Source: Sulfuricaulis limicola
Lineage (GTDB): Bacteria > Pseudomonadota > Gammaproteobacteria > Acidiferrobacterales > Sulfurifustaceae
Direction of reading: 5' to 3'
Assembly (NCBI RefSeq): GCF_002355735.1
Contig: NZ_AP014879.1
Location: 2,759,501 to 2,823,500, forward strand
DNA: 64,000 bases
In this document: positions 1 to 64,000 of the stretch, one piece after another
How the letters are laid out: every line of letters begins with the position of its first letter
How positions within the stretch are numbered: position 1 is the stretch's first letter
Translations under genes and position numbers: made by a program
The notes under the pieces: generated by a model
Told to the model about the DNA's origin: nothing
Databases searched by the model: none
Seen by the model: only the letters and a program-made list of their open reading frames with translations

Positions 1-1
1 A

Positions 2-967
2 CTGAAAAATAATCTGTTCCTCGCGCCCATGGCCGGAGTCACCGACAGACCCTTCCGCACGTTGTGCCGGAAGCTCGGTGCCGGCATGGCGGCCTCGGAA
101 ATGGTGTCGTCCAATTCCCTGCTGTGGGGCAGCAAGAAGACCCTGCGCCGCGCCGATCACACCGGCGAGGACGACCCGCGCGCGGTGCAAATCGTGGGCT
201 CGGACCCGGCCATGATGGCGCAGGCCGCGCGTTACAACGTGGACAACGGCGCCCAGATCATCGACATCAACATGGGCTGCCCGGCCAAGAAGATCTGCAA
301 CGTCTACGCCGGTTCGGCGCTGATGCAGAATGAAAAGCTCGTCGCTGAAATTCTTGAAGCGGTCGTTAAAAGCGTCGATGTTCCGGTAACGCTCAAGATC
401 CGCACCGGCTGGGATCGAGCCAATAAAAATGGCCCGGCCATCGCACGCATTGCCGAGGACAACGGCATCCAGGCGCTCGCGGTGCACGGGCGCACCCGCG
501 CCGACGCGTTTCAGGGCGAGGCCGAATACGACACCATTGCCGCCATCAAGGCGGTGGTGAAAATCCCGGTGATCGCCAACGGCGACATCGGCACGCCCGA
601 GAAGGCGGCCCTGGTGCTGCGCGCCACCGGCGCCGACGGGCTCATGATCGGCCGCGCCGCCCAGGGCAATCCCTGGATCTTCCGCGAGATCGCGCATTAC
701 CTGAGCACCGGCGAGAAGCTCGTGCCGCCACCGGTGACGGAGGTGCGTGACACCCTGCTCGACCACCTCGAAACCCTGTACGCGTTCTACGGCGAACACA
801 GCGGCGTGCGCATGGCGCGCAAGCACATCTCCTGGTACAGCAAGGGCCTGCGCGACGGCGCGGCCTTCCGTCACCGCGTCAACCAGGTCGAGACGCGCGA
901 AGCGCAGCTGGCCATGGTGCGCGAATTCTTCGATGCGCGCGCCGAGGCCCTGGAGCTCGCGGCATGA
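2..967 (+). CDS. dusB: tRNA-dihydrouridine synthase DusB, 5' end cut by window edge
   Basis: FMN-dependent enzyme that reduces uridine to dihydrouridine in the tRNA D-loop. The reading frame is open back to base 2 and encodes LKNNLFLAPMAGVTDRP, which aligns with the N-terminal part of DusB before its usual internal Met. The ATG at 29 is therefore probably not the true start, and about ten residues lie outside the window. Family motifs are visible: MAGVTDRPFR, the substrate loop NMGCPAKK with the catalytic Cys, KIRTGW, VHGRTR and NGDIGT near the FMN phosphate site, then MIGRAAQGNPWIF. Its stop overlaps the fis start by four bases (ATGA), the conserved dusB-fis operon of gammaproteobacteria. 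Identification is firm; only the start is unknown. Confidence 0.96.
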   Translation: MKNNLFLAPMAGVTDRPFRTLCRKLGAGMAASEMVSSNSLLWGSKKTLRRADHTGEDDPRAVQIVGSDPAMMAQAARYNVDNGAQIIDINMGCPAKKICNVYAGSALMQNEKLVAEILEAVVKSVDVPVTLKIRTGWDRANKNGPAIARIAEDNGIQALAVHGRTRADAFQGEAEYDTIAAIKAVVKIPVIANGDIGTPEKAALVLRATGADGLMIGRAAQGNPWIFREIAHYLSTGEKLVPPPVTEVRDTLLDHLETLYAFYGEHSGVRMARKHISWYSKGLRDGAAFRHRVNQVETREAQLAMVREFFDARAEALELAA

Positions 968-1206
968 CCAAGGACCGCAAGGCGCCGCTGGCGGCGTGCG
1001 TGAAACAGTCGATGGAACGCTACTTCCACGACCTCAACGGCGAGAAAACCGCGGGCGTGTACGACATGGTGATCAGCGAGGTGGAAAAACCGCTGCTCGA
1101 GATCGTCATGCGCCACGTCAAGAGCAACCAGTGCAAGGCCGCGGAAATCCTCGGCATCAATCGCAATACCCTGCGCAAGAAACTCAAGCAGTACAAACTC
1201 CTCTAG
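964..1206 (+). CDS. fis: DNA-binding nucleoid protein Fis
   Basis: Small homodimeric nucleoid protein that bends DNA and controls rRNA, tRNA and recombination loci. The 80-residue product has the Fis layout: an N-terminal arm, two helices for dimerisation (YFHDLNGEK, YDMVISEVEKPLLEIVM) and a C-terminal helix-turn-helix in which QCKAAEILGINRNTLRKKL is the family signature. It is shorter than the 98-residue E. coli protein because the flexible N-terminal beta-hairpin arm is reduced, as in many non-enteric species. The ATG overlaps the dusB stop, so the two are translationally coupled. A structured inverted-repeat element starts at its stop codon. Confidence 0.96.
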   Translation: MTKDRKAPLAACVKQSMERYFHDLNGEKTAGVYDMVISEVEKPLLEIVMRHVKSNQCKAAEILGINRNTLRKKLKQYKLL

Positions 1207-1392
1207 AAGCTATCTCCAAAACTGCTGTCTGCGCTCCTTTCCCGCTGCGCCTCCGGCTCCGCGGGAAAGTCCGGGGCCGCCATCCCTGGCGGCCCGTTCG
1301 GCGGTACGAACGTCCACCGGACGTTCGTGAAAAATCTCCGCCTCACCCTCACCCGGCTGACGGCCGCTCGCGACGTTTTTGAGATAGCTTCT
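1205..1392. repeat. 188-bp element bounded by 18-bp inverted repeats
   Basis: The left end (1205-1222, AGAAGCTATCTCCAAAAC) and right end (1375-1392, GTTTTTGAGATAGCTTCT) are inverted copies with one mismatch. The interior is GC-rich and contains further hairpins, for example GGCCGCC/GGCGGCC near 1280 and GAACGTCC/GGACGTTC near 1308. No open frame of note is inside. The organisation fits a small non-autonomous mobile or REP/BIME-like element, or a structured RNA. It fills almost the whole gap between fis and purH. Confidence 0.7.
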
Positions 1393-1468
1393 CGCGGATT
1401 CGATTGCGGAAGCGGGTCGCGGAATTTAGAATCCGCGTTCCCAACTTTTCATTGCGATTCCGCCGCTC

Positions 1469-3040
1469 ATGACCACCATCCGCCGTGCGCTGATCAGCGT
1501 TTCCGACAAAAGCGGCGTGGTCGAATTCGCCCGCGCGCTGCGCGCCCTCAAGGTCGAAATCCTGTCCACCGGCGGCACCGCCAAACTGCTGGCCGACAAC
1601 GGCGTGGCGGTGACCGAAGTCTCGGACTACACCGGCTTTCCGGAAATGCTCGATGGGCGCGTCAAGACGCTGCACCCGAAAATCCACGGCGGCATCCTTG
1701 GCCGGCGCGACCTCGACAGCCATGTGCAGGCCATGCAGCAGCGCGACATCCCGCCCATCGATCTGGTCGTGGTCAATCTTTATCCGTTCGAGGAAACCGT
1801 GGCGCGCCAGGACTGCCGCCTCGACGACGCGATCGAGAACATCGACATCGGCGGCCCGACGCTGCTGCGCGCCGCGGCCAAGAATCACGGCGCCGTGACC
1901 GTCATCGTGGACGCCGCCGATTACGGCGCGGTGCTCGAGGAAATGAAACAGCACCAAGGCAACGTGAGCGATGCCACCCGTTTTCGCCTTGCCACGAAGG
2001 CCTTCGCGCACACGGCCGCCTACGACGGTGCCATTGCCAATTACCTCGGGCGCGAACAGCCGGGCGGCACGCGCGCTGATTTCCCGGACACTTTCAACAT
2101 GCAGTTCCGGCACGCCATGGGCCTGCGCTACGGCGAGAACCCGCACCAGAAAGCGGCGTTCTACGTCGAGCGCCGTCCGGCCGAGGCCTGTGTTGCGACC
2201 GCCCGGATGCTGCAGGGCAAGGAGCTGTCGTTCAACAATATCGCCGACGCCGACGCCGCGCTCGAGTGCGTGAAGTCCTTCGACGAAACCGCCTGCGTCA
2301 TCGTCAAGCACGCCAACCCCTGCGGCGTGGCCATTGCCGACACCGTGCTCGACGCCTACCAGCATGCCTATGTCACCGACCCGACCTCGGCCTTCGGTGG
2401 CATCATCGCCTTCAACCGCCCGCTGGATGCGGCCACGGCCAAGGCCATCCTCGAGCGCCAGTTCGTGGAGGTCATCGTCGCGCCCGCGATCCATGACGAC
2501 GCCAAACCAATCCTCGCGGGCAAACCCAATGTGCGCGTGCTCGAAACCGGCGCCTGGGGGGCGACGCGCCCGGCGCAGCTGGACTACCGGCGCGTCACCG
2601 GCGGCCTGCTGGTGCAGGACGCCGACCACGGCCAGATCACGGAAAAGGAACTCAAGGTCGTCACCCAACGCCAGCCGAACCCGCAGGAGCTGCGTGACCT
2701 GCTGTTCGCGTGGAAGGTGGTCAAGTTCGTCAAGTCCAACGCGATTGTCTACTGCAAGGAAGGCCGCACCGTCGGCGTCGGCGCCGGCCAGATGAGCCGC
2801 GTGTACAGCGCGCGCATCGCCTCGATCAAGGCCACCGACGCCGGCCTCGAGGTGCGCGGCAGCGTCATGGCCTCGGACGCCTTCTTCCCCTTCCGCGACG
2901 GACTCGACCAGGCGGCCGAGACCGGCGTCACCGCCGTGATCCAGCCGGGCGGCTCGATGCGTGACAAGGAGGTCATCGAGGCCGCCGACCAGCATGGCAT
3001 CGCCATGGTGTTCACCGGCATGCGCCACTTCCGTCACTGA
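1469..3040 (+). CDS. purH: bifunctional AICAR transformylase / IMP cyclohydrolase PurH
   Basis: Catalyses the last two steps of de novo purine synthesis: formylation of AICAR with 10-formyl-THF, then ring closure to IMP. The 523 residues match the usual length. The N-terminal MGS-like cyclohydrolase domain begins [17 protein letters not shown] and includes the STGGTAKLL and [10 protein letters not shown] segments. The C-terminal transformylase domain carries RYGENPHQ, the catalytic Lys-His pair in [17 protein letters not shown], and the closing FFPFRDGLD and IQPGGSMRD. The start ATG at 1469 matches the family N-terminus. It runs into a GNAT gene and purD with gaps of only 3 and 2 bases, so purH-GNAT-purD-tsaC looks like one transcript. 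Confidence 0.98.
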
Positions 3041-3043
3041 GCC

Positions 3044-3466
3044 ATGAAAATCGCGCTCGCCGAGACCGAGGCCGACATCGCGCGCTGCTATCCGGTCATG
3101 GCCGAGCTGCGGCCGCACCTGACCGGGCAGGACTTCGTCGCCCGCGTGCACCGGCAGCAGCAGACGGGCTATCTGCTGGCCTATCTCGAAGACGAGGGCG
3201 AGATACGCTCGGTGGCCGGCTACCGGTTCCTGGAGATGCTGTGCTGCGGCAAAATCCTCTATGTGGACGATCTCGTGACGCACGCCACCTGCCGCTCCAC
3301 CGGTTACGGCAGCCGCCTGTTCGACTGGCTGGTGGAGCAGGCGCGTGCGGCGGGCTGCCATGAATTTCATCTGGATTCGGGCGTGCAGCGCTTCGACGCG
3401 CACCGGTTCTACCTGTGCCACGGCATGAACATCGTGTGGCACCACTTCAGCCTCAAACTGGATTAG
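3044..3466 (+). CDS. GNAT-family N-acetyltransferase
   Basis: A 140-residue single-domain acetyltransferase of the Gcn5 superfamily, which moves an acetyl group from acetyl-CoA to an amine. The diagnostic core is YVDDLVTHATCRSTGYGSRL, where the strand-4 V-x-H region leads into an R-x-x-G-x-G/S acetyl-CoA pyrophosphate loop, followed by a helix LFDWLVEQARAAGC and strand FHLDSGV, then AHRFYLCHGM near the C-terminus. The substrate cannot be inferred. It sits between purH and purD with almost no spacing, which makes co-transcription with purine genes likely but does not prove a role in that pathway. Confidence 0.88.
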   Translation: MKIALAETEADIARCYPVMAELRPHLTGQDFVARVHRQQQTGYLLAYLEDEGEIRSVAGYRFLEMLCCGKILYVDDLVTHATCRSTGYGSRLFDWLVEQARAAGCHEFHLDSGVQRFDAHRFYLCHGMNIVWHHFSLKLD

Positions 3467-3468
3467 CC

Positions 3469-4763
<1,295 letters not shown>

Positions 4764-4764
<1 letters not shown>

Positions 4765-5306
4765 TGTCCGGCCAGCTGACCCAGGCTGCGCGCATCATCC
4801 AGAAAGGCGGTGTGGTCGCCTATGCCACCGAATATTGCTTCGGTCTCGGCTGCGATCCCATGAACCGCGCCGCGGTGTTGAGAATCTTGCGCCTCAAGCG
4901 CCGGCCGGTGCAAAAAGGCCTGCTCCTGATCGCCGCCAACGTGGAACAGCTGGCCCCGTACGTGGACGACATCCCGCCCGCGGTGCTCGCCACCTGGCCC
5001 GGGCCATACACCTGGCTGCTGCAACCGCGCGACGGCGTGCCGGGCTGGATCACCGGCGAGCATGCGCGCATTGCCTTGCGGGTCACCGCCCACGCGCAGG
5101 CCGCGGCCCTGTGCAAGACGGTCGGCATGGCCATCGTCTCCACCAGCGCCAATCGCGCCGGCGCCGAACCGACCCGCAGTTTTCGTGATACCGTGCGCCG
5201 CTTCCAGGGCGAGGTGGATTACATCCTGCCCGGGCGCGTGGGTGACGCCCCCGCGCCGACACCGATCCGCGACGCCATCACCGGCGAACTGGTGCGCCCA
5301 GGATAA
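4764..5306 (+). CDS. tsaC: L-threonylcarbamoyladenylate synthase (Sua5/YciO/YrdC family)
   Basis: Makes threonylcarbamoyl-AMP from threonine, bicarbonate and ATP, the first step of the universal t6A37 tRNA modification. The 180-residue single-domain form (no C-terminal Sua5 domain) matches bacterial TsaC. The N-terminus has GGVVAYATEYCFGLGCDP, corresponding to the family PTET.YGLGCDA motif, then LKRRPVQKGLLLI for the K-R/K-x-x-K/R binding site, TWLL, RIALRVTAH and IVSTSANRAG. The start at 4764 overlaps the purD stop. E. coli also carries tsaC near housekeeping genes, but here it completes the purine-gene transcript. Confidence 0.93.
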
Positions 5307-5317
5307 TAAATTCAACT

Positions 5318-6737
<1,420 letters not shown>

Positions 6738-6747
6738 AAAGAACCTT

Positions 6748-6787
6748 TTCCCCCTCCCCTCGCGGGAGGGGGCTAGGGGGAGGGGGT
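6748..6787. repeat. GC-rich CCCCTCCC/GGGAGGGG hairpin repeat
   Basis: Directly after the thioesterase stop lies C5TC4TCGCGGGAGGGGG followed by GGGGGAGGGGG, forming a stable stem. The sequence type is a common intergenic repeat in proteobacterial genomes. It could be read through as an N-terminal extension of the next frame, but it is non-coding in style. Confidence 0.55.
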
Positions 6788-6835
6788 GATGCGCGCCATT
6801 GGACAGCACCAGCATCAGCCACTAGTCTTTTTCCC

Positions 6836-7369
6836 ATGATCCACCGCGTCGCCCTCGCCCTGACCATTCTCCTGCTGGGTATCGCGCCCTCCCTGCAGGC
6901 CGCCAAGCCACCCGTGCTGATGCTTCTGGAATACGTCGCGGACGGCAAGGCGGAGCAAACCAAAATCGAGTTGAAAAGCGGCATGGTGGAATCGAAAGAC
7001 AAAGGCAAGCCGCGGGACAAATGGATCATCCGCGCCGGCGATGCGGTCACGTCCGAAACCCGGCCAGGCGAGCGCGCGGTGAACTTCTACAAAACCACGG
7101 GCGGGGAAAACACGCTGCTGTTCATCGTGAAGGCGCGCTACTTCCAGCGCGACGATGGCAAGTGGGCGCCGCAGTTCCAGCTGAACGAGGAGCCGCTGGT
7201 GATGCGCGGCCCGGACGGCAAATGGAAACCGCTCACCGTAATTCAGGGCGTGCCGAGCCTGATCGTGCAGAGTGGCAGCGCCCTGCCTAACGCCGAGGGC
7301 TACGCGGCTTCGCTCGAACTCGGCTTCACGACGGGCAGCATGCCCATCGATGCCTGGCTGGTGCAATAG
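6836..7369 (+). CDS. predicted secreted protein, unknown function
   Basis: No family recognised. The frame is open from 6734, but the preceding 34 codons lie in the C/G-run repeat and read as low-complexity Pro/Arg/Gly. The ATG at 6836 gives 177 residues that begin with a clean signal peptide, MIHRVALALTILLLGIAPSLQA, with likely cleavage after LQA. The mature part is soluble, mixed alpha/beta, rich in Lys and Gly, with no transmembrane helix, no Cys pair and no known motif. It is a stand-alone gene whose stop nearly abuts the slipin gene on the other strand (convergent, 2-base gap). Confidence 0.7.
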   Translation: MIHRVALALTILLLGIAPSLQAAKPPVLMLLEYVADGKAEQTKIELKSGMVESKDKGKPRDKWIIRAGDAVTSETRPGERAVNFYKTTGGENTLLFIVKARYFQRDDGKWAPQFQLNEEPLVMRGPDGKWKPLTVIQGVPSLIVQSGSALPNAEGYAASLELGFTTGSMPIDAWLVQ

Positions 7370-7371
7370 CC

Positions 7372-8130
7372 TTACTTTATTTTCTTCATCATCTCCAGAA
7401 ACGGCGTAACCAGATCCATCGGAAACGGGAACACGATGGTGTTGCTCTTGTCGTTGGCCATGCCGGCCATGGTCTGCAAATAGCGCAGCTGCAAGGCCTG
7501 CGGGCTCTTGCTGATCAGATCGGCCGCCTGCACCAGCTTTTCGGCGGCCTGGAATTCGCCTTCGGCATGAATCACCTTGGCGCGCCGCGTGCGTTCGGCC
7601 TCGGCCTGCTGCGCGATGGCGCGCACCATGGTGGGGTCGATGTCGATATGCTTGATTTCGACACTCGTGACCTTGATGCCCCAGGCATCGGTGGCGGCAT
7701 CCAGTATTTTCTGGATATCGGTGTTGAGCTTGTCGCGCTCGGCCAGCATCTCGTCGAGCTCGTGCTTGCCGAGCACCGAGCGCAGGGTGGTCTGGGCCAG
7801 CTGGCTGGTGGCGGAATAGTAATCCTCGACCTGGATGATGGCACGCTGCGGATCCATGACGCGGAAATACACCACCGCGTTGACCTTGACCGACACGTTG
7901 TCACGCGAGATCACGTCCTGCGGCGGCACGTCCATCACCACCACGCGCAAGTCCACCTTCACCATCTGCTGCACGCCCGGAATGATGAGGATCAGACCCG
8001 GGCCCTTGATCTTCCAGAAACGTCCGAGCATGAACACCACGCCGCGCTCGTATTCCCGCAGGATGCGGAACGCCGAGAACACCAGCACGACAATAACGAC
8101 AGGAATAAAACTCCATGAGATGAATCCCAT
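7372..8130 (-). CDS. slipin / stomatin-like SPFH membrane protein
   Basis: Membrane scaffold of the SPFH (stomatin, prohibitin, flotillin, HflK/C) family, thought to organise lipid microdomains together with NfeD proteases. The 252 residues open with one hydrophobic helix (about residues 5-21), followed by [13 protein letters not shown] and [20 protein letters not shown], typical slipin sequence, then an SPFH domain with [13 protein letters not shown], a coiled-coil stretch including [23 protein letters not shown], and the C-terminal FPFPMDL segment. It lies one base downstream of nfeD on the same strand, the classic nfeD-slipin operon. Confidence 0.95.
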
Positions 8131-8131
8131 A

Positions 8132-9550
8132 TCAATGACCCTCCGGGTTGTACGGCTCCACCGTCAGAACCAGCCCCTCGATTCCGACGACCTTCACTTT
8201 CTGTCCGCGCTTGAGTGCCGTGCCTGAACGCGCCTGCCATTCCTCGCTGTGCACGCGCACGCGGCCTTCGCCCTCTTTGAAGTTCTCCAGCGCCGCGCCG
8301 GTCGCGCCGAGCATTTCTTCCTGGCCGCTCACCACCTGTCGTTTGCGCGCCTTCATGGCCAGCGCCACCACGGTGAAGAAAAACGCCGCGCTGGCCAGCG
8401 CCACGCCCGCAATCAGGGGCCAGGCGACGGTATAGCCTTCGACATCGGTGTCCATGAGAATGATCGAACCGACCACGAACGCCACGACACCGCCGATGCC
8501 GAGCGCACCGAAACTCGGAAGGAACGCCTCGGCCACCATGAAGGCGATGCCGAGCAGGATCAGGCCGAGCCCGGCGAAGCTGATGGGCAGGACCTGAAAC
8601 GCGTACAGCGCCAGCAGCAGACAGATGCCGCCGATCACGCCCGGCAGCACGTAGCCGGGATTCCACAATTCAAAGAACAGCCCGTAAATGCCGAGCAGCA
8701 TCAGGATGTAGGCGACGTTCGGGTCGGCGATGGTCGCCAGCAGACGGTTGCGCCAGTCGGGTTCGTAGGCCTGGAGCTGGGCGCCCTGTGTCTTGAGCGT
8801 GATCTCGCGACCCTGCAGGCTGAGCTTGCGCCCGTCGAGTTTCTTCAGCAGGTCCGGCAGGTCGGCCGCGATCAGGTCGGCCACATTCTGCTTCACCGCC
8901 TCTTCGGCGGAAATGGAGTCGGCCTCGCGCACCGCCTTCTCGGCCCACTCGACATTGCGCCCGCGCATCTGCGCCAGGCCGCGGATGTAGGCGATGGCGT
9001 CGTTCAGCGCCTTCTCGTCCATACCCGGCTTGCCCGCTTTGGCGGGTTTTTCCTTTTTACCCTTCTGGTCCGGAGAATCTTTTTTGTCCTCCTTCTCCGG
9101 CGGCTTGGAGCCGCCGCCCGGATCGGGCACGCCGCCGATATGCACCGGCGTGGCGGCGCCGACGTTGGTCGCCGGCGCCATGGCGGCGATGTGCGAGGCC
9201 AGCAGGATGTAAGCGCCGGCGCTGGCGGCGCGCGCGCCGGAAGGCGAGACGTAAGTTACGACGGGGATCGGCGAGGCGATGACGTCCTGGATGATCTTGC
9301 GCATGGCGGTGTCGAGCCCGCCCGGCGTGTCCATCTGCAGCACCACGAGTGTCGCGCCGGCCTGTTGCGCCTTTTTCAGTCCGCGATGCACGTAATCGCT
9401 GGTGGCCGGACCGATGGCGCCGCTGATGTTGAGCAATATCACGTTGCCCGCCGCGGCGGCGGGCTTGCCGGCCTCGACCGCCTCTTGCGCCGGCATCAGC
9501 AACGGCCAGGCGGTCAACAGCAGGAACAGCAGCAGGCGCCAGCGTTTCAT
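8132..9550 (-). CDS. long-form NfeD membrane-bound serine protease (ClpP class)
   Basis: Partner protease of slipin, cleaving hydrophobic C-termini of stomatins in characterised archaeal homologues. The 472 residues comprise a signal peptide, a ClpP/SppA-like domain with [13 protein letters not shown] and the Ser nucleophile in [11 protein letters not shown], a candidate general-base Lys in the [16 protein letters not shown] region, a cluster of four to five membrane helices (about residues 270-395), and a C-terminal OB-fold domain ending near the C-terminus ([13 protein letters not shown]). An unusual Lys/Pro/Glu-rich insert (about residues 145-175) interrupts the protease domain after VHIGG. 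Confidence 0.93.
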
Positions 9551-9759
9551 ATCGCTACACCATACCAGAGAAGCGTATTCAGATAGAAATCGCCGCCGAC
9601 TGCCACGGTGCGGAAAATGACACTCACCATTGAAAAGACCGGCCCGGAATCAGTATGCTGTTGCCGTGCAACAAAGCGTTGCCCCACCCGTTGCCGGTGG
9701 TGTTCGCACAGACAGCGAGGGGGTATTCCTAAAATAACCACTTAAGGAGGACATTTCCC

Positions 9760-10371
9760 GTGCAACAACAAAAAATGCTTCAAACCCGCCAAAAAAACCG
9801 GCTGTTCCCGGCCGTCTTCGCATTGCTGGCATTCATGCCCCTGAACACGCAGGCAGCAGGCGTGGTACTTACCGGTGAAATTGCCTTCGGCGGCGATGAT
9901 CTGGCGGTCGTTACCAGCGGCAGCGACCTTCAGGCCGGCCAGTTGCTGAATCTGGGCATCGGTTACGACTTCGATCTCAATGCCGACAAATCATTGCGCC
10001 TGCGTGCGGGCATCAACTACAAATTCGACAACGTAAACGCAACCAATGGCGATGCCACCTTCGACCGCTGGCCGCTGGATCTGATCCTGATCTCGCGGCA
10101 GGGCAATATTTCCCTCGGTGCCGGCTTGACTTACCACCTCTCCCCGACCTTCGAGGCGACGGTCAACGGTTCCACCAGTCGGGTAGATTTCAACGATTCG
10201 ATGGGATTCCTGCTGCAGGCAGGCTACATGGTGGCGGAGCGCATAGAACTGGGCGCGCGCGTAACGCTTATTGAATACGAGTCCGATAGTCCGCTGGTGA
10301 TGACCAATGGCGCGATCACCAACAAGGTGGATGGCGACAGCATTGGGCTGTACGTCAGCGCCGGGTTCTAA
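9760..10371 (+). CDS. small outer-membrane beta-barrel protein
   Basis: A 203-residue predicted OM protein of the OmpA/OmpW-like eight-strand type. The start is a GTG at 9760, chosen because a strong AAGGAGG lies nine bases upstream. A signal peptide ends near LNTQAAG. The mature chain alternates short amphipathic strands (LLNLGIGYDFDLN, SLRLRAGINYKF, NISLGAGLTYHLS, RIELGARVTLIEY) and ends with an aromatic residue, GLYVSAGF, as required for BAM recognition. There is no periplasmic domain. Function is unknown; the gene is alone, convergent with mtnB at a 2-base gap. Confidence 0.75.
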   Translation: MQQQKMLQTRQKNRLFPAVFALLAFMPLNTQAAGVVLTGEIAFGGDDLAVVTSGSDLQAGQLLNLGIGYDFDLNADKSLRLRAGINYKFDNVNATNGDATFDRWPLDLILISRQGNISLGAGLTYHLSPTFEATVNGSTSRVDFNDSMGFLLQAGYMVAERIELGARVTLIEYESDSPLVMTNGAITNKVDGDSIGLYVSAGF

Positions 10372-10373
10372 CC

Positions 10374-11015
10374 TTAGCGCGCGCGGGCCTGCGCCTGATA
10401 GCGCAGCAGGTACTCCAGGATTTCGAAGCGGTTGTAGGCTTGCTGCAGGCTCGCGCCCCAAATGGTCGGACCGTGGGCGCGGACCATGAGCGCCGTGACC
10501 GCCGGTTTGGTCTTTTTGAAACGCGCATCGATGTCGCGCGCGATCTTCGCGACATCGAGGTGATTCTCGAACAGCGGCAAGTCCACCTTCGGGTTCTGCT
10601 GCCAGATGTCGAAGCCCTTGATCATCTCGATGGCCGGCAGGCGCAGGCTCTTCGCACCCTTCTTCGCACGATCCGCGGCGATGGCAGCCGTCACGACATG
10701 GCCGTGCAGACAGGCGCGCGCGGCCGGGAACAGCGCATAGATCGCGCGATGAATCGCGGTCTCGGCCGAGGGCTTGTTCTCCGGCCGCACGCGCTCCACC
10801 ACCTCGCCGTCCTTTACCCGCACCAGCAGGAAATCCAGCTCGTCCAGCCGGCCCTTGGGCATTCCGCTGGCGGTGATCCAGAAATGCCCGTCGTCCGCGC
10901 GCGCCGAGAGGTTGCCGGCCGTGCCCGCCATCCATCCGCGGGCATGGAAATCGCGCGCGATTTCAGCCAGCGCCGCGCGCGGCGGGAGATCATCGAGGGT
11001 TTGGGCCATAATCAA
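10374..11015 (-). CDS. mtnB: methylthioribulose-1-phosphate dehydratase MtnB
   Basis: Zinc class II aldolase-fold enzyme of the methionine salvage pathway that dehydrates MTRu-1-P. The 213-residue product carries the MtnB signature: GWMAGTAGNLSAR near the N-terminus, FWITASGMPKGRL, NKPSAETAIHRAIY, the metal-ligating HGHVV, and RAHGPTIWGASLQQA. The start may be the ATG at 11015 or two codons later. Other salvage genes are not adjacent: mtnD lies at 28232, about 17 kb away on the same strand, and mtnA, mtnC or mtnK are not in the window. Confidence 0.93.
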   Translation of the reverse strand: MIMAQTLDDLPPRAALAEIARDFHARGWMAGTAGNLSARADDGHFWITASGMPKGRLDELDFLLVRVKDGEVVERVRPENKPSAETAIHRAIYALFPAARACLHGHVVTAAIAADRAKKGAKSLRLPAIEMIKGFDIWQQNPKVDLPLFENHLDVAKIARDIDARFKKTKPAVTALMVRAHGPTIWGASLQQAYNRFEILEYLLRYQAQARAR

Positions 11016-11077
11016 TCCGCGGCTTGAGTTGAAACGGGAGCGGGCGCCATCATTAAATGAAACTCTGCTCCACTCAT

Positions 11078-11097
11078 CCTGTCATCCTGATGACAGG
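11078..11097. other. 8-bp stem hairpin upstream of the DUF488 gene
   Basis: CCTGTCAT-CCTG-ATGACAGG is a perfect 8-bp inverted repeat around a 4-base loop in the 170-base gap between mtnB (minus) and the DUF488 gene (plus). It could be an operator or transcript structure. No downstream T-run supports a terminator. Confidence 0.45.
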
Positions 11098-11184
11098 CAT
11101 GTTAAGAGGCGCGATTTTCAATGTCCACCTGCCAGCCCCTCCCGGTTGGCGCATCAATAGATCAAACATGGCAGAGGAACACGC

Positions 11185-11601
11185 ATGTCGATCTCGGTCA
11201 AAAGAGTCTATGACCCGCCGTCGCCGGCCGATGGCCTGAGGGTGCTGGTCGACCGTCTCTGGCCGCGCGGCCTGTCGAAGTCCACCGCCAGGATCGACCT
11301 GTGGGCCCGGGAGCTGGCGCCGTCGACCGAATTGCGCCGGTGGTACGCGCACGAAGCGGAGAAATGGCCCGGTTTCAAACGCCGGTTTTTCACCGAGCTC
11401 GCGGCCCGGACGGAGACCCTGGATTCACTGCGACGCGAAACCCGCAAGCGCAAGGTCACCCTGCTGTTCGCCTCGAAGGAACCACGCCTGAACAATGCTT
11501 TCGCCCTCAAGCAGTTCCTCGAAGCACGCGCCCGCACGCAGCGGCGCCCGGCGGCGAAGCATGCCCGTGGCGGGCGTTCCCGCTCCGGAGGACGACAATG
11601 A
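11185..11601 (+). CDS. DUF488 family protein
   Basis: Uncharacterised but widespread small cytosolic family. The 138-residue product shows its hallmark sequence: VKRVYDPPSPADGLRVLVDRLWPRGLSK, LWARELAPSTELRRWY, and VTLLFASKEPRLNNAFAL. The last 20 or so residues are Arg/Gly-rich and unlike the compact family domain, so the C-terminus is probably a disordered tail. It overlaps the next gene by four bases (ATGA at 11598). The biochemical role is unknown; homologues often appear near stress or redox genes. Confidence 0.88.
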   Translation: MSISVKRVYDPPSPADGLRVLVDRLWPRGLSKSTARIDLWARELAPSTELRRWYAHEAEKWPGFKRRFFTELAARTETLDSLRRETRKRKVTLLFASKEPRLNNAFALKQFLEARARTQRRPAAKHARGGRSRSGGRQ

Positions 11602-11918
11602 CCGAGCGCTTCGTCTCCGAAGCCATTCTCCCCGTGACCGCCACGTACGACACCGCGCGCATGGCAAGCGGGGAACCGGGACTGCCGCGCGCGTTCACGT
11701 GGCGCGGGCGCACCATCGAAGTGGCCGGCGTGCTGCGCAGCTGGCGCGAGACCGGCTGGTGCCGCCACGGCAGCCCGGAGCGCTATGTGCGCAAGCACTG
11801 GTACGAGGTGGCCACCGGCCCGCACGAAATCATGAAACTCTATTTCGAGCGCTCCCCGCGCGGCCCACGCCGCGGCGAGCGCTGGTGGCTGTTCAGCGTC
11901 GACGATTCGACGCAGTAA
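11598..11918 (+). CDS. small basic protein, possibly DUF6504-like
   Basis: The 106-residue product carries the sequence pattern AFTWRGRTIEVAGVLRSWRETG, repeated W and R residues, and a closing ERWWLFSVDD strand. This F-x-WRGR...V-x-W-x-E...W pattern resembles DUF6504 proteins found beside error-prone polymerase genes, but I would not assign it firmly. There is no signal peptide or membrane segment. The start at 11598 is set by the ATGA overlap with the DUF488 gene. The preceding open codons belong to the other frame of that gene. Confidence 0.7.
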   Translation: MTERFVSEAILPVTATYDTARMASGEPGLPRAFTWRGRTIEVAGVLRSWRETGWCRHGSPERYVRKHWYEVATGPHEIMKLYFERSPRGPRRGERWWLFSVDDSTQ

Positions 11919-11942
11919 ATCACTGCTGACAAGGAGCATCAC

Positions 11943-12284
11943 ATGGCACTTCACCACGCAGAACCCGGCGAGATCGTCGACGTCCGCCCTCTCGGCGCGA
12001 AACTGAGACAGGGCATCAACGCCACCCTGGTGCTGACCGATCGCCTCCAAGTGTTTCGCTTCATTCTCCCGGCGGGCGAGGAATTCGCCGAGCACAAGGT
12101 GCACGGCGAGATCATCGTGCAGTGTATTGAAGGCGAGGTCGAGTTCAGCTCCCGCGGCAAACAACAGGTGCTGCGCCCGGGCGAGCTGGTGTATCTCGCC
12201 GGCGACGATCCGCACGCGCTGCGCGGGCGGTGCGATGCCTCGGTGCTGGTCACCATCGTTTCGGAAAAGCAGCACCACGCCTGA
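11943..12284 (+). CDS. cupin-domain protein
   Basis: A 113-residue single cupin barrel. Motif 1 is degenerate, built around LPAGEEFAEHKVHGEIIVQCIEGEVEF, with His residues at EHKVHGE as probable metal ligands; motif 2 is PGELVYLAGDDPHAL. This class includes small quercetin-dioxygenase-like and sugar-binding proteins, and no substrate can be inferred. A GGAG ribosome-binding site precedes the ATG at 11943. The stop TGA shares one base with the ATG of the next gene, so the DUF488, DUF6504-like, cupin and unknown genes form a compact operon. Confidence 0.87.
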   Translation: MALHHAEPGEIVDVRPLGAKLRQGINATLVLTDRLQVFRFILPAGEEFAEHKVHGEIIVQCIEGEVEFSSRGKQQVLRPGELVYLAGDDPHALRGRCDASVLVTIVSEKQHHA

Positions 12285-12793
12285 TGGCCGCGCGCAAAAA
12301 AATCGTCGTCAACGACCGGATGCAGAAGAACTACACGTACTGGCCCGTGGCGCCGGCCGGCAAGAAATTCCATCCGGAATTCAAGCCGCAGCTGACGCCG
12401 GCACAGATGCTGGAGCTGGGCGTGTTCGGCGGCAAGTACATGACCGACTGCCGCCGGGAATTCCCGGCGGCCTGGTTCCGAAAGGCGAAATTATCCCCCG
12501 AGCGCCGCGACCCTAAGCTCAATTATTTTGGCGTGGACGCCTCCAAGCCGCTGTCGTACTGGAAGCAGAAAGGCTGGATCCATCCCGAGGACCCGCGCGG
12601 CTGGTTCCAGTGGTATTGCCGCTATTACCTCGGCCGGCGCGGCCCGGACGACGTGCGCCAGATCAGGCGCTGGAAGGCGATGACACGGCACATTGCCCAG
12701 ATCAAAAAGCACTGCCGCAAAGGCGATGTGAAATGCCGGCGCCGGCAGCGGCAGGCGCTGTTGCACTGGGCCTACGACAGCCGCAAGTTCTGA
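12284..12793 (+). CDS. conserved protein of unknown function, aromatic and basic
   Basis: A 169-residue cytosolic protein. It is very rich in Trp, Tyr, Arg and Lys, with blocks such as GVFGGKYMTDCRREFP, SYWKQKGWIHPEDPRGWFQWY, RYYLGRR and RRRQRQALLHWAYD that look strongly conserved rather than random. I recognise this as an uncharacterised family found in bacteria and some eukaryotes but know no function. Nucleic-acid binding is plausible from its charge, purely as inference. The start at 12284 overlaps the cupin stop. An FNR-type palindrome begins three bases after its own stop codon. Confidence 0.75.
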   Translation: MAARKKIVVNDRMQKNYTYWPVAPAGKKFHPEFKPQLTPAQMLELGVFGGKYMTDCRREFPAAWFRKAKLSPERRDPKLNYFGVDASKPLSYWKQKGWIHPEDPRGWFQWYCRYYLGRRGPDDVRQIRRWKAMTRHIAQIKKHCRKGDVKCRRRQRQALLHWAYDSRKF

Positions 12794-12795
12794 TA

Positions 12796-12809
12796 TTGAT
12801 ATTTATCAA
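12796..12809. promoter_or_regulatory. FNR-type binding site 1 upstream of MtrC-like gene
   Basis: TTGATATTTATCAA is a perfect match to the FNR consensus TTGAT-N4-ATCAA. It lies about 96 bases upstream of the predicted start site at 12899, in a distal activator position. Confidence 0.8.
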
Positions 12810-12811
12810 AA

Positions 12812-12825
12812 TTGATATTTATCAA
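12812..12825. promoter_or_regulatory. FNR-type binding site 2 upstream of MtrC-like gene
   Basis: A second copy of TTGATATTTATCAA, identical in all 14 bases to site 1, with centres 16 bases apart. It is centred about 80 bases upstream of the predicted transcription start. Confidence 0.8.
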
Positions 12826-12850
12826 ATAAATTGGCCCCCGCTCAGGCTGA

Positions 12851-12892
12851 TTGATATATCTCAATGACGCAATCCCCCGTCCGGCGCTTAAT
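12851..12892 (+). promoter_or_regulatory. class II FNR promoter of MtrC-like gene
   Basis: TTGATATATCTCAA (12851-12864) differs from the FNR consensus at one base. A -10-like CTTAAT lies at 12887-12892, giving a start near 12899 and placing the box centre (12857.5) at -41.5, the classic position for FNR activation. The leader would be about 60 bases. Confidence 0.65.
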
Positions 12893-12959
12893 GGCTCCGG
12901 TAATTTCACGGCATGTAAAAACAATCGTGTAATCCCGGTCGTCAGCCATTGGGGGCATT

Positions 12960-15248
12960 ATGAACATCAATAACCGATCCGCGTTTCAACGGTTCAGTTT
13001 CATTTCGGCTTTAGCGGTGGTCGCCCTGGCGGGTTGCAGCGGCAGCGACGGCGAATCCGGCACACCGGGGACATCCTCCGGCGACACCACCATCATTGTC
13101 GCGCCACCGGGTGGCGTGACATCGCCGTCTACCGCCACGGCGTTAACCATGTCCATCACCGGGGTCACCATCAGCAGCCCGCCGGTGGTCACATTCAGCA
13201 TCGCCAATCAGGACGGCGTCCCGGTTGCCGGACTCACCAAGGCAGACCTGCGATTCAATATCGCGAAGCTGGTTCCGGGCACCAATGGCGCGCCCAGCAA
13301 TTGGCAAAACTACATCAACGTCGCCAGAAGCGGGGCCGTGGCGGGATCACAGGAGCGCAACATGGCGGGTGCCGTGCTGGTCGACCACCTGAACGGCACC
13401 TACACTTATACTTTTGGCACCGACATCACCAGCGCCGCGGCCAACCCCTGTCCGGCGCCGTGCACCGATGCGAGCGGCAACCCCCTCGATATCAGTTATC
13501 AACCGAGCCTGACGCACCGCGTCACGATCCAGCAGGGCAACTCCGCTTACCCGAAATACAACGCGACGTACGATTTCGTGCCGGGCAGCGGTCCGGTCGC
13601 GAACGCGCGCGATATCGTCACAACGGCGAAGTGCAACGAGTGCCACAACCAGCTCTCGCTTCATGGCAGTCGCGTCGAGACCAGGCTGTGCGTCACCTGT
13701 CACAATCCGGGCACCTGGTCGGCCGGTACGCCGAACAAGACGGTTGACTTCAAGGTGATGATCCACAAGATCCATCGCGGCCATGATCTCCCGAGCGTCG
13801 TTGCCGGCGGCACCTACGCAATCGGAAGCCATGATTATTCGGATGTCCACTTCCCGCAGGACATTCGCAATTGCACCAAGTGTCACGACGGTGCCGCGAG
13901 CGCGCAGGGCAACAACTGGCAAACCCAGCCGAGTATCGCCGCCTGCGGCTCGTGCCATGACAACATCGACTTCAGCAAGGCCAGAAGCGCCGATCCCAAT
14001 GGCCACTCCGGCGGCGATGTGAGCGCCGTCACCGACAGCGAAAGTTGCCTCGGCTGCCACTCGTCCGGCGAGGAGGCCGGCAGCATCGCGGAGAAGCATG
14101 CCCTGCCGGCACTGCTGAAGGCGGAAGGGGCGAAGTACAAACTCAAGATCGTGAGCGTGACCAACACGGCGCCGCTGGCGTTGCCGACCATCAGGTTTTC
14201 GATAACCAATGCTGCCGATGTGCCTTACGACATCGCAGCCACGCCGGCCATCACCGGTGGCAGCATGAGCCTGCTCATCGGCTGGAGCACGACCGACATC
14301 AACAACAATGGTCGCTCCAACTCCCAGCCGATCAGCATCAGCCTGCTCAGCAGCGGCGCGCTGGCGGGGACCGTAACCAATAATGGCGACGGCACCTACA
14401 GTGTTACTTCCACGACCGCCGTTCCGGCGGACGCGACGGGCAGCGGCCGGGCCGGCTTCCACGCGCGCTTTTCCGCCGACGTCAATGGCGATGCGACCAA
14501 AGAGACGATCCAGGTCAAGAGCGTGGTGAAGGACTTCCTCATCACCGGCGCCTCCCTGGTGGCACGGCGCACCGTGGTCGACATGGCCAAGTGCAATCTG
14601 TGTCACGAGCGCTTGAGCCTGCATGGCGGCGCGCGCACGGACGAGCCGCAGATCTGTGTCATGTGCCACAACCCGAACGCGACCGACGTGGGCCGGCGTC
14701 CCAAGACCGGTGGCATCCCGGTGGCCGCGACCATGCTGGATCTCAAAAAGGAGGAGTCGATCGACTTCAAGCGCATGATTCACGGAATCCATGCGGCTGA
14801 CATGCGTACGAAGGGGTTGGTCGTGTACGGCTTCTTCTCGGCGCCGGCAACCCAGAACCCGGTTGACTTCAGCCACGTCCGCTTCCCGGGCATTCTGAAG
14901 GACTGCGCGAGTTGCCATACCACCTCGTCATACCAGCTGTCGGGGGTCTGGGCATCACCGACGCAGAGCGGCATCCTGGGCAGCACCATCGATACCGCGC
15001 CCAGCGCGGTCGACGCCGCGACGCTGACCACCGGGCTGGCCGATCAGACCGACGACCTCAACATCTCGCCGACCGCCGCGGTGTGCTCGTCGTGCCATGA
15101 CGACACCCTGGCGCAAACGCACATGACCTGGGGTACCGGGACGTTCTCGGCAACGGAAGCGACCATCAACACCAACCTGGAGACCTGCTCCATCTGCCAC
15201 GGGCCGGGCTCCGTCGCCGACATCAAGACGGTCCATGGCGTGAAGTAG
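12960..15248 (+). CDS. OmcA/MtrC-family decaheme cytochrome c lipoprotein
   Basis: Outer-surface multiheme cytochrome, the terminal element of Mtr-type extracellular electron transfer. The 762 residues start with a lipoprotein signal ending LAGC (Cys26). Ten CXXCH motifs fall in two pentaheme groups: first Cys at about 225, 244, 305, 329, 363, then 545, 566, 649, 709, 743. Each group opens with CNxCHxxLSLHG, and a beta-rich domain precedes each, as in MtrC, OmcA and MtrF. It is separated from the MtrA- and MtrB-like genes (25051, 26127) by zwf, a glucoamylase and other genes. Three FNR-type boxes precede it. MtrC versus OmcA subtype cannot be settled by eye. Confidence 0.93.
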   Translation: MNINNRSAFQRFSFISALAVVALAGCSGSDGESGTPGTSSGDTTIIVAPPGGVTSPSTATALTMSITGVTISSPPVVTFSIANQDGVPVAGLTKADLRFNIAKLVPGTNGAPSNWQNYINVARSGAVAGSQERNMAGAVLVDHLNGTYTYTFGTDITSAAANPCPAPCTDASGNPLDISYQPSLTHRVTIQQGNSAYPKYNATYDFVPGSGPVANARDIVTTAKCNECHNQLSLHGSRVETRLCVTCHNPGTWSAGTPNKTVDFKVMIHKIHRGHDLPSVVAGGTYAIGSHDYSDVHFPQDIRNCTKCHDGAASAQGNNWQTQPSIAACGSCHDNIDFSKARSADPNGHSGGDVSAVTDSESCLGCHSSGEEAGSIAEKHALPALLKAEGAKYKLKIVSVTNTAPLALPTIRFSITNAADVPYDIAATPAITGGSMSLLIGWSTTDINNNGRSNSQPISISLLSSGALAGTVTNNGDGTYSVTSTTAVPADATGSGRAGFHARFSADVNGDATKETIQVKSVVKDFLITGASLVARRTVVDMAKCNLCHERLSLHGGARTDEPQICVMCHNPNATDVGRRPKTGGIPVAATMLDLKKEESIDFKRMIHGIHAADMRTKGLVVYGFFSAPATQNPVDFSHVRFPGILKDCASCHTTSSYQLSGVWASPTQSGILGSTIDTAPSAVDAATLTTGLADQTDDLNISPTAAVCSSCHDDTLAQTHMTWGTGTFSATEATINTNLETCSICHGPGSVADIKTVHGVK

Positions 15249-15292
15249 AATGAAATAACGCGGCCTGTCGCAAGATGTAGTCAAAGCAAAGT

Positions 15293-15333
15293 CATGGCCC
15301 GGGGGCGCGGCGGTTCAGCGCCCCCGGGCCATG
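15293..15333. terminator. 16-bp perfect inverted repeat after the MtrC-like gene
   Basis: CATGGCCCGGGGGCGC at 15293-15308 is exactly complementary to GCGCCCCCGGGCCATG at 15318-15333, with a 9-base loop. This very stable GC stem lies 45 bases after the stop. It has no T-run, so it is a strong candidate for a transcript-end stabiliser or factor-assisted terminator rather than a textbook intrinsic terminator. Confidence 0.55.
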
Positions 15334-15480
15334 GTCGTTCATGGGCCTTGTCTGCCTGGCCTCAAACCTGACCCGGCCGATCACGGGGAACGTTTGCAAC
15401 GCACCCCAGTCGAAATGACCATTGAACGAGAGTTCCCGTTCCCCTGAATTCTTCCACCAGAACCACAAGGCGTGGCGCGA

Positions 15481-16995
15481 ATGGAAATCCGGAGCCCCAA
15501 TCCCGATACCGTGTTCGTGCTGTTCGGCGCGGGCGGTGATCTGTCGCGGCGGCTGATCGTTCCGGCGCTGTTCAACCTGCACCTGGACGGACAACTGCCG
15601 GCGCGCTTCCGGCTGCTCGCCGTTGATCGGCAAGACAACCAGGCGGCGACACTCGCACAGAGTTATCGCCAGGGTGTCGCGGATTTTTCGCGGCGCGGCG
15701 CGCCGGCGGCGGATGTCTGGACTGAATTTGCGACGCGTATCGATTATCAGCGCATGGATGTGACCGATCCGGCTGCCTTCACGGCACTGGGTCAACGCTT
15801 GTCGGCCAAGGCGGTCCCGGCGACGGATCGCATCTTCTACATGGCAACACCGCCGTCGCTGTTCGCGCCGATCGCGCGCGGTCTCGGCGCCGCCGGGCTG
15901 GCGCGCGATCCGGCGTGCTCGCGCATCGTGGTGGAAAAACCGCTGGGCCATGACTTGCGGTCGTTCCGCGAAATCAACGCGGTGCTGGGCGAGCAGTTCA
16001 CCGAAAAACAGCTCTACCGCATCGATCACTTTCTGGGCAAGGAGACCGTACAGAACATCCTGGCGATGCGTTTCGCGAATCCGATTTTCGAACCGGTCTG
16101 GGACCGGCGTTACATCGACCATGTGGTGGTCACGGTGGCCGAGACGCTCGGCGTCGAGCACCGCGGCGCGTTTTACGAACGTGCCGGCGCGCTCCGCGAC
16201 ATGGTGCAGAATCATCTGATGCAACTGTTGTGTCTGGTGGCGATGGAACCGCCGGTGGCCTACGACGCCGACAACATCCGCGGCCGCAAGCTGGACGTGC
16301 TGAGCGCGCTGCGGCCGATCACCCGCGAACAGGTGCCGCAGTGCGCGGTGCGCGGCCAGTACGCGGACGGCTGGATCAACGGCGCGCGGGTGCCCGCCTA
16401 CCGCCACGAGCCGGAGGTGAATCCACAATCGAACACCGAGACCTACGCGGCGGTGCGGCTGTTCGTCGACAACTGGCGTTGGCAGGACGTGCCGTTTTAC
16501 CTGCGTACCGGGAAGCGCTTGACGGCGGCGGTGTGGGAAATCTCGATTCGCTTCCGCGACGTGCCACATCGCGCCTTCCCGGCTTCCGCCGGACTCAACA
16601 CGCAACCGGTGCGGCTGGTGATCCAGATGCAGCCCGAGCAGGGTATCGTGCTCAAGTTCATGGCCAAGGAACCCGGTTCGGCCCTGCGGCTGCGCCCGGT
16701 GGACATGCGTTTCAGTTATCGCGAGGCCTTCAACATGCCATCGCCGGAGGCCTACGAGACGCTGCTGCATGACGTGATGACCGGTGACGCGACCCTGTTC
16801 ATGCGTGCCGACCAGGTCGAGGCCGCGTGGCGGGTGTTGATGCCGGTGCTGGAGGCGTGGGCGGATAATCCGCCGGATGATTTCCCCAATTACGCCGCCG
16901 GCACCTGGGGACCGGAATCGGCCGAAGCGCTGGTGGCCGCTGACGGCAACAGCTGGCTGACGCCGACATTGCCGCCGGAAGCGCCGGCGGGCTGA
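15481..16995 (+). CDS. zwf: glucose-6-phosphate 1-dehydrogenase
   Basis: Oxidises glucose-6-phosphate to 6-phosphogluconolactone with NAD(P)+, the entry to the oxidative pentose phosphate and Entner-Doudoroff routes. The 504-residue product has the nucleotide-binding LFGAGGDLSRRLIVPALFNL, the substrate EKPLGHD, the active-site signature RIDHFLGKE, and VPFYLRTGKRL. The ATG at 15481 is preferred because the CAAGG-like ribosome site at 15466 is ten bases away; a GTG at 15472 is also in frame but lies too close. It is followed after 20 bases by a GH15 glucoamylase, so the two form a sugar-oxidising pair set inside the cytochrome region. Confidence 0.96.
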   Translation: MEIRSPNPDTVFVLFGAGGDLSRRLIVPALFNLHLDGQLPARFRLLAVDRQDNQAATLAQSYRQGVADFSRRGAPAADVWTEFATRIDYQRMDVTDPAAFTALGQRLSAKAVPATDRIFYMATPPSLFAPIARGLGAAGLARDPACSRIVVEKPLGHDLRSFREINAVLGEQFTEKQLYRIDHFLGKETVQNILAMRFANPIFEPVWDRRYIDHVVVTVAETLGVEHRGAFYERAGALRDMVQNHLMQLLCLVAMEPPVAYDADNIRGRKLDVLSALRPITREQVPQCAVRGQYADGWINGARVPAYRHEPEVNPQSNTETYAAVRLFVDNWRWQDVPFYLRTGKRLTAAVWEISIRFRDVPHRAFPASAGLNTQPVRLVIQMQPEQGIVLKFMAKEPGSALRLRPVDMRFSYREAFNMPSPEAYETLLHDVMTGDATLFMRADQVEAAWRVLMPVLEAWADNPPDDFPNYAAGTWGPESAEALVAADGNSWLTPTLPPEAPAG

Positions 16996-17015
16996 AGGCC
17001 TGCACCGAATTTGCC

Positions 17016-19394
17016 ATGGACCAAACCACGCACATGTCGGTCACCGAAGATCGCGCGCCGGGCGCGCCCGGCATCCCCCCGACCTGGACGAGCAGCGCCA
17101 AGGACATGGTCGGCTGCGCACTGGGTTCGTCGCGGCTCTGGTATAGCGTCGGCTACGGCATCGTCAACGAAGTCTATTACCCGCGCATCGATATTCCGCA
17201 GATCCGCGATCTGGGTTTTATCGTCGCCGACGACAAGGGATTCTGGGTGGAGGTGAAACGTCTGCACGGCCGCGAGGTGCGCACCGCCGCGCCCGGCGTC
17301 CCTGCGGTGGAAATTGTGCATCGCCACCCGCGTTTCGATCTCACATTGCGCATCGCGCCGGATCAACAACGCGACGTGTTGCTGATCGATGTCCGGCTGG
17401 ACGGCGACGAAGACCTCCGGCCTTACACCCTGCTCGCGCCGCATCTCGGTGGCACCGGCTACGACAACCACGCGGCAGTCAATGAATATCACGGTCGCAA
17501 GCTGCTGTGGGCGGAACAGGGGCCCTTCGGACTGGCGCTGGCCGCCGTGGACGCGACGCAGCGCGATGCCTGGGGCCGCGCCAGCGCCGGCTATGTCGGG
17601 ATGAGCGACGGCTGGCAGGACTTCAAGCATAACGGCGCGATGCAGTGGCAGTACCGGGAGGCCGGTCCCGGCAATGTCGCGCTCATGGGTGAACTGCCGC
17701 GCCGTTCGACGCTGGCGCTCGGCTTCGGCAGCAGCCGCGAGTCGGCTGCAACTCTCGCGGTTGGCGCGCTGATGCAGCCATTTGCCAACCACTGGCAGGC
17801 GCAAATCGACCGCTGGCGGGACTGGCATGCCGGCTGCGATGAATGCTGCAAGGCCACGCCCGATCTGCCGGCAGCCTTGCGCGAGCAGTTCACGACGTCG
17901 GCGATGGTGCTGCGCGCGCATCTCGATCTGACCTACCCCGGGGCGATGGTGGCGAGCCTGAGTATTCCCTGGGGCAATACCCGCAACGAACGCGGCGGTT
18001 ATCACCTGGTGTGGCCGCGCGACCTGGCCGAATGCGCGGGCGCGCTGCTGGCGCTCGGCGACGACGACAAGGCGCGCGAAATCCTGCGTTACCTGATCTC
18101 GACCCAGCATGCCGATGGACACTGGAACCAGAATCAGTGGCTGGGCGGCAAGCCGTTCTGGCAGGGGATCCAGCTCGATGAGACTGCGTTTCCGGTGCTG
18201 CTGGCCGCGCGCCTGCACGAACACGACGCCCTTGCCGGTACCGAGGTAACAGACATGGTGCGCCGGGCGCTCGGTTTCATCGCGCGCACCGGACCGGCCA
18301 GCGATCAGGACCGCTGGGAGGAGGACGCCGGGGTGAATGCCTTCACGCTGGCGGCGTGCATCGCGGCACTGGTGGGCGGGGCGCGCTTTCTCGAACCGGC
18401 TGCGCGCGACATGGCGCTGGCACTGGCCGACGACTGGAATGCCCAGATTGAAAAATGGACGCTGGCGCGTGGAACCGAACTGGCGCGTCGCGCCGGCGTG
18501 GCGGGTTATTACGTGCGTATCGCGCCGGCCGAGACGCTGATGGACGAAGAAGCGCTCAACGGATCCCTGCCGATCAAGAATCGTGTGCAGGACCCCGGAC
18601 TGCCGGCCACGGAGCAGGTCGGCACCGATTTTCTGCAACTGGTGCGCTTCGGCCTGCGCCGCGCCGACGACCCGCTGATCCTCGACACGCTCAAGGTGGT
18701 CGATGAATTATTGAAAGTCGATACGCCCGGCGGTCCGGCGTGGCATCGCTATAACGGCGACGGCTACGGCGAGCATTCTGACGGCGCTCCGTTTGACGGC
18801 ACCGGCCAGGGCCGCGCCTGGCCCCTGCTCACCGGCGAGCGCGGACATTACGAGTTATGTGCCGGCCGCGATCCGCTGTCTCTGCTGACCACCATGGCGT
18901 CCATGTGCGGACCGGGCGGGATGATGCCGGAACAGGTTTGGGACAGCGCGGCGATACCGGCGCGCTGGCTCTACCCCGGACGCCCCACCGGTTCGGCCAT
19001 GCCGCTGGCCTGGGCCCACGCGGAATACATCAAGCTGGCGGTATCGCGCGCGCTGGGAACGCCCTTTGACCGGCCGGCCGCGGTGTGGGAACGCTACCAC
19101 GGCCAAGCGCCGGCGGCGACGTGGCGACACTGGTGTGAACAGGCACCGATCGGTCGCATCGGCGCGGGTCAGCGACTGCGCATCTGCCTGCACGCACCGT
19201 CACTGGTACGCTGGAGTGCGGACGGCTGGCGTACCGTATACGAGCTGCGCACCGAGGACAGCGGACTGGGTCTGCACACCGTGACGCCGGTCATGACGAT
19301 GGTATCGGGCGGCGCGCGGATCGAGTTCAGTTTCCGCCATGACGACAGCCGGGTCGCGGACGAGCGACGTTACCGGATCGAGATCACCGGTTGA
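17016..19394 (+). CDS. GH15 glucoamylase / glucan 1,4-alpha-glucosidase
   Basis: Releases glucose from the non-reducing ends of alpha-glucans. The 792-residue protein has an N-terminal beta-sandwich domain (roughly residues 20-270) followed by an (alpha/alpha)6 barrel. Diagnostic segments are RNERGGYHLVWPRDL (catalytic-domain entry with the YHLVWPRD motif), DGHWNQNQWLGG, WEEDAGVNAFT, with the general acid expected in the WEE segment, and GRAWPLLTGERGHYEL, with the general base expected in the latter. No signal peptide is visible, so it is probably cytosolic and acts on glycogen. It is co-oriented with zwf 20 bases upstream. No glycogen synthesis genes are in the window. Confidence 0.92.
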   Translation: MDQTTHMSVTEDRAPGAPGIPPTWTSSAKDMVGCALGSSRLWYSVGYGIVNEVYYPRIDIPQIRDLGFIVADDKGFWVEVKRLHGREVRTAAPGVPAVEIVHRHPRFDLTLRIAPDQQRDVLLIDVRLDGDEDLRPYTLLAPHLGGTGYDNHAAVNEYHGRKLLWAEQGPFGLALAAVDATQRDAWGRASAGYVGMSDGWQDFKHNGAMQWQYREAGPGNVALMGELPRRSTLALGFGSSRESAATLAVGALMQPFANHWQAQIDRWRDWHAGCDECCKATPDLPAALREQFTTSAMVLRAHLDLTYPGAMVASLSIPWGNTRNERGGYHLVWPRDLAECAGALLALGDDDKAREILRYLISTQHADGHWNQNQWLGGKPFWQGIQLDETAFPVLLAARLHEHDALAGTEVTDMVRRALGFIARTGPASDQDRWEEDAGVNAFTLAACIAALVGGARFLEPAARDMALALADDWNAQIEKWTLARGTELARRAGVAGYYVRIAPAETLMDEEALNGSLPIKNRVQDPGLPATEQVGTDFLQLVRFGLRRADDPLILDTLKVVDELLKVDTPGGPAWHRYNGDGYGEHSDGAPFDGTGQGRAWPLLTGERGHYELCAGRDPLSLLTTMASMCGPGGMMPEQVWDSAAIPARWLYPGRPTGSAMPLAWAHAEYIKLAVSRALGTPFDRPAAVWERYHGQAPAATWRHWCEQAPIGRIGAGQRLRICLHAPSLVRWSADGWRTVYELRTEDSGLGLHTVTPVMTMVSGGARIEFSFRHDDSRVADERRYRIEITG

Positions 19395-19424
19395 TGGTTG
19401 CCCTGTTTGCGTTGTCGTTACTGC

Positions 19425-20267
19425 TCACGCCGCGACACGTCCCTGGCGGCGTGACCGGTATTTCTTTCTCGAAGAGGTCGCGCGCGGCGGATCGCCCGCC
19501 AACGCCTGGAGGCGAGGGCGGACGGAAACGACGATGCGCCCGCGGGGTGCGTTGATAATCCCCTTGCGCCGCAGTCCCGCCATGATGCGGCTGACTGTCT
19601 CCACCGTGAGACCCAGGATCTCCGCCATCTCCTGGCGCGACAGATGCAACGCTCCGGCCTTGCCGCTTCCGCCCGCGGCACCTGGCGGATACAGGCTCAA
19701 CAACAGCGCAGCGACCTTTTCCATCGCCGTCTTCTGGCCCAGGGCACGAATCATGTTGCGCGCCTGCGCCAATTGCTCATTGACGGCAAGCAGGATATTC
19801 AGCGACACCTGCGGCGCTTGCGCGAGCAACCATGCGATATCGTCATGTTTGATCCGGCAGAACACGGTCGGCGTCAGGGTCTCGGCGCTGTAGCTGTGAG
19901 TGGCATTGCCGACGTCATCGAAGCCGAGGAAATAGCCGGGTCCGACCAGGTTGAGGAGATGCACGTGACCGGTGATGTCGGTGCGCGTCAGTTTGAGCTG
20001 CCCTTCACGGACCACGTACAGGTATTTCGACGGATCGCCGGCACGGAACAATATCTCGCGCGGACCGCTGTGGCTGGAACCGAGGCGGCCACGCAACTCG
20101 CTGACCTGCCTGGCGGAAAGACCCGCATACAGTTTTGCCTCGCAGTATTCGCAATCGTTGATCCCGTACGTACGGGGTAGCGGGTCGCGTTTACCGGTCG
20201 GCGGAGAAGTCCCGCACGAGGCGCCGGCGCACGCCTCCGACCGCCCGCCGCGCCTTTTTCGCGTCAT
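19425..20267 (-). CDS. Crp/FNR-family transcriptional regulator with variant Cys cluster
   Basis: Probable oxygen- or redox-sensing regulator. The 280-residue form has a cyclic-nucleotide-binding-like beta-roll, a dimer helix and a C-terminal helix-turn-helix, LSRQEMAEILGLTVETVSRIMAGLRRKG. Its recognition helix keeps the E-x-x-S-R pattern of E. coli FNR (TVETISR), predicting TTGAT-N4-ATCAA recognition. Candidate cluster ligands are Cys13, 18, 39, 42 and 137; Cys137 aligns with FNR Cys122 (context ETLTPTVFC). The N-terminal spacing CX4C...CX2C differs from FNR. The ATG at 20267 has a GAGAGG site upstream; a start at 20300 would overlap the predicted -10. It faces the same way as the CbcL-like gene, which ends 100 bases upstream. 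Confidence 0.9.
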   Translation of the reverse strand: MTRKRRGGRSEACAGASCGTSPPTGKRDPLPRTYGINDCEYCEAKLYAGLSARQVSELRGRLGSSHSGPREILFRAGDPSKYLYVVREGQLKLTRTDITGHVHLLNLVGPGYFLGFDDVGNATHSYSAETLTPTVFCRIKHDDIAWLLAQAPQVSLNILLAVNEQLAQARNMIRALGQKTAMEKVAALLLSLYPPGAAGGSGKAGALHLSRQEMAEILGLTVETVSRIMAGLRRKGIINAPRGRIVVSVRPRLQALAGDPPRATSSRKKYRSRRQGRVAA

Positions 20268-20330
20268 GGATGCCTCTCGTCCCATCATCATGCCTGTCAT
20301 TTATCCTGACACGGAAGTCCGCAGGACTAA

Positions 20331-20344
20331 TTGACAATCGTCAA
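20331..20344. promoter_or_regulatory. FNR-like palindrome upstream of the regulator gene
   Basis: TTGACAATCGTCAA is a perfect 5+4+5 palindrome with the FNR geometry but C/G in place of T/A at the inner position. A -10-like GATAAA lies on the minus strand at 20305-20300. The palindrome centre is then about 41-44 bases upstream of the inferred start, which suggests autoregulation. Confidence 0.5.
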
Positions 20345-20367
20345 CCCCGGCCATTCCGTCAGTCCGG

Positions 20368-22404
20368 TTATTGGGTAAAGCTGTGCGGCGTATGGCCGCC
20401 GAAGAAGCCCACCGTCACCAGGACCAGGAGCGTCAGGCCGCAAATGATCAGGGTGATGCCCAATACCTTCGATCCCAGCGTCATCGGCTGCGACGGCGCC
20501 TGCACCAGATACTTCTCCAGTTGTCCGCTCTCGACCAGGCGCCGGTACTGCAGCGTATGTTCGCGCTTGAACTCTTCCAACGACTGGGTGCCGGTGAACA
20601 TCACGATGTCCGGCGGCGGCAGCTTGTCCGGCCGGAAATGGTTGTTGAAGAAGTGCACCGTGAACAGGAACACCGCGGCCAGGAACGCCTCTTCGCCGTG
20701 CACCAGCGCCGCCACGTTGAACACCCATCCCGGGAAGATCGCCGCGGTCACGTTCGGGAAGGCCAGCAGCATGCCGGTGCCGCCGATGGCGGCCATGCCC
20801 CAGAACACCGCCCAATAGTCGAATTTCTCCCAGTAGGTCCAGCGGTCGAAGGTCGGCCGTGGTCCCTTGTTGAAGAACCACTTGAACATGCCGATGGCGT
20901 CCTCAAGGTCCTTCCAGTTCGGTACCAGCGAATCGGGACCGAACCAGCGGAAGGTCTTGCGGTTGCGCCAGATATTGATGGCGACGGCGACCAGGTGCAG
21001 GAAGAAAATGCCGAGCATGATCGCCGCGCTGGTGCGGTGAATGATTCCCGCCACCTGCGGGCCGCCGAGCGCCTTCATGATGACCGGCGCCCAGTCGGTA
21101 TAGGAATAGAACACCGCCATGCCGGTCAGGATCAGCGTCATGACGCTCAGGGCGAACAGCAGATGCGCGAGCCGCCACAGGGGCCCGAAGCGGCGCACCT
21201 GTTTGGCCTCCGCCAGCGGCAATTCGTCCACGCGCACGCGCGGCCTGAGTTCGCCCTCCTTGCGGCGTTCGTATTCCCGGTACCACCACAGCAAGGAATG
21301 CACCCAGAAGTAGGCGAACACGAACACCAGCAGCCAATGCATGAATCTCGAGGCGATCCACATCTGCGGATAGCGCTTGAAATCGTGGTCGTTGGCATGG
21401 GGACCGAAAGTCGCGAATCCCGCCGTCGCCAGCGGAAGTTTCTTGCCGTCGTGACACTGCCGGCAGGTTTCGAGGCGGTTGTCCGGGTGCACCTTCGATT
21501 GCGGGTCGTCCACCCGGAGAATCTTGTGGCTGTCGTGGCAGTCGTAGCACTTGGCCGTGTAGGTGTAGCCCAGCTTGGTGACCTGGCCGTGATAGGTGTC
21601 CCGGTAGGTGAGGAAATTTTCCAGGTGGCAGGTGCCGCAATTCTCGATGATCAGCAGCTTGAAAGCGTCCTTGGACGTGTTCGCGATGCTGTGGGTGGTG
21701 TGGCAATCCGTGCACACCGCCGCCTTGGGATTTTTTTTCTCCATGGTTTCGACGCCATGCACCGATTCCGCGTAACTCTCGAGCTGATCGGTGTGGCACT
21801 GCTCGCCGCAAACCTTCGACACCGTCAGGTGCCAGTCGGTGCGCCTGGAAGTGCCGCGTGGCGGCACGTTGAAATAGTGTGAATCGTGGCAATCGTCGCA
21901 GGCCGCGTTGGGGCGGGTTTTGTCGTCGGTGCTCGGCCGCGCGTGAAACGAATTCTTGTACGCCTCGATGTTCTGGACCACGATTCCCAGTCTCGCCCTT
22001 TCCCTGGTCAGGTTTTGCTGCTTCGCGGTTTCCCACAACGCCTCGTGGCAGGTCACGCAGTTGGCCTTGGGCGCCGGCCCTTTCTTGTGCGGCGCCTTGC
22101 TGCTGGTGATGTCCTGGTGACAGCCCACGCAGGTCATCTCGCCGTGCACGCCTTTTCCGAACTGATTCTCCTGTATCGCCTGCAAGGTGCGCGGCTTGCC
22201 CTCCGCTCCCGGCGCCGTCAGTTTGTCCGCCTTGGCGCCGTGGCAGATCAGGCAGGTGCTGTTGTCCAGTTTTTCCGCGGCCGGCGGCGCGCCGCGGCTC
22301 CCGGCGTCGACGGCCGCGGTCGCCTCGGCCGGCCGCAGCAGCGCCGGCAGCGTCAGACAAACAGCGGCCAGCATCATCCACGCTGTCAGTTTGGAAATGC
22401 GCAT
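20368..22404 (-). CDS. CbcL-like nonaheme cytochrome c fused to membrane cytochrome b
   Basis: Probable inner-membrane quinone:cytochrome oxidoreductase. After a signal peptide (about 30 residues), the periplasmic part holds eight CXXCH sites (first Cys at 51, 92, 116, 169, 231, 256, 286, 314) and one CX3CH site (Cys199-His204), nine in all. The C-terminal half from about residue 350 has six predicted membrane helices with paired His residues (HWLLVFVFAYFWVH, IIHRTSAAIMLGIFFLH, VHGEEAFLAAVFLFTVH), as in diheme HydC/FdnI cytochromes b. This plan, nine c-hemes plus diheme b, is that of Geobacter CbcL. The gene is divergent from the cytochrome-MtrAB operon and shares its FNR-box intergenic region. 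Confidence 0.85.
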   Translation of the reverse strand: MRISKLTAWMMLAAVCLTLPALLRPAEATAAVDAGSRGAPPAAEKLDNSTCLICHGAKADKLTAPGAEGKPRTLQAIQENQFGKGVHGEMTCVGCHQDITSSKAPHKKGPAPKANCVTCHEALWETAKQQNLTRERARLGIVVQNIEAYKNSFHARPSTDDKTRPNAACDDCHDSHYFNVPPRGTSRRTDWHLTVSKVCGEQCHTDQLESYAESVHGVETMEKKNPKAAVCTDCHTTHSIANTSKDAFKLLIIENCGTCHLENFLTYRDTYHGQVTKLGYTYTAKCYDCHDSHKILRVDDPQSKVHPDNRLETCRQCHDGKKLPLATAGFATFGPHANDHDFKRYPQMWIASRFMHWLLVFVFAYFWVHSLLWWYREYERRKEGELRPRVRVDELPLAEAKQVRRFGPLWRLAHLLFALSVMTLILTGMAVFYSYTDWAPVIMKALGGPQVAGIIHRTSAAIMLGIFFLHLVAVAINIWRNRKTFRWFGPDSLVPNWKDLEDAIGMFKWFFNKGPRPTFDRWTYWEKFDYWAVFWGMAAIGGTGMLLAFPNVTAAIFPGWVFNVAALVHGEEAFLAAVFLFTVHFFNNHFRPDKLPPPDIVMFTGTQSLEEFKREHTLQYRRLVESGQLEKYLVQAPSQPMTLGSKVLGITLIICGLTLLVLVTVGFFGGHTPHSFTQ

Positions 22405-22537
22405 GTCCCTGGTCCTCGGTTCGACATTGCGAAGCAGTTTTGTGCGGTATTCATGGAGACAGACTTGCCATCAAGTTGCCAGCCGCACGCCGGATTCTCG
22501 TCATGTCTCATGATTATTGATAAGCTTCCGTTGTTAT

Positions 22538-22551
22538 TTGATATTTATCAA
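22538..22551. promoter_or_regulatory. FNR-type site between the divergent cytochrome operons (left)
   Basis: TTGATATTTATCAA, identical to the sites at 12796 and 12812. On the minus strand a -10-like AATAAT lies at 22518-22513, so the box is centred about 39-41 bases upstream of the likely CbcL-like gene start site. Confidence 0.78.
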
Positions 22552-22573
22552 TAATACCGGGATTCGTTCCGGG

Positions 22574-22613
22574 TTGATATTTATCAATGTCCGATGAAGT
22601 GGCACACTATTAA
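22574..22613 (+). promoter_or_regulatory. class II FNR promoter of the cytochrome-MtrAB operon
   Basis: A fourth copy of TTGATATTTATCAA at 22574-22587, centre 22580.5. A -10-like TATTAA lies at 22608-22613, predicting a start near 22622, which puts the box at -41.5. The leader to the ATG at 22685 is about 63 bases. Confidence 0.78.
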
Positions 22614-22684
22614 TCTTGCGCAATCCACAGACTCTTCCAGAGCGCTCCTTACAAGAAATGGTCTATCGTTGAATGGAGAGACAA

Positions 22685-23131
22685 ATGAAATCGACCACCG
22701 TCATTTCGGCGTTCCTGGGAACAATCCTGGTTGGCCTTGCCACCGCCGGCTACGCCGCGGACAAGACCGACGCCCGCAAAGTCGACATCGGCAAGGCCGA
22801 GTACGAACAGAAGTGCACCATTTGTCATGGTGCGCTGGGAAAGGGTGACGGCGCGTACAGCGTGATGCTGAAGAAACCCGCGACCGACCTGACGACGTTG
22901 TCCAAAAAAAATGCCGGGGTGTTCCCCTTCGCCCGGGTGTTCGAGACCATCGAGGGCACGCATGAATTGAAAGCGCACGGCACGCGGGAAATGCCGATCT
23001 GGGGCAAGGAATACCGGAGCAGCAAATATTATGATGACTATTTGCACGATCCCGAATCGGATCGATCGTATTTTGCCCGTTCACGCATACTGGCGCTGAC
23101 CGAATACATCTATCGGCTGCAAGCCAAATAG
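22685..23131 (+). CDS. periplasmic monoheme cytochrome c
   Basis: A 148-residue class I cytochrome c. A signal peptide ends at GYA-AD. The single heme site is CTICH (Cys44), followed by GALGKGDGAYS, and the likely axial Met lies in TREMPIWGKEY. The ATG at 22685 is preferred over one four codons earlier because GGAGAG sits four bases upstream. It is the first gene of a five-gene run of electron carriers on the plus strand and is preceded by two FNR boxes. It may shuttle electrons between the CbcL-like quinol enzyme and the outer-membrane conduit; that role is inference. Confidence 0.9.
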   Translation: MKSTTVISAFLGTILVGLATAGYAADKTDARKVDIGKAEYEQKCTICHGALGKGDGAYSVMLKKPATDLTTLSKKNAGVFPFARVFETIEGTHELKAHGTREMPIWGKEYRSSKYYDDYLHDPESDRSYFARSRILALTEYIYRLQAK

Positions 23132-23187
23132 GGAATTTCTGAATCAGCCACTTGAAACATTTGCCTAAACAAGCTCGGAGAAATCTC

Positions 23188-23541
23188 ATGAAACACAAAA
23201 TATTCGCCAGCGCGCTGCTCGCCTTTTCCGCCGTCGTGTTCGCTTCCTCCCCCGCCGTCGCCGCCGACATCGATGCCGACGCGGCCCAGAAACTGGCGAA
23301 GAAAAACAATTGCTTCAAGTGCCACGCCATCGACAAGACCAAGAAGGGACCCTCCTACAAGAAGATCGCGGCCAAGTACAAGGGCAAGCCCGATGGCGAA
23401 GCCAAGGTGATCGAAAACTTCACCACGGCTCCGATGGTGAAGATGGAAGATGGCACCGAAGAAAAACACAAGGTTATCGATACCAAGGACATGAAAGAGA
23501 TGAAGAATCTGGCGCAGTGGATTCTGTCACTCGATAAGTAA
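23188..23541 (+). CDS. small periplasmic class I cytochrome c
   Basis: A 117-residue c-type cytochrome resembling c551/c552 carriers. A signal peptide ends at PAVAA-D. The heme site is CFKCH (Cys42) followed by AIDKTKKGPSYKKIA, the usual K-x-GP-x segment, and the distal Met is in FTTAPMVKM. An ATG at 23152 is in frame, but the one at 23188 starts directly at the signal peptide and has a CGGAG upstream. Fifty-six bases separate it from the previous cytochrome, so both are probably on one transcript. Confidence 0.9.
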   Translation: MKHKIFASALLAFSAVVFASSPAVAADIDADAAQKLAKKNNCFKCHAIDKTKKGPSYKKIAAKYKGKPDGEAKVIENFTTAPMVKMEDGTEEKHKVIDTKDMKEMKNLAQWILSLDK

Positions 23542-23663
23542 AAAGCAGTCCAAGCGACGCGGCCCGTGGCGGGGCTGGCAACGGTTTAGTCACAAGGATG
23601 GGCTTCGACATGGATTTTGCATGAGGCTCTTGAGTTACATCATCAGTCATGGAGGAAATCATC

Positions 23664-24965
23664 ATGAACAAAAGAGCATTCATCCTGGCCTTTGCCGCCC
23701 TGGCCGCCGGGCCTGCCCTGGCCGCCGATCCTGCCACCATCGACTGGTCGAAGATCCCCGTTGTCAAAGTACCGCTGTTCTATCCGGGACAGTCTTCCTA
23801 TGAATGGCTGCGCAGCGACGCCCACAAGGGTGCGGTGAAAGAGGTCATGCGCGGAGACGCCTGCCTCTCCTGCCATGACGAAGAGGATGCGGAAAAAGAC
23901 ATCGGGAACAAGCTGGTGAAGGGCGGAGCGCTCGAACCGACGCCGGTCAAGGGCAAGGATGGTCACAAGGATCTCGCGGTGCAGGCAGCGTTCGACGACA
24001 AGAATGCCTACCTGCGCTTCCAGTGGAAAACCCAAAACAATTTCCCGGGCAGCGAGCATCAGTACCTGCGCTTCGACGGCAAGGAGTGGAAGGTTTACGG
24101 CTATCCCAAGCTCGACAAGGTGGTGCAGGAAGGCACGCAGCCGGGCATCTACGAAGACCGCATGTCGGTCATGATCGACGATGGCAAGGTGCCGGGATTC
24201 GCCCAACAAGGCTGCTGGCTCACCTGTCATGATGGCCAGCGCGACATGCCGAAGCAGTTCACCAAGGAAGAGGTTGAAGCCAACGCATTGCTTACCGCCA
24301 TCAAGAAGAAAGACGTACGCAAATACCTGCCGGAAAGCCGGACCAACCCGTCCGACTGGAAGACTGGCAAGTCGGTCGAGGAGATTGCCAAAATCAAGGC
24401 TGCCGGCGGCTTCGTCGACCTGATCCAGTGGCGCGCCCACCGCAGCAATCCGGTCGGCATGGCTGATGACGGCTATGTCCTCGAGTGGCGCCTCGGTGAT
24501 GCCGGCAAAGACATGTTCGGCAGCAACGCCGACAAAGAGACCCACCAGCCCAAGTTCATGTGGGACGCGAAAAAGGTCGGTTACAAGTCCATCACCGCCA
24601 AACAGTTGCGCAAGGGCGACCACTTCCTGATTCGCGAAAAGAATGCCGTGCCATTTGATCCCAAGGCGGGCTGGAAGGAAGGCGACATGATTCCGGATTA
24701 CATCGTCAGTCGCGAAGATGCAAAGGGATCGGCCGCCGACAACAACGCCATCGCCAGCTGGAAGAAGGGCATGTGGACCGTGGTGATGATCCGTCCGCTC
24801 GGCCTGACCAACGATGACGACAAGGCGCTCAAGGCGGGCGGCGTCTATAACGTCGGCTTCGCGGTGCATGACGACAACATCACCACGCGCGGGCATCAGG
24901 TTTCATTCGTCAGGACACTGGGGCTGGGCGCCAAGGCGGACATCCAGGCCGTCAAGCTTCCGTAA
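23664..24965 (+). CDS. ethylbenzene-dehydrogenase-related heme-binding protein
   Basis: Periplasmic protein of the cytochrome c-552/DMSO-reductase-like heme-binding (EB_dh) type, 433 residues. A 20-residue signal peptide ends ALA. It has a CLSCH site at Cys67 and a CX3CH site, CWLTCH, at Cys184. The rest is beta-rich, with segments such as AYLRFQWKTQNNFPGSEHQYLRF, FVDLIQWRAHRSNPVGMADDGYVLEWRLG and YNVGFAVHDDNITTRGHQVSF that are typical of the domain. The ATG at 23664 has GGAGGA seven bases upstream. Its place between monoheme cytochromes and MtrAB points to a periplasmic electron relay; the exact partner is unknown. Confidence 0.85.
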   Translation: MNKRAFILAFAALAAGPALAADPATIDWSKIPVVKVPLFYPGQSSYEWLRSDAHKGAVKEVMRGDACLSCHDEEDAEKDIGNKLVKGGALEPTPVKGKDGHKDLAVQAAFDDKNAYLRFQWKTQNNFPGSEHQYLRFDGKEWKVYGYPKLDKVVQEGTQPGIYEDRMSVMIDDGKVPGFAQQGCWLTCHDGQRDMPKQFTKEEVEANALLTAIKKKDVRKYLPESRTNPSDWKTGKSVEEIAKIKAAGGFVDLIQWRAHRSNPVGMADDGYVLEWRLGDAGKDMFGSNADKETHQPKFMWDAKKVGYKSITAKQLRKGDHFLIREKNAVPFDPKAGWKEGDMIPDYIVSREDAKGSAADNNAIASWKKGMWTVVMIRPLGLTNDDDKALKAGGVYNVGFAVHDDNITTRGHQVSFVRTLGLGAKADIQAVKLP

Positions 24966-25050
24966 TTTGATATTGATTGCGCCGTGGCAGATAGAGCACA
25001 GGAGATGGAGATATCGGCTGGAGGTTAACGAAAAGACGGGGGACTCAACA

Positions 25051-26088
25051 ATGAAAATTACCGGACGAATACTGGTTGTCTGTATCTGCCTCGGCCTCGG
25101 GGGCGCCGCCAGCCCCTTGCTGGCCGAAGAAGCCAAACCCGCCGCAGACCAGGCGGAAGCCAAAGCGGCGCCCAAGGACATGGTCCTCAAGGGCGATGCC
25201 GTGTGCACCCAGTGCCACGACGAGACCGAAGTCTATCCGGTGCTGGCGATCGGCAAGACCCGGCACGGCGTGATGGCGGACAAAAATACACCGACTTGCA
25301 CCACCTGCCACGGCGAGAGCAAGAGCCACCTGAACATACCGAAGGGCGAGAAGGATCGTCCCAAGCCGGAACGCCTCTTCGGCATGCGCCCGACGATCCC
25401 GGCCGAGCTCCAGGTGGAACGCTACTTCGGGTTGTTCGGCAAGAACACCAGCACGCCGGTGGCCGAACGCAATGCACCCTGCCTCGAGTGCCACAACGGC
25501 GGGGAGCGCATTCACTGGGTCGGCAGCGCGCACGAGGCGGGCGATGTCGCCTGCACTTCCTGTCATCAGATTCACACGACCCACGACCGGGCTCGCGACA
25601 AGCATGCCCAGACGGAGATGTGCTTCGCCTGCCACAAGGAACAGCGCGCCCAGATGAACCGGCCGTCGCGCCACCCGATCAAGGAAGGCAAGGTCGCCTG
25701 CTCGGATTGTCACAATCCGCACGGCAGCGCCGGACCCAAGCTGCTGGTGCGCGACAACGTCAATGACACCTGCTACCAGTGCCATATGGAAAAGCGCGGG
25801 CCGTTCGTGCGCACGCACGAGCCGGTGCAGGAGGACTGCTCGATCTGCCACAACCCGCATGGCGCCACGAATCCCAGCCTGCTCAAGCTGCGCTCCCCCT
25901 TCCTGTGCCAGTCGTGCCACGAACCGACCTCGCATCATTCGACCGTGCCGGAGGACGGCGTGGCGGGCGGCCTGAACCCGTCCACCGCCCAGGCCGTGAT
26001 CATGGCGCGCGGCTGCACGAACTGCCATACGCAGATCCACGGCAGCAACAACCCTACCGATGGCACCGGCCGCGGGTTCCGCCGTTAA
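25051..26088 (+). CDS. mtrA: MtrA/DmsE/PioA-type periplasmic decaheme cytochrome c
   Basis: Decaheme wire that threads through the MtrB porin to carry electrons across the outer membrane. The 345-residue product begins with a signal peptide ending LLA and carries ten CXXCH motifs (CTQCH, CTTCH, CLECH, CTSCH, CFACH, CSDCH, CYQCH, CSICH, CQSCH, CTNCH), the number in MtrA and PioA. SDCHNPHGSAGPKLL and ICHNPHGATNPSLL are the family repeats. It is followed after 38 bases by an MtrB/PioB-like porin. Subgroup (MtrA reducer versus PioA/MtoA oxidiser) is not resolved. Confidence 0.95.
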   Translation: MKITGRILVVCICLGLGGAASPLLAEEAKPAADQAEAKAAPKDMVLKGDAVCTQCHDETEVYPVLAIGKTRHGVMADKNTPTCTTCHGESKSHLNIPKGEKDRPKPERLFGMRPTIPAELQVERYFGLFGKNTSTPVAERNAPCLECHNGGERIHWVGSAHEAGDVACTSCHQIHTTHDRARDKHAQTEMCFACHKEQRAQMNRPSRHPIKEGKVACSDCHNPHGSAGPKLLVRDNVNDTCYQCHMEKRGPFVRTHEPVQEDCSICHNPHGATNPSLLKLRSPFLCQSCHEPTSHHSTVPEDGVAGGLNPSTAQAVIMARGCTNCHTQIHGSNNPTDGTGRGFRR

Positions 26089-26126
26089 CGTGTTAACGAC
26101 AGCTAGTCAGCTAGAGAGGGGATGAC

Positions 26127-28193
26127 ATGAACGCGATTAGAAAGAGCTTTCTCCCGGGCATGCTGGCCGCGGCGGTGCTGGCCACACTTGGCTCCGCTGT
26201 CGCGGCGGAGGTTGACGAACTCACCGAGCTGACCAAGCCTGAAAGCACGGTCAGCGTGGGCATCGGGCATGTATCCCGGGACAACCAGCGCTTCGGCCAG
26301 TACACCGGACTGAACGAGAATGGTACCTACGGATTGGTCGATCTGGATTTCGTGCAGCGCGACGAAACCACCGGCACCTGGCTCAGGCTCAACGGACGCA
26401 ACCTGGGCTTCGACGATCGCGAGTTGCGCCTCGAGCATGAGCGCCAGGGCGACTGGGGCTACTTCATCGACTTCAGTCAGACACCGCGGTTCGACCCGTA
26501 CACCGTGACGACCACGCTCTCCGGCATCGGCACCACCACGCAGACTGTCGGCGGCAGCGCGACAGCGCAGCAATACCATCTCAAGACCGAGCGCGATGCG
26601 CTGACGCTCGGGTTTAACAAGGAACTCTCGGACAACCTGGGCCTGCAAGTGCGCTTCCGCAACGAGGAGAAGGACGGCGAACGCCTGTGGGGCCAGGGCA
26701 CCTTTGGAACCTGGCGCTTCCTGACCGACCCCATCGACCAGACGACGCGCCAGATCGACGCCACGCTCAGCTACACAACCCGCAACCTGCAGCTTACGGG
26801 TGGTTACTACGGCACCGCGTTCGACAACAGCAATAACGTCCTCAACGTGCCGGGTTGCGCCATCTTTACGGGCTGCGACCAGATGGGCCTGCCGCCGGAC
26901 AATGAATCGCACCAGTTGCATCTGGCCGGAGGCTACGACTTCACCAAGACGACCCGCGGAACCTTCAAGGTCGCTGTCGGCCGGATCACGCAAAACGAAG
27001 CCTTCGCCACCACGCCCACCGCCGGCGCTCCGGGCAGCCTCGACGGCCGTATCGACACGACCCTGGTGCAGGCCGGCCTGACCGCGCGCCCGATGTCAAA
27101 GCTGACGTTGCGTGCGGATCTGCGCTACGACGACCGTGACGACAAGACACCCGTGTTCACCTACTTTCCGCTCGCGGGAGTATCCGGCTCGACCACCGAC
27201 GGCACCAATGAGCCACGCGACATCAAGACCATCTCGGGTAAATTTGAAGCGAGCTATCTGTTGCCGATGGCCTTTCGCCTGACCGGCGGCGTGGACTACG
27301 TGGAGAAGACGCGCAACAGCCCGCCGGTACGCTCGGTCAGCTTTCGCGAAACCACCGACGAGACGTCTTTACGCACCGAGCTGCGCCGCTCGATCTCCGA
27401 GACCGTGACCGGCGCGGTGTCGTTCATTCACAGCAACCGCGGCGGCTCCGATTGGCTGCTCAATCCCCTGTACATCAGTGGCGCCACCGGCAGCAACCAG
27501 GTCGCGCCGCTGCACTTGGCGGACCGCGACCGTGACCTGTGGCGACTGACATTGAACTGGATGCCGACCAACCCCCTGTCGGTCAGCCTGCGTCTCGATC
27601 AGGCACGCGACGAATACAGCGGGCGCGGCATCAGTGTCGTCGACCAGGCGGTGCGTGAAGGCAGGGCGGAGAACTACTCACTGGATGCGTCCTACAGCTT
27701 CACTGACGAAATGCAGGGGACGGCCTGGTACTCGGTCAATGACACCAGCCTGGAAAGCGTCCAGTGCCGCGCCGGGGCGGCGGATGCCTGCACGCCAGGG
27801 ACCCAGCAGGTATGGGGATCGAACGTGCGCAACCTCGCGGACAGCTTCGGCCTTGGGCTACGCGCCGCACTCACTTCCAAGATTGAGCTGAGTGCGGATC
27901 TATCCCACTCGAAGGTGCGCGACGAGATGGAGCTGAGCTCGATCGCCGGCGCGGCCGTCAGCCCGCTGGACAACATCAACACCAAGGTCACGAGCCTGAA
28001 TCTGTCCGTGAAATACGCGCTGCAGCGCAATGCGGGCATGCGGGTGATGTACATCTACGATCGCTACCGGACCGACGACTGGACCTGGGCGAACTGGAAC
28101 TACAGCCCCGCCGATGGTGGCACCACCGTCCTGCAGGAGCCGACCCAGAAGGTGAGCTTTGTCGGTGTTTCGTATTATTACCGGTGGTGGTAG
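26127..28193 (+). CDS. mtrB: MtrB/PioB-family decaheme-associated outer-membrane porin
   Basis: A 688-residue beta-barrel predicted to sheath the MtrA-like cytochrome. A signal peptide ends at VAA-E. The mature chain has many alternating amphipathic strands with the family style (STVSVGIGHVSRDNQRFGQYTGLNENG, WGYFIDFSQTPRFDPYT, LTLGFNKELSDNLGLQVRFRNEEKDGERLWG) and ends in aromatic residues, VSYYYRWW. The N-terminal CXXC known in Shewanella MtrB is absent; the four Cys lie as two pairs (about residues 248/253 and 547/554), probably in loops. It is the last gene of the run and is convergent with mtnD. Confidence 0.93.
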   Translation: MNAIRKSFLPGMLAAAVLATLGSAVAAEVDELTELTKPESTVSVGIGHVSRDNQRFGQYTGLNENGTYGLVDLDFVQRDETTGTWLRLNGRNLGFDDRELRLEHERQGDWGYFIDFSQTPRFDPYTVTTTLSGIGTTTQTVGGSATAQQYHLKTERDALTLGFNKELSDNLGLQVRFRNEEKDGERLWGQGTFGTWRFLTDPIDQTTRQIDATLSYTTRNLQLTGGYYGTAFDNSNNVLNVPGCAIFTGCDQMGLPPDNESHQLHLAGGYDFTKTTRGTFKVAVGRITQNEAFATTPTAGAPGSLDGRIDTTLVQAGLTARPMSKLTLRADLRYDDRDDKTPVFTYFPLAGVSGSTTDGTNEPRDIKTISGKFEASYLLPMAFRLTGGVDYVEKTRNSPPVRSVSFRETTDETSLRTELRRSISETVTGAVSFIHSNRGGSDWLLNPLYISGATGSNQVAPLHLADRDRDLWRLTLNWMPTNPLSVSLRLDQARDEYSGRGISVVDQAVREGRAENYSLDASYSFTDEMQGTAWYSVNDTSLESVQCRAGAADACTPGTQQVWGSNVRNLADSFGLGLRAALTSKIELSADLSHSKVRDEMELSSIAGAAVSPLDNINTKVTSLNLSVKYALQRNAGMRVMYIYDRYRTDDWTWANWNYSPADGGTTVLQEPTQKVSFVGVSYYYRWW

Positions 28194-28231
28194 AACTGCC
28201 GGATTGATTGCGTTGGCGGCCGGCGGAAGCG

Positions 28232-28786
28232 CTAGACCGTCGCCGCTTCCACGAACGCGCGGTGGCGGCCGGTGTAGTTCGGCGTCCAGCCGGAGGTGTC
28301 GATGAAGTAGCGCACCGCCTTGCAGCGGGTGCAGCCGCGCATCTCGAACCAGTGCTCGGCGTTGGCCGGGACGTTGATATAATCGCCGCCGCTGACTTCC
28401 AGCAGGAACTGTCTGCCGTCCGGCTCGACGAAACCGAAGTAGCCGCTGCCATCGAGGATGTAGCGTACCTCGTCGTCGGCGTGGGTGTGGATCTTGTCGA
28501 ACTTGGCCAGCATGTCGGCCAGCCCCGGGATGTCCTCGTGGATCACCACCATGTCGCGCGTCCGGTAGCCCTTCTCGCGCTTCAGCTCCTCGAAGCGGTT
28601 CTGGACGAAACCCAGCAGCTCTTCCTTCTCGGTGTCGTTCAGGCTTTTTCTTTGCATCAACTCCCTGGCGCGCGCATCCGCCGGGGCAGGCCAGTTGCGC
28701 AGCGTGATGCCCAGGCGCGCCAGGCGGCTCTGCACCGCGGGCAGGTCTTTCAATTCTGTTCCATCGGGAAAAATGATCCGGGCCAT
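28232..28786 (-). CDS. mtnD: acireductone dioxygenase
   Basis: Metal-dependent cupin enzyme of methionine salvage that cleaves acireductone; Fe2+ gives the on-pathway keto acid, Ni2+ the CO-forming side reaction. The 184-residue chain has the ARD metal site in KIHTHADDEVRYILDGSGYFGF (H-x-H-x4-E) with the second His in VPANAEHWFEMRG, and RDMVVIHEDIPGL upstream. The start at 28786 has an AGGAAGAGA site just upstream. mtnB is about 17 kb away, an unusual separation because these two are often adjacent. Confidence 0.95.
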   Translation of the reverse strand: MARIIFPDGTELKDLPAVQSRLARLGITLRNWPAPADARARELMQRKSLNDTEKEELLGFVQNRFEELKREKGYRTRDMVVIHEDIPGLADMLAKFDKIHTHADDEVRYILDGSGYFGFVEPDGRQFLLEVSGGDYINVPANAEHWFEMRGCTRCKAVRYFIDTSGWTPNYTGRHRAFVEAATV

Positions 28787-28811
28787 GATCTCTTCCTCCA
28801 GTTTTTAAAAG

Positions 28812-30281
28812 TTAACCGATGACCGGTTTCTCGCCGCCGGGGCGGCGCAGTGCCGGCCGCACCAGCCGCTTCGCGCTCGGCACCGGCTTGGCCGGTGGCG
28901 CCGGTGTTTCAACGGGCTGCTCCGTACGCGGCGCGGCCTCCTGACGTCGGACCTCCGGTTCGCGCGGACGTTCACGCTCCGGCCGCCGCGCCTCGCGCTC
29001 GCGGCCACGTTCCTGGCCGCGTCCGCGCTCGGGACGGCCGCCGCGTCCGCGATCGCCCCCGGGGCGGCGATCGCCACGGTCGTGGCGCGGGGGCCGCGCC
29101 ACGCGCTCGATGGACGGCTGCATCTCCGGCAGCACCGGCGCGGTCGGGATCTTGTGGCCGATGTAGGCCTCGATCTCGGGCAGCCCGAACACAAAGCGCT
29201 CGCAGGCGAAGCTCACGGCGTCGCCGCTGGCGCCGGCGCGCGCGGTACGGCCGATGCGGTGCACGTAGTCCTCGGCGTTCTGCGGCAGGTCGTAATTGAA
29301 CACGTGCGACACGTCCGGGATGTGCAGCCCGCGCGCCGCCACGTCGGTCGCCACCAGCACCGGCAGCCGACCCTCGGTGAAATCGAGCAGGATGCGCAGG
29401 CGCAGGTTCTGCGGCACGTCGCCCGACAGCACCGCGGCGTCGAGGCCGTTGGCCTTGAGCGTAGCGGCGATGTGCTCGGCCATGTCCTTGGTGTTGGTGA
29501 ACACCAGGCTGCGGGTCGGGTCCTTTTGCCGCAGCAGGTGCACCAGCAGCGGCAGCTTCTCCTCGAGGGCGGTGTGATACAGCACCTGCGTGACCTTGTC
29601 GGCGGTGCGCTTGTCCGGCTCGATGCTCACGAACTGCGGGTTGTTCATATGCTCGTAGGCGAGTTCGGTGACGCGGTACGAGAGCGTCGCCGAGAACAGC
29701 ATGCTGAGGCGCCTGGCCGGCGGCGGCATGCGTCGCAACAGGAAGCGGATGTCCTTGATGAAGCCGAGGTCGAACATGCGGTCGGCCTCGTCCAGCACCA
29801 TGACCTGCACCGCGTTGAGATCGAACACGTGCTGCTTGAAATAATCGATGAGACGACCGGGCGTGCCGATCAGCACGTCGACTCCCTCTTCCAGCATCTT
29901 GCGCTGCGAGTCATAGCCGGTACCGCCGAACACGAGGCCGAGCCGGAAGCCGGTGTGCTTGCCCAGCACCTCGGCGTCCCGGTGAATCTGCACCGCCAGC
30001 TCGCGCGTCGGCGCCAGCATGATGGCACGCGGCTGGGTCGGGAGGCGGCCCTCGGCCGGGTGCGCCAATAAATGGTTGAACGCCGCCAGCAGAAACGCCG
30101 CGGTCTTGCCGGTGCCGGTCTGGGCCTGGCCGGCGACGTCCTGGCCGGCCAGCGCCAGCGGCAATGCCTCGGCCTGGATCGGCGTGCAATATTCGAAGCC
30201 GGCCTCGTGCACCCCGCGCAACAGGGGCTCGGGCAGGTTCAGTCCGGCGAAGGACTTGTCGCTGAGATGGTGATCACTCAT
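28812..30281 (-). CDS. rhlB: ATP-dependent RNA helicase RhlB (DEAD box)
   Basis: DEAD-box helicase of the RNA degradosome in enterics. The start [11 protein letters not shown] at 30281 aligns with E. coli RhlB MSDKHLTDTTF; a longer reading from 30335 is not favoured. Motifs in order: TPIQAEALP (Q), AQTGTGKT (I), PTRELA (Ia), TPGRL (Ib), DEAD (II), SAT (III), LVFTNTK (IV), [10 protein letters not shown] (V), [10 protein letters not shown] (VI). The last 80 residues are a disordered Arg/Glu/Pro-rich tail much longer than in E. coli, a probable RNA or partner-binding region. Divergent from trxA-rho, the enteric order. Confidence 0.96.
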
Positions 30282-30494
30282 AAAACGGGACCGCAAGCAT
30301 ATACGAATGGCAAGACGAGCGCAGCAGGGCTGCATTATCTTGGTTGCCCGACAGCACTTTTAAGGGCCGGCGCGGCGTGGCTTGCATTTCAGGCCTTTTT
30401 CACCGCAAACTATGGGCCTTCTAGCTCGTTCATTCAGCCCGCGGCCAGCCGGTCCGGCCGAATCCCATTGAACCCAGACGGAGGCGTGCGACAC

Positions 30495-30821
30495 ATGAGT
30501 CAAGGCATTGTAAACATCAGCGATGACAGCTTCGAGGCGGAAGTGCTCAAGGCCGAGGGGCCGGTGCTGGTGGATTACTGGGCGGAATGGTGCGGACCGT
30601 GCAAGATCATCGCTCCGGTGCTTCAGGAAATCGCCGAGGAATACAAGGGCAAACTCAAGGTCGCGAAACTGAACATCGACGAGAACCCGCAGACGCCGCC
30701 CAAGTACGGCATTCGCGGCATCCCGACCCTGATGCTGTTCAAGAACGGCAACGTCGAGGCCACCAAGGTGGGCGCAGTGTCCAAATCGCAACTGGCGGCC
30801 TTCATCGACGGCAACCTGTAA
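30495..30821 (+). CDS. trxA: thioredoxin TrxA
   Basis: Small cytosolic dithiol oxidoreductase that keeps reductases and many proteins reduced. The 108 residues match E. coli Trx1 in length and contain the redox-active [10 protein letters not shown], the cis-Pro in [14 protein letters not shown], and the buried Asp in VLVDYWAEW. The ATG at 30495 starts [19 protein letters not shown]. It lies divergent from rhlB and directly upstream of rho, the conserved gammaproteobacterial block, which further supports the assignment. Confidence 0.97.
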
Positions 30822-30991
30822 AAGGCGGCGCCGGTTTGCAACACTGGACGAGGATGGCAACTGGTGCTATCGTTTATTTGAAGTACAAAAATTCCAAGAC
30901 GTTCCTGCTTCCAACCAACTCCTGATTATCCATTCCCCGGGCTTCACAGCGGGTCGGTAGCGCCCCTGGTACGTCCGGAAGCGGTGACCAC

Positions 30992-32263
30992 ATGAATGCA
31001 AACTTAATGAATCTCTCCGAGCTCAAGCGCAAGCCCGCGACCGAGCTCGCCGAAATGGCCGCGGCTCTCGACGTCGAAGGCGGCGGGCGGCTGCGCAAAC
31101 AGGACCTGATCTTCGCGATCCTCAAGGCCCAGGCCAAGAAGGGCGAGGACATCATCGGCGAAGGCGTGGTCGAAATCCTGCAGGACGGCTTCGGCTTCCT
31201 GCGCTCGGCGGACGCCTCCTACCTCGCCGGGCCGGATGACATCTACGTCTCGCCCTCGCAGATACGCCGCTTCAACCTGCGCACCGGCGACACCGTCAAG
31301 GGCAATATCCGCCCGCCGAAGGAATCCGAACGCTACTTCGCCCTGCTCAAGGTCGACGAGATCAATTTCCAGAACCCGGACGAGGCCAAGAACAAGGTCC
31401 TGTTCGAGAACCTGACGCCGCTGCACCCGACCGACCGCTTCCGCCTCGAGCGCGACAACTCCTCGACCGAAAACCTGACAGCGCGCGTGATCGACCTGAT
31501 CGCGCCCATCGGCAAGGGCCAGCGCGGACTGCTGGTGTCGCCGCCCAAGGCCGGCAAGACCGTGATGCTGCAGAACATCGCCCACGCCATTACCGCCAAC
31601 CATCCCGACGTGTTCCTGATCGTGCTGCTCATCGACGAGCGCCCGGAAGAAGTCACCGAAATGCAGCGCTCGGTGCGCGGCGAGGTGATCTCGTCCACCT
31701 TCGACGAGCCGGCCAGCCGCCACGTGCAGGTCGCCGAAATGGTGATCGAGAAGGCCAAGCGCCTGGTGGAGCACAAAAAAGACGTCGTGATCCTGCTCGA
31801 CTCGATCACGCGTCTGGCCCGCGCCTATAACACCGTGGTTCCTGCTTCCGGCAAGGTGCTCACCGGCGGTGTTGACGCCAATGCCCTGCAGCGCCCGAAG
31901 CGCTTCTTCGGCGCGGCGCGCAACATCGAGGAAGGCGGCAGTCTCACGATTATCGCCACCGCCCTGATCGACACTGGCTCCAAGATGGACGACGTGATCT
32001 ACGAAGAGTTCAAGGGTACCGGCAACATGGAAATCCATCTTGACCGGCGCCTGGCGGAGAAACGCTCCTATCCCTCGATCAACATCAACCGCTCCGGCAC
32101 CCGCCGCGAAGAGCTGCTGCTGATCCCGGAAGAGCTGCAGAAGATCTGGATCCTGCGCAAACTCCTGCATCAGATGGACGAACTCGAAGCCTCGGAATTC
32201 CTGCTGGAGAAGCTGCGGGCTACCAAAAATAACGGCGAATTCTTTGATTCCATGAAGCGCTAA
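30992..32263 (+). CDS. rho: transcription termination factor Rho
   Basis: Hexameric RNA-dependent ATPase that ends transcription. The 423-residue chain extends E. coli Rho by five N-terminal residues (MNANL before MNLSELK). RNA-binding OSF domain: [35 protein letters not shown]. ATPase motifs: PPKAGKT (Walker A, P loop), [24 protein letters not shown] (Walker B region), the Q and R loops in [19 protein letters not shown], and [11 protein letters not shown] with the Arg finger. A 170-base leader after trxA, without a gene, is consistent with the autoregulated rho leader seen in enterics. Confidence 0.98.
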
Positions 32264-32412
32264 GCAAGGCGTCCCTGTCTTAGCGCCCTCGATTTCGTCC
32301 GGAAATCGAAGCGCTAACGCGCGGCTTGCCCAAGCCCTTGATTGCGCTTAGAATGCCCGCCCTTTCACGCCCCGGTCGGAAATCGGCGGCAAAACCCTTA
32401 GAGATCAGTGAT

Positions 32413-32616
32413 ATGAAAGAAGGCATCCATCCGGCTTACCAGGAAATCACGGTCAATTGCAGCTGTGGCAACAGCTTCACGACCCGTTCCACCCTCGGCC
32501 ATGAGCTGCACGTGGAAGTGTGCTCCGTGTGCCATCCGTTCTACACCGGCAAGCAGAAGCTGGTGGACACCGGTGGGCGCGTCGAGAAATTCCGCCAGAA
32601 GTACGCGCGCAAGTAA
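32413..32616 (+). CDS. rpmE: 50S ribosomal protein bL31 (zinc-binding form)
   Basis: Ribosomal protein that bridges the subunits. The 67-residue product starts at the ATG at 32413 ([12 protein letters not shown], matching E. coli MKKDIHPKYEEI). Cys16, Cys18, Cys37 and Cys40 in NCSCGNSF and VCSVCHPF form the zinc ribbon of the C+ type, so the gene would be the Zn-replete paralogue; no YkgM-type C- copy is in the window. [24 protein letters not shown] completes the family signature. It follows rho as in several gammaproteobacteria. Confidence 0.96.
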
Positions 32617-32735
32617 AAAGCTTAAGCCAGCACCTGACCACCACCCTCCGGATACCCTCCTCCTCACCTTCTTTCCCGCGGGAGAGAGGGTCGAACCGGG
32701 CGCGCGGCGCCCGACTTTGTGCACTCGGGGCGCTC

Positions 32736-33515
32736 GTGCTGAGCGCCTTTTTATTTTTCATCACCCTCCCGGCGGTCGCTTCCGCGCAGGCAGAAACGGC
32801 CCGGGTCCGGCATGTACTCGACGGCGACAGCTTCCTCCTCGCCGATGGCCGCCAGGTGCGCCTGATCGGCATCAACGCCCCGGAACTGGGCAAGGATGGC
32901 GCGCCCAGCCAGCCGTTGGCGCAACAGGCGCGCAACCGGCTTTCCCGGCTGATAAAGGGCCAGACGCTGACGCTTTCCCACGGGCGTGAGCGCCAGGATC
33001 ATTACGGCCGCTGGCTGGTGCATGCGCGCCTTGCGGATGGTGCCAGCATCGAGGAAATCCTGCTGCGGGAAGGGCTCGCCTGGGCCATCGCCATTCCGCC
33101 CAACGTGGACCAGCTGGACAGCCTGCTGAGGGCGGAAACCGAGGCACGCGCGGCCGGCCGCGGCGTCTGGGGCGAAGCGGCTTACACCCCCAAACCGGCC
33201 AGCGACCTCACGGAAAAGGACACCGGGTTTCGGTTCATCCAAGGGACCATCCAGCGACGCGCCAAGGGGCGCAAGGTGATTTATTTCGACCTGGCCCCGC
33301 ACGTGGCCCTGGTCGTACCGCACGCGGAGTGGAAAAAATACTTTGACGTGCAGGGAGGCACTAATGTCGCGGGAGACAGGATGTCGGGAGCGAACGAGGG
33401 AAAGTCAGCCGATCTGGTCGGCCGGAGCGTGGTCGCACGCGGCTGGCTCACGCAATCCAAAGGCCGGCTGCACCTGCGTGTGCCACACCCGGCCATGCTA
33501 ACATGGCGCGATTAA
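32736..33515 (+). CDS. secreted thermonuclease-like (SNase) protein, start uncertain
   Basis: Staphylococcal-nuclease-fold hydrolase predicted to cut nucleic acids outside the cytosol. The OB-fold begins ARVRHVLDGDSFLLADGRQVRLIGINAPELG, with the Ca-binding Asp residues and active-site Arg of SNase, followed by HYGRWLVHARLADGASIEEILLREGLAWA and EARAAGRGVW. The C-terminal part (from about residue 165) is a second small beta-rich region. A hydrophobic signal SAFLFFITLPAVASA precedes it. The GTG at 32736 is the first reasonable start; the ORF is open to 32520, but that part overlaps rpmE. The N-terminus is therefore tentative. Confidence 0.8.
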   Translation: MLSAFLFFITLPAVASAQAETARVRHVLDGDSFLLADGRQVRLIGINAPELGKDGAPSQPLAQQARNRLSRLIKGQTLTLSHGRERQDHYGRWLVHARLADGASIEEILLREGLAWAIAIPPNVDQLDSLLRAETEARAAGRGVWGEAAYTPKPASDLTEKDTGFRFIQGTIQRRAKGRKVIYFDLAPHVALVVPHAEWKKYFDVQGGTNVAGDRMSGANEGKSADLVGRSVVARGWLTQSKGRLHLRVPHPAMLTWRD

Positions 33516-33519
33516 TCCC

Positions 33520-35010
33520 ATGCGTAATCCTGCCTTCCGGTTGATTCATTTGCTGCTGACCGCGGTAATGGCTGGCGCCAGCGCCGGTTGCGCCATGAAC
33601 CCGGTCAGCGGCACGCCGGACCTCGTGTTCATGAGCGAGTCCTCGGAAGTCAACATCGGCAGCACCAACGATGCCAAAATCCGTGAGAAGTATGGGGTTT
33701 ATGACAACCCCGAACTGCAGGCCTATGTGCAACAGATCGGCCAGAAGCTGGCGGAACAAAGCCATCGCAAGAATCTCGGTTATCACTTCACCGTGCTCGA
33801 CAGCCCGGAGGTCAATGCCTTCGCGCTCCCGGGCGGTTACATCTACATCACCCGCGGCATCATGGCCTACATCAATTCCGAGGCCGAACTCGCCGCCGTG
33901 CTGGGTCACGAGATCGGCCACGTCACGGCGCGTCACGGCGTGCGCCAGCACAGCGCCGCCACCGCCACCGGGATGGTCGGCGCGATCATCGGGGTCGCCA
34001 CGGGGGTGCGTGTCAGCCAGGATTTGTTCAACGTGCTGGGCAACGCCATGCTTTCCGGATACGGGCGTGAACACGAACTCGAATCCGACCGGCTCGGCGC
34101 TGAATACATGGCTCGCGCGGGATACGATCCGCAGGCCGTGATCAAGGTCATCGGTATCCTGAAAAATCAGGAGGAATACGAGAAAAAAACCGCCGCCGCC
34201 GAGAACCGCGAGGCGCGCATCTATCACGGGGTGTTTGCCAGCCATCCCAGCGCCGACAAGCGCCTGCAGGAGGTTGTGGGGGAAGCCGACCGGTACAAAA
34301 CCCTTTCAGCCCCCTATGTCGGGCGCGAGAATTATCTTAAACAGATCGAGAACCTGTCGTTCGGTACCGTCAAAAAGGCCGGCGTTCTTGTCGGCAACCG
34401 TTACTATTTGCCGGAATCGGACTTGAGTTTTGATTTTCCAAAGGGATGGTCTGTGCAACCGGCGCTCACGTCCCTGACGACCGTTTCGATGGCAAGCAAC
34501 GATCAGCAGGCGCGGCTGCAGCTGGACATACATGATCTCGACAAGGACGTTACGCCTGATGAATTTCTGAAACGTCACATGCAATTGAACGACCTCCCCA
34601 AAGGAGAGTCCGTGAAAGGCTTGTCACAACCTTCGTTTACGACAATTTTGCCCATGGCCTCCGGTTTCAGCGCAAATGAAACCCGGGTTACCGTCATGCA
34701 CTACAACAACAAGCGACTGCTGCTTCAGGGCACGGCAAAAACGCCCGGGGCTTTTGCCACGGCGGACCGTGTATTTCTGGCCCTGGCAGGCAAGCTGCGT
34801 CCCTTGAAGGCGGAGGAAAAAACGGCCGTGGAACGGCGTGGCCAGGGACAACGTTTGCGCGTCATCCGCGCCGTTTCCGGCGATAGCTTCGCGACACTCG
34901 CCAAAAAATCCACGCTGGAAAAATACAGCGAAGAGACCCTGCGTCTGATCAACGACAAGTTCCCGGACGGAGAACCGCAGGCGGGCGAATCCATCAAGAT
35001 CATCGAATAG
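33520..35010 (+). CDS. periplasmic M48-family metalloprotease, lipoprotein
   Basis: BepA/LoiP-like peptidase, likely in outer-membrane quality control. The 496-residue chain has a lipoprotein signal ending ASAGC (Cys24), then the conserved GGYIYITRGIMAYINSEAELAAVLGHEIGHVTARHG containing the HEXXH zinc site (His130, Glu131, His134) and the third ligand in the DRLGAEYMARAGYDP segment. The middle is a large domain with KGWSVQPALTSL; the C-terminal part resembles a LysM-like fold (AVSGDSFATLAKKS). The substrate is unknown. It begins four bases after the nuclease gene and may be cotranscribed. Confidence 0.92.
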   Translation: MRNPAFRLIHLLLTAVMAGASAGCAMNPVSGTPDLVFMSESSEVNIGSTNDAKIREKYGVYDNPELQAYVQQIGQKLAEQSHRKNLGYHFTVLDSPEVNAFALPGGYIYITRGIMAYINSEAELAAVLGHEIGHVTARHGVRQHSAATATGMVGAIIGVATGVRVSQDLFNVLGNAMLSGYGREHELESDRLGAEYMARAGYDPQAVIKVIGILKNQEEYEKKTAAAENREARIYHGVFASHPSADKRLQEVVGEADRYKTLSAPYVGRENYLKQIENLSFGTVKKAGVLVGNRYYLPESDLSFDFPKGWSVQPALTSLTTVSMASNDQQARLQLDIHDLDKDVTPDEFLKRHMQLNDLPKGESVKGLSQPSFTTILPMASGFSANETRVTVMHYNNKRLLLQGTAKTPGAFATADRVFLALAGKLRPLKAEEKTAVERRGQGQRLRVIRAVSGDSFATLAKKSTLEKYSEETLRLINDKFPDGEPQAGESIKIIE

Positions 35011-35019
35011 GCAACACCC

Positions 35020-36267
<1,248 letters not shown>

Positions 36268-36308
36268 GGCGCCAGACCGGCGTGGAGTGCTTGGCTATAC
36301 TTCTTTCA

Positions 36309-36376
36309 GTTTCAGGTTTCTAGTTCATGGAAGGGCTTTCACTGGCTTGAGAGTTGAAACCTGAGACTTGAAACCA
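36309..36376. repeat. imperfect TTTCAGGTTT inverted repeat
   Basis: TTTCAGGTTTCTAGTTC at about 36310 and GTTGAAACCTGAGACTTGAAACC at about 36353 are partly complementary. The gap lies between the malic enzyme and mdh. This sequence style is a frequent intergenic repeat, but the match here is only approximate. Confidence 0.4.
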
Positions 36377-36407
36377 GCAACCGTCTTTCCCAACCAAAGG
36401 ACCGGTC

Positions 36408-37334
36408 ATGAAAAAAATCACCATCGTCGGCGCCGGGCGCGTGGGCGAATCCACCGCGCACAATCTCGCCAAGCACGAAACCTGCCGCGAGGTCATGCTG
36501 ATCGACATCAAGGAAGGCGTGCCACAGGGCACGGCGCTCGACATCCAGGAATCGGCGCCGATCTACGACTTCGATACCCGGCTCGCCGGCTCCAACGACC
36601 TCAAGGATATGGCCGGCTCGAACATGGTGGTCATCACTGCCGGCGTGCCGCGCAAGCCGGGGATGTCGCGCTCGGACGTGCTCGATACCAACCTCGCCGT
36701 GCTCTACGGCATCGTCGACGAGGTAAAAAAACACGCGCCCCAGGCCATGCTGCTGATCGTCTCCAACCCCGTGGACGTGCTGACCTACGCCGCCTGGAAG
36801 CGCTCGGGCTTCGAACGCCGCCACGTCTTTGGCATGGCCGGCGTGCTCGATTCCGCACGCATGGCCAGCTTCGTGGCCCTGGAAACCGGCTTCTCGGTCA
36901 AGGACGTCAGCGCCATGGTACTCGGCGGCCACGGCGACACCATGGTGCCGATGACGCGTTTCGCCACCATCAACGGCATTCCCATCGACCATTTCCTGTC
37001 GAAGGAACAAATCGAAAAGATCGTCAAACGCACGCGCGAGGGCGGCGCCGAGATCCTGAGCCTGCGCAAGACCGCCAGCGCCTACGACGCCCCGGCCGCG
37101 GCCATCGCCTCCATGATCGACGCCATCAGCCGCAACCGCCGGCACATCCTGCCCGCGGTGGCGGTGCTCGAGGGCGAATACGGGCTCACCGACATCTGCA
37201 TGGGCGTGCCCTGCGTTTTCGGCGAACACGGGATTGAAAAGGTCATCGAGCTGCCGTTGAGCGCGCAGGAGGCGGCCGAGTTCAGGAAATCGGCCGAAAC
37301 CGTGCGCGCCGATCTGGCCAAGCTGAAAAAGTAG
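36408..37334 (+). CDS. mdh: malate dehydrogenase, LDH-like type
   Basis: NAD-dependent oxidation of malate to oxaloacetate. The 308-residue chain is of the lactate-dehydrogenase-like class rather than the enteric dimeric MDH. It has GAGRVGESTAHNLAKHE, VVITAGVPRKPGMSRSDVL containing the substrate Arg pair, LLIVSNPVDVLTY, AGVLDSARMASFVA with catalytic Arg, LGGHGDTMVPM with the catalytic His, and YGLTDICMGVPC near the end. It is adjacent to a malic enzyme, so the two could interconvert malate, oxaloacetate and pyruvate. Its stop overlaps the GTG start of prmB. Confidence 0.95.
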   Translation: MKKITIVGAGRVGESTAHNLAKHETCREVMLIDIKEGVPQGTALDIQESAPIYDFDTRLAGSNDLKDMAGSNMVVITAGVPRKPGMSRSDVLDTNLAVLYGIVDEVKKHAPQAMLLIVSNPVDVLTYAAWKRSGFERRHVFGMAGVLDSARMASFVALETGFSVKDVSAMVLGGHGDTMVPMTRFATINGIPIDHFLSKEQIEKIVKRTREGGAEILSLRKTASAYDAPAAAIASMIDAISRNRRHILPAVAVLEGEYGLTDICMGVPCVFGEHGIEKVIELPLSAQEAAEFRKSAETVRADLAKLKK

Positions 37335-38257
37335 TGCCCCGCCGATCTTGCCGCCGCACCCTTGGCACCGTCGCGGAAACCATTCGCGCGGTCGCGCGCC
37401 GCTTCCGGCGCGCGAAACTTTATTTCGGTCACGGCACCGAAACGGCGCAGGACGAGGCCGCCTGGCTGGTAGGCCATGCACTGAAACTCGCGCCGGACAA
37501 GCTCGCCGGCCGGCTGAACCAACCGGTCACGCCGGCCACGCTGAAAAAAATCGACGCCCTCGCAACGGTGCGCATCCAGACCCGTCGGCCGCTGGCGTAT
37601 CTGCTCAAGGAGGCGTGGTTTGCGGGGCGCAAATTTTATGTGGACGAGCGCGTGATCGTGCCGCGCTCGCTCACCGGCGAATTCATTACCGAGCAATTCC
37701 AGCCGTGGATCGACGCCAAACGCGTGCAGCGCATTCTGGACCTGTGCACCGGCAGCGGCTGCATGGCCATCGCCTGCGCCCAAGCCTTCCCCCGTGCGCG
37801 CGTGGACGCGGCCGACATCTCCGCGGAGGCGCTGGCCGTGGCGCGCCTCAACGTCAAGCGCCACCGCCTCGGGCGGCGCGTGCAGCTGGTGCGCTCCGAT
37901 CTTTTCCGGGCGCTGAAAGGCCGGAACTATGACGTCATCGTCACCAACCCGCCGTACGTAGCGCACACCGAAATGAAAACCCTGCCGCGCGAATACCTGC
38001 ACGAGCCGGAACTGGCGCTGGTCTCCGGCCGGCAGGGACTGGACGCCATCGTGCGCATCCTTGCGGACGCCCCGCGGCATCTCAACCCCGGCGGGATACT
38101 GGTGGGCGAGGTGGGCAACAGCGCGGAGACGCTCCAAAGGAAATTCCCGTCGGTGCCGTTCGTGTGGCTGACGACATCAACCGGGGACGAAAGCGTGTTT
38201 CTGCTGACGGCGGAGGAGCTGATCCGGCAGCGCCGGGCATTCAGGACAGCGGGCTAG
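37334..38257 (+). CDS. prmB: ribosomal protein uL3 N5-glutamine methyltransferase PrmB
   Basis: SAM-dependent methyltransferase that modifies a Gln of ribosomal protein uL3. The 307-residue chain is the HemK/PrmB class: N-terminal helical domain, then RPLAYLLKEAWFAGRKFYVDERVIVPRSLTGEFI, the SAM loop LDLCTGSGCMAIACA, VDAADIS, and the NPPY motif in IVTNPPYV that grips the Gln side chain. RSLTGEFI is the PrmB variant of the PRPET segment of PrmC. The GTG start overlaps the mdh stop. Its stop overlaps the convergent acyl-CoA synthetase stop in a CTAG palindrome. Confidence 0.93.
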   Translation: MPRRSCRRTLGTVAETIRAVARRFRRAKLYFGHGTETAQDEAAWLVGHALKLAPDKLAGRLNQPVTPATLKKIDALATVRIQTRRPLAYLLKEAWFAGRKFYVDERVIVPRSLTGEFITEQFQPWIDAKRVQRILDLCTGSGCMAIACAQAFPRARVDAADISAEALAVARLNVKRHRLGRRVQLVRSDLFRALKGRNYDVIVTNPPYVAHTEMKTLPREYLHEPELALVSGRQGLDAIVRILADAPRHLNPGGILVGEVGNSAETLQRKFPSVPFVWLTTSTGDESVFLLTAEELIRQRRAFRTAG

Positions 38258-39963
38258 CCGTTGTTCTTCGGCTGACACAGGTCCGGGCCCGCGTACATGG
38301 CCTCGATCTCGCGCGCATAACGTTTCTCGATCTCGTTGCGCTTCGCCTTCAGCGTCGGCGTGAGCAGGCCGTTTTCCACGGTCCAGGGATCGGCCATCCG
38401 CGCGAGATGGTGGATGCGCGCATAGCCGGGGAAGTCACGCAGCTGGGCGTTGGCGCGCCGGCACAGTTCTCCGGCATCGGTGATTTTGCTCACCGCCAGC
38501 AGCCCGAGCTTGGGCCGGCCCTCGCCAACCACCATCACCTGCTCGAACGCCGCATCGCGCAGGATCGCGGCCTCGGCGTCCGTCGGCGGCACCTTCTCGC
38601 CGTTGGACAGCACGATGATGTCCTTGACGCGCCCGGTGATGTAGACGTTGCCGCCGCGGATCGCGACCAGATCGCCGGTGTGCAGCCAGCCGTCCCGGTC
38701 GATCATGGCGGCGGTGGCCTCGGGCTTGTTCCAGTAGCCGAGCATCACGCACGGCCCGCGCGCCAGCAATTCACCCTTGTCGTCGCAGCGCAGTTCGATG
38801 CCCTCGAGCGCGCGGCCCACGGAAGTCGGGTCGTTGTCGTTCATGCGATTGGCCGCCAGCACCGGCGAGGTTTCGGTGAGGCCGTAACCCTGAATGATCG
38901 GCAACCCGAGACCGATGAACACACGCGAGAGATGCGGGGCAAACGCCGCGCCGCCGACGACGATCATGCGGATGCGCCCGCCGAGGCGGCGGTAAAGTTT
39001 CTTCGCCACCAGCAGCTTGAGCAGCGGCCACAGCAACTTGTCGGCGAAAGCAGCCTCGCCGCGAAACCGCCGCCAGCCGACTTCGGTGGCCTTTTCAAAC
39101 AGCTTGCGTTTGGGGGAGCCGGGCGCCATCGCCTCCTGCATCCTGGAATAAATGCGCTCGAAGATGCGCGGCACGCTGATGAGGATGGTGGGCCGTTGCT
39201 CGCGGATGTCATCCGCCAGCAAGGTGATCGAACGTGCGTAGACTGTCTGTGCCCCGGCCCACATGGCGGAGTAATAGCCGCAGGTGCGCTCGAACATGTG
39301 CGACAGCGGCAGAAACGACAGAAAGCGATCCGTGGTGTAGGCCGGGAGCGCCTTCATGGCAGAGAGGACGTTGCTCAGGATATTGCGATGCGACAGCATC
39401 ACGCCCTTGGGCCGTCCGGTGGTGCCGGAGGTGTAAACGATGGTGGCCAGATCATTGGGAGCGGCAGCGGAGCGCGCCAGCATGTCCTCAGCTGCCGGCG
39501 GCAACCACGCCTCCAGGCCGGTCACCTTTTTATCGCCGCCGGCGTCCGCCGCATCGAGGCTCACGACGCGCTCGATGGTCTTGACTTGATCGCGCAGCCC
39601 GGCCCACATCCTGCCATCTTCGAGCAGCAGCAGGCGCGCACCGGCGTCGTTCAGGCACCAGGCCATGTTGTCCGGGCGGTCGTCGAAATACAGCGGCACC
39701 GTCACCAGGCCCAGCCCCAGCGCCGCCTGGTCGAACAGCACCCACTCCACGCGGTTGTGCAGGCACAGGGCCACGCGGTCGCCGGCCTTGAGACCTTCCT
39801 TCCTGAACGCCGCCTGCCAGCGCATCACCTCGCGTCCCGTTTCGCCCCAGGTCAGGTCCTTCCAGCCGCTGCCGTCAAACTGGCGATAGGCCGGCGCGTC
39901 CGGGGTTTCCCGGACGCGTTCGACAAACAGGTCGGAGAGGCTGGACTGGTCGGTCAGGTTCAT
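38254..39963 (-). CDS. long-chain acyl-CoA synthetase (AMP-forming)
   Basis: Activates fatty acids with ATP and CoA. The 569-residue chain has adenylation motifs: TIVYTSGTTGRPKGVMLSH (P-loop like), VPRIFERIYSRM, GYGLTETSPVL, DGWLHTGDLVAI and GRVKDIIVLSNGEKVPP with the catalytic Lys region. The C-terminal part is typical of FACS-type long-chain enzymes, though chain length is not readable. It is downstream of fadL and completes the fad group as the FadD-type step. Its convergent stop overlaps prmB by four bases. Confidence 0.92.
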   Translation of the reverse strand: MNLTDQSSLSDLFVERVRETPDAPAYRQFDGSGWKDLTWGETGREVMRWQAAFRKEGLKAGDRVALCLHNRVEWVLFDQAALGLGLVTVPLYFDDRPDNMAWCLNDAGARLLLLEDGRMWAGLRDQVKTIERVVSLDAADAGGDKKVTGLEAWLPPAAEDMLARSAAAPNDLATIVYTSGTTGRPKGVMLSHRNILSNVLSAMKALPAYTTDRFLSFLPLSHMFERTCGYYSAMWAGAQTVYARSITLLADDIREQRPTILISVPRIFERIYSRMQEAMAPGSPKRKLFEKATEVGWRRFRGEAAFADKLLWPLLKLLVAKKLYRRLGGRIRMIVVGGAAFAPHLSRVFIGLGLPIIQGYGLTETSPVLAANRMNDNDPTSVGRALEGIELRCDDKGELLARGPCVMLGYWNKPEATAAMIDRDGWLHTGDLVAIRGGNVYITGRVKDIIVLSNGEKVPPTDAEAAILRDAAFEQVMVVGEGRPKLGLLAVSKITDAGELCRRANAQLRDFPGYARIHHLARMADPWTVENGLLTPTLKAKRNEIEKRYAREIEAMYAGPDLCQPKNNG

Positions 39964-39991
39964 GGCGTTCTCCCTGGCGCCATGTGCCTGT

Positions 39992-41356
39992 TTACTTGAA
40001 TGCCCAACGCGCCTGCGCGCTCAGGATATTGATGTTGGCGTCATAGCTGCCAACCAGATTGCCGCGCAGGAAATTTTCGTTGGTAGCCGAAGTGCCGGCG
40101 CTTTTGTTGATATCCGTGTTATCCACCCAGATATGGGCATATGAAAAATCGAGCGACATGGATTCGCTGCTGCGGTGACTGACGCCCAGCGTAATCCATT
40201 TGCGATCGGCGTCCGGGAGCCGCGCGCTGCGGAATTCGGCATTCGGCGTGGGTGACTGATCAAGCGCCACGCCCGCGCGATAACTCCAGTTTCCACCCGG
40301 GGCGTAAGTGGCGCCGACCGAATAACGATTGACGTCCTCCAGCGCAAAGGTGACCACCGAATCCGATTGCGTGGTATCCAGGAAATCGATGCGCAACTCG
40401 GGAAAGCGGCTCCAGCGCGTGCGGGTTATGTCACCCATGACAGACCACGAATTGTTGAGCTGATGAAATGCACTGATGGAAATCGTCTCCGGAAGCGTGA
40501 CATAAGCCTGAACGGCGGAGTTCGCGATTCCGATCGCGGCGGCCGTGGCGGCAGCCGTGGCGTTAGGTGCCGTCAAAGTGGAACTGCCTTCCAGTTTATG
40601 ATCGATTCTGGAACGGTAAGCCAAGCCGATGCGCGTATTTTCGCCCAACTGCCAGAGAGCACCGAGATTGAAGCCAAATGCGGTGTTGTCGGCCTGCACG
40701 CGCGCATTCCCGTCCAGCGCACCCGGCGCCTCACAACCCTGAACGCCCGGCACCGCGGCACAGATGGTTCCATAATCCACGGCATTGGTCAGCACCGCCT
40801 CGATGCGCTGGATATTCAAACCGGCACCGAACGAAAGCTGATCGTTCATCCGATAGCTGGCGGCGGGGTTGATGTTGAGCGTTTTCACCTGCGAGCGGTC
40901 GGCATGATAGCGCCCCACCCAACCATCGTCGTAATCCGTCACCAATCCGAATGGTGCGTTCACACCCAACCCGAACGAAAGACGATCATCGATAGCCTGC
41001 GTGTAATAAACGTTCGGCACCAGGCCGGTTCGTCCCGCGTCACCGCCATCGCCGCCGGAAATCGCCCCTCCACCAAACGTGCTTGAAAGCGTGGCACTGC
41101 TCTTGCTGAACTTGGCGGAGAACATGATGACATGGCCGCCGACGACCGTTTGCCCTCCGGGCAGGCGACTCATGCCCGCCGGGTTATACCAGACGGTGCT
41201 CGCGTCCTCGGCGCTGGCGGCCCCGCCGGCGAAGGCGTTGCCCAGACCCGCCGGGCTGTTTTCAGCCAGCTGGAAAAACGCCGCGTGACCGGGAACGGCA
41301 TAGGCGGACAACATGACACCCAGAGAACCCAGCAGACGAATTCGCTTGTTCATCAC
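39992..41356 (-). CDS. fadL: FadL/OmpP1/TodX outer-membrane hydrophobic-substrate transporter
   Basis: Barrel that moves long-chain fatty acids or hydrocarbons across the outer membrane. The 454-residue chain has a signal peptide (ending GHAA-F) and starts with the FadL hatch sequence AFFQLAENSPAGLGNAFAGGAASAEDASTVWYNPAGMSRL containing the NPA motif. Strands alternate throughout and the terminal residue is Lys after RWAF, with Phe at the penultimate position. It lies between the fadJ and acyl-CoA synthetase genes on the same strand, so fatty acid uptake is the likely function. Confidence 0.94.
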   Translation of the reverse strand: MMNKRIRLLGSLGVMLSAYAVPGHAAFFQLAENSPAGLGNAFAGGAASAEDASTVWYNPAGMSRLPGGQTVVGGHVIMFSAKFSKSSATLSSTFGGGAISGGDGGDAGRTGLVPNVYYTQAIDDRLSFGLGVNAPFGLVTDYDDGWVGRYHADRSQVKTLNINPAASYRMNDQLSFGAGLNIQRIEAVLTNAVDYGTICAAVPGVQGCEAPGALDGNARVQADNTAFGFNLGALWQLGENTRIGLAYRSRIDHKLEGSSTLTAPNATAAATAAAIGIANSAVQAYVTLPETISISAFHQLNNSWSVMGDITRTRWSRFPELRIDFLDTTQSDSVVTFALEDVNRYSVGATYAPGGNWSYRAGVALDQSPTPNAEFRSARLPDADRKWITLGVSHRSSESMSLDFSYAHIWVDNTDINKSAGTSATNENFLRGNLVGSYDANINILSAQARWAFK

Positions 41357-41499
41357 TCACCTCCATGGTTGGCGCAAGGTCAGATCAAACATGAAACCTT
41401 GCCAGTTTTGATTATTGATTTGGCGAACGGCCATGCCACGGCAACGCCGGTTCACGACCGGGTTCATCTTACTGGGTCGCGGGCCTGAATCGAATAGCC

Positions 41500-43530
41500 T
41501 CAGACCTTGCCGGCCATGCCCCGATGAAACAGCTCCGGCCGCGACCAGCCGGTATCGGGATTGAAGCGCGGGCCGTATTCCTGCGCCAGGCGATACAGGC
41601 TGTGGCTGATGCCGGTCACGCCCAGGCTCTCGACGTAGCGCATAGGCCCACCGAGAAAGGGGGCAAAGCCGGTGCCGTAAACCATGCCGGCATCGACGGC
41701 GTCGGCACCGGCCACCACACCCTCGCGCAGGCAGGCCACGGCCTCGTTGAGCAGCCGCAGCACCAGGCGCTCGGTCACGGGCACGTCCACGGCACTCTTC
41801 TCCGGCGCCGGCGTCAGGCGCCGGCCGTGCTTGTCGTACGCGTAAAATCCGCGCCCGGATTTGCGCCCCAACTGGCCCTGAGCGACCAGCTCGCGCAGCC
41901 GCGCCGGCACCTCGACCTGCAGCGGCCCGGATAATTCCTCCGCCACCGACAGGCAGATATCGAGCCCGACCGTGTCCGCCAGTTCGATCGGTCCCATGGG
42001 CATGCCAAACTGGGTCGCGGCCTGATCGACGGTGGTCACGCCCACGCCTTCCTCGACCAGCTTCACGGCCTCGAGCAGATACGGCATCAGAATGCGATTC
42101 ACGAGAAACCCCGGGCTGCTTTTGACGTCCAGCGGCAGGCGCTCGATGGCGCCGGTGAAGGCACGGGCGCGCGCCAGCGCCGCTTCCGAGGTCCGGGCGC
42201 CGCGCACGATCTCGACCAGCTGCATTTTCGCCACCGGATTGAAGAAGTGCAGCCCGACCAGGCGCGACGGGTCCTGGAGGGACTCGCCGATCACTTCCAG
42301 CGGGATGCTCGAGGTGTTGCTGGCGAGCAGGGCCTGCGGGCGCACCTTCTGCTCCAGCGCGCGGAACAGCTCCTGCTTCGGCCCGACCTTCTCCACGATG
42401 GCTTCGATCACGAGATCGGCGCGCTTCAGTCCATGGCCTTCGAGGTCCGGCATGAAACGGTCCATGGCCTCCTGCACCGCGCGCGCGTCTTTCAGTTTCG
42501 ACTTGAAAAATCCGTATGCCCGTTTCACCGCGCGCGCCAGGATCGCGGGCTCGCGATCCTGCAGGCTCACGCGGAAGCCCTTGCTGGCGGCCCAGATGGC
42601 GATGTCCGCGCCCATCACGCCGGCGCCGACGATATGCACGTGTTCGATATCGTGAGCCTGCGCCCGGCCGTGACGCTTGAGCGACTCCCCCAGCAGAAAT
42701 ACGTGCACCAGGTTGCGGCTGGCACGCGACACCAGCAGCTCGCCAAGCGACTCGGCCTCGCGCTCCTCCGTGGCCTGCTCGCGCCACAGATCAAGAATCC
42801 GCCACGGCGCAGGATAATGGTCCGGATGCGCCTTGCGCCGCACGCGCGGGGCCATGAGCTTCACCACCCCCTGGCGCAGCGGTTTCCAGGCGGGCACGCG
42901 CCGGTACCATGGCGCCTTGCCCGGCACCGGATGTTTTTTCAGGAATGCCACGGCCGCGTTCAGGAGATGCCGTTCCGGCACCGTCTCGTCCACCAGCCCG
43001 CGGCGGCGCGCCTCGCGCGCCGACAGCGTGCGGCCGGTCAGCATCATGTCGAGCGCGGTCATGTCGCCCACCAGCGGCGGCAGGCGCACGCTGCCGGCGA
43101 AGCCGGGGTGAATGCCGAGCCGCACCTCGGGCAGGCCGAGGCGCGTGCCGGGATCGTCGCGCGCGATGCGGTAGGTGCAGGCCAGCGCCAGCTCCAGGCC
43201 GCCACCGAGGCAGAAACCGTGAATCACCGCCACCGTGGCAAACGGCAGGCCCGAGAGCCGGGCATACACCTGCTGGCCCTGCCGGGCGAATTCGGTGGCG
43301 CGCGCGGGATCGTCGATGGTCTCGAACTCGCGCACGTCGGCCCCGGCGATGAAACCGGAGGCCTTGCCGGAACGGATGATCAGGCCCGCAAGCATTTTGG
43401 TTTCGAGCTCGTCCAGATGCTTGTCGAGCTCGTTCAACACTTCCTGCGACAGGACGTTGGCCGACTGGCCCTGCACGTCGAGCGTCAGCAGCGCGTGGTC
43501 ACCGTGGTAGTCGAGGTGCCAGTGGCTCAT
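41500..43530 (-). CDS. fadJ: FadJ/FadB-type enoyl-CoA hydratase/3-hydroxyacyl-CoA dehydrogenase
   Basis: Multifunctional alpha subunit of beta-oxidation. The 676-residue chain has an N-terminal crotonase domain with AGLIIRSGKASGFIAGADVREF and IHGFCLGGGLELALACTYRIA, a linker, an NAD-binding domain starting VHIVGAGVMGADIAIWAASKG, and C-terminal HCDH domains with SSPGFLVNRILMPYL. Length and subdomain order match FadJ/FadB; the symbol FadJ is chosen because the partner thiolase is of FadI type, but the sequence alone is close to both. It overlaps fadI by four bases. Confidence 0.93.
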   Translation of the reverse strand: MSHWHLDYHGDHALLTLDVQGQSANVLSQEVLNELDKHLDELETKMLAGLIIRSGKASGFIAGADVREFETIDDPARATEFARQGQQVYARLSGLPFATVAVIHGFCLGGGLELALACTYRIARDDPGTRLGLPEVRLGIHPGFAGSVRLPPLVGDMTALDMMLTGRTLSAREARRRGLVDETVPERHLLNAAVAFLKKHPVPGKAPWYRRVPAWKPLRQGVVKLMAPRVRRKAHPDHYPAPWRILDLWREQATEEREAESLGELLVSRASRNLVHVFLLGESLKRHGRAQAHDIEHVHIVGAGVMGADIAIWAASKGFRVSLQDREPAILARAVKRAYGFFKSKLKDARAVQEAMDRFMPDLEGHGLKRADLVIEAIVEKVGPKQELFRALEQKVRPQALLASNTSSIPLEVIGESLQDPSRLVGLHFFNPVAKMQLVEIVRGARTSEAALARARAFTGAIERLPLDVKSSPGFLVNRILMPYLLEAVKLVEEGVGVTTVDQAATQFGMPMGPIELADTVGLDICLSVAEELSGPLQVEVPARLRELVAQGQLGRKSGRGFYAYDKHGRRLTPAPEKSAVDVPVTERLVLRLLNEAVACLREGVVAGADAVDAGMVYGTGFAPFLGGPMRYVESLGVTGISHSLYRLAQEYGPRFNPDTGWSRPELFHRGMAGKV

Positions 43531-44819
43531 GATTTATGACCCTCGGCGCGCAGCAGCATGGCGCCGCCCTGCCCGCCGCCGATGCACAGGGTGGCGATGC
43601 CCTGCCCGCCGCCCCGGCGGTGCAGCGCATGCAACAGGTGCAGCACGATGCGCGCGCCGCTGGCGCCCACCGGATGGCCGTTGGCAATAGCGCCGCCCTC
43701 GGGGTTCAGGCGCTCCGGGTCCATGGCGCCAATCGGCGCATCCAGGCCAAGCTCCTCACGCGCATATTGCGCGCTGTCCCACGCCGCCTGGCAGGCCAGC
43801 ACCTGCACCGCGAAGGCCTCGTTGAGCTCCAGCTGTTGCAGGTCGCGCATTTTCATCTTTTGACGCACCAGCAACTGGGCCACGGCGTGTACCGGTCCGA
43901 GTCCCATCTGGCTCGGGTCCACGCCGGCCCATTCGTGATCCACCCATTCGCCCAGCACAGAAAGTCCATGCTGCTTCACCGCTGTTTCGCTGGCGAGCAC
44001 CAGCATGGCGGCGCCATCGGTCACCTGCGAGCTGTTGCCGGAAGTCACCAGACCGTACTTGCGATCGAACACCGGGCGGAGTTGCGCCAGCTGGCCAAGA
44101 TCGGTGTCGCGCCGCAGGCCGGTGTCCTCGGTGTAGAAACGTTCGTTCACTTCATAGAGTGTTTCGACTTCGGCGTTCATGTGCCCGGCATCGAAGGCCG
44201 CCGCCAGGCGTTTGTGGCTGTTGAGGGCGTAGACGTCCTGGGTTTCGCGCGAGATGCCGAAATGATGCGCCAGAATTTCCGCGGTCTGGCCCATGGACAG
44301 CTTCACCAGCGGATCGGTGAGGCCCAGCAGCAGGGCATACACCGGTTTGAGCAGCGACGGCCGGAATCGCGCCAGCGCCTGGAGGCGTTGCAGGGGATTA
44401 CGCGCGCGCAACATCTTGCCGAGCCAGCCGGCCATGGCGCTGTTCCACTGGATCGGCGCGCGGCTCATGGCCTCGGTGCCGCCGGCGAGCACGAGATGCG
44501 AGCGTCCGAGCTGGATGCGCTCGGCCGCGGTCGCGATCGCCTGCAGGCCCGAGGCGCAGTTGCGTTGCACCGTGTGCGCCGGCACGCGCTTGCCGCAACC
44601 GAGGCGCAGCGCGATCAGGCGCGCGATGTTGGCCTCGTCCGCCGCCGGGATGACACAGCCCACGATGACCTCGTCGAGCTGGGTCGCCGAAAACGGCTGG
44701 CGCGCCAGCAGCGGCCGGGCGCTAGCCACGGCCAGATCCGAGGCGGAGAACGGCCCCGGCTCGGCGCGCGCCTTCAGGAACGGCGTGCGTGCCCCATCGA
44801 CGATAAAAACTCGGTTCAT
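43527..44819 (-). CDS. fadI: acetyl-CoA acyltransferase, FadI-type thiolase
   Basis: Beta subunit that thiolytically releases acetyl-CoA. The 430-residue chain carries the catalytic Cys in HTVQRNCASGLQAIATAAE, LVLAGGTEAMSR, ELNEAFAVQVLAC, NPEGGAIANGHPVGASGARIVLHLL with the His and a second Cys in the terminal TLCIGGGQGGAMLL. Partnered with fadJ (overlap of four bases) as a trifunctional enzyme. Thiolases of FadI and FadA type are not easily separated by eye. A 94-base gap holding an ACAGGATT repeat divides it from fadE. Confidence 0.93.
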   Translation of the reverse strand: MNRVFIVDGARTPFLKARAEPGPFSASDLAVASARPLLARQPFSATQLDEVIVGCVIPAADEANIARLIALRLGCGKRVPAHTVQRNCASGLQAIATAAERIQLGRSHLVLAGGTEAMSRAPIQWNSAMAGWLGKMLRARNPLQRLQALARFRPSLLKPVYALLLGLTDPLVKLSMGQTAEILAHHFGISRETQDVYALNSHKRLAAAFDAGHMNAEVETLYEVNERFYTEDTGLRRDTDLGQLAQLRPVFDRKYGLVTSGNSSQVTDGAAMLVLASETAVKQHGLSVLGEWVDHEWAGVDPSQMGLGPVHAVAQLLVRQKMKMRDLQQLELNEAFAVQVLACQAAWDSAQYAREELGLDAPIGAMDPERLNPEGGAIANGHPVGASGARIVLHLLHALHRRGGGQGIATLCIGGGQGGAMLLRAEGHKS

Positions 44820-44849
44820 GTAACTGCCTTAAAAAAATAAAAAAACTAA

Positions 44850-44913
44850 ATGGACAGGATTCACAGGATTAACAAGATTAAGAAAGCACATGTTCTAAAT
44901 TTAATCCTGTTAA
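44850..44913. repeat. second ACAGGATT-family inverted repeat
   Basis: TGGACAGGATTCACAGGATT on the left and AATCCTGTTAATTA near 44902-44915 on the right form an inverted pair between fadE and fadI. The left arm shares its core with the element at 5318-5402. Confidence 0.7.
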
Positions 44914-47334
44914 TTATATTTTTTCAAAATCATCCACCGCGATCACAGCGCGCCGCGCCGCAACGGCGGCGCGCACCAGCTTGGCCTCGGCATTGCTCAG
45001 CATATTCTGCTCCAGTGCCGCCTTCAGCTGCGACTCGAGATCGCCGTGCAGCAGCGGCTGTTCCTCCGCCAGTTTGGTCAGCCGGCGTTCCAGCAGTTCC
45101 GCGGCGATCACCCGCGGCAGCGCGTCTTCGAGGCGGCCGAGCGCGGCGCGCGTCGTCGTCGGCAGATAGATGCCGCGCGTCAGCCGGTCGCGCGCGGGCG
45201 AGGGCTCGAGCAGCAGCGCCGCGCAGTCGTGGTTCATGCGGTCGTCCGGCACATGATTGCGCCGGCCGGTCGGGAATGCCAGCCCGCCCACCAGCCAGGC
45301 GAGGAAACGGTTGGGAAAATTCTTGAGGATCACCACCAGCGTCTTTTCGGCCTCATGCAGGCAGTAGCGGCAGGCGAAGTGCAGCAGTGGAATATCCTCC
45401 ACCGGGCGGCCATCGTCCTCGAAGCGCTTGATCACCGCCGAAGCCAGGTACATGAAGCCCAGCACGTCGGCGAAGCGGCCGGAGATTTTTTCCTTGCGCT
45501 TGAGGGCGCCGCCGAGCGTCAGCATGGCGATGTCGGAGATCAGCGCGAAGGCCGTGGACAGGCGCGTGAGCTTCTGCAGGTAGCGTCGCGTCGGTCCGTC
45601 CACCGGCGCGCGCACCAGGCGCGCCGAGGTCAGGCCGAGCCAGAAGGCGCGCGCGATGTTGCTGATCGTATAGCGCACGTGGCCGAAAATCGCTTCATCG
45701 AAATCCTTCACGGCACGTTTCTGGTCCGGTTCCGCCACCGCCCGGATTTCATTCAGCACATAGGGGTGGCAGCGCACCGCGCCCTGGCCGTAGATGATGA
45801 GCGCGCGCGTGAGCAGGTTGGCGCCCTCGACCGTGATGCTGATGGGCAGGGCCTGGTAGGCGCGGCCCATGAAATTGCGCGGCCCGAGGCAGATGCCGGA
45901 ACCGCCCTGGATATCCATGGCGTCGTTGACCACGCGCCGCATGTGCTCGGTGAGCTGGTATTTGACGATGGCCGAGGCCACCGAGGGTTTCTCGCCCAGG
46001 TCCACGGCGCGCGCGGTGAGCGTGCGCGCCGCTTCCATCAGGTAGGTGTAGCCGGCGATGCGCCCGAGCCCTTCCTCCACCGCCTCGAACTTGCCGATCG
46101 GCAGCTTGAACTGGCGGCGGATGCGGGCGTAGGCGCCGGTGGCGCGGCAGGCCACCTTGCCGGCCCCGCAGGACAGCGCCGGCAGCGAGATCGAGCGCCC
46201 GGCGGCGAGCGATTGCATCAGCATGCGCCAGCCCTGGCCGATGCGCTCGCGTCCGCCGATCACCCAGTCAAGCGGGATGAACACGTTCTCGCCCCAGTTG
46301 GGTCCGTTCTGGAACGGGATGTCGAGCGGGTTGTGGCGCGTGCCGATTTTGACGCCGGGGGTGTTGGTGGGGATGAGCGCGAGCGTGATGCCGAGATCCT
46401 CTTCCTCGCCCAGCAGGTGTTCCGGGTCGAACAGGCGGAACGCCAGCCCGAGCACCGTCGCCACCGGCCCGAGCGTGATATAGCGCTTGTCCCAGTTGAG
46501 ACGGATGCCGAGCGTGTTTTTTTTGCCCTTGAAGGTCTCGCGGCAGACCACGCCGCGATCGGGCATGTTGGCGGCGTCCGAGCCGGCCTCGGGGCCGGTG
46601 AGGGCGAAACACGGCACTTCCTGGCCGCGCGCCAAGCGCGGGAGATAATGTTGCTTTTGTTTTTCGGTGCCATAGTGCAGCAGCAGCTCGGCCGGGCCGA
46701 GCGAGTTCGGCACCATGACGGTGACGCCGGCGGTGATCGAGCGGCTCGCGACCTTCATCACCACCGCCGAATGCGCCTGCGCGGAAAATTCCAGCCCGCC
46801 GTACTGCTTCGGGATGATCATCCCGAAGAAACCCTTGTCCTTCAGGAAACGCCACACTTTCGGCGGCAGGTCGCGGCGCTCGTGCGTGATGTCCCAGTCA
46901 TCGAGCATCGCGCACAACTGTTCTACCGGCCCGTCGAGAAAGGCCTGTTCTTCTTCCGACAGCGCCGGCTGCGGCAGATTGAACAACTGCTCCCAGTCCG
47001 GGTCGCCACCAAAGAGTTCCGCCTCCCACCACACGGTGCCGGCCTCGAGCGCCTCACGCTCGGTGTCCGACATGGCCGGCATGATTTTTCTGAACACGCG
47101 CAGCAGCGGCGCGCTGATGAGAACGCGGCGCAACGGGGTGAACGCGAGCGGGAGGACAATGACGACAAACACCGACCAGGCGGCGATCCACAGCGGGGCG
47201 GGCGGATCGAGAAACACATCCCACAGGGCGATGACGGAGGCCAGCACCGTGGCCCACACCAGTCCCGGCACGCGCTGGGCGGCCAGTCCCCAGACCACCA
47301 CCACGGCCATCACAACCCAGATAACGCTATGCAT
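44914..47334 (-). CDS. fadE: acyl-CoA dehydrogenase FadE
   Basis: FAD-linked first step of beta-oxidation. The 806-residue chain is the long enteric FadE type, with hydrophobic N-terminal helices (residues 1-70) anchoring it to the membrane, then LKDKGFFGMIIPKQYGGLEFSAQAHS, FALTGPEAGSDAANMPD, and, in the dehydrogenase core, IQGGSGICLGPRNFMGRAYQALPISITVEGANLLTRALIIYGQGAVRCHPYVLNE. A DUF1974 C-terminal extension follows. Being the first gene, it and the following fadI, fadJ, fadL and acyl-CoA synthetase genes could form one degradation regulon. Confidence 0.95.
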   Translation of the reverse strand: MHSVIWVVMAVVVVWGLAAQRVPGLVWATVLASVIALWDVFLDPPAPLWIAAWSVFVVIVLPLAFTPLRRVLISAPLLRVFRKIMPAMSDTEREALEAGTVWWEAELFGGDPDWEQLFNLPQPALSEEEQAFLDGPVEQLCAMLDDWDITHERRDLPPKVWRFLKDKGFFGMIIPKQYGGLEFSAQAHSAVVMKVASRSITAGVTVMVPNSLGPAELLLHYGTEKQKQHYLPRLARGQEVPCFALTGPEAGSDAANMPDRGVVCRETFKGKKNTLGIRLNWDKRYITLGPVATVLGLAFRLFDPEHLLGEEEDLGITLALIPTNTPGVKIGTRHNPLDIPFQNGPNWGENVFIPLDWVIGGRERIGQGWRMLMQSLAAGRSISLPALSCGAGKVACRATGAYARIRRQFKLPIGKFEAVEEGLGRIAGYTYLMEAARTLTARAVDLGEKPSVASAIVKYQLTEHMRRVVNDAMDIQGGSGICLGPRNFMGRAYQALPISITVEGANLLTRALIIYGQGAVRCHPYVLNEIRAVAEPDQKRAVKDFDEAIFGHVRYTISNIARAFWLGLTSARLVRAPVDGPTRRYLQKLTRLSTAFALISDIAMLTLGGALKRKEKISGRFADVLGFMYLASAVIKRFEDDGRPVEDIPLLHFACRYCLHEAEKTLVVILKNFPNRFLAWLVGGLAFPTGRRNHVPDDRMNHDCAALLLEPSPARDRLTRGIYLPTTTRAALGRLEDALPRVIAAELLERRLTKLAEEQPLLHGDLESQLKAALEQNMLSNAEAKLVRAAVAARRAVIAVDDFEKI

Positions 47335-47435
47335 GATCCCTGCCTTGGGTGTCCTTTTCCTTGTTATTCAGGGTAGTTAAGAACGTCTTCCCATTGTAGC
47401 CCACGACCCGGTCCGGCTATCGGGCCAACACAAGC

Positions 47436-47600
47436 TCAGATCTGGATCATTTCAAAATCCGACTTGGCGGCGCCGCAATCGGGGCATTTCCAGTTCTCCG
47501 GCACATCCTCCCAGCGCGTGCCCGGGGGGATGCCGTCTTCCGGGCGGCCCTTTTCTTCCTCGTAGACGTAACCGCAGATCACGCACATGTAAGACTTCAT
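47436..47600 (-). CDS. rubredoxin
   Basis: A 54-residue iron protein for one-electron transfer. Translating the minus strand from the ATG at 47600 gives [18 protein letters not shown] at the start and [18 protein letters not shown] at the end. Cys6, Cys9, Cys39 and Cys42 make the two CXXCG knuckles that hold one Fe; [17 protein letters not shown] is the standard rubredoxin middle. The stop TGA is at 47438-47436. GGGGTGGGA precedes the start. It lies between fadE and the divergent hemH; a role for alkane hydroxylation or peroxide defence is possible, but no partner gene is adjacent. Confidence 0.95.
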
Positions 47601-47693
47601 TCCCACCCCTTGCTGCCGGTCGATGTATAAAGGGCAATGATCGCATTTTCACCTTCATGGTGAAACCACGGGGCTGGCGGTAGAATCCGCGCG

Positions 47694-48668
47694 ATGTCAG
47701 ACCGTGTCGCAGTGGTGCTGTGCAACCTGGGCGGACCGGATTCGCTGGCGGCGGTGCGGCCGTTCCTGTTCAACCTTTTTTCCGATCCGGATATTTTCCG
47801 CCTGCCGCTCGGCTGGCTTACGCAGCGGCCATTCGCGAGCCTGATCGCGTGGCGCCGCGCGCCCGAGGCCGCCCATGGCTACGCCGCCATTGGCGGCAAG
47901 TCGCCGATCCTCGAGTACACCTGCGCACAGGCCCAGGCCCTGCAACAGGCACTCGCCGACAGCGGCCCGTTCGACGTGCACGTGTGCATGCGCTATTGGC
48001 ATCCGCTCACCGACGAAGTGGTGGCGATGCTCAAGCAGAAAAATTACGCGCGCGTGATCCTGCTGCCGCTGTACCCGCAGTATTCCATCACCACCACCGG
48101 CAGCGCCTATAACGAGTTCCAGCGCCAGTGCCGGCGCGCGAACTATCAGCCTTCCGTCACGCTGGTGCGACAGTGGTACGACCAGCCCGATTACCAGGCA
48201 GCGATCGTGAACACGCTGCGCGCCGAGCTGAAAAAATTTCCCGACCCCGATCCGGCGCGCATTGAATTATTGTTCTCCGCCCACGGACTGCCGCAGAAAA
48301 TCGTGAACGGCGGCGATCCCTACGAACGCCAGATCCGCGCCACCTACGATGCTCTGTGCGCGCAGCTGGACTGGCCGCATACCACGCTGTGCTACCAGAG
48401 CCGGGTCGGGCCGCTCGAATGGCTGCGGCCCTACACCGACGACGTGATTCGCGAGAAGGCCGCGGCCGGCGTGAAACAGATGCTGGTGTATCCCATCGCC
48501 TTCGTGTCGGACCACGTCGAGACCCTGTTCGAGCTCGGCATCACCTACGCCGAGCTGGCGCGCGCGCAGGGCATCGCGCACTACCGCGTGGCCCCGGCAC
48601 TCAACAGCCATCCGGGCTTCATCGCGGCGCTGAAATCGCTGGTGCTCAACGCGGTGCCGGCGCCATGA
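47694..48668 (+). CDS. hemH: ferrochelatase
   Basis: Inserts Fe2+ into protoporphyrin IX, the last step of heme synthesis. The 324-residue chain has the family start VAVVLCNLGGPDSLAAVRPFLFNLFSDPDIF, then RVILLPLYPQYSITTTGSAYNEF, the active-site His in LLFSAHGLPQKIVNGGDPY, CYQSRVGPLEWLRPYTDD, and VYPIAFVSDHVETLFELGITY. It overlaps thiD by four bases. hemF and hemL are elsewhere in the window, so heme genes are scattered rather than clustered. Confidence 0.97.
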   Translation: MSDRVAVVLCNLGGPDSLAAVRPFLFNLFSDPDIFRLPLGWLTQRPFASLIAWRRAPEAAHGYAAIGGKSPILEYTCAQAQALQQALADSGPFDVHVCMRYWHPLTDEVVAMLKQKNYARVILLPLYPQYSITTTGSAYNEFQRQCRRANYQPSVTLVRQWYDQPDYQAAIVNTLRAELKKFPDPDPARIELLFSAHGLPQKIVNGGDPYERQIRATYDALCAQLDWPHTTLCYQSRVGPLEWLRPYTDDVIREKAAAGVKQMLVYPIAFVSDHVETLFELGITYAELARAQGIAHYRVAPALNSHPGFIAALKSLVLNAVPAP

Positions 48669-49486
48669 GCGCTACCGCCCCGCCCGTGGTGCTGGTGTTC
48701 GCCGGCAGCGACCCCACCGGCGGCGCCGGCGTCACCGCCGACGTGCTGACGCTGGCGAGCCTCGGCTGCCACCCGGCCGTGGTCGTCACTGCCGTGACCG
48801 CGCAGGACACCACCGGCATCAAGCAGTTCACCTGCACCGAGACCGAGCTGGTGATCGCGCAGGCGCGCGCAGTGCTGGAAGACATGCCGGTGGCGGCGTT
48901 CAAGATCGGCATGCTCGGCAACAGCGCCGTGGCCACGGCGGTCGCCGGCATCGTCGAGGATTATCCCGACATCCCGCTCATTCTCGATCCGGTGCAGCGC
49001 TCCGGCCGCGGCGACGCCCTGGCCGACCACATGCTCGACGACGCCCTGCGCAGCCTGCTGATCCCGCAGAGCACGCTGATCACGCCCAACAGCCTGGAGG
49101 CGCGCGCACTGGCGCCCGACGCCGATACGCTCGACGCCTGCGCCCAGGGACTGATGTCGCTCGGGAGCGAATACGTGCTCGTCACCGGCACGCACGAGAA
49201 CACCACCGAGGTCATCCACCGCCTGTACGGCAACATGCGCCTGCTCGAGACCTTCGTGTTCGAGCGCCTGCCCGGCAGTTATCACGGCTCCGGCTGCACC
49301 CTGGCCTCGGCCTGCGCCGCCTCACTGGCGCACGGTCTCGATCCCGTCAACGCCGTGGGTGAAGCCCTGCGCTACACCTGGGAGACCCTCAAACACAGTT
49401 TCCGCCCCGGCATGGGCCAGCCGCTGCCGAACCGGCTGTACTGGGCGTGGGAAATGGACGAGCCGGAGGGCGAGGACAGGGATTGA
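48665..49486 (+). CDS. thiD: hydroxymethylpyrimidine/phosphomethylpyrimidine kinase ThiD
   Basis: Phosphorylates HMP and HMP-P for thiamin pyrophosphate synthesis. The 273-residue chain starts at the ATG at 48665, overlapping the hemH stop. PfkB-like motifs: VFAGSDPTGGAGVTADVLTLASLG at the N-terminus, VTAQDTTGIKQF, KIGMLG, ILDPVQRSGRGDAL, ITPNSLEARAL, and near the C-terminus LPGSYHGSGCTLASACAA with the catalytic loop. thiE, the next enzyme, is 11 kb away on the same strand. No TPP riboswitch was recognised upstream. A bidirectional terminator follows. Confidence 0.94.
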   Translation: MSATAPPVVLVFAGSDPTGGAGVTADVLTLASLGCHPAVVVTAVTAQDTTGIKQFTCTETELVIAQARAVLEDMPVAAFKIGMLGNSAVATAVAGIVEDYPDIPLILDPVQRSGRGDALADHMLDDALRSLLIPQSTLITPNSLEARALAPDADTLDACAQGLMSLGSEYVLVTGTHENTTEVIHRLYGNMRLLETFVFERLPGSYHGSGCTLASACAASLAHGLDPVNAVGEALRYTWETLKHSFRPGMGQPLPNRLYWAWEMDEPEGEDRD

Positions 49487-49512
49487 GCCCGGCGCGTCAG
49501 GTAACCCGAAAC

Positions 49513-49543
49513 AAAAAAAGCCCGGCGTTGCCGGGCTTTTTTT
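49513..49543. terminator. bidirectional intrinsic terminator
   Basis: A7-GCCCGGC-GTT-GCCGGGC-T7 forms a GC stem extended by A/T pairs. It has T-runs on both strands and can end thiD transcripts and those of the convergent autotransporter gene, whose stop is at 49560. Confidence 0.9.
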
Positions 49544-49559
49544 CGGGTCGCGGTTTCGA

Positions 49560-52500
49560 TCAGAAGGGCATCCGGAATTTGACCGAAACCGTTTGCCCGG
49601 TGTAGCCGGAGCGCGTCTCGAGGTCGTAGCGTGCGGTGAACTCCATCGCATCGCTGGCGTTGATCACCATGCCGAGCCCGCCGCGTACCACGGTGGACGA
49701 AGGATTGATCCCATCGGTCGTAAAGGCGGCGCCACCACCAGAAAACGATGTCGTCATCGACGCCTGCCCGGCTTGGGTATCGTAGCCGATGCCCAGATTC
49801 GCGGTCAGGGTGGAGGTATCGCTCAGCGCATGCGCCAACTTGCCGTCCACCGCCAGGATCAGTTCGTCGGTGGTCTTGCCATCGACCGCGAGGTTGAGTG
49901 CACCGGCACCGGTTTCGGTGTAGCCATTTTCCTTGATCGTGGTGTAGTCGGCGCGGAACGATGGCGTGAAACTGGTCTTTTCATTCATTGGCAGGGTGCG
50001 GCCTATGCCTGCACCGAGATGGAAGCTGTCGCTGTGGTAGCTCGATTGGGCAGTCCGGTTCACGAAGGCGATGTACCGGTTACCCTGGTTACGGTTATAG
50101 CCGTAATCGGCCTGCCAGTTCAGTTCCGTGTTCTCATCCAGACTGCGAGTGCCATACAGCACGGCCAGGTAGCTGTCCACATCGGCGGTTTGCGCGCCCG
50201 AGTTGCTGTCCACGTCGCTGCGCGTGTAGGCGAAGGCGGCGCCGATGCGCGAAATTTCCGAAAGTTCGCCATCCGCGCCCAGCATCACCCCGTAAGTCTG
50301 CGCGTCGTAACCGAAGGCGCCATTTCTGTCCTCCTGATCAGCCCAGGCGCCCAGCGGCTTGAGCCAGACCATGCGATTGCCGGCAAAGTCGTCGCCCGAA
50401 GACAGGCCCCGATTCGCCTCCAGCCGCGCCCGCACCACGCGATTCACGCCGCGCAGGTTGGCGAAGCTGAGCTGGGTCATGCCGCCGGTCATCAGCGGCA
50501 ACATCTGGGTGACGACATCGGAGACCTGCCGATTCGTGGTCAGCGCGCCCAGGGCGGCCATCACGCTGTCCATGTCGGCGTTGCCGGTGCCGCCGCCCGT
50601 GAAGTCAGCCACCAGGCCATCCAGCACGGTCGCGGCGCCCAGGCCCGGGTTGTTGCCGGTGCTGGTCACGGCAGCCACCACGCCGGTGCTGCCGCCGCTG
50701 CCGGGAGCCGCCAGGACGAGATCGACCGCGTTGCCGTTCCGGCTGGCCGTGAAGTCGAACAGCGCGGAGTTGTCGGTGACGGCGAAGCTGCCGTCGCTGG
50801 CGAGTGTGCCCGCGCTGATGATGCCGGCCATGCTGGTGGCGGTGAAGGCGAAATTGGGGTCGGCTACATTCACGTCGATTTTGGCGCCGGTGGGCAGGGT
50901 GGCGGTGCCGGTCACCACCAGTTTGCCGTAGGTGCTGTCGTCGGTGACGCCGGTCTGGAACGTACCGGTCGAGGTTTGTGTGTAGTCGCCGCTGATGGTC
51001 ACGGTGTCGGTCGCGGCCACAGCCAGGGTGCCGGCATTGTTAAATGATGTGGCTGGCGTGATGTCATGCCCCATGTTCAGGCGCCCGGTGCTGGCGATGC
51101 TGAACGTATCCACGGCAAAAGTATCGGCCGTGGTGAACGTGCCGTTCACATTGACGATGGAGCCGGCTCCCCCCGTTACCGCGCCGCTAATGCTGCCGGC
51201 CGTGCCGTTCAGGTTAAGCGTCGCGCTGCCCAGCGAAACCGTGCCATTGATTGTTCCGGTATTGGTGATGCCGCTGGTCACCGTCCCCTGTATGTTGATG
51301 GCAGGACCGCTGCCGCCGCTGATGGTGCCGGCGTTGCTGATCGAACCGACGGTGCTGCTCGAGTCGACAAAAATGCCGGTACTGCCGCCGGATATCGTGC
51401 CGCCCGCGTTGTTGGTAATGCTTCCCGTCACGGTGCTGCCCGAAACGAGGCGGATGCCGAACCCGCCGCTCGCTCCCGTGCCGCTGATCGTGCCGCTGTT
51501 GTCGATAGAACCTATATTTCCGCCGTAAACATAGATGCCGTACCCGCTGCCGCTGCTGGTGCCGCCGATGCCCTGGATCGTGCCGCTGTTGGTGATGCTG
51601 CCGACAGTGCTGCCGCCCGACAGATAAACTCCGTACCCGGTGCCGCTGGTCGAGCCTCTGGTGCCCTCGATCGTGCCGCTGTTGGTGATATCGCCCGCCA
51701 CACTGCTGCTGTTCGAGACGTACAGTCCGGTCTGCGCGCCCGAGATGGTGCCGTCGTTGACGATGCCGCCGCTGATGCTGCTGCTGTTCTGGATACGCAG
51801 GCCGGACTGGCCGGTCCCGGAGATGGTGCCGCCGGCCTCGTTGGTAATCGAGCCGACCGTGCTGCGGGAAATCAGCACGGCGCCATCCCTGCCGGTGATC
51901 GTGCCGCTGTTGACGATGCTGCCCGCTTCGCTGCTGGAGAGATAAATGCCGTTCGAACCGCCGGTGATCGTGCCGCTGTTGGTGATACTGCCGGTCACGC
52001 TGCTCGGAAGCATGCCGCCCGTGGGCGACCCGGCGCCGACCAGCCAGATGCCATAGACGTTACTCGAAATAGTGCCGGCATTGGTGATCGAACCAACCGT
52101 GCTGGTGCTTAACGTTATAGCGGCGCCACTGCCGCTGCTGCGTGAGATCGTGCCGCCGGCGTTGTTGGTGATGCCGCCGGTGACGCTGCTGCCGTTATTG
52201 AGATATATCCCGCCCGTGATCGTGCCGCTGTTGGTGATACTGCCGCCGATGTTGCTGCTGGAGATATAGATAGCTGTATTCGCCCCCGTGCCGGTGCCGG
52301 TGCCGGTGCGGCCGATGATGGTGCCGCCGACATCGTTGGTGATGCTGCCGGCGATGGAACTGCTGCCCCGGATGTCGATGGCGGCATTGTTGCCGGCGAC
52401 GGTGCCGCTGTTGACGATGCTGCCGCCGACACTGCTGCCGGAGTCGAGAGCGATGCCGGCGGAACTGCCCGAGATCGTGCCGGTGTTAGTGATGTCGCCG

Positions 52501-53594
52501 GTCACGCTGCTGGCGCCTGATCCTCCCGTGGGTGAACCACCCGTATTGGCCTGTAACCGGATGCCGTTTCGGCCTCCGGAAATGGTGCCGTCGTTGGTGA
52601 TGCTGCCGACGGTGCTGCCGGAGCTGAGCAGGATGGCGGCGCCGCTGCCGCTCGAACTGGCGATGGTGCCGGTCGCCTCGTTGGTGATGGCGCCGGTCAC
52701 GGAACTGCTGCGGCTCAGATAAAGGCCGTTGTAGGCACCGGCGATGGTGCCGCTGTTGCTGATGCTGCCGGCTGTGCTGGCCGAGGAAAGGTGGATGCCG
52801 GTGCTGGCCGTAATCAGGCCGCTGTTGACGATGCCGCCGGTCACGTTGCTGCTGACGAGGCGGATGCCGACAGAAGCGCTGATCGTGCCGCCGGCATTAT
52901 CGATATCGTCCACGCTGCCGCCATTGACGAGGTAGATGCCGCTGCTGCCGGTGATCGTGCCGCTGTTGACGATGCCGCCGGTCAGGCTGCTGTTGTTGAG
53001 GCCGATGCCGTAACTACCGCCGTTGATGGCGCCGCTGTTACTGATGCCGCCGGTCACGCTGCTGCCGGTGAAGAGGCCGATGCCGCCGCTGCCGGCGATG
53101 CTTCCGCCCGCGTTGTTGGCGATACTGCCGACGCTGCTGCCGGTAACGATGTGGATGCCGAAATTGCCGCCGGAGATGGAATTATTGTTGCTGATGGCAC
53201 CGGTCACGCTGCCCGCGTTGTAGACGTCGATGCCCCAGGTTGTGCCGGAAATCGTGCCGCTGTTGGTTATGCTGGTGGCGTCAGTGCCGTCCACCGCCAC
53301 CGCCGGATTGGCTCCGCTGATCGCTCCGGTGTTGGTGACCGTGAGCGCGTCGCCGGTCGCGAGGTTGCAGGTCGAGGTCTCGGCCGCCGCGATAGAGATG
53401 GTCGAACCGCCGGTATTGGGGCAGCTGGTCGCCGCCATCGCGGGTGCTGCTGCCATCGCGCCCAGCGCCAGGAACACCGCCAGGGCGACGGCCTTGCGGG
53501 TGGAGGCCGGCTTGCCCCGGGTTTTTGCCTTTTCGTGGGCAACGATAAATGCCTGGCGGGATTGACTCCAGAGGACACGGTACACGCGGTTCAT
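49560..53594 (-). CDS. large type Va autotransporter adhesin
   Basis: Surface protein with its own outer-membrane pore. The 1344-residue chain starts with an extended signal-peptide region, MNRVYRVLWSQSRQAFIVA, followed by a positively charged linker and a hydrophobic segment ending AMA. The passenger (about residues 55-1010) is built from dozens of short repeats of the form ITNSGTISG/G-V-x-S-I-x-N, predicted to fold as a parallel beta-helix. The C-terminal autotransporter barrel (about residues 1070-1344) has DAQTYGVMLGADGELSEISRIGAAFAYTRSD, and ends with VSVKFRMPF. No protease motif was seen, so adhesin is the best guess. The promoter faces away from two TPR-sulfotransferase genes. Confidence 0.92.
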   Translation of the reverse strand: MNRVYRVLWSQSRQAFIVAHEKAKTRGKPASTRKAVALAVFLALGAMAAAPAMAATSCPNTGGSTISIAAAETSTCNLATGDALTVTNTGAISGANPAVAVDGTDATSITNSGTISGTTWGIDVYNAGSVTGAISNNNSISGGNFGIHIVTGSSVGSIANNAGGSIAGSGGIGLFTGSSVTGGISNSGAINGGSYGIGLNNSSLTGGIVNSGTITGSSGIYLVNGGSVDDIDNAGGTISASVGIRLVSSNVTGGIVNSGLITASTGIHLSSASTAGSISNSGTIAGAYNGLYLSRSSSVTGAITNEATGTIASSSGSGAAILLSSGSTVGSITNDGTISGGRNGIRLQANTGGSPTGGSGASSVTGDITNTGTISGSSAGIALDSGSSVGGSIVNSGTVAGNNAAIDIRGSSSIAGSITNDVGGTIIGRTGTGTGTGANTAIYISSSNIGGSITNSGTITGGIYLNNGSSVTGGITNNAGGTISRSSGSGAAITLSTSTVGSITNAGTISSNVYGIWLVGAGSPTGGMLPSSVTGSITNSGTITGGSNGIYLSSSEAGSIVNSGTITGRDGAVLISRSTVGSITNEAGGTISGTGQSGLRIQNSSSISGGIVNDGTISGAQTGLYVSNSSSVAGDITNSGTIEGTRGSTSGTGYGVYLSGGSTVGSITNSGTIQGIGGTSSGSGYGIYVYGGNIGSIDNSGTISGTGASGGFGIRLVSGSTVTGSITNNAGGTISGGSTGIFVDSSSTVGSISNAGTISGGSGPAINIQGTVTSGITNTGTINGTVSLGSATLNLNGTAGSISGAVTGGAGSIVNVNGTFTTADTFAVDTFSIASTGRLNMGHDITPATSFNNAGTLAVAATDTVTISGDYTQTSTGTFQTGVTDDSTYGKLVVTGTATLPTGAKIDVNVADPNFAFTATSMAGIISAGTLASDGSFAVTDNSALFDFTASRNGNAVDLVLAAPGSGGSTGVVAAVTSTGNNPGLGAATVLDGLVADFTGGGTGNADMDSVMAALGALTTNRQVSDVVTQMLPLMTGGMTQLSFANLRGVNRVVRARLEANRGLSSGDDFAGNRMVWLKPLGAWADQEDRNGAFGYDAQTYGVMLGADGELSEISRIGAAFAYTRSDVDSNSGAQTADVDSYLAVLYGTRSLDENTELNWQADYGYNRNQGNRYIAFVNRTAQSSYHSDSFHLGAGIGRTLPMNEKTSFTPSFRADYTTIKENGYTETGAGALNLAVDGKTTDELILAVDGKLAHALSDTSTLTANLGIGYDTQAGQASMTTSFSGGGAAFTTDGINPSSTVVRGGLGMVINASDAMEFTARYDLETRSGYTGQTVSVKFRMPF

Positions 53595-53785
53595 ACAACA
53601 CCCCCAAAGGAACAGCGCACATCGAGCATGCCCGAATAGGCATCCTTGCTGTTCCTGCTATACATATTCAGTATAGCCTTAGAATTATTGTGGGAATTGT
53701 TGACTGATTTGGTTTGAGCAAGAGTCAGAGCATGCGTGACACAATGGTTGAGTGATTTGATTTGAACAGGAGCCCGCTGACGCCC

Positions 53786-55465
53786 GTGAATCGACCTGCA
53801 CTCAAGGCGGATGAAGCGATGCTCCTGGCCGAGCGCCACAAGCGCAACGGACAGCTCGCCGAGGCCGAGGCCGCTCTGCGCCAGATCGTTGATTCAACAC
53901 CGGATCATCACGCCGCCTGGCACCTGCTGGGTCTTATCGCGTTCGAGGTTGGAAAGCTGCCGTTATCAGCAGAACTTATCGCGCATGCGGTGCGGCTAAA
54001 TGACGCAGTCGCGCTCTATCACCGCAACCTGGGCGAGCTGTGCCGCCGCCTGGGGCGGCTGGATGAGGCCGTGGCTGCGGGCCGGCGTGCAACCAAACTG
54101 GCGCCGAATGACCTCGAAGCGCACTACAACCTCGGTCTCGCGCTCACTGACAAGGGAGAATGGGATGCCGCCATCCGTGCGTATCGGCGCGCGCTCGAAC
54201 TCAATCCGGATCACGGCCTGTCCTGGAACAACCTCGGCGCCGCGCTGGAAAAAAAAGGCGACCTGGCCGGCGCCGAAGCCGCCTATGCCCGGGCGGTCGC
54301 ATTGAACCCGGCGCACCACGAGGCCCAGAACAACTTGGGCGCGATCTACAGCCTGCAGGGTCGGCTGGAGGATGCCCGCCGCTGTTTCGAGGATTCGATC
54401 AAGGCCAACCCGGATTTCGTCGAACCGCATTTCAACCTGTCGTCGCTCAAGACCTATCGCGCCGACGACCCGCAGCTGCGGCATCTGGAGCGCAATCTCG
54501 CCAAGGCCGGCGCCATGCCGGTGCCGGCGCGCATCCGCTACTGGTTCGCGCTCGGCAAGGCGCGCGAGGACGTCGGGCGCTATGACGACGCCTTCGCCGC
54601 CTACGCCGAAGGCAACCGCCTGCAGCACGAACTTCTGCCCTGTGACGAGGCGCGCGCCGACGACATGCTGGCACGGCTGATCGCGGTATTCGATCGTGAC
54701 TTCTTCGCCGCGCGCCGGGACGTGCCGGGCGGCGACAAGACGCCAATCTTCATCGTCGGCATGCCGCGCTCGGGCACGACGTTGCTGGAGCAGATCCTCG
54801 CCAGCCATCCGGCGGTGCATGGCGCGGGCGAATTGCCGGACCTGAATCAGGTCATCATGGATGCCCCGGCGCGCGCGGGCCGGCGCTTTCCCGATTTCGT
54901 GCCGGACCTGGTCCCGGATGATTTCAAACACATGGGCGAGGCCTATGTGGAACGTGTATGGCGGTTGGCGCCCGGCGCCCGGTATATCACCGACAAGATG
55001 CCGGCGAACTTTTTCCATATCGGCATGATCCGTTTGATGCTGCCGAACGCGAAAATCATCCACGCCATGCGCGACCCGATGGACTCGTGCTTCTCGAACT
55101 ACGCGCGTCTGTTCAACGACACCATGGAGTTCGCCTACGACCTCGGCACGCTCGGCCGCTACTACGTGCGATACATCTCGCTGATGCGGCACTGGCATGC
55201 GGTGCTCCCCGCCGGCTCGATACTCGATCTGCGCTACGAGGACCTGGTGGCGGACCCCGAAGGCCAGACGCGGCGCCTGCTCGACTATCTGGGCCTGCCG
55301 TGGGATGACAACTGCCTGGCCTTCCACCGGAACAAGCGGCACGTGAAAACCGCCAGCGTGGCGCAGGTGCGCCAACCGATCTATAAAACCTCGGTGGCGC
55401 GCTGGCGGCATTTCGAGAATCATTTGCAGCCCCTGCTCGCGATCGTTCAGGCGTACCGGCAATGA
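53786..55465 (+). CDS. TPR-repeat sulfotransferase 1
   Basis: A roughly 559-residue protein with N-terminal TPR repeats (about residues 10-210, such as AAWHLLGLIAFEVGKLPLSAE, AHYNLGLALTDKGEWDAAIRAYRRALELNP) fused to a sulfotransferase domain. The PAPS 5'-phosphosulfate loop is IFIVGMPRSGTTLLEQILASH (GMPRSGTT at about residue 325). ITDKMPANFFHIGMI and LRYEDLVADPEGQTRRLLDYLGLPWD continue the domain. The GTG at 53786 is preceded by AGGAG; a TTG at 53762 or an ATG at 53819 is also possible. Tandem with a paralogue four bases downstream. Confidence 0.88.
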   Translation: MNRPALKADEAMLLAERHKRNGQLAEAEAALRQIVDSTPDHHAAWHLLGLIAFEVGKLPLSAELIAHAVRLNDAVALYHRNLGELCRRLGRLDEAVAAGRRATKLAPNDLEAHYNLGLALTDKGEWDAAIRAYRRALELNPDHGLSWNNLGAALEKKGDLAGAEAAYARAVALNPAHHEAQNNLGAIYSLQGRLEDARRCFEDSIKANPDFVEPHFNLSSLKTYRADDPQLRHLERNLAKAGAMPVPARIRYWFALGKAREDVGRYDDAFAAYAEGNRLQHELLPCDEARADDMLARLIAVFDRDFFAARRDVPGGDKTPIFIVGMPRSGTTLLEQILASHPAVHGAGELPDLNQVIMDAPARAGRRFPDFVPDLVPDDFKHMGEAYVERVWRLAPGARYITDKMPANFFHIGMIRLMLPNAKIIHAMRDPMDSCFSNYARLFNDTMEFAYDLGTLGRYYVRYISLMRHWHAVLPAGSILDLRYEDLVADPEGQTRRLLDYLGLPWDDNCLAFHRNKRHVKTASVAQVRQPIYKTSVARWRHFENHLQPLLAIVQAYRQ

Positions 55466-55469
55466 CCGA

Positions 55470-57632
55470 ATGAAAAAACCACCCTCGCCTTCCGATCTTC
55501 TCGCCGAGCCCATCGTCCCCGGCGCACGGAGCCAGCCGCAGCCGCTCTCCATCGAGCAGGCGCTGGTGCTGGCGACGCAGCATCAGTCACAGGGCCGGCT
55601 GGCGGAGGCGGAGCGCGTGTTGCGCCAGATATTGCAGGTGCAGCCGCACCATGCGTTTGCCCTGCACCTGCTGGGCGTGATTGCGCATCAGGCCGGCAAG
55701 CCGGACCTCGCCATCAAGCTGATCGAGGAAGCCATCCGACACAACGGCGACGTCGCGCTGTTCCACTCCAACCTCGGCGAAATGTACCGCCAGGCGGGGC
55801 GGCTCGATGACGCGATCCGGCATGGCGAACGGGCGGTGGCACTCGACCCGCGCATGGTGGCGGCCCATGGCAATCTGGGCATCGCCTGTTACGACCGCAA
55901 GGATTATGACCGCGCCGAGGCCTGTCAGCGCCGGGCGCTGGCACTCGAACCGCGCTTCGCGCCGGCACTCAACAACCTGGGCAGCATCTGCCGCGCGCGC
56001 AAGCAGCCGGACGAAGCGATGGATTGGTATCGCCAGGCCATCGCCGCCAATCCGCAATATGTGGAATCGCTCAGCAATCTCGGCGCGGTGCTGCTGGAAG
56101 AAGAGCGCGCGGACGAGGCTGTCGAACCGCTCGAACAGGCCTTGCGCCTCAACCCGAACCATGCCGAGGCGCTGTGCAATCTCGGCATGGTGCGCAACGT
56201 GCTGGATCAATACGACGCCGCCCTGCCCCTGTTTCGCAAGGCCCTGCGGCTCCGCCCCGATTACGCCGAGGCCTATATCGGGCTGGCGCGATTCCATCAC
56301 GAGCAGGAGCACCTGGCCGAGGCCGAGCGCTGCGCGCGCCGCGCCGTCGAGCTGGCCCCGCAAAAGGCCGAGATGTGCGGCCAGCTGGGCAACATCTACA
56401 CCGAGATGGCGCGCAGCGACGAGGCACGTGCGATGTTCGAAAAGGCGCTGGCGATCGACCCCGGGTGCCACGAGGCGCTGCTCGGTCTCGGCCATCTGTG
56501 TATGGAGCGCGGCGACATGGACCAGGCGGAGGCGCTGTTCCACCAAGCGCTGGCGCTGAAGCAAGACAGCCTGCCGGCGCGCTTCCATCTGGCGCAGGTC
56601 AGGAAGGTCACCGCCGGTGACGCCAACCTCGCGGCCCTGGAAGCGGCGGAGCAGGCCGCGCGCGACCCGGCGCATCCGCTATCGGCGAAAAAATGGATCA
56701 CCCTGCACTTTGCGCTGGGCAAGAGCTACGACGACAGCCAACAGTACGACCAGGCCTTTCCGCATTTCCTTGAAGGCTGCCGGTTGAAGCGCGCCACCTA
56801 CGACTATGACGCGGAAGCGGTGACCCAGCACTTCGATTCGATCATGCGGACTTTCAGCCGGGAAACCCTCGAACGCCTGCGCGGCGCCGGCGACGCCTCG
56901 ACGGTTCCGATTTTCGTGCTGGGCATGCCGCGTTCCGGCACCACACTGACCGAGCAGATCCTCGCCAGCCATCCCGACGTGCATGGCGCCGGCGAGCTGC
57001 CCGATCTCCTTGCCATCGCCCAGCGCCCGGTGAACGGGGCCGGCTATCCCGAGAACCTGCTTGCCATCGACCGGGCACAACTGACGGCCTGGGGAACGGA
57101 CTATGTGGCCGGACTGCGCCGACGGGCGCCGGAGGCCAAACACATCACCGACAAGATGCCGGCGAACTTCTTCGCCGTCGGTCTGATCCACCTCATGCTG
57201 CCGAACGCGAAGATCATCCACGTCAATCGCAATCCGGTGGACACCTGCCTGTCCTGTTTCACCCGGCTGTTCAACCGCAAGCAGAACCAGACCTACGATC
57301 TGGCCGAATTGGGACGCTACTACGTGGACTACGTGCAGCTGATGAATCACTGGCGCGCGTTGCTGCCAGCCGGTGCCTTCCTTGACGTGCAATACGAAGA
57401 CATCGTCGCGCACCCGGAGACGCAGGCGCGCCGCCTGCTCGACTATGGCGGGCTCGACTGGAACGCCGCCTGTCTCGATTTCCACAAGCACCAGCGCTCG
57501 ATCCGCACCGCCAGCGTGACGCAGGTGCGCCAGCCAATCTACAAGACATCGGTGGAACGCTGGCGGCATTACGAGAAATATCTCGATCCCCTGCTGGATG
57601 CGCTGGGCGACCTGGCGCCGGGACGGAACTGA
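55470..57632 (+). CDS. TPR-repeat sulfotransferase 2
   Basis: A 720-residue paralogue of the previous protein with a longer TPR array (about residues 25-380, at least ten units such as ALHLLGVIAHQAGKPDLAIKL and AEALCNLGMVRNVLDQYDAAL). The sulfotransferase domain has the PAPS loop LGMPRSGTTLTEQILASH (GMPRSGTT at residues 485-492), HITDKMPANFFAVGLIHLMLPNAKIIHVNRNPVDTCLSCF, and QVRQPIYKTSVERWRHYEKYLDPL, shared almost word for word with its neighbour. The two probably arose by duplication. The acceptor is unknown; protein-tyrosine and glycan sulfotransferases share this fold. Confidence 0.9.
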   Translation: MKKPPSPSDLLAEPIVPGARSQPQPLSIEQALVLATQHQSQGRLAEAERVLRQILQVQPHHAFALHLLGVIAHQAGKPDLAIKLIEEAIRHNGDVALFHSNLGEMYRQAGRLDDAIRHGERAVALDPRMVAAHGNLGIACYDRKDYDRAEACQRRALALEPRFAPALNNLGSICRARKQPDEAMDWYRQAIAANPQYVESLSNLGAVLLEEERADEAVEPLEQALRLNPNHAEALCNLGMVRNVLDQYDAALPLFRKALRLRPDYAEAYIGLARFHHEQEHLAEAERCARRAVELAPQKAEMCGQLGNIYTEMARSDEARAMFEKALAIDPGCHEALLGLGHLCMERGDMDQAEALFHQALALKQDSLPARFHLAQVRKVTAGDANLAALEAAEQAARDPAHPLSAKKWITLHFALGKSYDDSQQYDQAFPHFLEGCRLKRATYDYDAEAVTQHFDSIMRTFSRETLERLRGAGDASTVPIFVLGMPRSGTTLTEQILASHPDVHGAGELPDLLAIAQRPVNGAGYPENLLAIDRAQLTAWGTDYVAGLRRRAPEAKHITDKMPANFFAVGLIHLMLPNAKIIHVNRNPVDTCLSCFTRLFNRKQNQTYDLAELGRYYVDYVQLMNHWRALLPAGAFLDVQYEDIVAHPETQARRLLDYGGLDWNAACLDFHKHQRSIRTASVTQVRQPIYKTSVERWRHYEKYLDPLLDALGDLAPGRN

Positions 57633-57634
57633 AC

Positions 57635-58447
57635 TTGCGCCAGGCGCTCGTCGTGCTGCTGCTGGCGCTCACCGGTTGCGCCGGTCTTTCGCCGCAGGCC
57701 CGCTGGGAACATGCCGAGCAACTGGCCGCGCGCTCGGACTGGCAGAAGCTGCGCCTGCCGACCGACAGCTTCATCCTGTCGGCCTATGTGCCGAGGCACA
57801 CCATCCCGGCCGATACCCTGACGGTCTACATCGAAGGCGACGGCCAAGCCTGGCTGACCCGGTCACAGGCCGCCAGCGACCCGACACCGCGCAACCCGGT
57901 CGCGCTGGAGCTGGCGCTGCGCCACCCGTGGGGTGCGGCGGCGTACCTGGCGCGCCCCTGCCAGTATGTCGACGCCGCCGACGCGAAGAATTGCCGGCCG
58001 GCATTCTGGACCGCGGGGCGCTTCGCCCCGCCGGTGATCGAGGCCAGCAGTCAGGCGATCGACGCCTTGAAGCAACGCGTCGGCGCCACCCGGCTGGTGC
58101 TGGTCGGCTACTCGGGCGGCGGCGCGGTGGCGGCGCTGGTGGCGGCACGACGCAATGATGTGATCCGGCTCGTCACGGTGGCGGGGAATCTCGACCATCG
58201 CGCCTGGACGGCAATGCACGGCCTCCCCGCGCTTGCGGACTCACTGAACCCGGCGGATGCCTGGCACGCGCTGCGTACGCTGCCGCAGCGTCACTTTGTC
58301 GGTGGTCGCGACGCCGTTGTCGGTCGTCGCGTTACCGATGCCTTCCTGGCACGCTTCCCGCCGGATCAGCAGCCGGAAGTGGTTACGCTTCCGGATTTTG
58401 ATCATGTGTGTTGCTGGGTGGAGAGGTGGGATTCGATCGGGTTTTAG
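57635..58447 (+). CDS. alpha/beta-hydrolase-like lipoprotein
   Basis: A 270-residue predicted membrane-anchored hydrolase. The TTG at 57635 is the best start, with GGACGGA about 8 bases upstream, and gives the lipoprotein signal MRQALVVLLLALTGC with lipobox LTGC. The nucleophile elbow GYSGGGAVAALVAA (G-x-S-x-G) is clear, with a later candidate acid in HFVGGRDAVV and the base His in PDFDHVCCW. The substrate is unknown. It follows the sulfotransferases with a 2-base gap and may belong to that transcript. It is convergent with the PhzF-like gene. Confidence 0.75.
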   Translation: MRQALVVLLLALTGCAGLSPQARWEHAEQLAARSDWQKLRLPTDSFILSAYVPRHTIPADTLTVYIEGDGQAWLTRSQAASDPTPRNPVALELALRHPWGAAAYLARPCQYVDAADAKNCRPAFWTAGRFAPPVIEASSQAIDALKQRVGATRLVLVGYSGGGAVAALVAARRNDVIRLVTVAGNLDHRAWTAMHGLPALADSLNPADAWHALRTLPQRHFVGGRDAVVGRRVTDAFLARFPPDQQPEVVTLPDFDHVCCWVERWDSIGF

Positions 58448-58454
58448 GGCACTG

Positions 58455-59354
58455 TCAGCCCCAAACACCTTCCGCCACTTCAACCACGCTGCCGCCAACA
58501 GACACTTCGATTTCTCCTTTCGTATTGTTTGTCCGCAGTGCCAGATCGGAGGGCCTTCCCATTTCATAGCCCTGGCCAACTGTCACGTCGATATTCGGGG
58601 CGCCAAACAGTTCATGACGCGCGAGATAGGCCGCGAGCGCGCCGTTGCTGCTGCCGGTGGCGGCATCTTCGGGAATGCCGTAGAAATCGGCGAACACGCG
58701 CACGCTCAGGTGTTGGCCCGCTTCATAGGCCTCGCGGCTGAATGCCAGGATGATTTTGGCCCAAGCGTCGTTGGCCAAAGCGAAATATTCGTCCCGGTTA
58801 ATTTTTATTCGTCTGAGCGCGGCCAGACTTGCCAGCGGTACCACCAGCGTCGGGAAGCCCGTTGACACTTCCTCGACCGGAAAGTCCGGGGCGATGTCGG
58901 AGGCGGCGAGTCCCAACAGGCGCGCCAGCGTGCCGGCTTCAAGCCGCTTGCCGAACCGGGGAGGCATTTGCCGCATCCACAGTCTGGACGCCTGTCCCGA
59001 TACTTCGTAAAACGTGACCGGGATCTTCCCGGCACGAAGATTGAGCACCACTTCGCTTGCCGTGGTCAGACGCAGCTTCTCGCGAATGACGTAGGCCGTT
59101 CCCAGCGTCGGGTGGCCGGCGAATTCCACCTCGGCCCGGGGCGTGAAAATGCGGACGTCATACCCGCCGTCTTGCGGCTGGCGCGATGTGATGAACGTGG
59201 TTTCGGAGAAGTTGATTTCCCTGGCGATTCTCTGCATCTCCTGACTGGACAGGGATTCGCAATCGATGAAAGTCGCCAGCGGATTTCCTCCGTATTTCCG
59301 GCTTGTGAATACATCGGTGATGAAAAATTTCGGCTTGTGCATTCTTGTTTCCAT
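58455..59354 (-). CDS. PhzF-family isomerase-like protein
   Basis: A 299-residue PhzF/diaminopimelate-epimerase-fold protein. The N-terminus, FFITDVFTSRKYGGNPLATFID, holds the conserved FT....GNPLAV-type segment. FSETTFI includes the catalytic Glu region, followed by VRIFTPRAEVEFAGHPTLGTAYVI, and the second domain has GIPEDAATGSSNGALAAYLARH. The family isomerises dihydro compounds in phenazine and other pathways, but most members have no known substrate. A nearer start at residue 5 (MHKPKFF, 59342) is possible. No other phz gene is nearby. Confidence 0.9.
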   Translation of the reverse strand: METRMHKPKFFITDVFTSRKYGGNPLATFIDCESLSSQEMQRIAREINFSETTFITSRQPQDGGYDVRIFTPRAEVEFAGHPTLGTAYVIREKLRLTTASEVVLNLRAGKIPVTFYEVSGQASRLWMRQMPPRFGKRLEAGTLARLLGLAASDIAPDFPVEEVSTGFPTLVVPLASLAALRRIKINRDEYFALANDAWAKIILAFSREAYEAGQHLSVRVFADFYGIPEDAATGSSNGALAAYLARHELFGAPNIDVTVGQGYEMGRPSDLALRTNNTKGEIEVSVGGSVVEVAEGVWG

Positions 59355-59427
59355 CGAGCGGAACCGGGGATTTCCGAATTGTCTTGTTGCTTGGCATACT
59401 ACGCGGCAGATTTTTAATGGTCAAAAA

Positions 59428-60057
59428 ATGGTCAGCCAATTACACGTCGCGGGTCTGTACGTCATCGCCGATACCCACTATCTCGACGACACGCGCCTGA
59501 TCGATGCGGTCGCTCAGGCGATCGCGGGCGGGGCGCGGGTCATTCAATACCGGGATAAAAAACACGCGGCTACGGAACGAACACGGCAGGCGTCGGAGCT
59601 TGCCGCGCTGTGCCGGCGGCGGGGCGCGCTGTTCATCGTCAACGACGATGTGGCACTGGCGAAGGAAACACGGGCCGATGGCGTGCACCTGGGGCGGGAG
59701 GATGTCCCGCTCGCTGAGGCAAGGAAGCTGCTGGGAGCACGGGCGATCATCGGCGTGTCCTGCTACAACGAGCTGGCGCGCGCGGAGGCAGCGGAAAAGC
59801 AGGAGGCGGATTACATCGCCTTCGGCCGGTTTTTCCCTTCGCGCACCAAGCCGCAGGCGGTACAGGCGGGCCTCGACCTGCTGCGGGAGGCAAAAAAGAA
59901 ACTGCACATTCCCGTCGTTGCCATCGGCGGCATTACCCCGGAAAATGGCGCCTCGCTGATCGCGGCCGGGGCCGATGCGCTGGCGGTGATCGAGGGCGTG
60001 TTCGGCCAAGCCGATGTCCGCAACGCGGCCGAACGCTATGCACAGCTATTCAAATAA
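59428..60057 (+). CDS. thiE: thiamin-phosphate synthase ThiE
   Basis: Joins HMP-PP and thiazole phosphate to form thiamin monophosphate. The 209-residue TIM barrel has LYVIADTHY, the pyrophosphate-binding GARVIQYRDK, LFIVNDDVALAKETRADGVHLGREDVPL, VSCYNELARAEAAEKQEADYIAFGRFFPSRTK and VVAIGGITPENGASLIAAGADALAVIEGVF. The ATG at 59428 is in a weak context (AAAAAATGG) and shows little Shine-Dalgarno. thiD is 11 kb upstream on the same strand; thiamin genes are therefore split. Confidence 0.95.
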   Translation: MVSQLHVAGLYVIADTHYLDDTRLIDAVAQAIAGGARVIQYRDKKHAATERTRQASELAALCRRRGALFIVNDDVALAKETRADGVHLGREDVPLAEARKLLGARAIIGVSCYNELARAEAAEKQEADYIAFGRFFPSRTKPQAVQAGLDLLREAKKKLHIPVVAIGGITPENGASLIAAGADALAVIEGVFGQADVRNAAERYAQLFK

Positions 60058-60073
60058 TAGTTTTTTAATAGTC

Positions 60074-60152
60074 TTTGCCACAGAGATCGCAGAGCACACA
60101 GAGAAAGGAAAGAAGCGGCTTTCACTCTGTGACCTCTGTGCTCTCTGTGGCT
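60074..60152. repeat. imperfect CACAGAG-family inverted repeat
   Basis: TTTGCCACAGAGATCGCAG (60074 onward) is mirrored by CTCTGTGCTCTCTGTGGCTA ending near 60153. The element fills the gap between thiE and hemL. It is a widespread intergenic repeat type rather than a gene. Confidence 0.75.
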
Positions 60153-60173
60153 AACATTCATTAACCAAGACTT

Positions 60174-61454
60174 ATGACCACCTCCTCCGACCTCTTCAAG
60201 CGCGCGCAGAAGTGCATCCCCGGCGGCGTGAATTCGCCGGTGCGCGCGTTCAAGGGCGTGGGCGGCGACCCGGTATTCTTCGCGCGCGGTCAGGGCGCCT
60301 ATGTCTGGGACGAGGACGGCAAGCGCTACATCGACTACGTCGGCTCCTGGGGACCGATGATCCTCGGCCACGCGCATCCCCGGGTGATGGCGGCGGTGAA
60401 GGAAACCATGGAGTACGGCCTCGGCTTCGGCGCGCCGACGCGCATCGAGGTCGACATGGCCGAATTGATCTGCCGGCTGGTGCCGTCGATCAAGAAGGTG
60501 CGCATGGTCAGCTCCGGCACCGAGGCCACCATGAGCGCGATTCGCCTCGCGCGCGGCTTCACCGGCCGCGACAAGATCATCAAGTTCGAGGGCTGCTATC
60601 ACGGCCACGCCGACTCACTGCTGGTGAAGGCCGGGTCGGGCGCGCTCACGCTCGGCGTGCCGACCTCGCCCGGCGTGCCGGCGGATTTGGCGAGCCACAC
60701 ACTCACGCTCGAATACAACAACGCCGCTCAGGCGCGCGAGCTGTTCGGCAAGATCGGGAAAGACATCGCTTGCGTCATCGTCGAGCCGGTGGCCGGCAAC
60801 ATGAATTGCGTGCCGCCGGTGCCGGGCTTTCTGGAAGCCCTGCGCGAGCTGTGCACCCAGCACGGCGCGGTGCTGATTTTCGACGAGGTCATGACCGGCT
60901 TCCGCGTGGCCCTGGGCGGGGCCCAGGCACACTATGGCATCCAGCCCGACCTCACCACGCTCGGCAAGGTCATCGGCGGCGGGCTGCCGGTGGGTGCTTT
61001 CGGCGGGCGCGCCGACATCATGGCTCGCCTCGCCCCGGAAGGGCCGGTGTATCAGGCCGGAACGTTGTCGGGCAATCCGGTATCGCTCGCGGCCGGCATG
61101 GCCACGCTCCGGGAAATATCACAGCCGGGGTTCTTCGAGGCGCTGACGGCCAAGACCGCCATGCTGGCGCGGGGCCTGGCCGAACGGGCCCAGCGCGCCG
61201 GCGTGGCGCTGGTAACGCAACAGGTCGGCGGAATGTTCGGGATTTTCTTTACCAAGGGAAAATCAGTGACGAGTTTCGCCCAGGTCATGGCCTGCGACGT
61301 CGAGCGCTTCAAAAAATTCTTTCACGGGATGCTGCGCGAGGGAGTCTATCTGGCGCCGTCGGCGTTCGAGACCGGTTTCGTCTCGGCAGCGCATACCGAG
61401 TCCGATATCGACGAAACCCTGGACAAGGCGGAAAAGGTTTTTAAGACGCTATAA
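60174..61454 (+). CDS. hemL: glutamate-1-semialdehyde 2,1-aminomutase
   Basis: PLP enzyme that makes 5-aminolevulinate, the start of tetrapyrrole synthesis by the C5 route. The 426-residue chain has [101 protein letters not shown], and the PLP Lys in [20 protein letters not shown], then AGTLSGNP. The start is the ATG at 60174. Together with hemF and hemH this covers three steps of the heme route in the window. Confidence 0.98.
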
Positions 61455-61459
61455 GAATC

Positions 61460-61549
61460 TTAACCACGGATGAACACGGATAAACACAGATCGAAAGCAA
61501 AAACTGTTCGCTGGTTTTATCCGTGTTAATCCGTGTTTATCTGCGGTTT
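61460..61549. repeat. imperfect CCACGGATGAACACGGAT-family inverted repeat
   Basis: TTAACCACGGATGAACACGG at 61460 is inverted against ATCCGTGTTTATCTGCGGTT ending at 61549. It lies immediately after hemL and is yet another dispersed repeat family. Confidence 0.75.
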
Positions 61550-61572
61550 CAGAAATCTTTTAGATAACTTAC

Positions 61573-61602
61573 AAAAAGAAACGGGCCGGTGGTCCGGCCC
61601 GT
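61573..61602 (-). terminator. intrinsic terminator of the small minus-strand gene
   Basis: ACGGGCCGG-TGGT-CCGGCCCGT is a perfect 9-bp stem with a 4-base loop. Read on the minus strand it is followed by TTCTTTTT. It lies 27 bases past the stop codon of the gene ending at 61629. Confidence 0.85.
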
Positions 61603-61628
61603 GTGTGCACCCCGCACAAAATTCTTGT

Positions 61629-61865
61629 CTAGCTGACCAGTATATTCTCGGAAGCAAACCGGACGGTGGCGACCTGCGGGCGGATGGCCTCGTCGCTGAG
61701 GGCGATGTCCACGCCGAGGATGGCGACCAGGTTGTCGTGATCGCGCACGCCCGGCAGTTCCTCGCGCAGGTACCCGTAATGGGTTTCGTTCATGTACACG
61801 ACGTTCGGCCGCGCGCCGTGCACCACTTGGTAATCGTTCACCAGATTCACGATATGGCTTAACAT
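61629..61865 (-). CDS. small protein of unknown function
   Basis: A 78-residue protein, MLSHIVNLVNDYQVVHGARP...SENILVS. The frame is open up to 61964, but the ATG at 61865 is supported by a perfect AAGGAG eight bases upstream. No signal peptide, membrane helix or familiar motif is visible; the sequence is acidic, globular and conserved-looking in RPNVVYMNETHYGYLREELPG. An own terminator follows, so it is a monocistronic gene between hemL and cytochrome c4. The function is not known. Confidence 0.75.
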   Translation of the reverse strand: MLSHIVNLVNDYQVVHGARPNVVYMNETHYGYLREELPGVRDHDNLVAILGVDIALSDEAIRPQVATVRFASENILVS

Positions 61866-62139
61866 GGTTCTTGCTCCTTTTGCCCCCGTTTGGGCCGTCC
61901 CGGAATCCCGCTTTACCTCTGCCGTGATTCCGCGCTTCTCAGTATCTGAAAGAGCAATACTCATGCCATGCCGGCCGGCTGGCTAAGCTGTTGAAATGGA
62001 TTGGTATTTAATTCAGGCCGCATTGACGCGTTGCGGCAAGGGGCTTGGCGGGGGCCGGACAAAGGCCGGCACCTGCCGCCGCACGGCAGAAAACACGCTG
62101 CCGTGCCAAGGTTGCTGAGGTTAGAGGGGTTCTAAGCGC

Positions 62140-62754
62140 TTAGTGCAGGCCGGCCATGTATTCCGACACCGCCTTGATTTCCTGTTCCGACATGCGGAAG
62201 GCGATGCGGGTCATAATTTCACCGTCGTTGGCGCGGCTGCCGGCCTTGAAGGCCAGCATCTGCTTGCGGGTATAGGCGGCGTTCTGGCCGGAGACCTTGG
62301 GAAAGCGCGGCGGGATGCCGTGGCCCGAGGGGCCGTGGCAACTCATGCAGGCGGACACGCCCATCTTGGCGTCGCCGCCGCGGTAAACCTTCTCGCCCTG
62401 CTTCGCCAGCTGGGCGTCCTGGGCCGCGCCCGGCTTGGGCTTGAGGCTGGCGAAATAGGCGCCGATGTTCTTCATGTCGGCGGCGCTGAGGGGGGCGGCC
62501 ATGCCGGCCATGATGGGATCCTTGCGCGCGCCGGATTTGAAGTCGGCCAGTTGCTTGGCGATATAGGCCGAATCCTGACCGGCAAGCTTGGGCCACAGGG
62601 GGTCGGCCCCGCCGTTGCCATCGGCCCCGTGGCAACCGGCGCATACCGCCGCCTTGGCCTGGCCGGCCGCGACATTGCCGTTTGCGGCCTGCGCCGGCGC
62701 GATCATTACCAGCCACAGGCTCATTGCGGTGGCGACAGACAGCATGTTTTTCAT
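62140..62754 (-). CDS. diheme cytochrome c4
   Basis: Periplasmic electron carrier, probably to cbb3-type or other terminal oxidases. The 204-residue chain has a signal peptide ending AQAA and two similar class I domains. Heme sites are CAGCHGADGNGG (Cys38) and CMSCHGPSGHGIPP (Cys136), each followed by a PKLAGQ/PKVSGQ segment and a distal Met (PIMAGMAAPLS and RIAFRMSEQE). This matches c4 architecture. In many gammaproteobacteria c4 is encoded next to polA, as here. Confidence 0.93.
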   Translation of the reverse strand: MKNMLSVATAMSLWLVMIAPAQAANGNVAAGQAKAAVCAGCHGADGNGGADPLWPKLAGQDSAYIAKQLADFKSGARKDPIMAGMAAPLSAADMKNIGAYFASLKPKPGAAQDAQLAKQGEKVYRGGDAKMGVSACMSCHGPSGHGIPPRFPKVSGQNAAYTRKQMLAFKAGSRANDGEIMTRIAFRMSEQEIKAVSEYMAGLH

Positions 62755-62893
62755 AAAACCCCCATGAAAATACGACGGAAACCGGATTGATTTTCGGATC
62801 GCGCGGCGGCGAGGGCGGAAATCAGGCCGGCTTTATATACCACAGCCCGCTTCCCGGTCAATTTACAAGGTCAATTCTGAATAAAAAGAAAAT

Positions 62894-63096
62894 TTAACCG
62901 CCAAGACGCCAAGAACGCCAAGTTTTCAGAAAACTTGGGGCCAGGCTCAAAACCCCCTTGTAGGTTGGGGTGAGCAAAGCGAACCTCAACGCATCGGTGC
63001 CGTTGTTGGGTTTCGGCACTTCGTGCCTTAACCCAACCTACATCAAAATCAATTTTGAAATAGGTTCTGGTCTTTCTTGGCGACCTTGGCGGTTGA
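62894..63096. repeat. nested inverted repeats: GCCAAG outer, GTAGGTTGGG inner
   Basis: Outer arms: TTTAACCGCCAAGACGCCAA at about 62894 and CTTGGCGACCTTGGCGGTTG ending near 63095. Inside lies a second pair: TTGTAGGTTGGGGTGAGC at about 62958 and AACCCAACCTACATC ending near 63044. The nested layout suggests one element family inserted in another, or a compound module. Confidence 0.75.
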
Positions 63097-63114
63097 AAAA
63101 TATATCGCTGACAC

Positions 63115-63152
63115 AAAAAAAGCCCCGGAGACAAGGGGAGAGTGTCCGGGGC
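63115..63152 (-). terminator. intrinsic terminator downstream of polA
   Basis: On the minus strand GCCCCGGA...TCCGGGGC (63152-63122) is followed by T7 (63121-63115). It is 175 bases past the polA stop and oriented to end polA transcripts. Confidence 0.8.
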
Positions 63153-63326
63153 CGAACATGTTCCGGATTGTGCATCCGGAACGTGCCCCGCTCAGGGAGG
63201 TGGAGCGGAGCAAGACGAAGTCATCGTCTGCGCATTATGACGCACCGCGTTCGGATTAGTTCAAGCCTTTTCGTTGCGGATGGTAAAACTTGGCGCCCGC
63301 TTCACGTAACTTTCATACGTGTTTGC

Positions 63327-64000
63327 TCAGTGCGCCTCGTCCCAATTGCCGCCCACGCCGATATCCACCACCAATGGTACGGACAACGTCGCCACGCCGC
63401 TCATGGCGGCGCGCACATGTTTGCGCGCGGTGTCGACGGCCGTTTCCGCCACCTCGAACACCAGCTCATCGTGAACCTGCATGATCATGCGGATGTCGAG
63501 GCCGGATCGCGGAATCCATGCGTCCACCACGATCATGGCGCGCTTGATGAGGTCCGCCGCCGTGCCCTGCATCGGCGCGTTGATCGCAGCGCGCTCGGCG
63601 GCCTGGCGGCGGTTCATGTTGGCGGCATTGATCTCGGCGGTGTGCAGGCGCCGCCCGAACAGCGTCTCGACGTAGCCCTGGCGGCGCGCGGTCTCGCGCG
63701 TGCGCTCCATGAACTCGCGCACGCCGGGGTAGCGCGCGAAATAGCGCTCGACATATTCCTGCGCCGCCACGCGTTCGATGCGCAGTTGCTTCGCCAGACC
63801 GAAGGCCGACATGCCGTAGATCAATCCGAAATTGATGGCCTTGGCGGCGCGGCGCATGTCATCGCTCACGAGATCCGGCGCCACGCCGAATACCTCGGCG
63901 GCGGTGGCGCGATGCACGTCCATGTTGTTGGCAAAGGCATGAATCAGCCCCTTGTCGCCCGAGAGATGCGCCATGATGCGCAGCTCGATCTGCGAGTAGT
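63327..64000 (-). CDS. polA: DNA polymerase I, C-terminal fragment (cut by window edge)
   Basis: Only the last 224 residues are present. The frame is open to the window end and reads [19 protein letters not shown], family A motif A with one of the catalytic Asp expected just outside. Motif B follows in [20 protein letters not shown] (the O helix), and motif [14 protein letters not shown] holds the second catalytic Asp. The C-terminus ends [14 protein letters not shown] as in E. coli PolA. The true start lies beyond base 64000; the Met at 63974 is internal. Confidence 0.97.

Follow-up and report, generated by a model that had tools for sequence, protein, structure and literature searches.

A probable MtoC-type quinone oxidoreductase gene beside mtrAB in Sulfuricaulis limicola, with an EB_dh-domain cytochrome gene and shared FNR-type palindromes

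We identified a gene of the mtoC/cbcL type at 20368..22404 (minus strand) in a 64-kb window, the whole stretch of DNA analysed, from the genome of Sulfuricaulis limicola. The gene product belongs to the CbcL/MtoC/MtrH family, and we consider it quite probable that it serves as the quinone oxidoreductase of an Mto-type chain in this organism. In such a chain electrons would pass between the ubiquinone pool and the b hemes of the protein, whose nine-heme domain would be connected through monoheme and EB_dh-domain cytochromes to MtrA within MtrB and on to an extracellular OmcA/MtrC-family protein, with electrons moving in either direction.

Both the family and S. limicola as a carrier have already been published, so the protein is not new. 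A 2018 survey counts 138 CbcL/MtoC/MtrH homologs across 15 phyla, describes mtrAB or mtoAB in gene clusters with such homologs in several species, and places the MtoC of Gallionella capsiferriformans ES-2 in a cluster with homologs from various sources, among them S. limicola, a sulfur oxidizer (PMC6295460). The protein published for S. limicola is very likely the product of 20368..22404, because the gene is present as a single copy in the genome (E 0.01). The original prediction presented this plan outside Geobacter-type bacteria as a discovery, a claim that the published record overtakes, and a CbcL-type protein beside MtrAB in S. limicola is neither a surprise nor a new system. Less ordinary than family membership are a shared palindrome of FNR type and the pairing, in some relatives, of MtoC with an EB_dh cytochrome without nearby MtrAB. 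S. limicola HA5 is described as a gammaproteobacterium, as predicted for the host, that is aerobic and autotrophic, oxidizes sulfur and grows on reduced sulfur; the accessible portion of that description reports neither Fe(II) oxidation nor extracellular electron transfer (PMC5024460). The genome comprises 2,864,672 bases in one contig and is 99.93% complete.

The 678-amino-acid protein consists of an N-terminal hydrophobic helix, probably a signal peptide, followed by a nine-heme-motif domain and a six-helix FdnI-type diheme-b domain. Eight CX2CH motifs (residues 51, 92, 116, 169, 231, 256, 286 and 314) and one CX3CH motif (CGEQCH at 199) all lie within residues 51-318, forming the nine-motif N-terminal multiheme c domain of the family; 20,000 shuffles of the residues gave a mean of 0.027 CX2CH motifs and a maximum of 2. 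Pfam assigns cytochrome c7/c3-type heme domains to the N-terminus and Ni_hydr_CYTB to the C-terminus (33.2 bits, cut-off 30.1). In an alignment of 47 rows, nine periplasmic histidines (87, 106, 154, 176, 216, 238, 272, 293 and 336) are invariant in addition to those of the membrane domain, a number sufficient for nine bis-His hemes. The CX3CH motif is not a peculiarity of the S. limicola protein: among the 73 named relatives that reach 600 amino acids or more (from the best 80 of at least 584 loci), 43 have eight CX2CH and one CX3CH, 29 have nine CX2CH, and one has neither arrangement. The trait requires at least 12 changes on a 112-row tree.

An AlphaFold2 model of the protein (47-row alignment, mean pLDDT 82.4) contains the C-terminal six-helix membrane domain of the family, with long helices at residues 346-382, 408-432, 449-480, 523-548, 559-589 and 639-669. 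Membrane histidines 414, 456, 569 and 584 are invariant in all 47 rows, and 369 and 470 are nearly so. The motif scan, the model and the invariant histidines bear out the original description of eight CXXCH and one CX3CH sites preceding six membrane helices with histidines. The top chain in VIA-align was FdnI (1kqf_C; Z 13.4, 199 of 216 residues, 3.1 A, model residues 399-631), followed by E. coli hydrogenase-1 cytochrome b (Z 9.9 and 9.8) and by the remaining chains at 6.9 or below; in helical bundles, Z values up to about 13 can arise from a common arrangement. The likeness to FdnI is visible only in this realignment of the top Foldseek chains, and Foldseek itself gave no matches to the whole model at E 0.001. 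The whole protein found no match among PDB sequences at E 1, and profile searches of those sequences returned multiheme or chance matches and did not recover FdnI. In hhalign, FdnI and the membrane domain gave a local E of 8.3e-05. In a multiple alignment, FdnI His 18, 57, 155 and 169, which we take to be heme-b ligands, pair with His 414, 456, 569 and 584. The VIA-align score and this pairing, with the ligand roles assumed, identify a diheme b fold of the HydC/FdnI type with conserved histidines.

Geobacter sulfurreducens CbcL (GSU0274) is described as having nine c hemes, six helices and two b hemes (PMC9129911), and the S. limicola protein resembles it in each of these respects. The published range for the family is 3 to 23 heme motifs, nine of them in CbcL, with six helices as the usual number. 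Published identity between CbcL and MtoC/MtrH is about 35% (PMC6295460), so the two are separate branches. The S. limicola protein shows full-length similarity to loci of MtoC/MtrH-bearing genera, with 52-60% identity over 90-99% of the protein (best single segment) in Gallionella, Dechloromonas, Rhodoferax and Ramlibacter; these loci stand in here for the MtoC/MtrH proteins of D. aromatica, ES-2 and R. ferrireducens. Identity is 58-60% for Dechloromonas hankyongensis (L078) and two Gallionella MAGs (L049, L054). The protein matches MtoC of Gallionella and Dechloromonas and MtrH of Rhodoferax in length and in its nine-heme, six-helix plan, and MtoC/MtrH loci likewise have MtrA, MtrB and a monoheme cytochrome as neighbours. 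However, mtoC in S. limicola is adjoined by genes for an EB_dh cytochrome and an FNR-family protein and is transcribed away from mtrAB, unlike the Gallionella, Dechloromonas and Rhodoferax loci. The nine motifs, the six helices, the FdnI-type domain and the homology to MtoC-type proteins confirm the CbcL-like architecture and family membership originally proposed. Elsewhere, mtoC has been described near mtrCAB, with the name MtrH used for another protein (PMC8805035), and MtrH/MtoC has been placed within mtr clusters (PMC4245776).

The mtoC gene is divergent from a series of plus-strand genes encoding two monoheme c-type cytochromes (22673..23131, 152 amino acids; 23152..23541, 129 amino acids, class I and MtoD-like from position alone), an EB_dh-domain cytochrome (23649..24965), an MtrA/DmsE-type decaheme cytochrome with ten CX2CH motifs (25045..26088) and an MtrB/PioB outer-membrane porin (26127..28193). 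The mtrAB pair starts 2.6 kb past the mtoC start, so the protein is indeed encoded beside MtrAB, on the opposite strand. In the S. limicola genome, the mtrA gene is the only one above the family cut-off and the mtrB gene is the only MtrB match. An OmcA/MtrC-family decaheme cytochrome with ten CX2CH motifs is encoded some kb from mtoC (12960..15248, plus strand), and a CRP/FNR-family gene, assigned by Pfam, adjoins mtoC (19425..20300, minus strand). An Rfam search of the window gave nothing above gathering scores. Elsewhere in the genome, at 887974-889299 (L128, L129, L131), an open frame of 711 codons matches the DmsE/MtrA decaheme model weakly several times over and probably encodes a further large multiheme cytochrome.

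A profile scan of named genomes (E 1e-3) found at least 584 stretches encoding a relative, and the best 80, all from Pseudomonadota or unplaced MAGs, were kept. Among these best 80 of at least 584, MtrA (coverage of at least 80%) and MtrB occur together near 24 loci, a relative of the 23152..23541 monoheme cytochrome near 53, and an OmcA/MtrC relative near 10. The flanks are uneven, with at least 5 kb on both sides in 40 of the 80; in those 40 loci, MtrA with MtrB is found in 17, the EB_dh cytochrome in 4 and the monoheme cytochrome in 31.

No CymA/NapC/NirT protein (PF03264) scores over the cut-off in the S. limicola genome. The sole match is a stretch inside mtoC itself (17.5 bits, cut-off 24.1), which does not place the product in that family. 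CymA and ImoA, of the NapC/NirT family, are like the mtoC product in their proposed role as a link between quinone and periplasmic cytochromes (PMC13390432). However, they belong to a different protein family. The mtoC product could fill the CymA step given that no CymA/NapC protein is over the cut-off, and the replacement suggested in the original prediction is therefore possible. Two menaquinone markers were searched for, MenD and MqnE. MenD gave two matches, both under the cut-off (65.9 and 48.1 bits against 244.2), and MqnE gave no match in the genome; because of this, S. limicola would appear to be a ubiquinone-only cell. Since neither marker was found, the low-potential role known from Geobacter CbcL, also part of the original prediction, is unlikely here.

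Inward flow, with Mto-type electron uptake in a chemolithoautotroph, is the likelier direction, and we give it about an even chance of being correct. In Sideroxydans ES-1, which is known to take up electrons, menaquinone genes are also described as lacking (PMC13390432), and by this analogy the lack of menaquinone markers leans towards uptake. The 2018 survey could not tell quinol oxidation and quinone reduction apart by any sequence feature (PMC6295460). S. limicola, which is cultured and has a complete genome, would be a clean test case for the direction of electron flow through MtoC because it has one mtoC, one mtrA over the cut-off, one mtrB match, no CymA over the cut-off and, apparently, ubiquinone only.

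It is possible, although rather unlikely, that electrons flow outward instead, with ubiquinol being oxidized at low oxygen and its electrons exported by way of MtrAB and then the MtrC-family protein to extracellular oxidants of sufficiently high potential. Mtr conduits operate outward in Shewanella (PMC8805035), and in S. limicola FNR-type sites precede mtoC, the divergent cytochrome genes and the MtrC-family gene, with the FNR-family gene adjoining. Five exact copies of TTGATATTTATCAA are present in the 2.86-Mb genome and none of the reversed control, this one centre being the one counted genome-wide. Two of the five lie in the interval that separates mtoC from the divergently transcribed cytochrome genes (22538-22551 and 22574-22587), and two lie upstream of the OmcA/MtrC-family gene on the plus strand (12796 and 12812, spanning 12796-12825), together with a plus-strand one-mismatch TTGATNNNNATCAA site at 12851 (within 12796..12864). 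At up to two mismatches, the window contains 24 TTGATNNNNATCAA sites against an expectation of 10.8, a count not reached in any of 100 shuffles. The fifth exact TTGATATTTATCAA site (genome 1285374) falls in the dsr cluster between dsrB and a dsrE/tusD gene. Perfect TTGAT-N4-ATCAA occurs in five of seven related stretches (L135-L138 and L140), with one-mismatch sites only in L139 and L141. The doublet at mtoC is found in two congeners, identically in L135, and in L136 with one copy reversed and one centre altered.

The FNR-family gene is a candidate regulator of the cluster. Its product does not reach the cut-off of any named NCBIfam regulator, scoring far under those of the FNR models, and its TVETVSR helix resembles that of E. 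coli FNR. A TTGACAATCGTCAA palindrome at 20331-20344, 30 bases upstream of the start of the FNR-family ORF, is possibly a site of autoregulation. A homologue with 66% identity lies beside mtoC in one congener (one of the seven related stretches), and none was found near mtoC in the 80 named loci (best 80 of at least 584). The shared palindrome points to a putative regulon that can be tested. However, such a palindrome may read oxygen or NO, with either sign, and export is further weakened by the narrow range of acceptors that would follow from the lack of a menaquinone marker and by the report that S. limicola is aerobic (PMC5024460). In addition, a one-mismatch copy of the palindrome precedes a gene for an octaheme cytochrome of the tetrathionate-reductase family (L161 2242-3867; genome about 2,197,000), and further one-mismatch sites are located near an ACR3 gene and in another stretch of the genome.

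A second alternative concerns the EB_dh cytochrome (438 amino acids; PF09459, E 1.9e-66), which carries one CX2CH and one CX3CH motif, both invariant in eight aligned sequences including that of S. limicola, and for which the structural model is poor (mean pLDDT 57.4). The EB_dh protein may form a periplasmic module with MtoC and a monoheme cytochrome, through which the quinone pool and a redox partner in the periplasm would be connected without an outer-membrane conduit. Among the 80 loci (best 80 of at least 584), the EB_dh cytochrome is encoded near mtoC in seven (L063, L065, L068, L073, L088, L095 and L102), and none of the seven has MtrB within the available flanks, which are short in L065 and L102. 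The order EB_dh gene, monoheme cytochrome gene, mtoC, on one strand, is found in L063, L065, L068, L073 and L095; no intervening monoheme gene was found in L088, and other genes intervene in L102. The EB_dh gene is also near mtoC in four of five mtoC-bearing genomes of the genus, S. limicola included, and one congener whose genome is 99% complete has mtoC and the EB_dh cytochrome and no MtrB match anywhere, which implies that the outer-membrane link is not obligatory.

However, S. limicola and the congener represented by L137 have MtrAB as well as the EB_dh cytochrome, and 73 of the 80 loci (best 80 of at least 584, with uneven flanks) show no EB_dh gene. In 11 other mtoC-bearing genomes searched at E 1e-20, the EB_dh match is full in two, partial in one and absent in eight. 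Within the order (57 genomes), an EB_dh relative occurs in 11 genomes, mtoC in seven and both in five, side by side in four and on different contigs in one, so that six of the 11 EB_dh genomes have no mtoC match. We regard a periplasmic module of this kind as doubtful. A connection of EB_dh to the irc genes (Slit_1321-1324) was also considered and finds no support, on indirect grounds: no EB_dh match was found in the eight genomes of Gallionellaceae, Ramlibacter, Dechloromonas, Rhodoferax and Duganella (11 tested, with ES-1 outside the sample). A literature search, with most subscription journals outside its scope, found no relevant paper on the combination of EB_dh, MtrB and extracellular electrons.

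The EB_dh proteins of Aromatoleum and Azoarcus (L154, L155; L088 7838-9133) are 82% identical to that of S. limicola, compared with 62-80% for four congeners, while the Aromatoleum MtoC beside the EB_dh gene is 55% identical to S. limicola MtoC. This difference suggests that the EB_dh gene was transferred independently of mtoC. A more speculative, rather unlikely reading is that MtoC forms a separate, mobile quinone-linked module with the EB_dh cytochrome, which has two c-heme motifs and a putative heme-b domain; a monoheme cytochrome often lies between the two, and the porin-cytochrome conduit would be optional. In S. limicola this module would be wired into MtrCAB and controlled, jointly with the MtrC-family gene, by a single FNR-type switch. 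If this is true, the module and the switch would together provide a low-oxygen extracellular electron route for a sulfur-oxidizing autotroph.

The remaining alternatives are far less probable. A CbcL of the Geobacter type, oxidizing low-potential menaquinol for acceptors below -100 mV, would account for the shared plan (nine c-type hemes, then six helices holding two b-type hemes), but is very unlikely given the MenD and MqnE results and the separation of CbcL from MtoC/MtrH as distinct branches. That the protein is the cytochrome-b (gamma) subunit of a conventional formate dehydrogenase or hydrogenase fused to a heme domain is highly improbable: the membrane domain resembles FdnI and hydrogenase-1 cytochrome b in its fold and in four heme-b ligand positions, but it has additional helices flanking the matched domain as well as the nine-heme-motif domain, TIGR01583 (formate dehydrogenase gamma subunit) matches at only 31.8 bits against a cut-off of 115.85, and the seven mtoC-flanking genes scanned include no formate dehydrogenase or hydrogenase subunit.

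Using E 1e-60, an mtoC match is present in 28 of 398 genomes in an even draw of the phylum that includes S. limicola, and in seven of the 57 genomes of the order. A tblastn search of plasmids found no relatives. In one genome (G005) the mtoC frame is 668 amino acids long and ends at its own TAA stop. The 112-row tree was built by a quick method and omits same-locus duplicates (L001, L013, L043-L046), weak loci (L008-L012) and two loci that are too short (L108, L124); at L049 and L054 no ORF passed the motif filter, yet the gene was found there by tblastn. Three congeners and two gammaproteobacterial MAGs have the proteins that group with the S. limicola protein (SH-aLRT 100), and the protein of a fourth congener (L005) lies apart among betaproteobacterial MAGs. 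Forcing the five genus rows into one clade costs 275 log-likelihood units (AU p 4.45e-11), the group being a taxon and the test having been run after the tree was known. Of the two origins originally offered, transfer or convergence, transfer is supported because the protein has full-length homology to MtoC-type loci and the genus rows do not form one clade. Convergence is rejected on the full-length alignment. The pattern fits transfer or replacement of mtoC within Proteobacteria, with old paralogy followed by loss as the alternative.

In Sulfurifustis variabilis skN76 (G011; 3,958,814 bases) neither mtoC (E 1e-60) nor MtrB gave a match, so this species and S. limicola, two cultured neutrophilic relatives, differ in the trait. 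Other genera of the family and order (L008-L011) have a separate cytochrome b that shares about 30% identity with the membrane domain. In L009 and L011 this cytochrome b is encoded between two multiheme c genes, a split form of the same plan.
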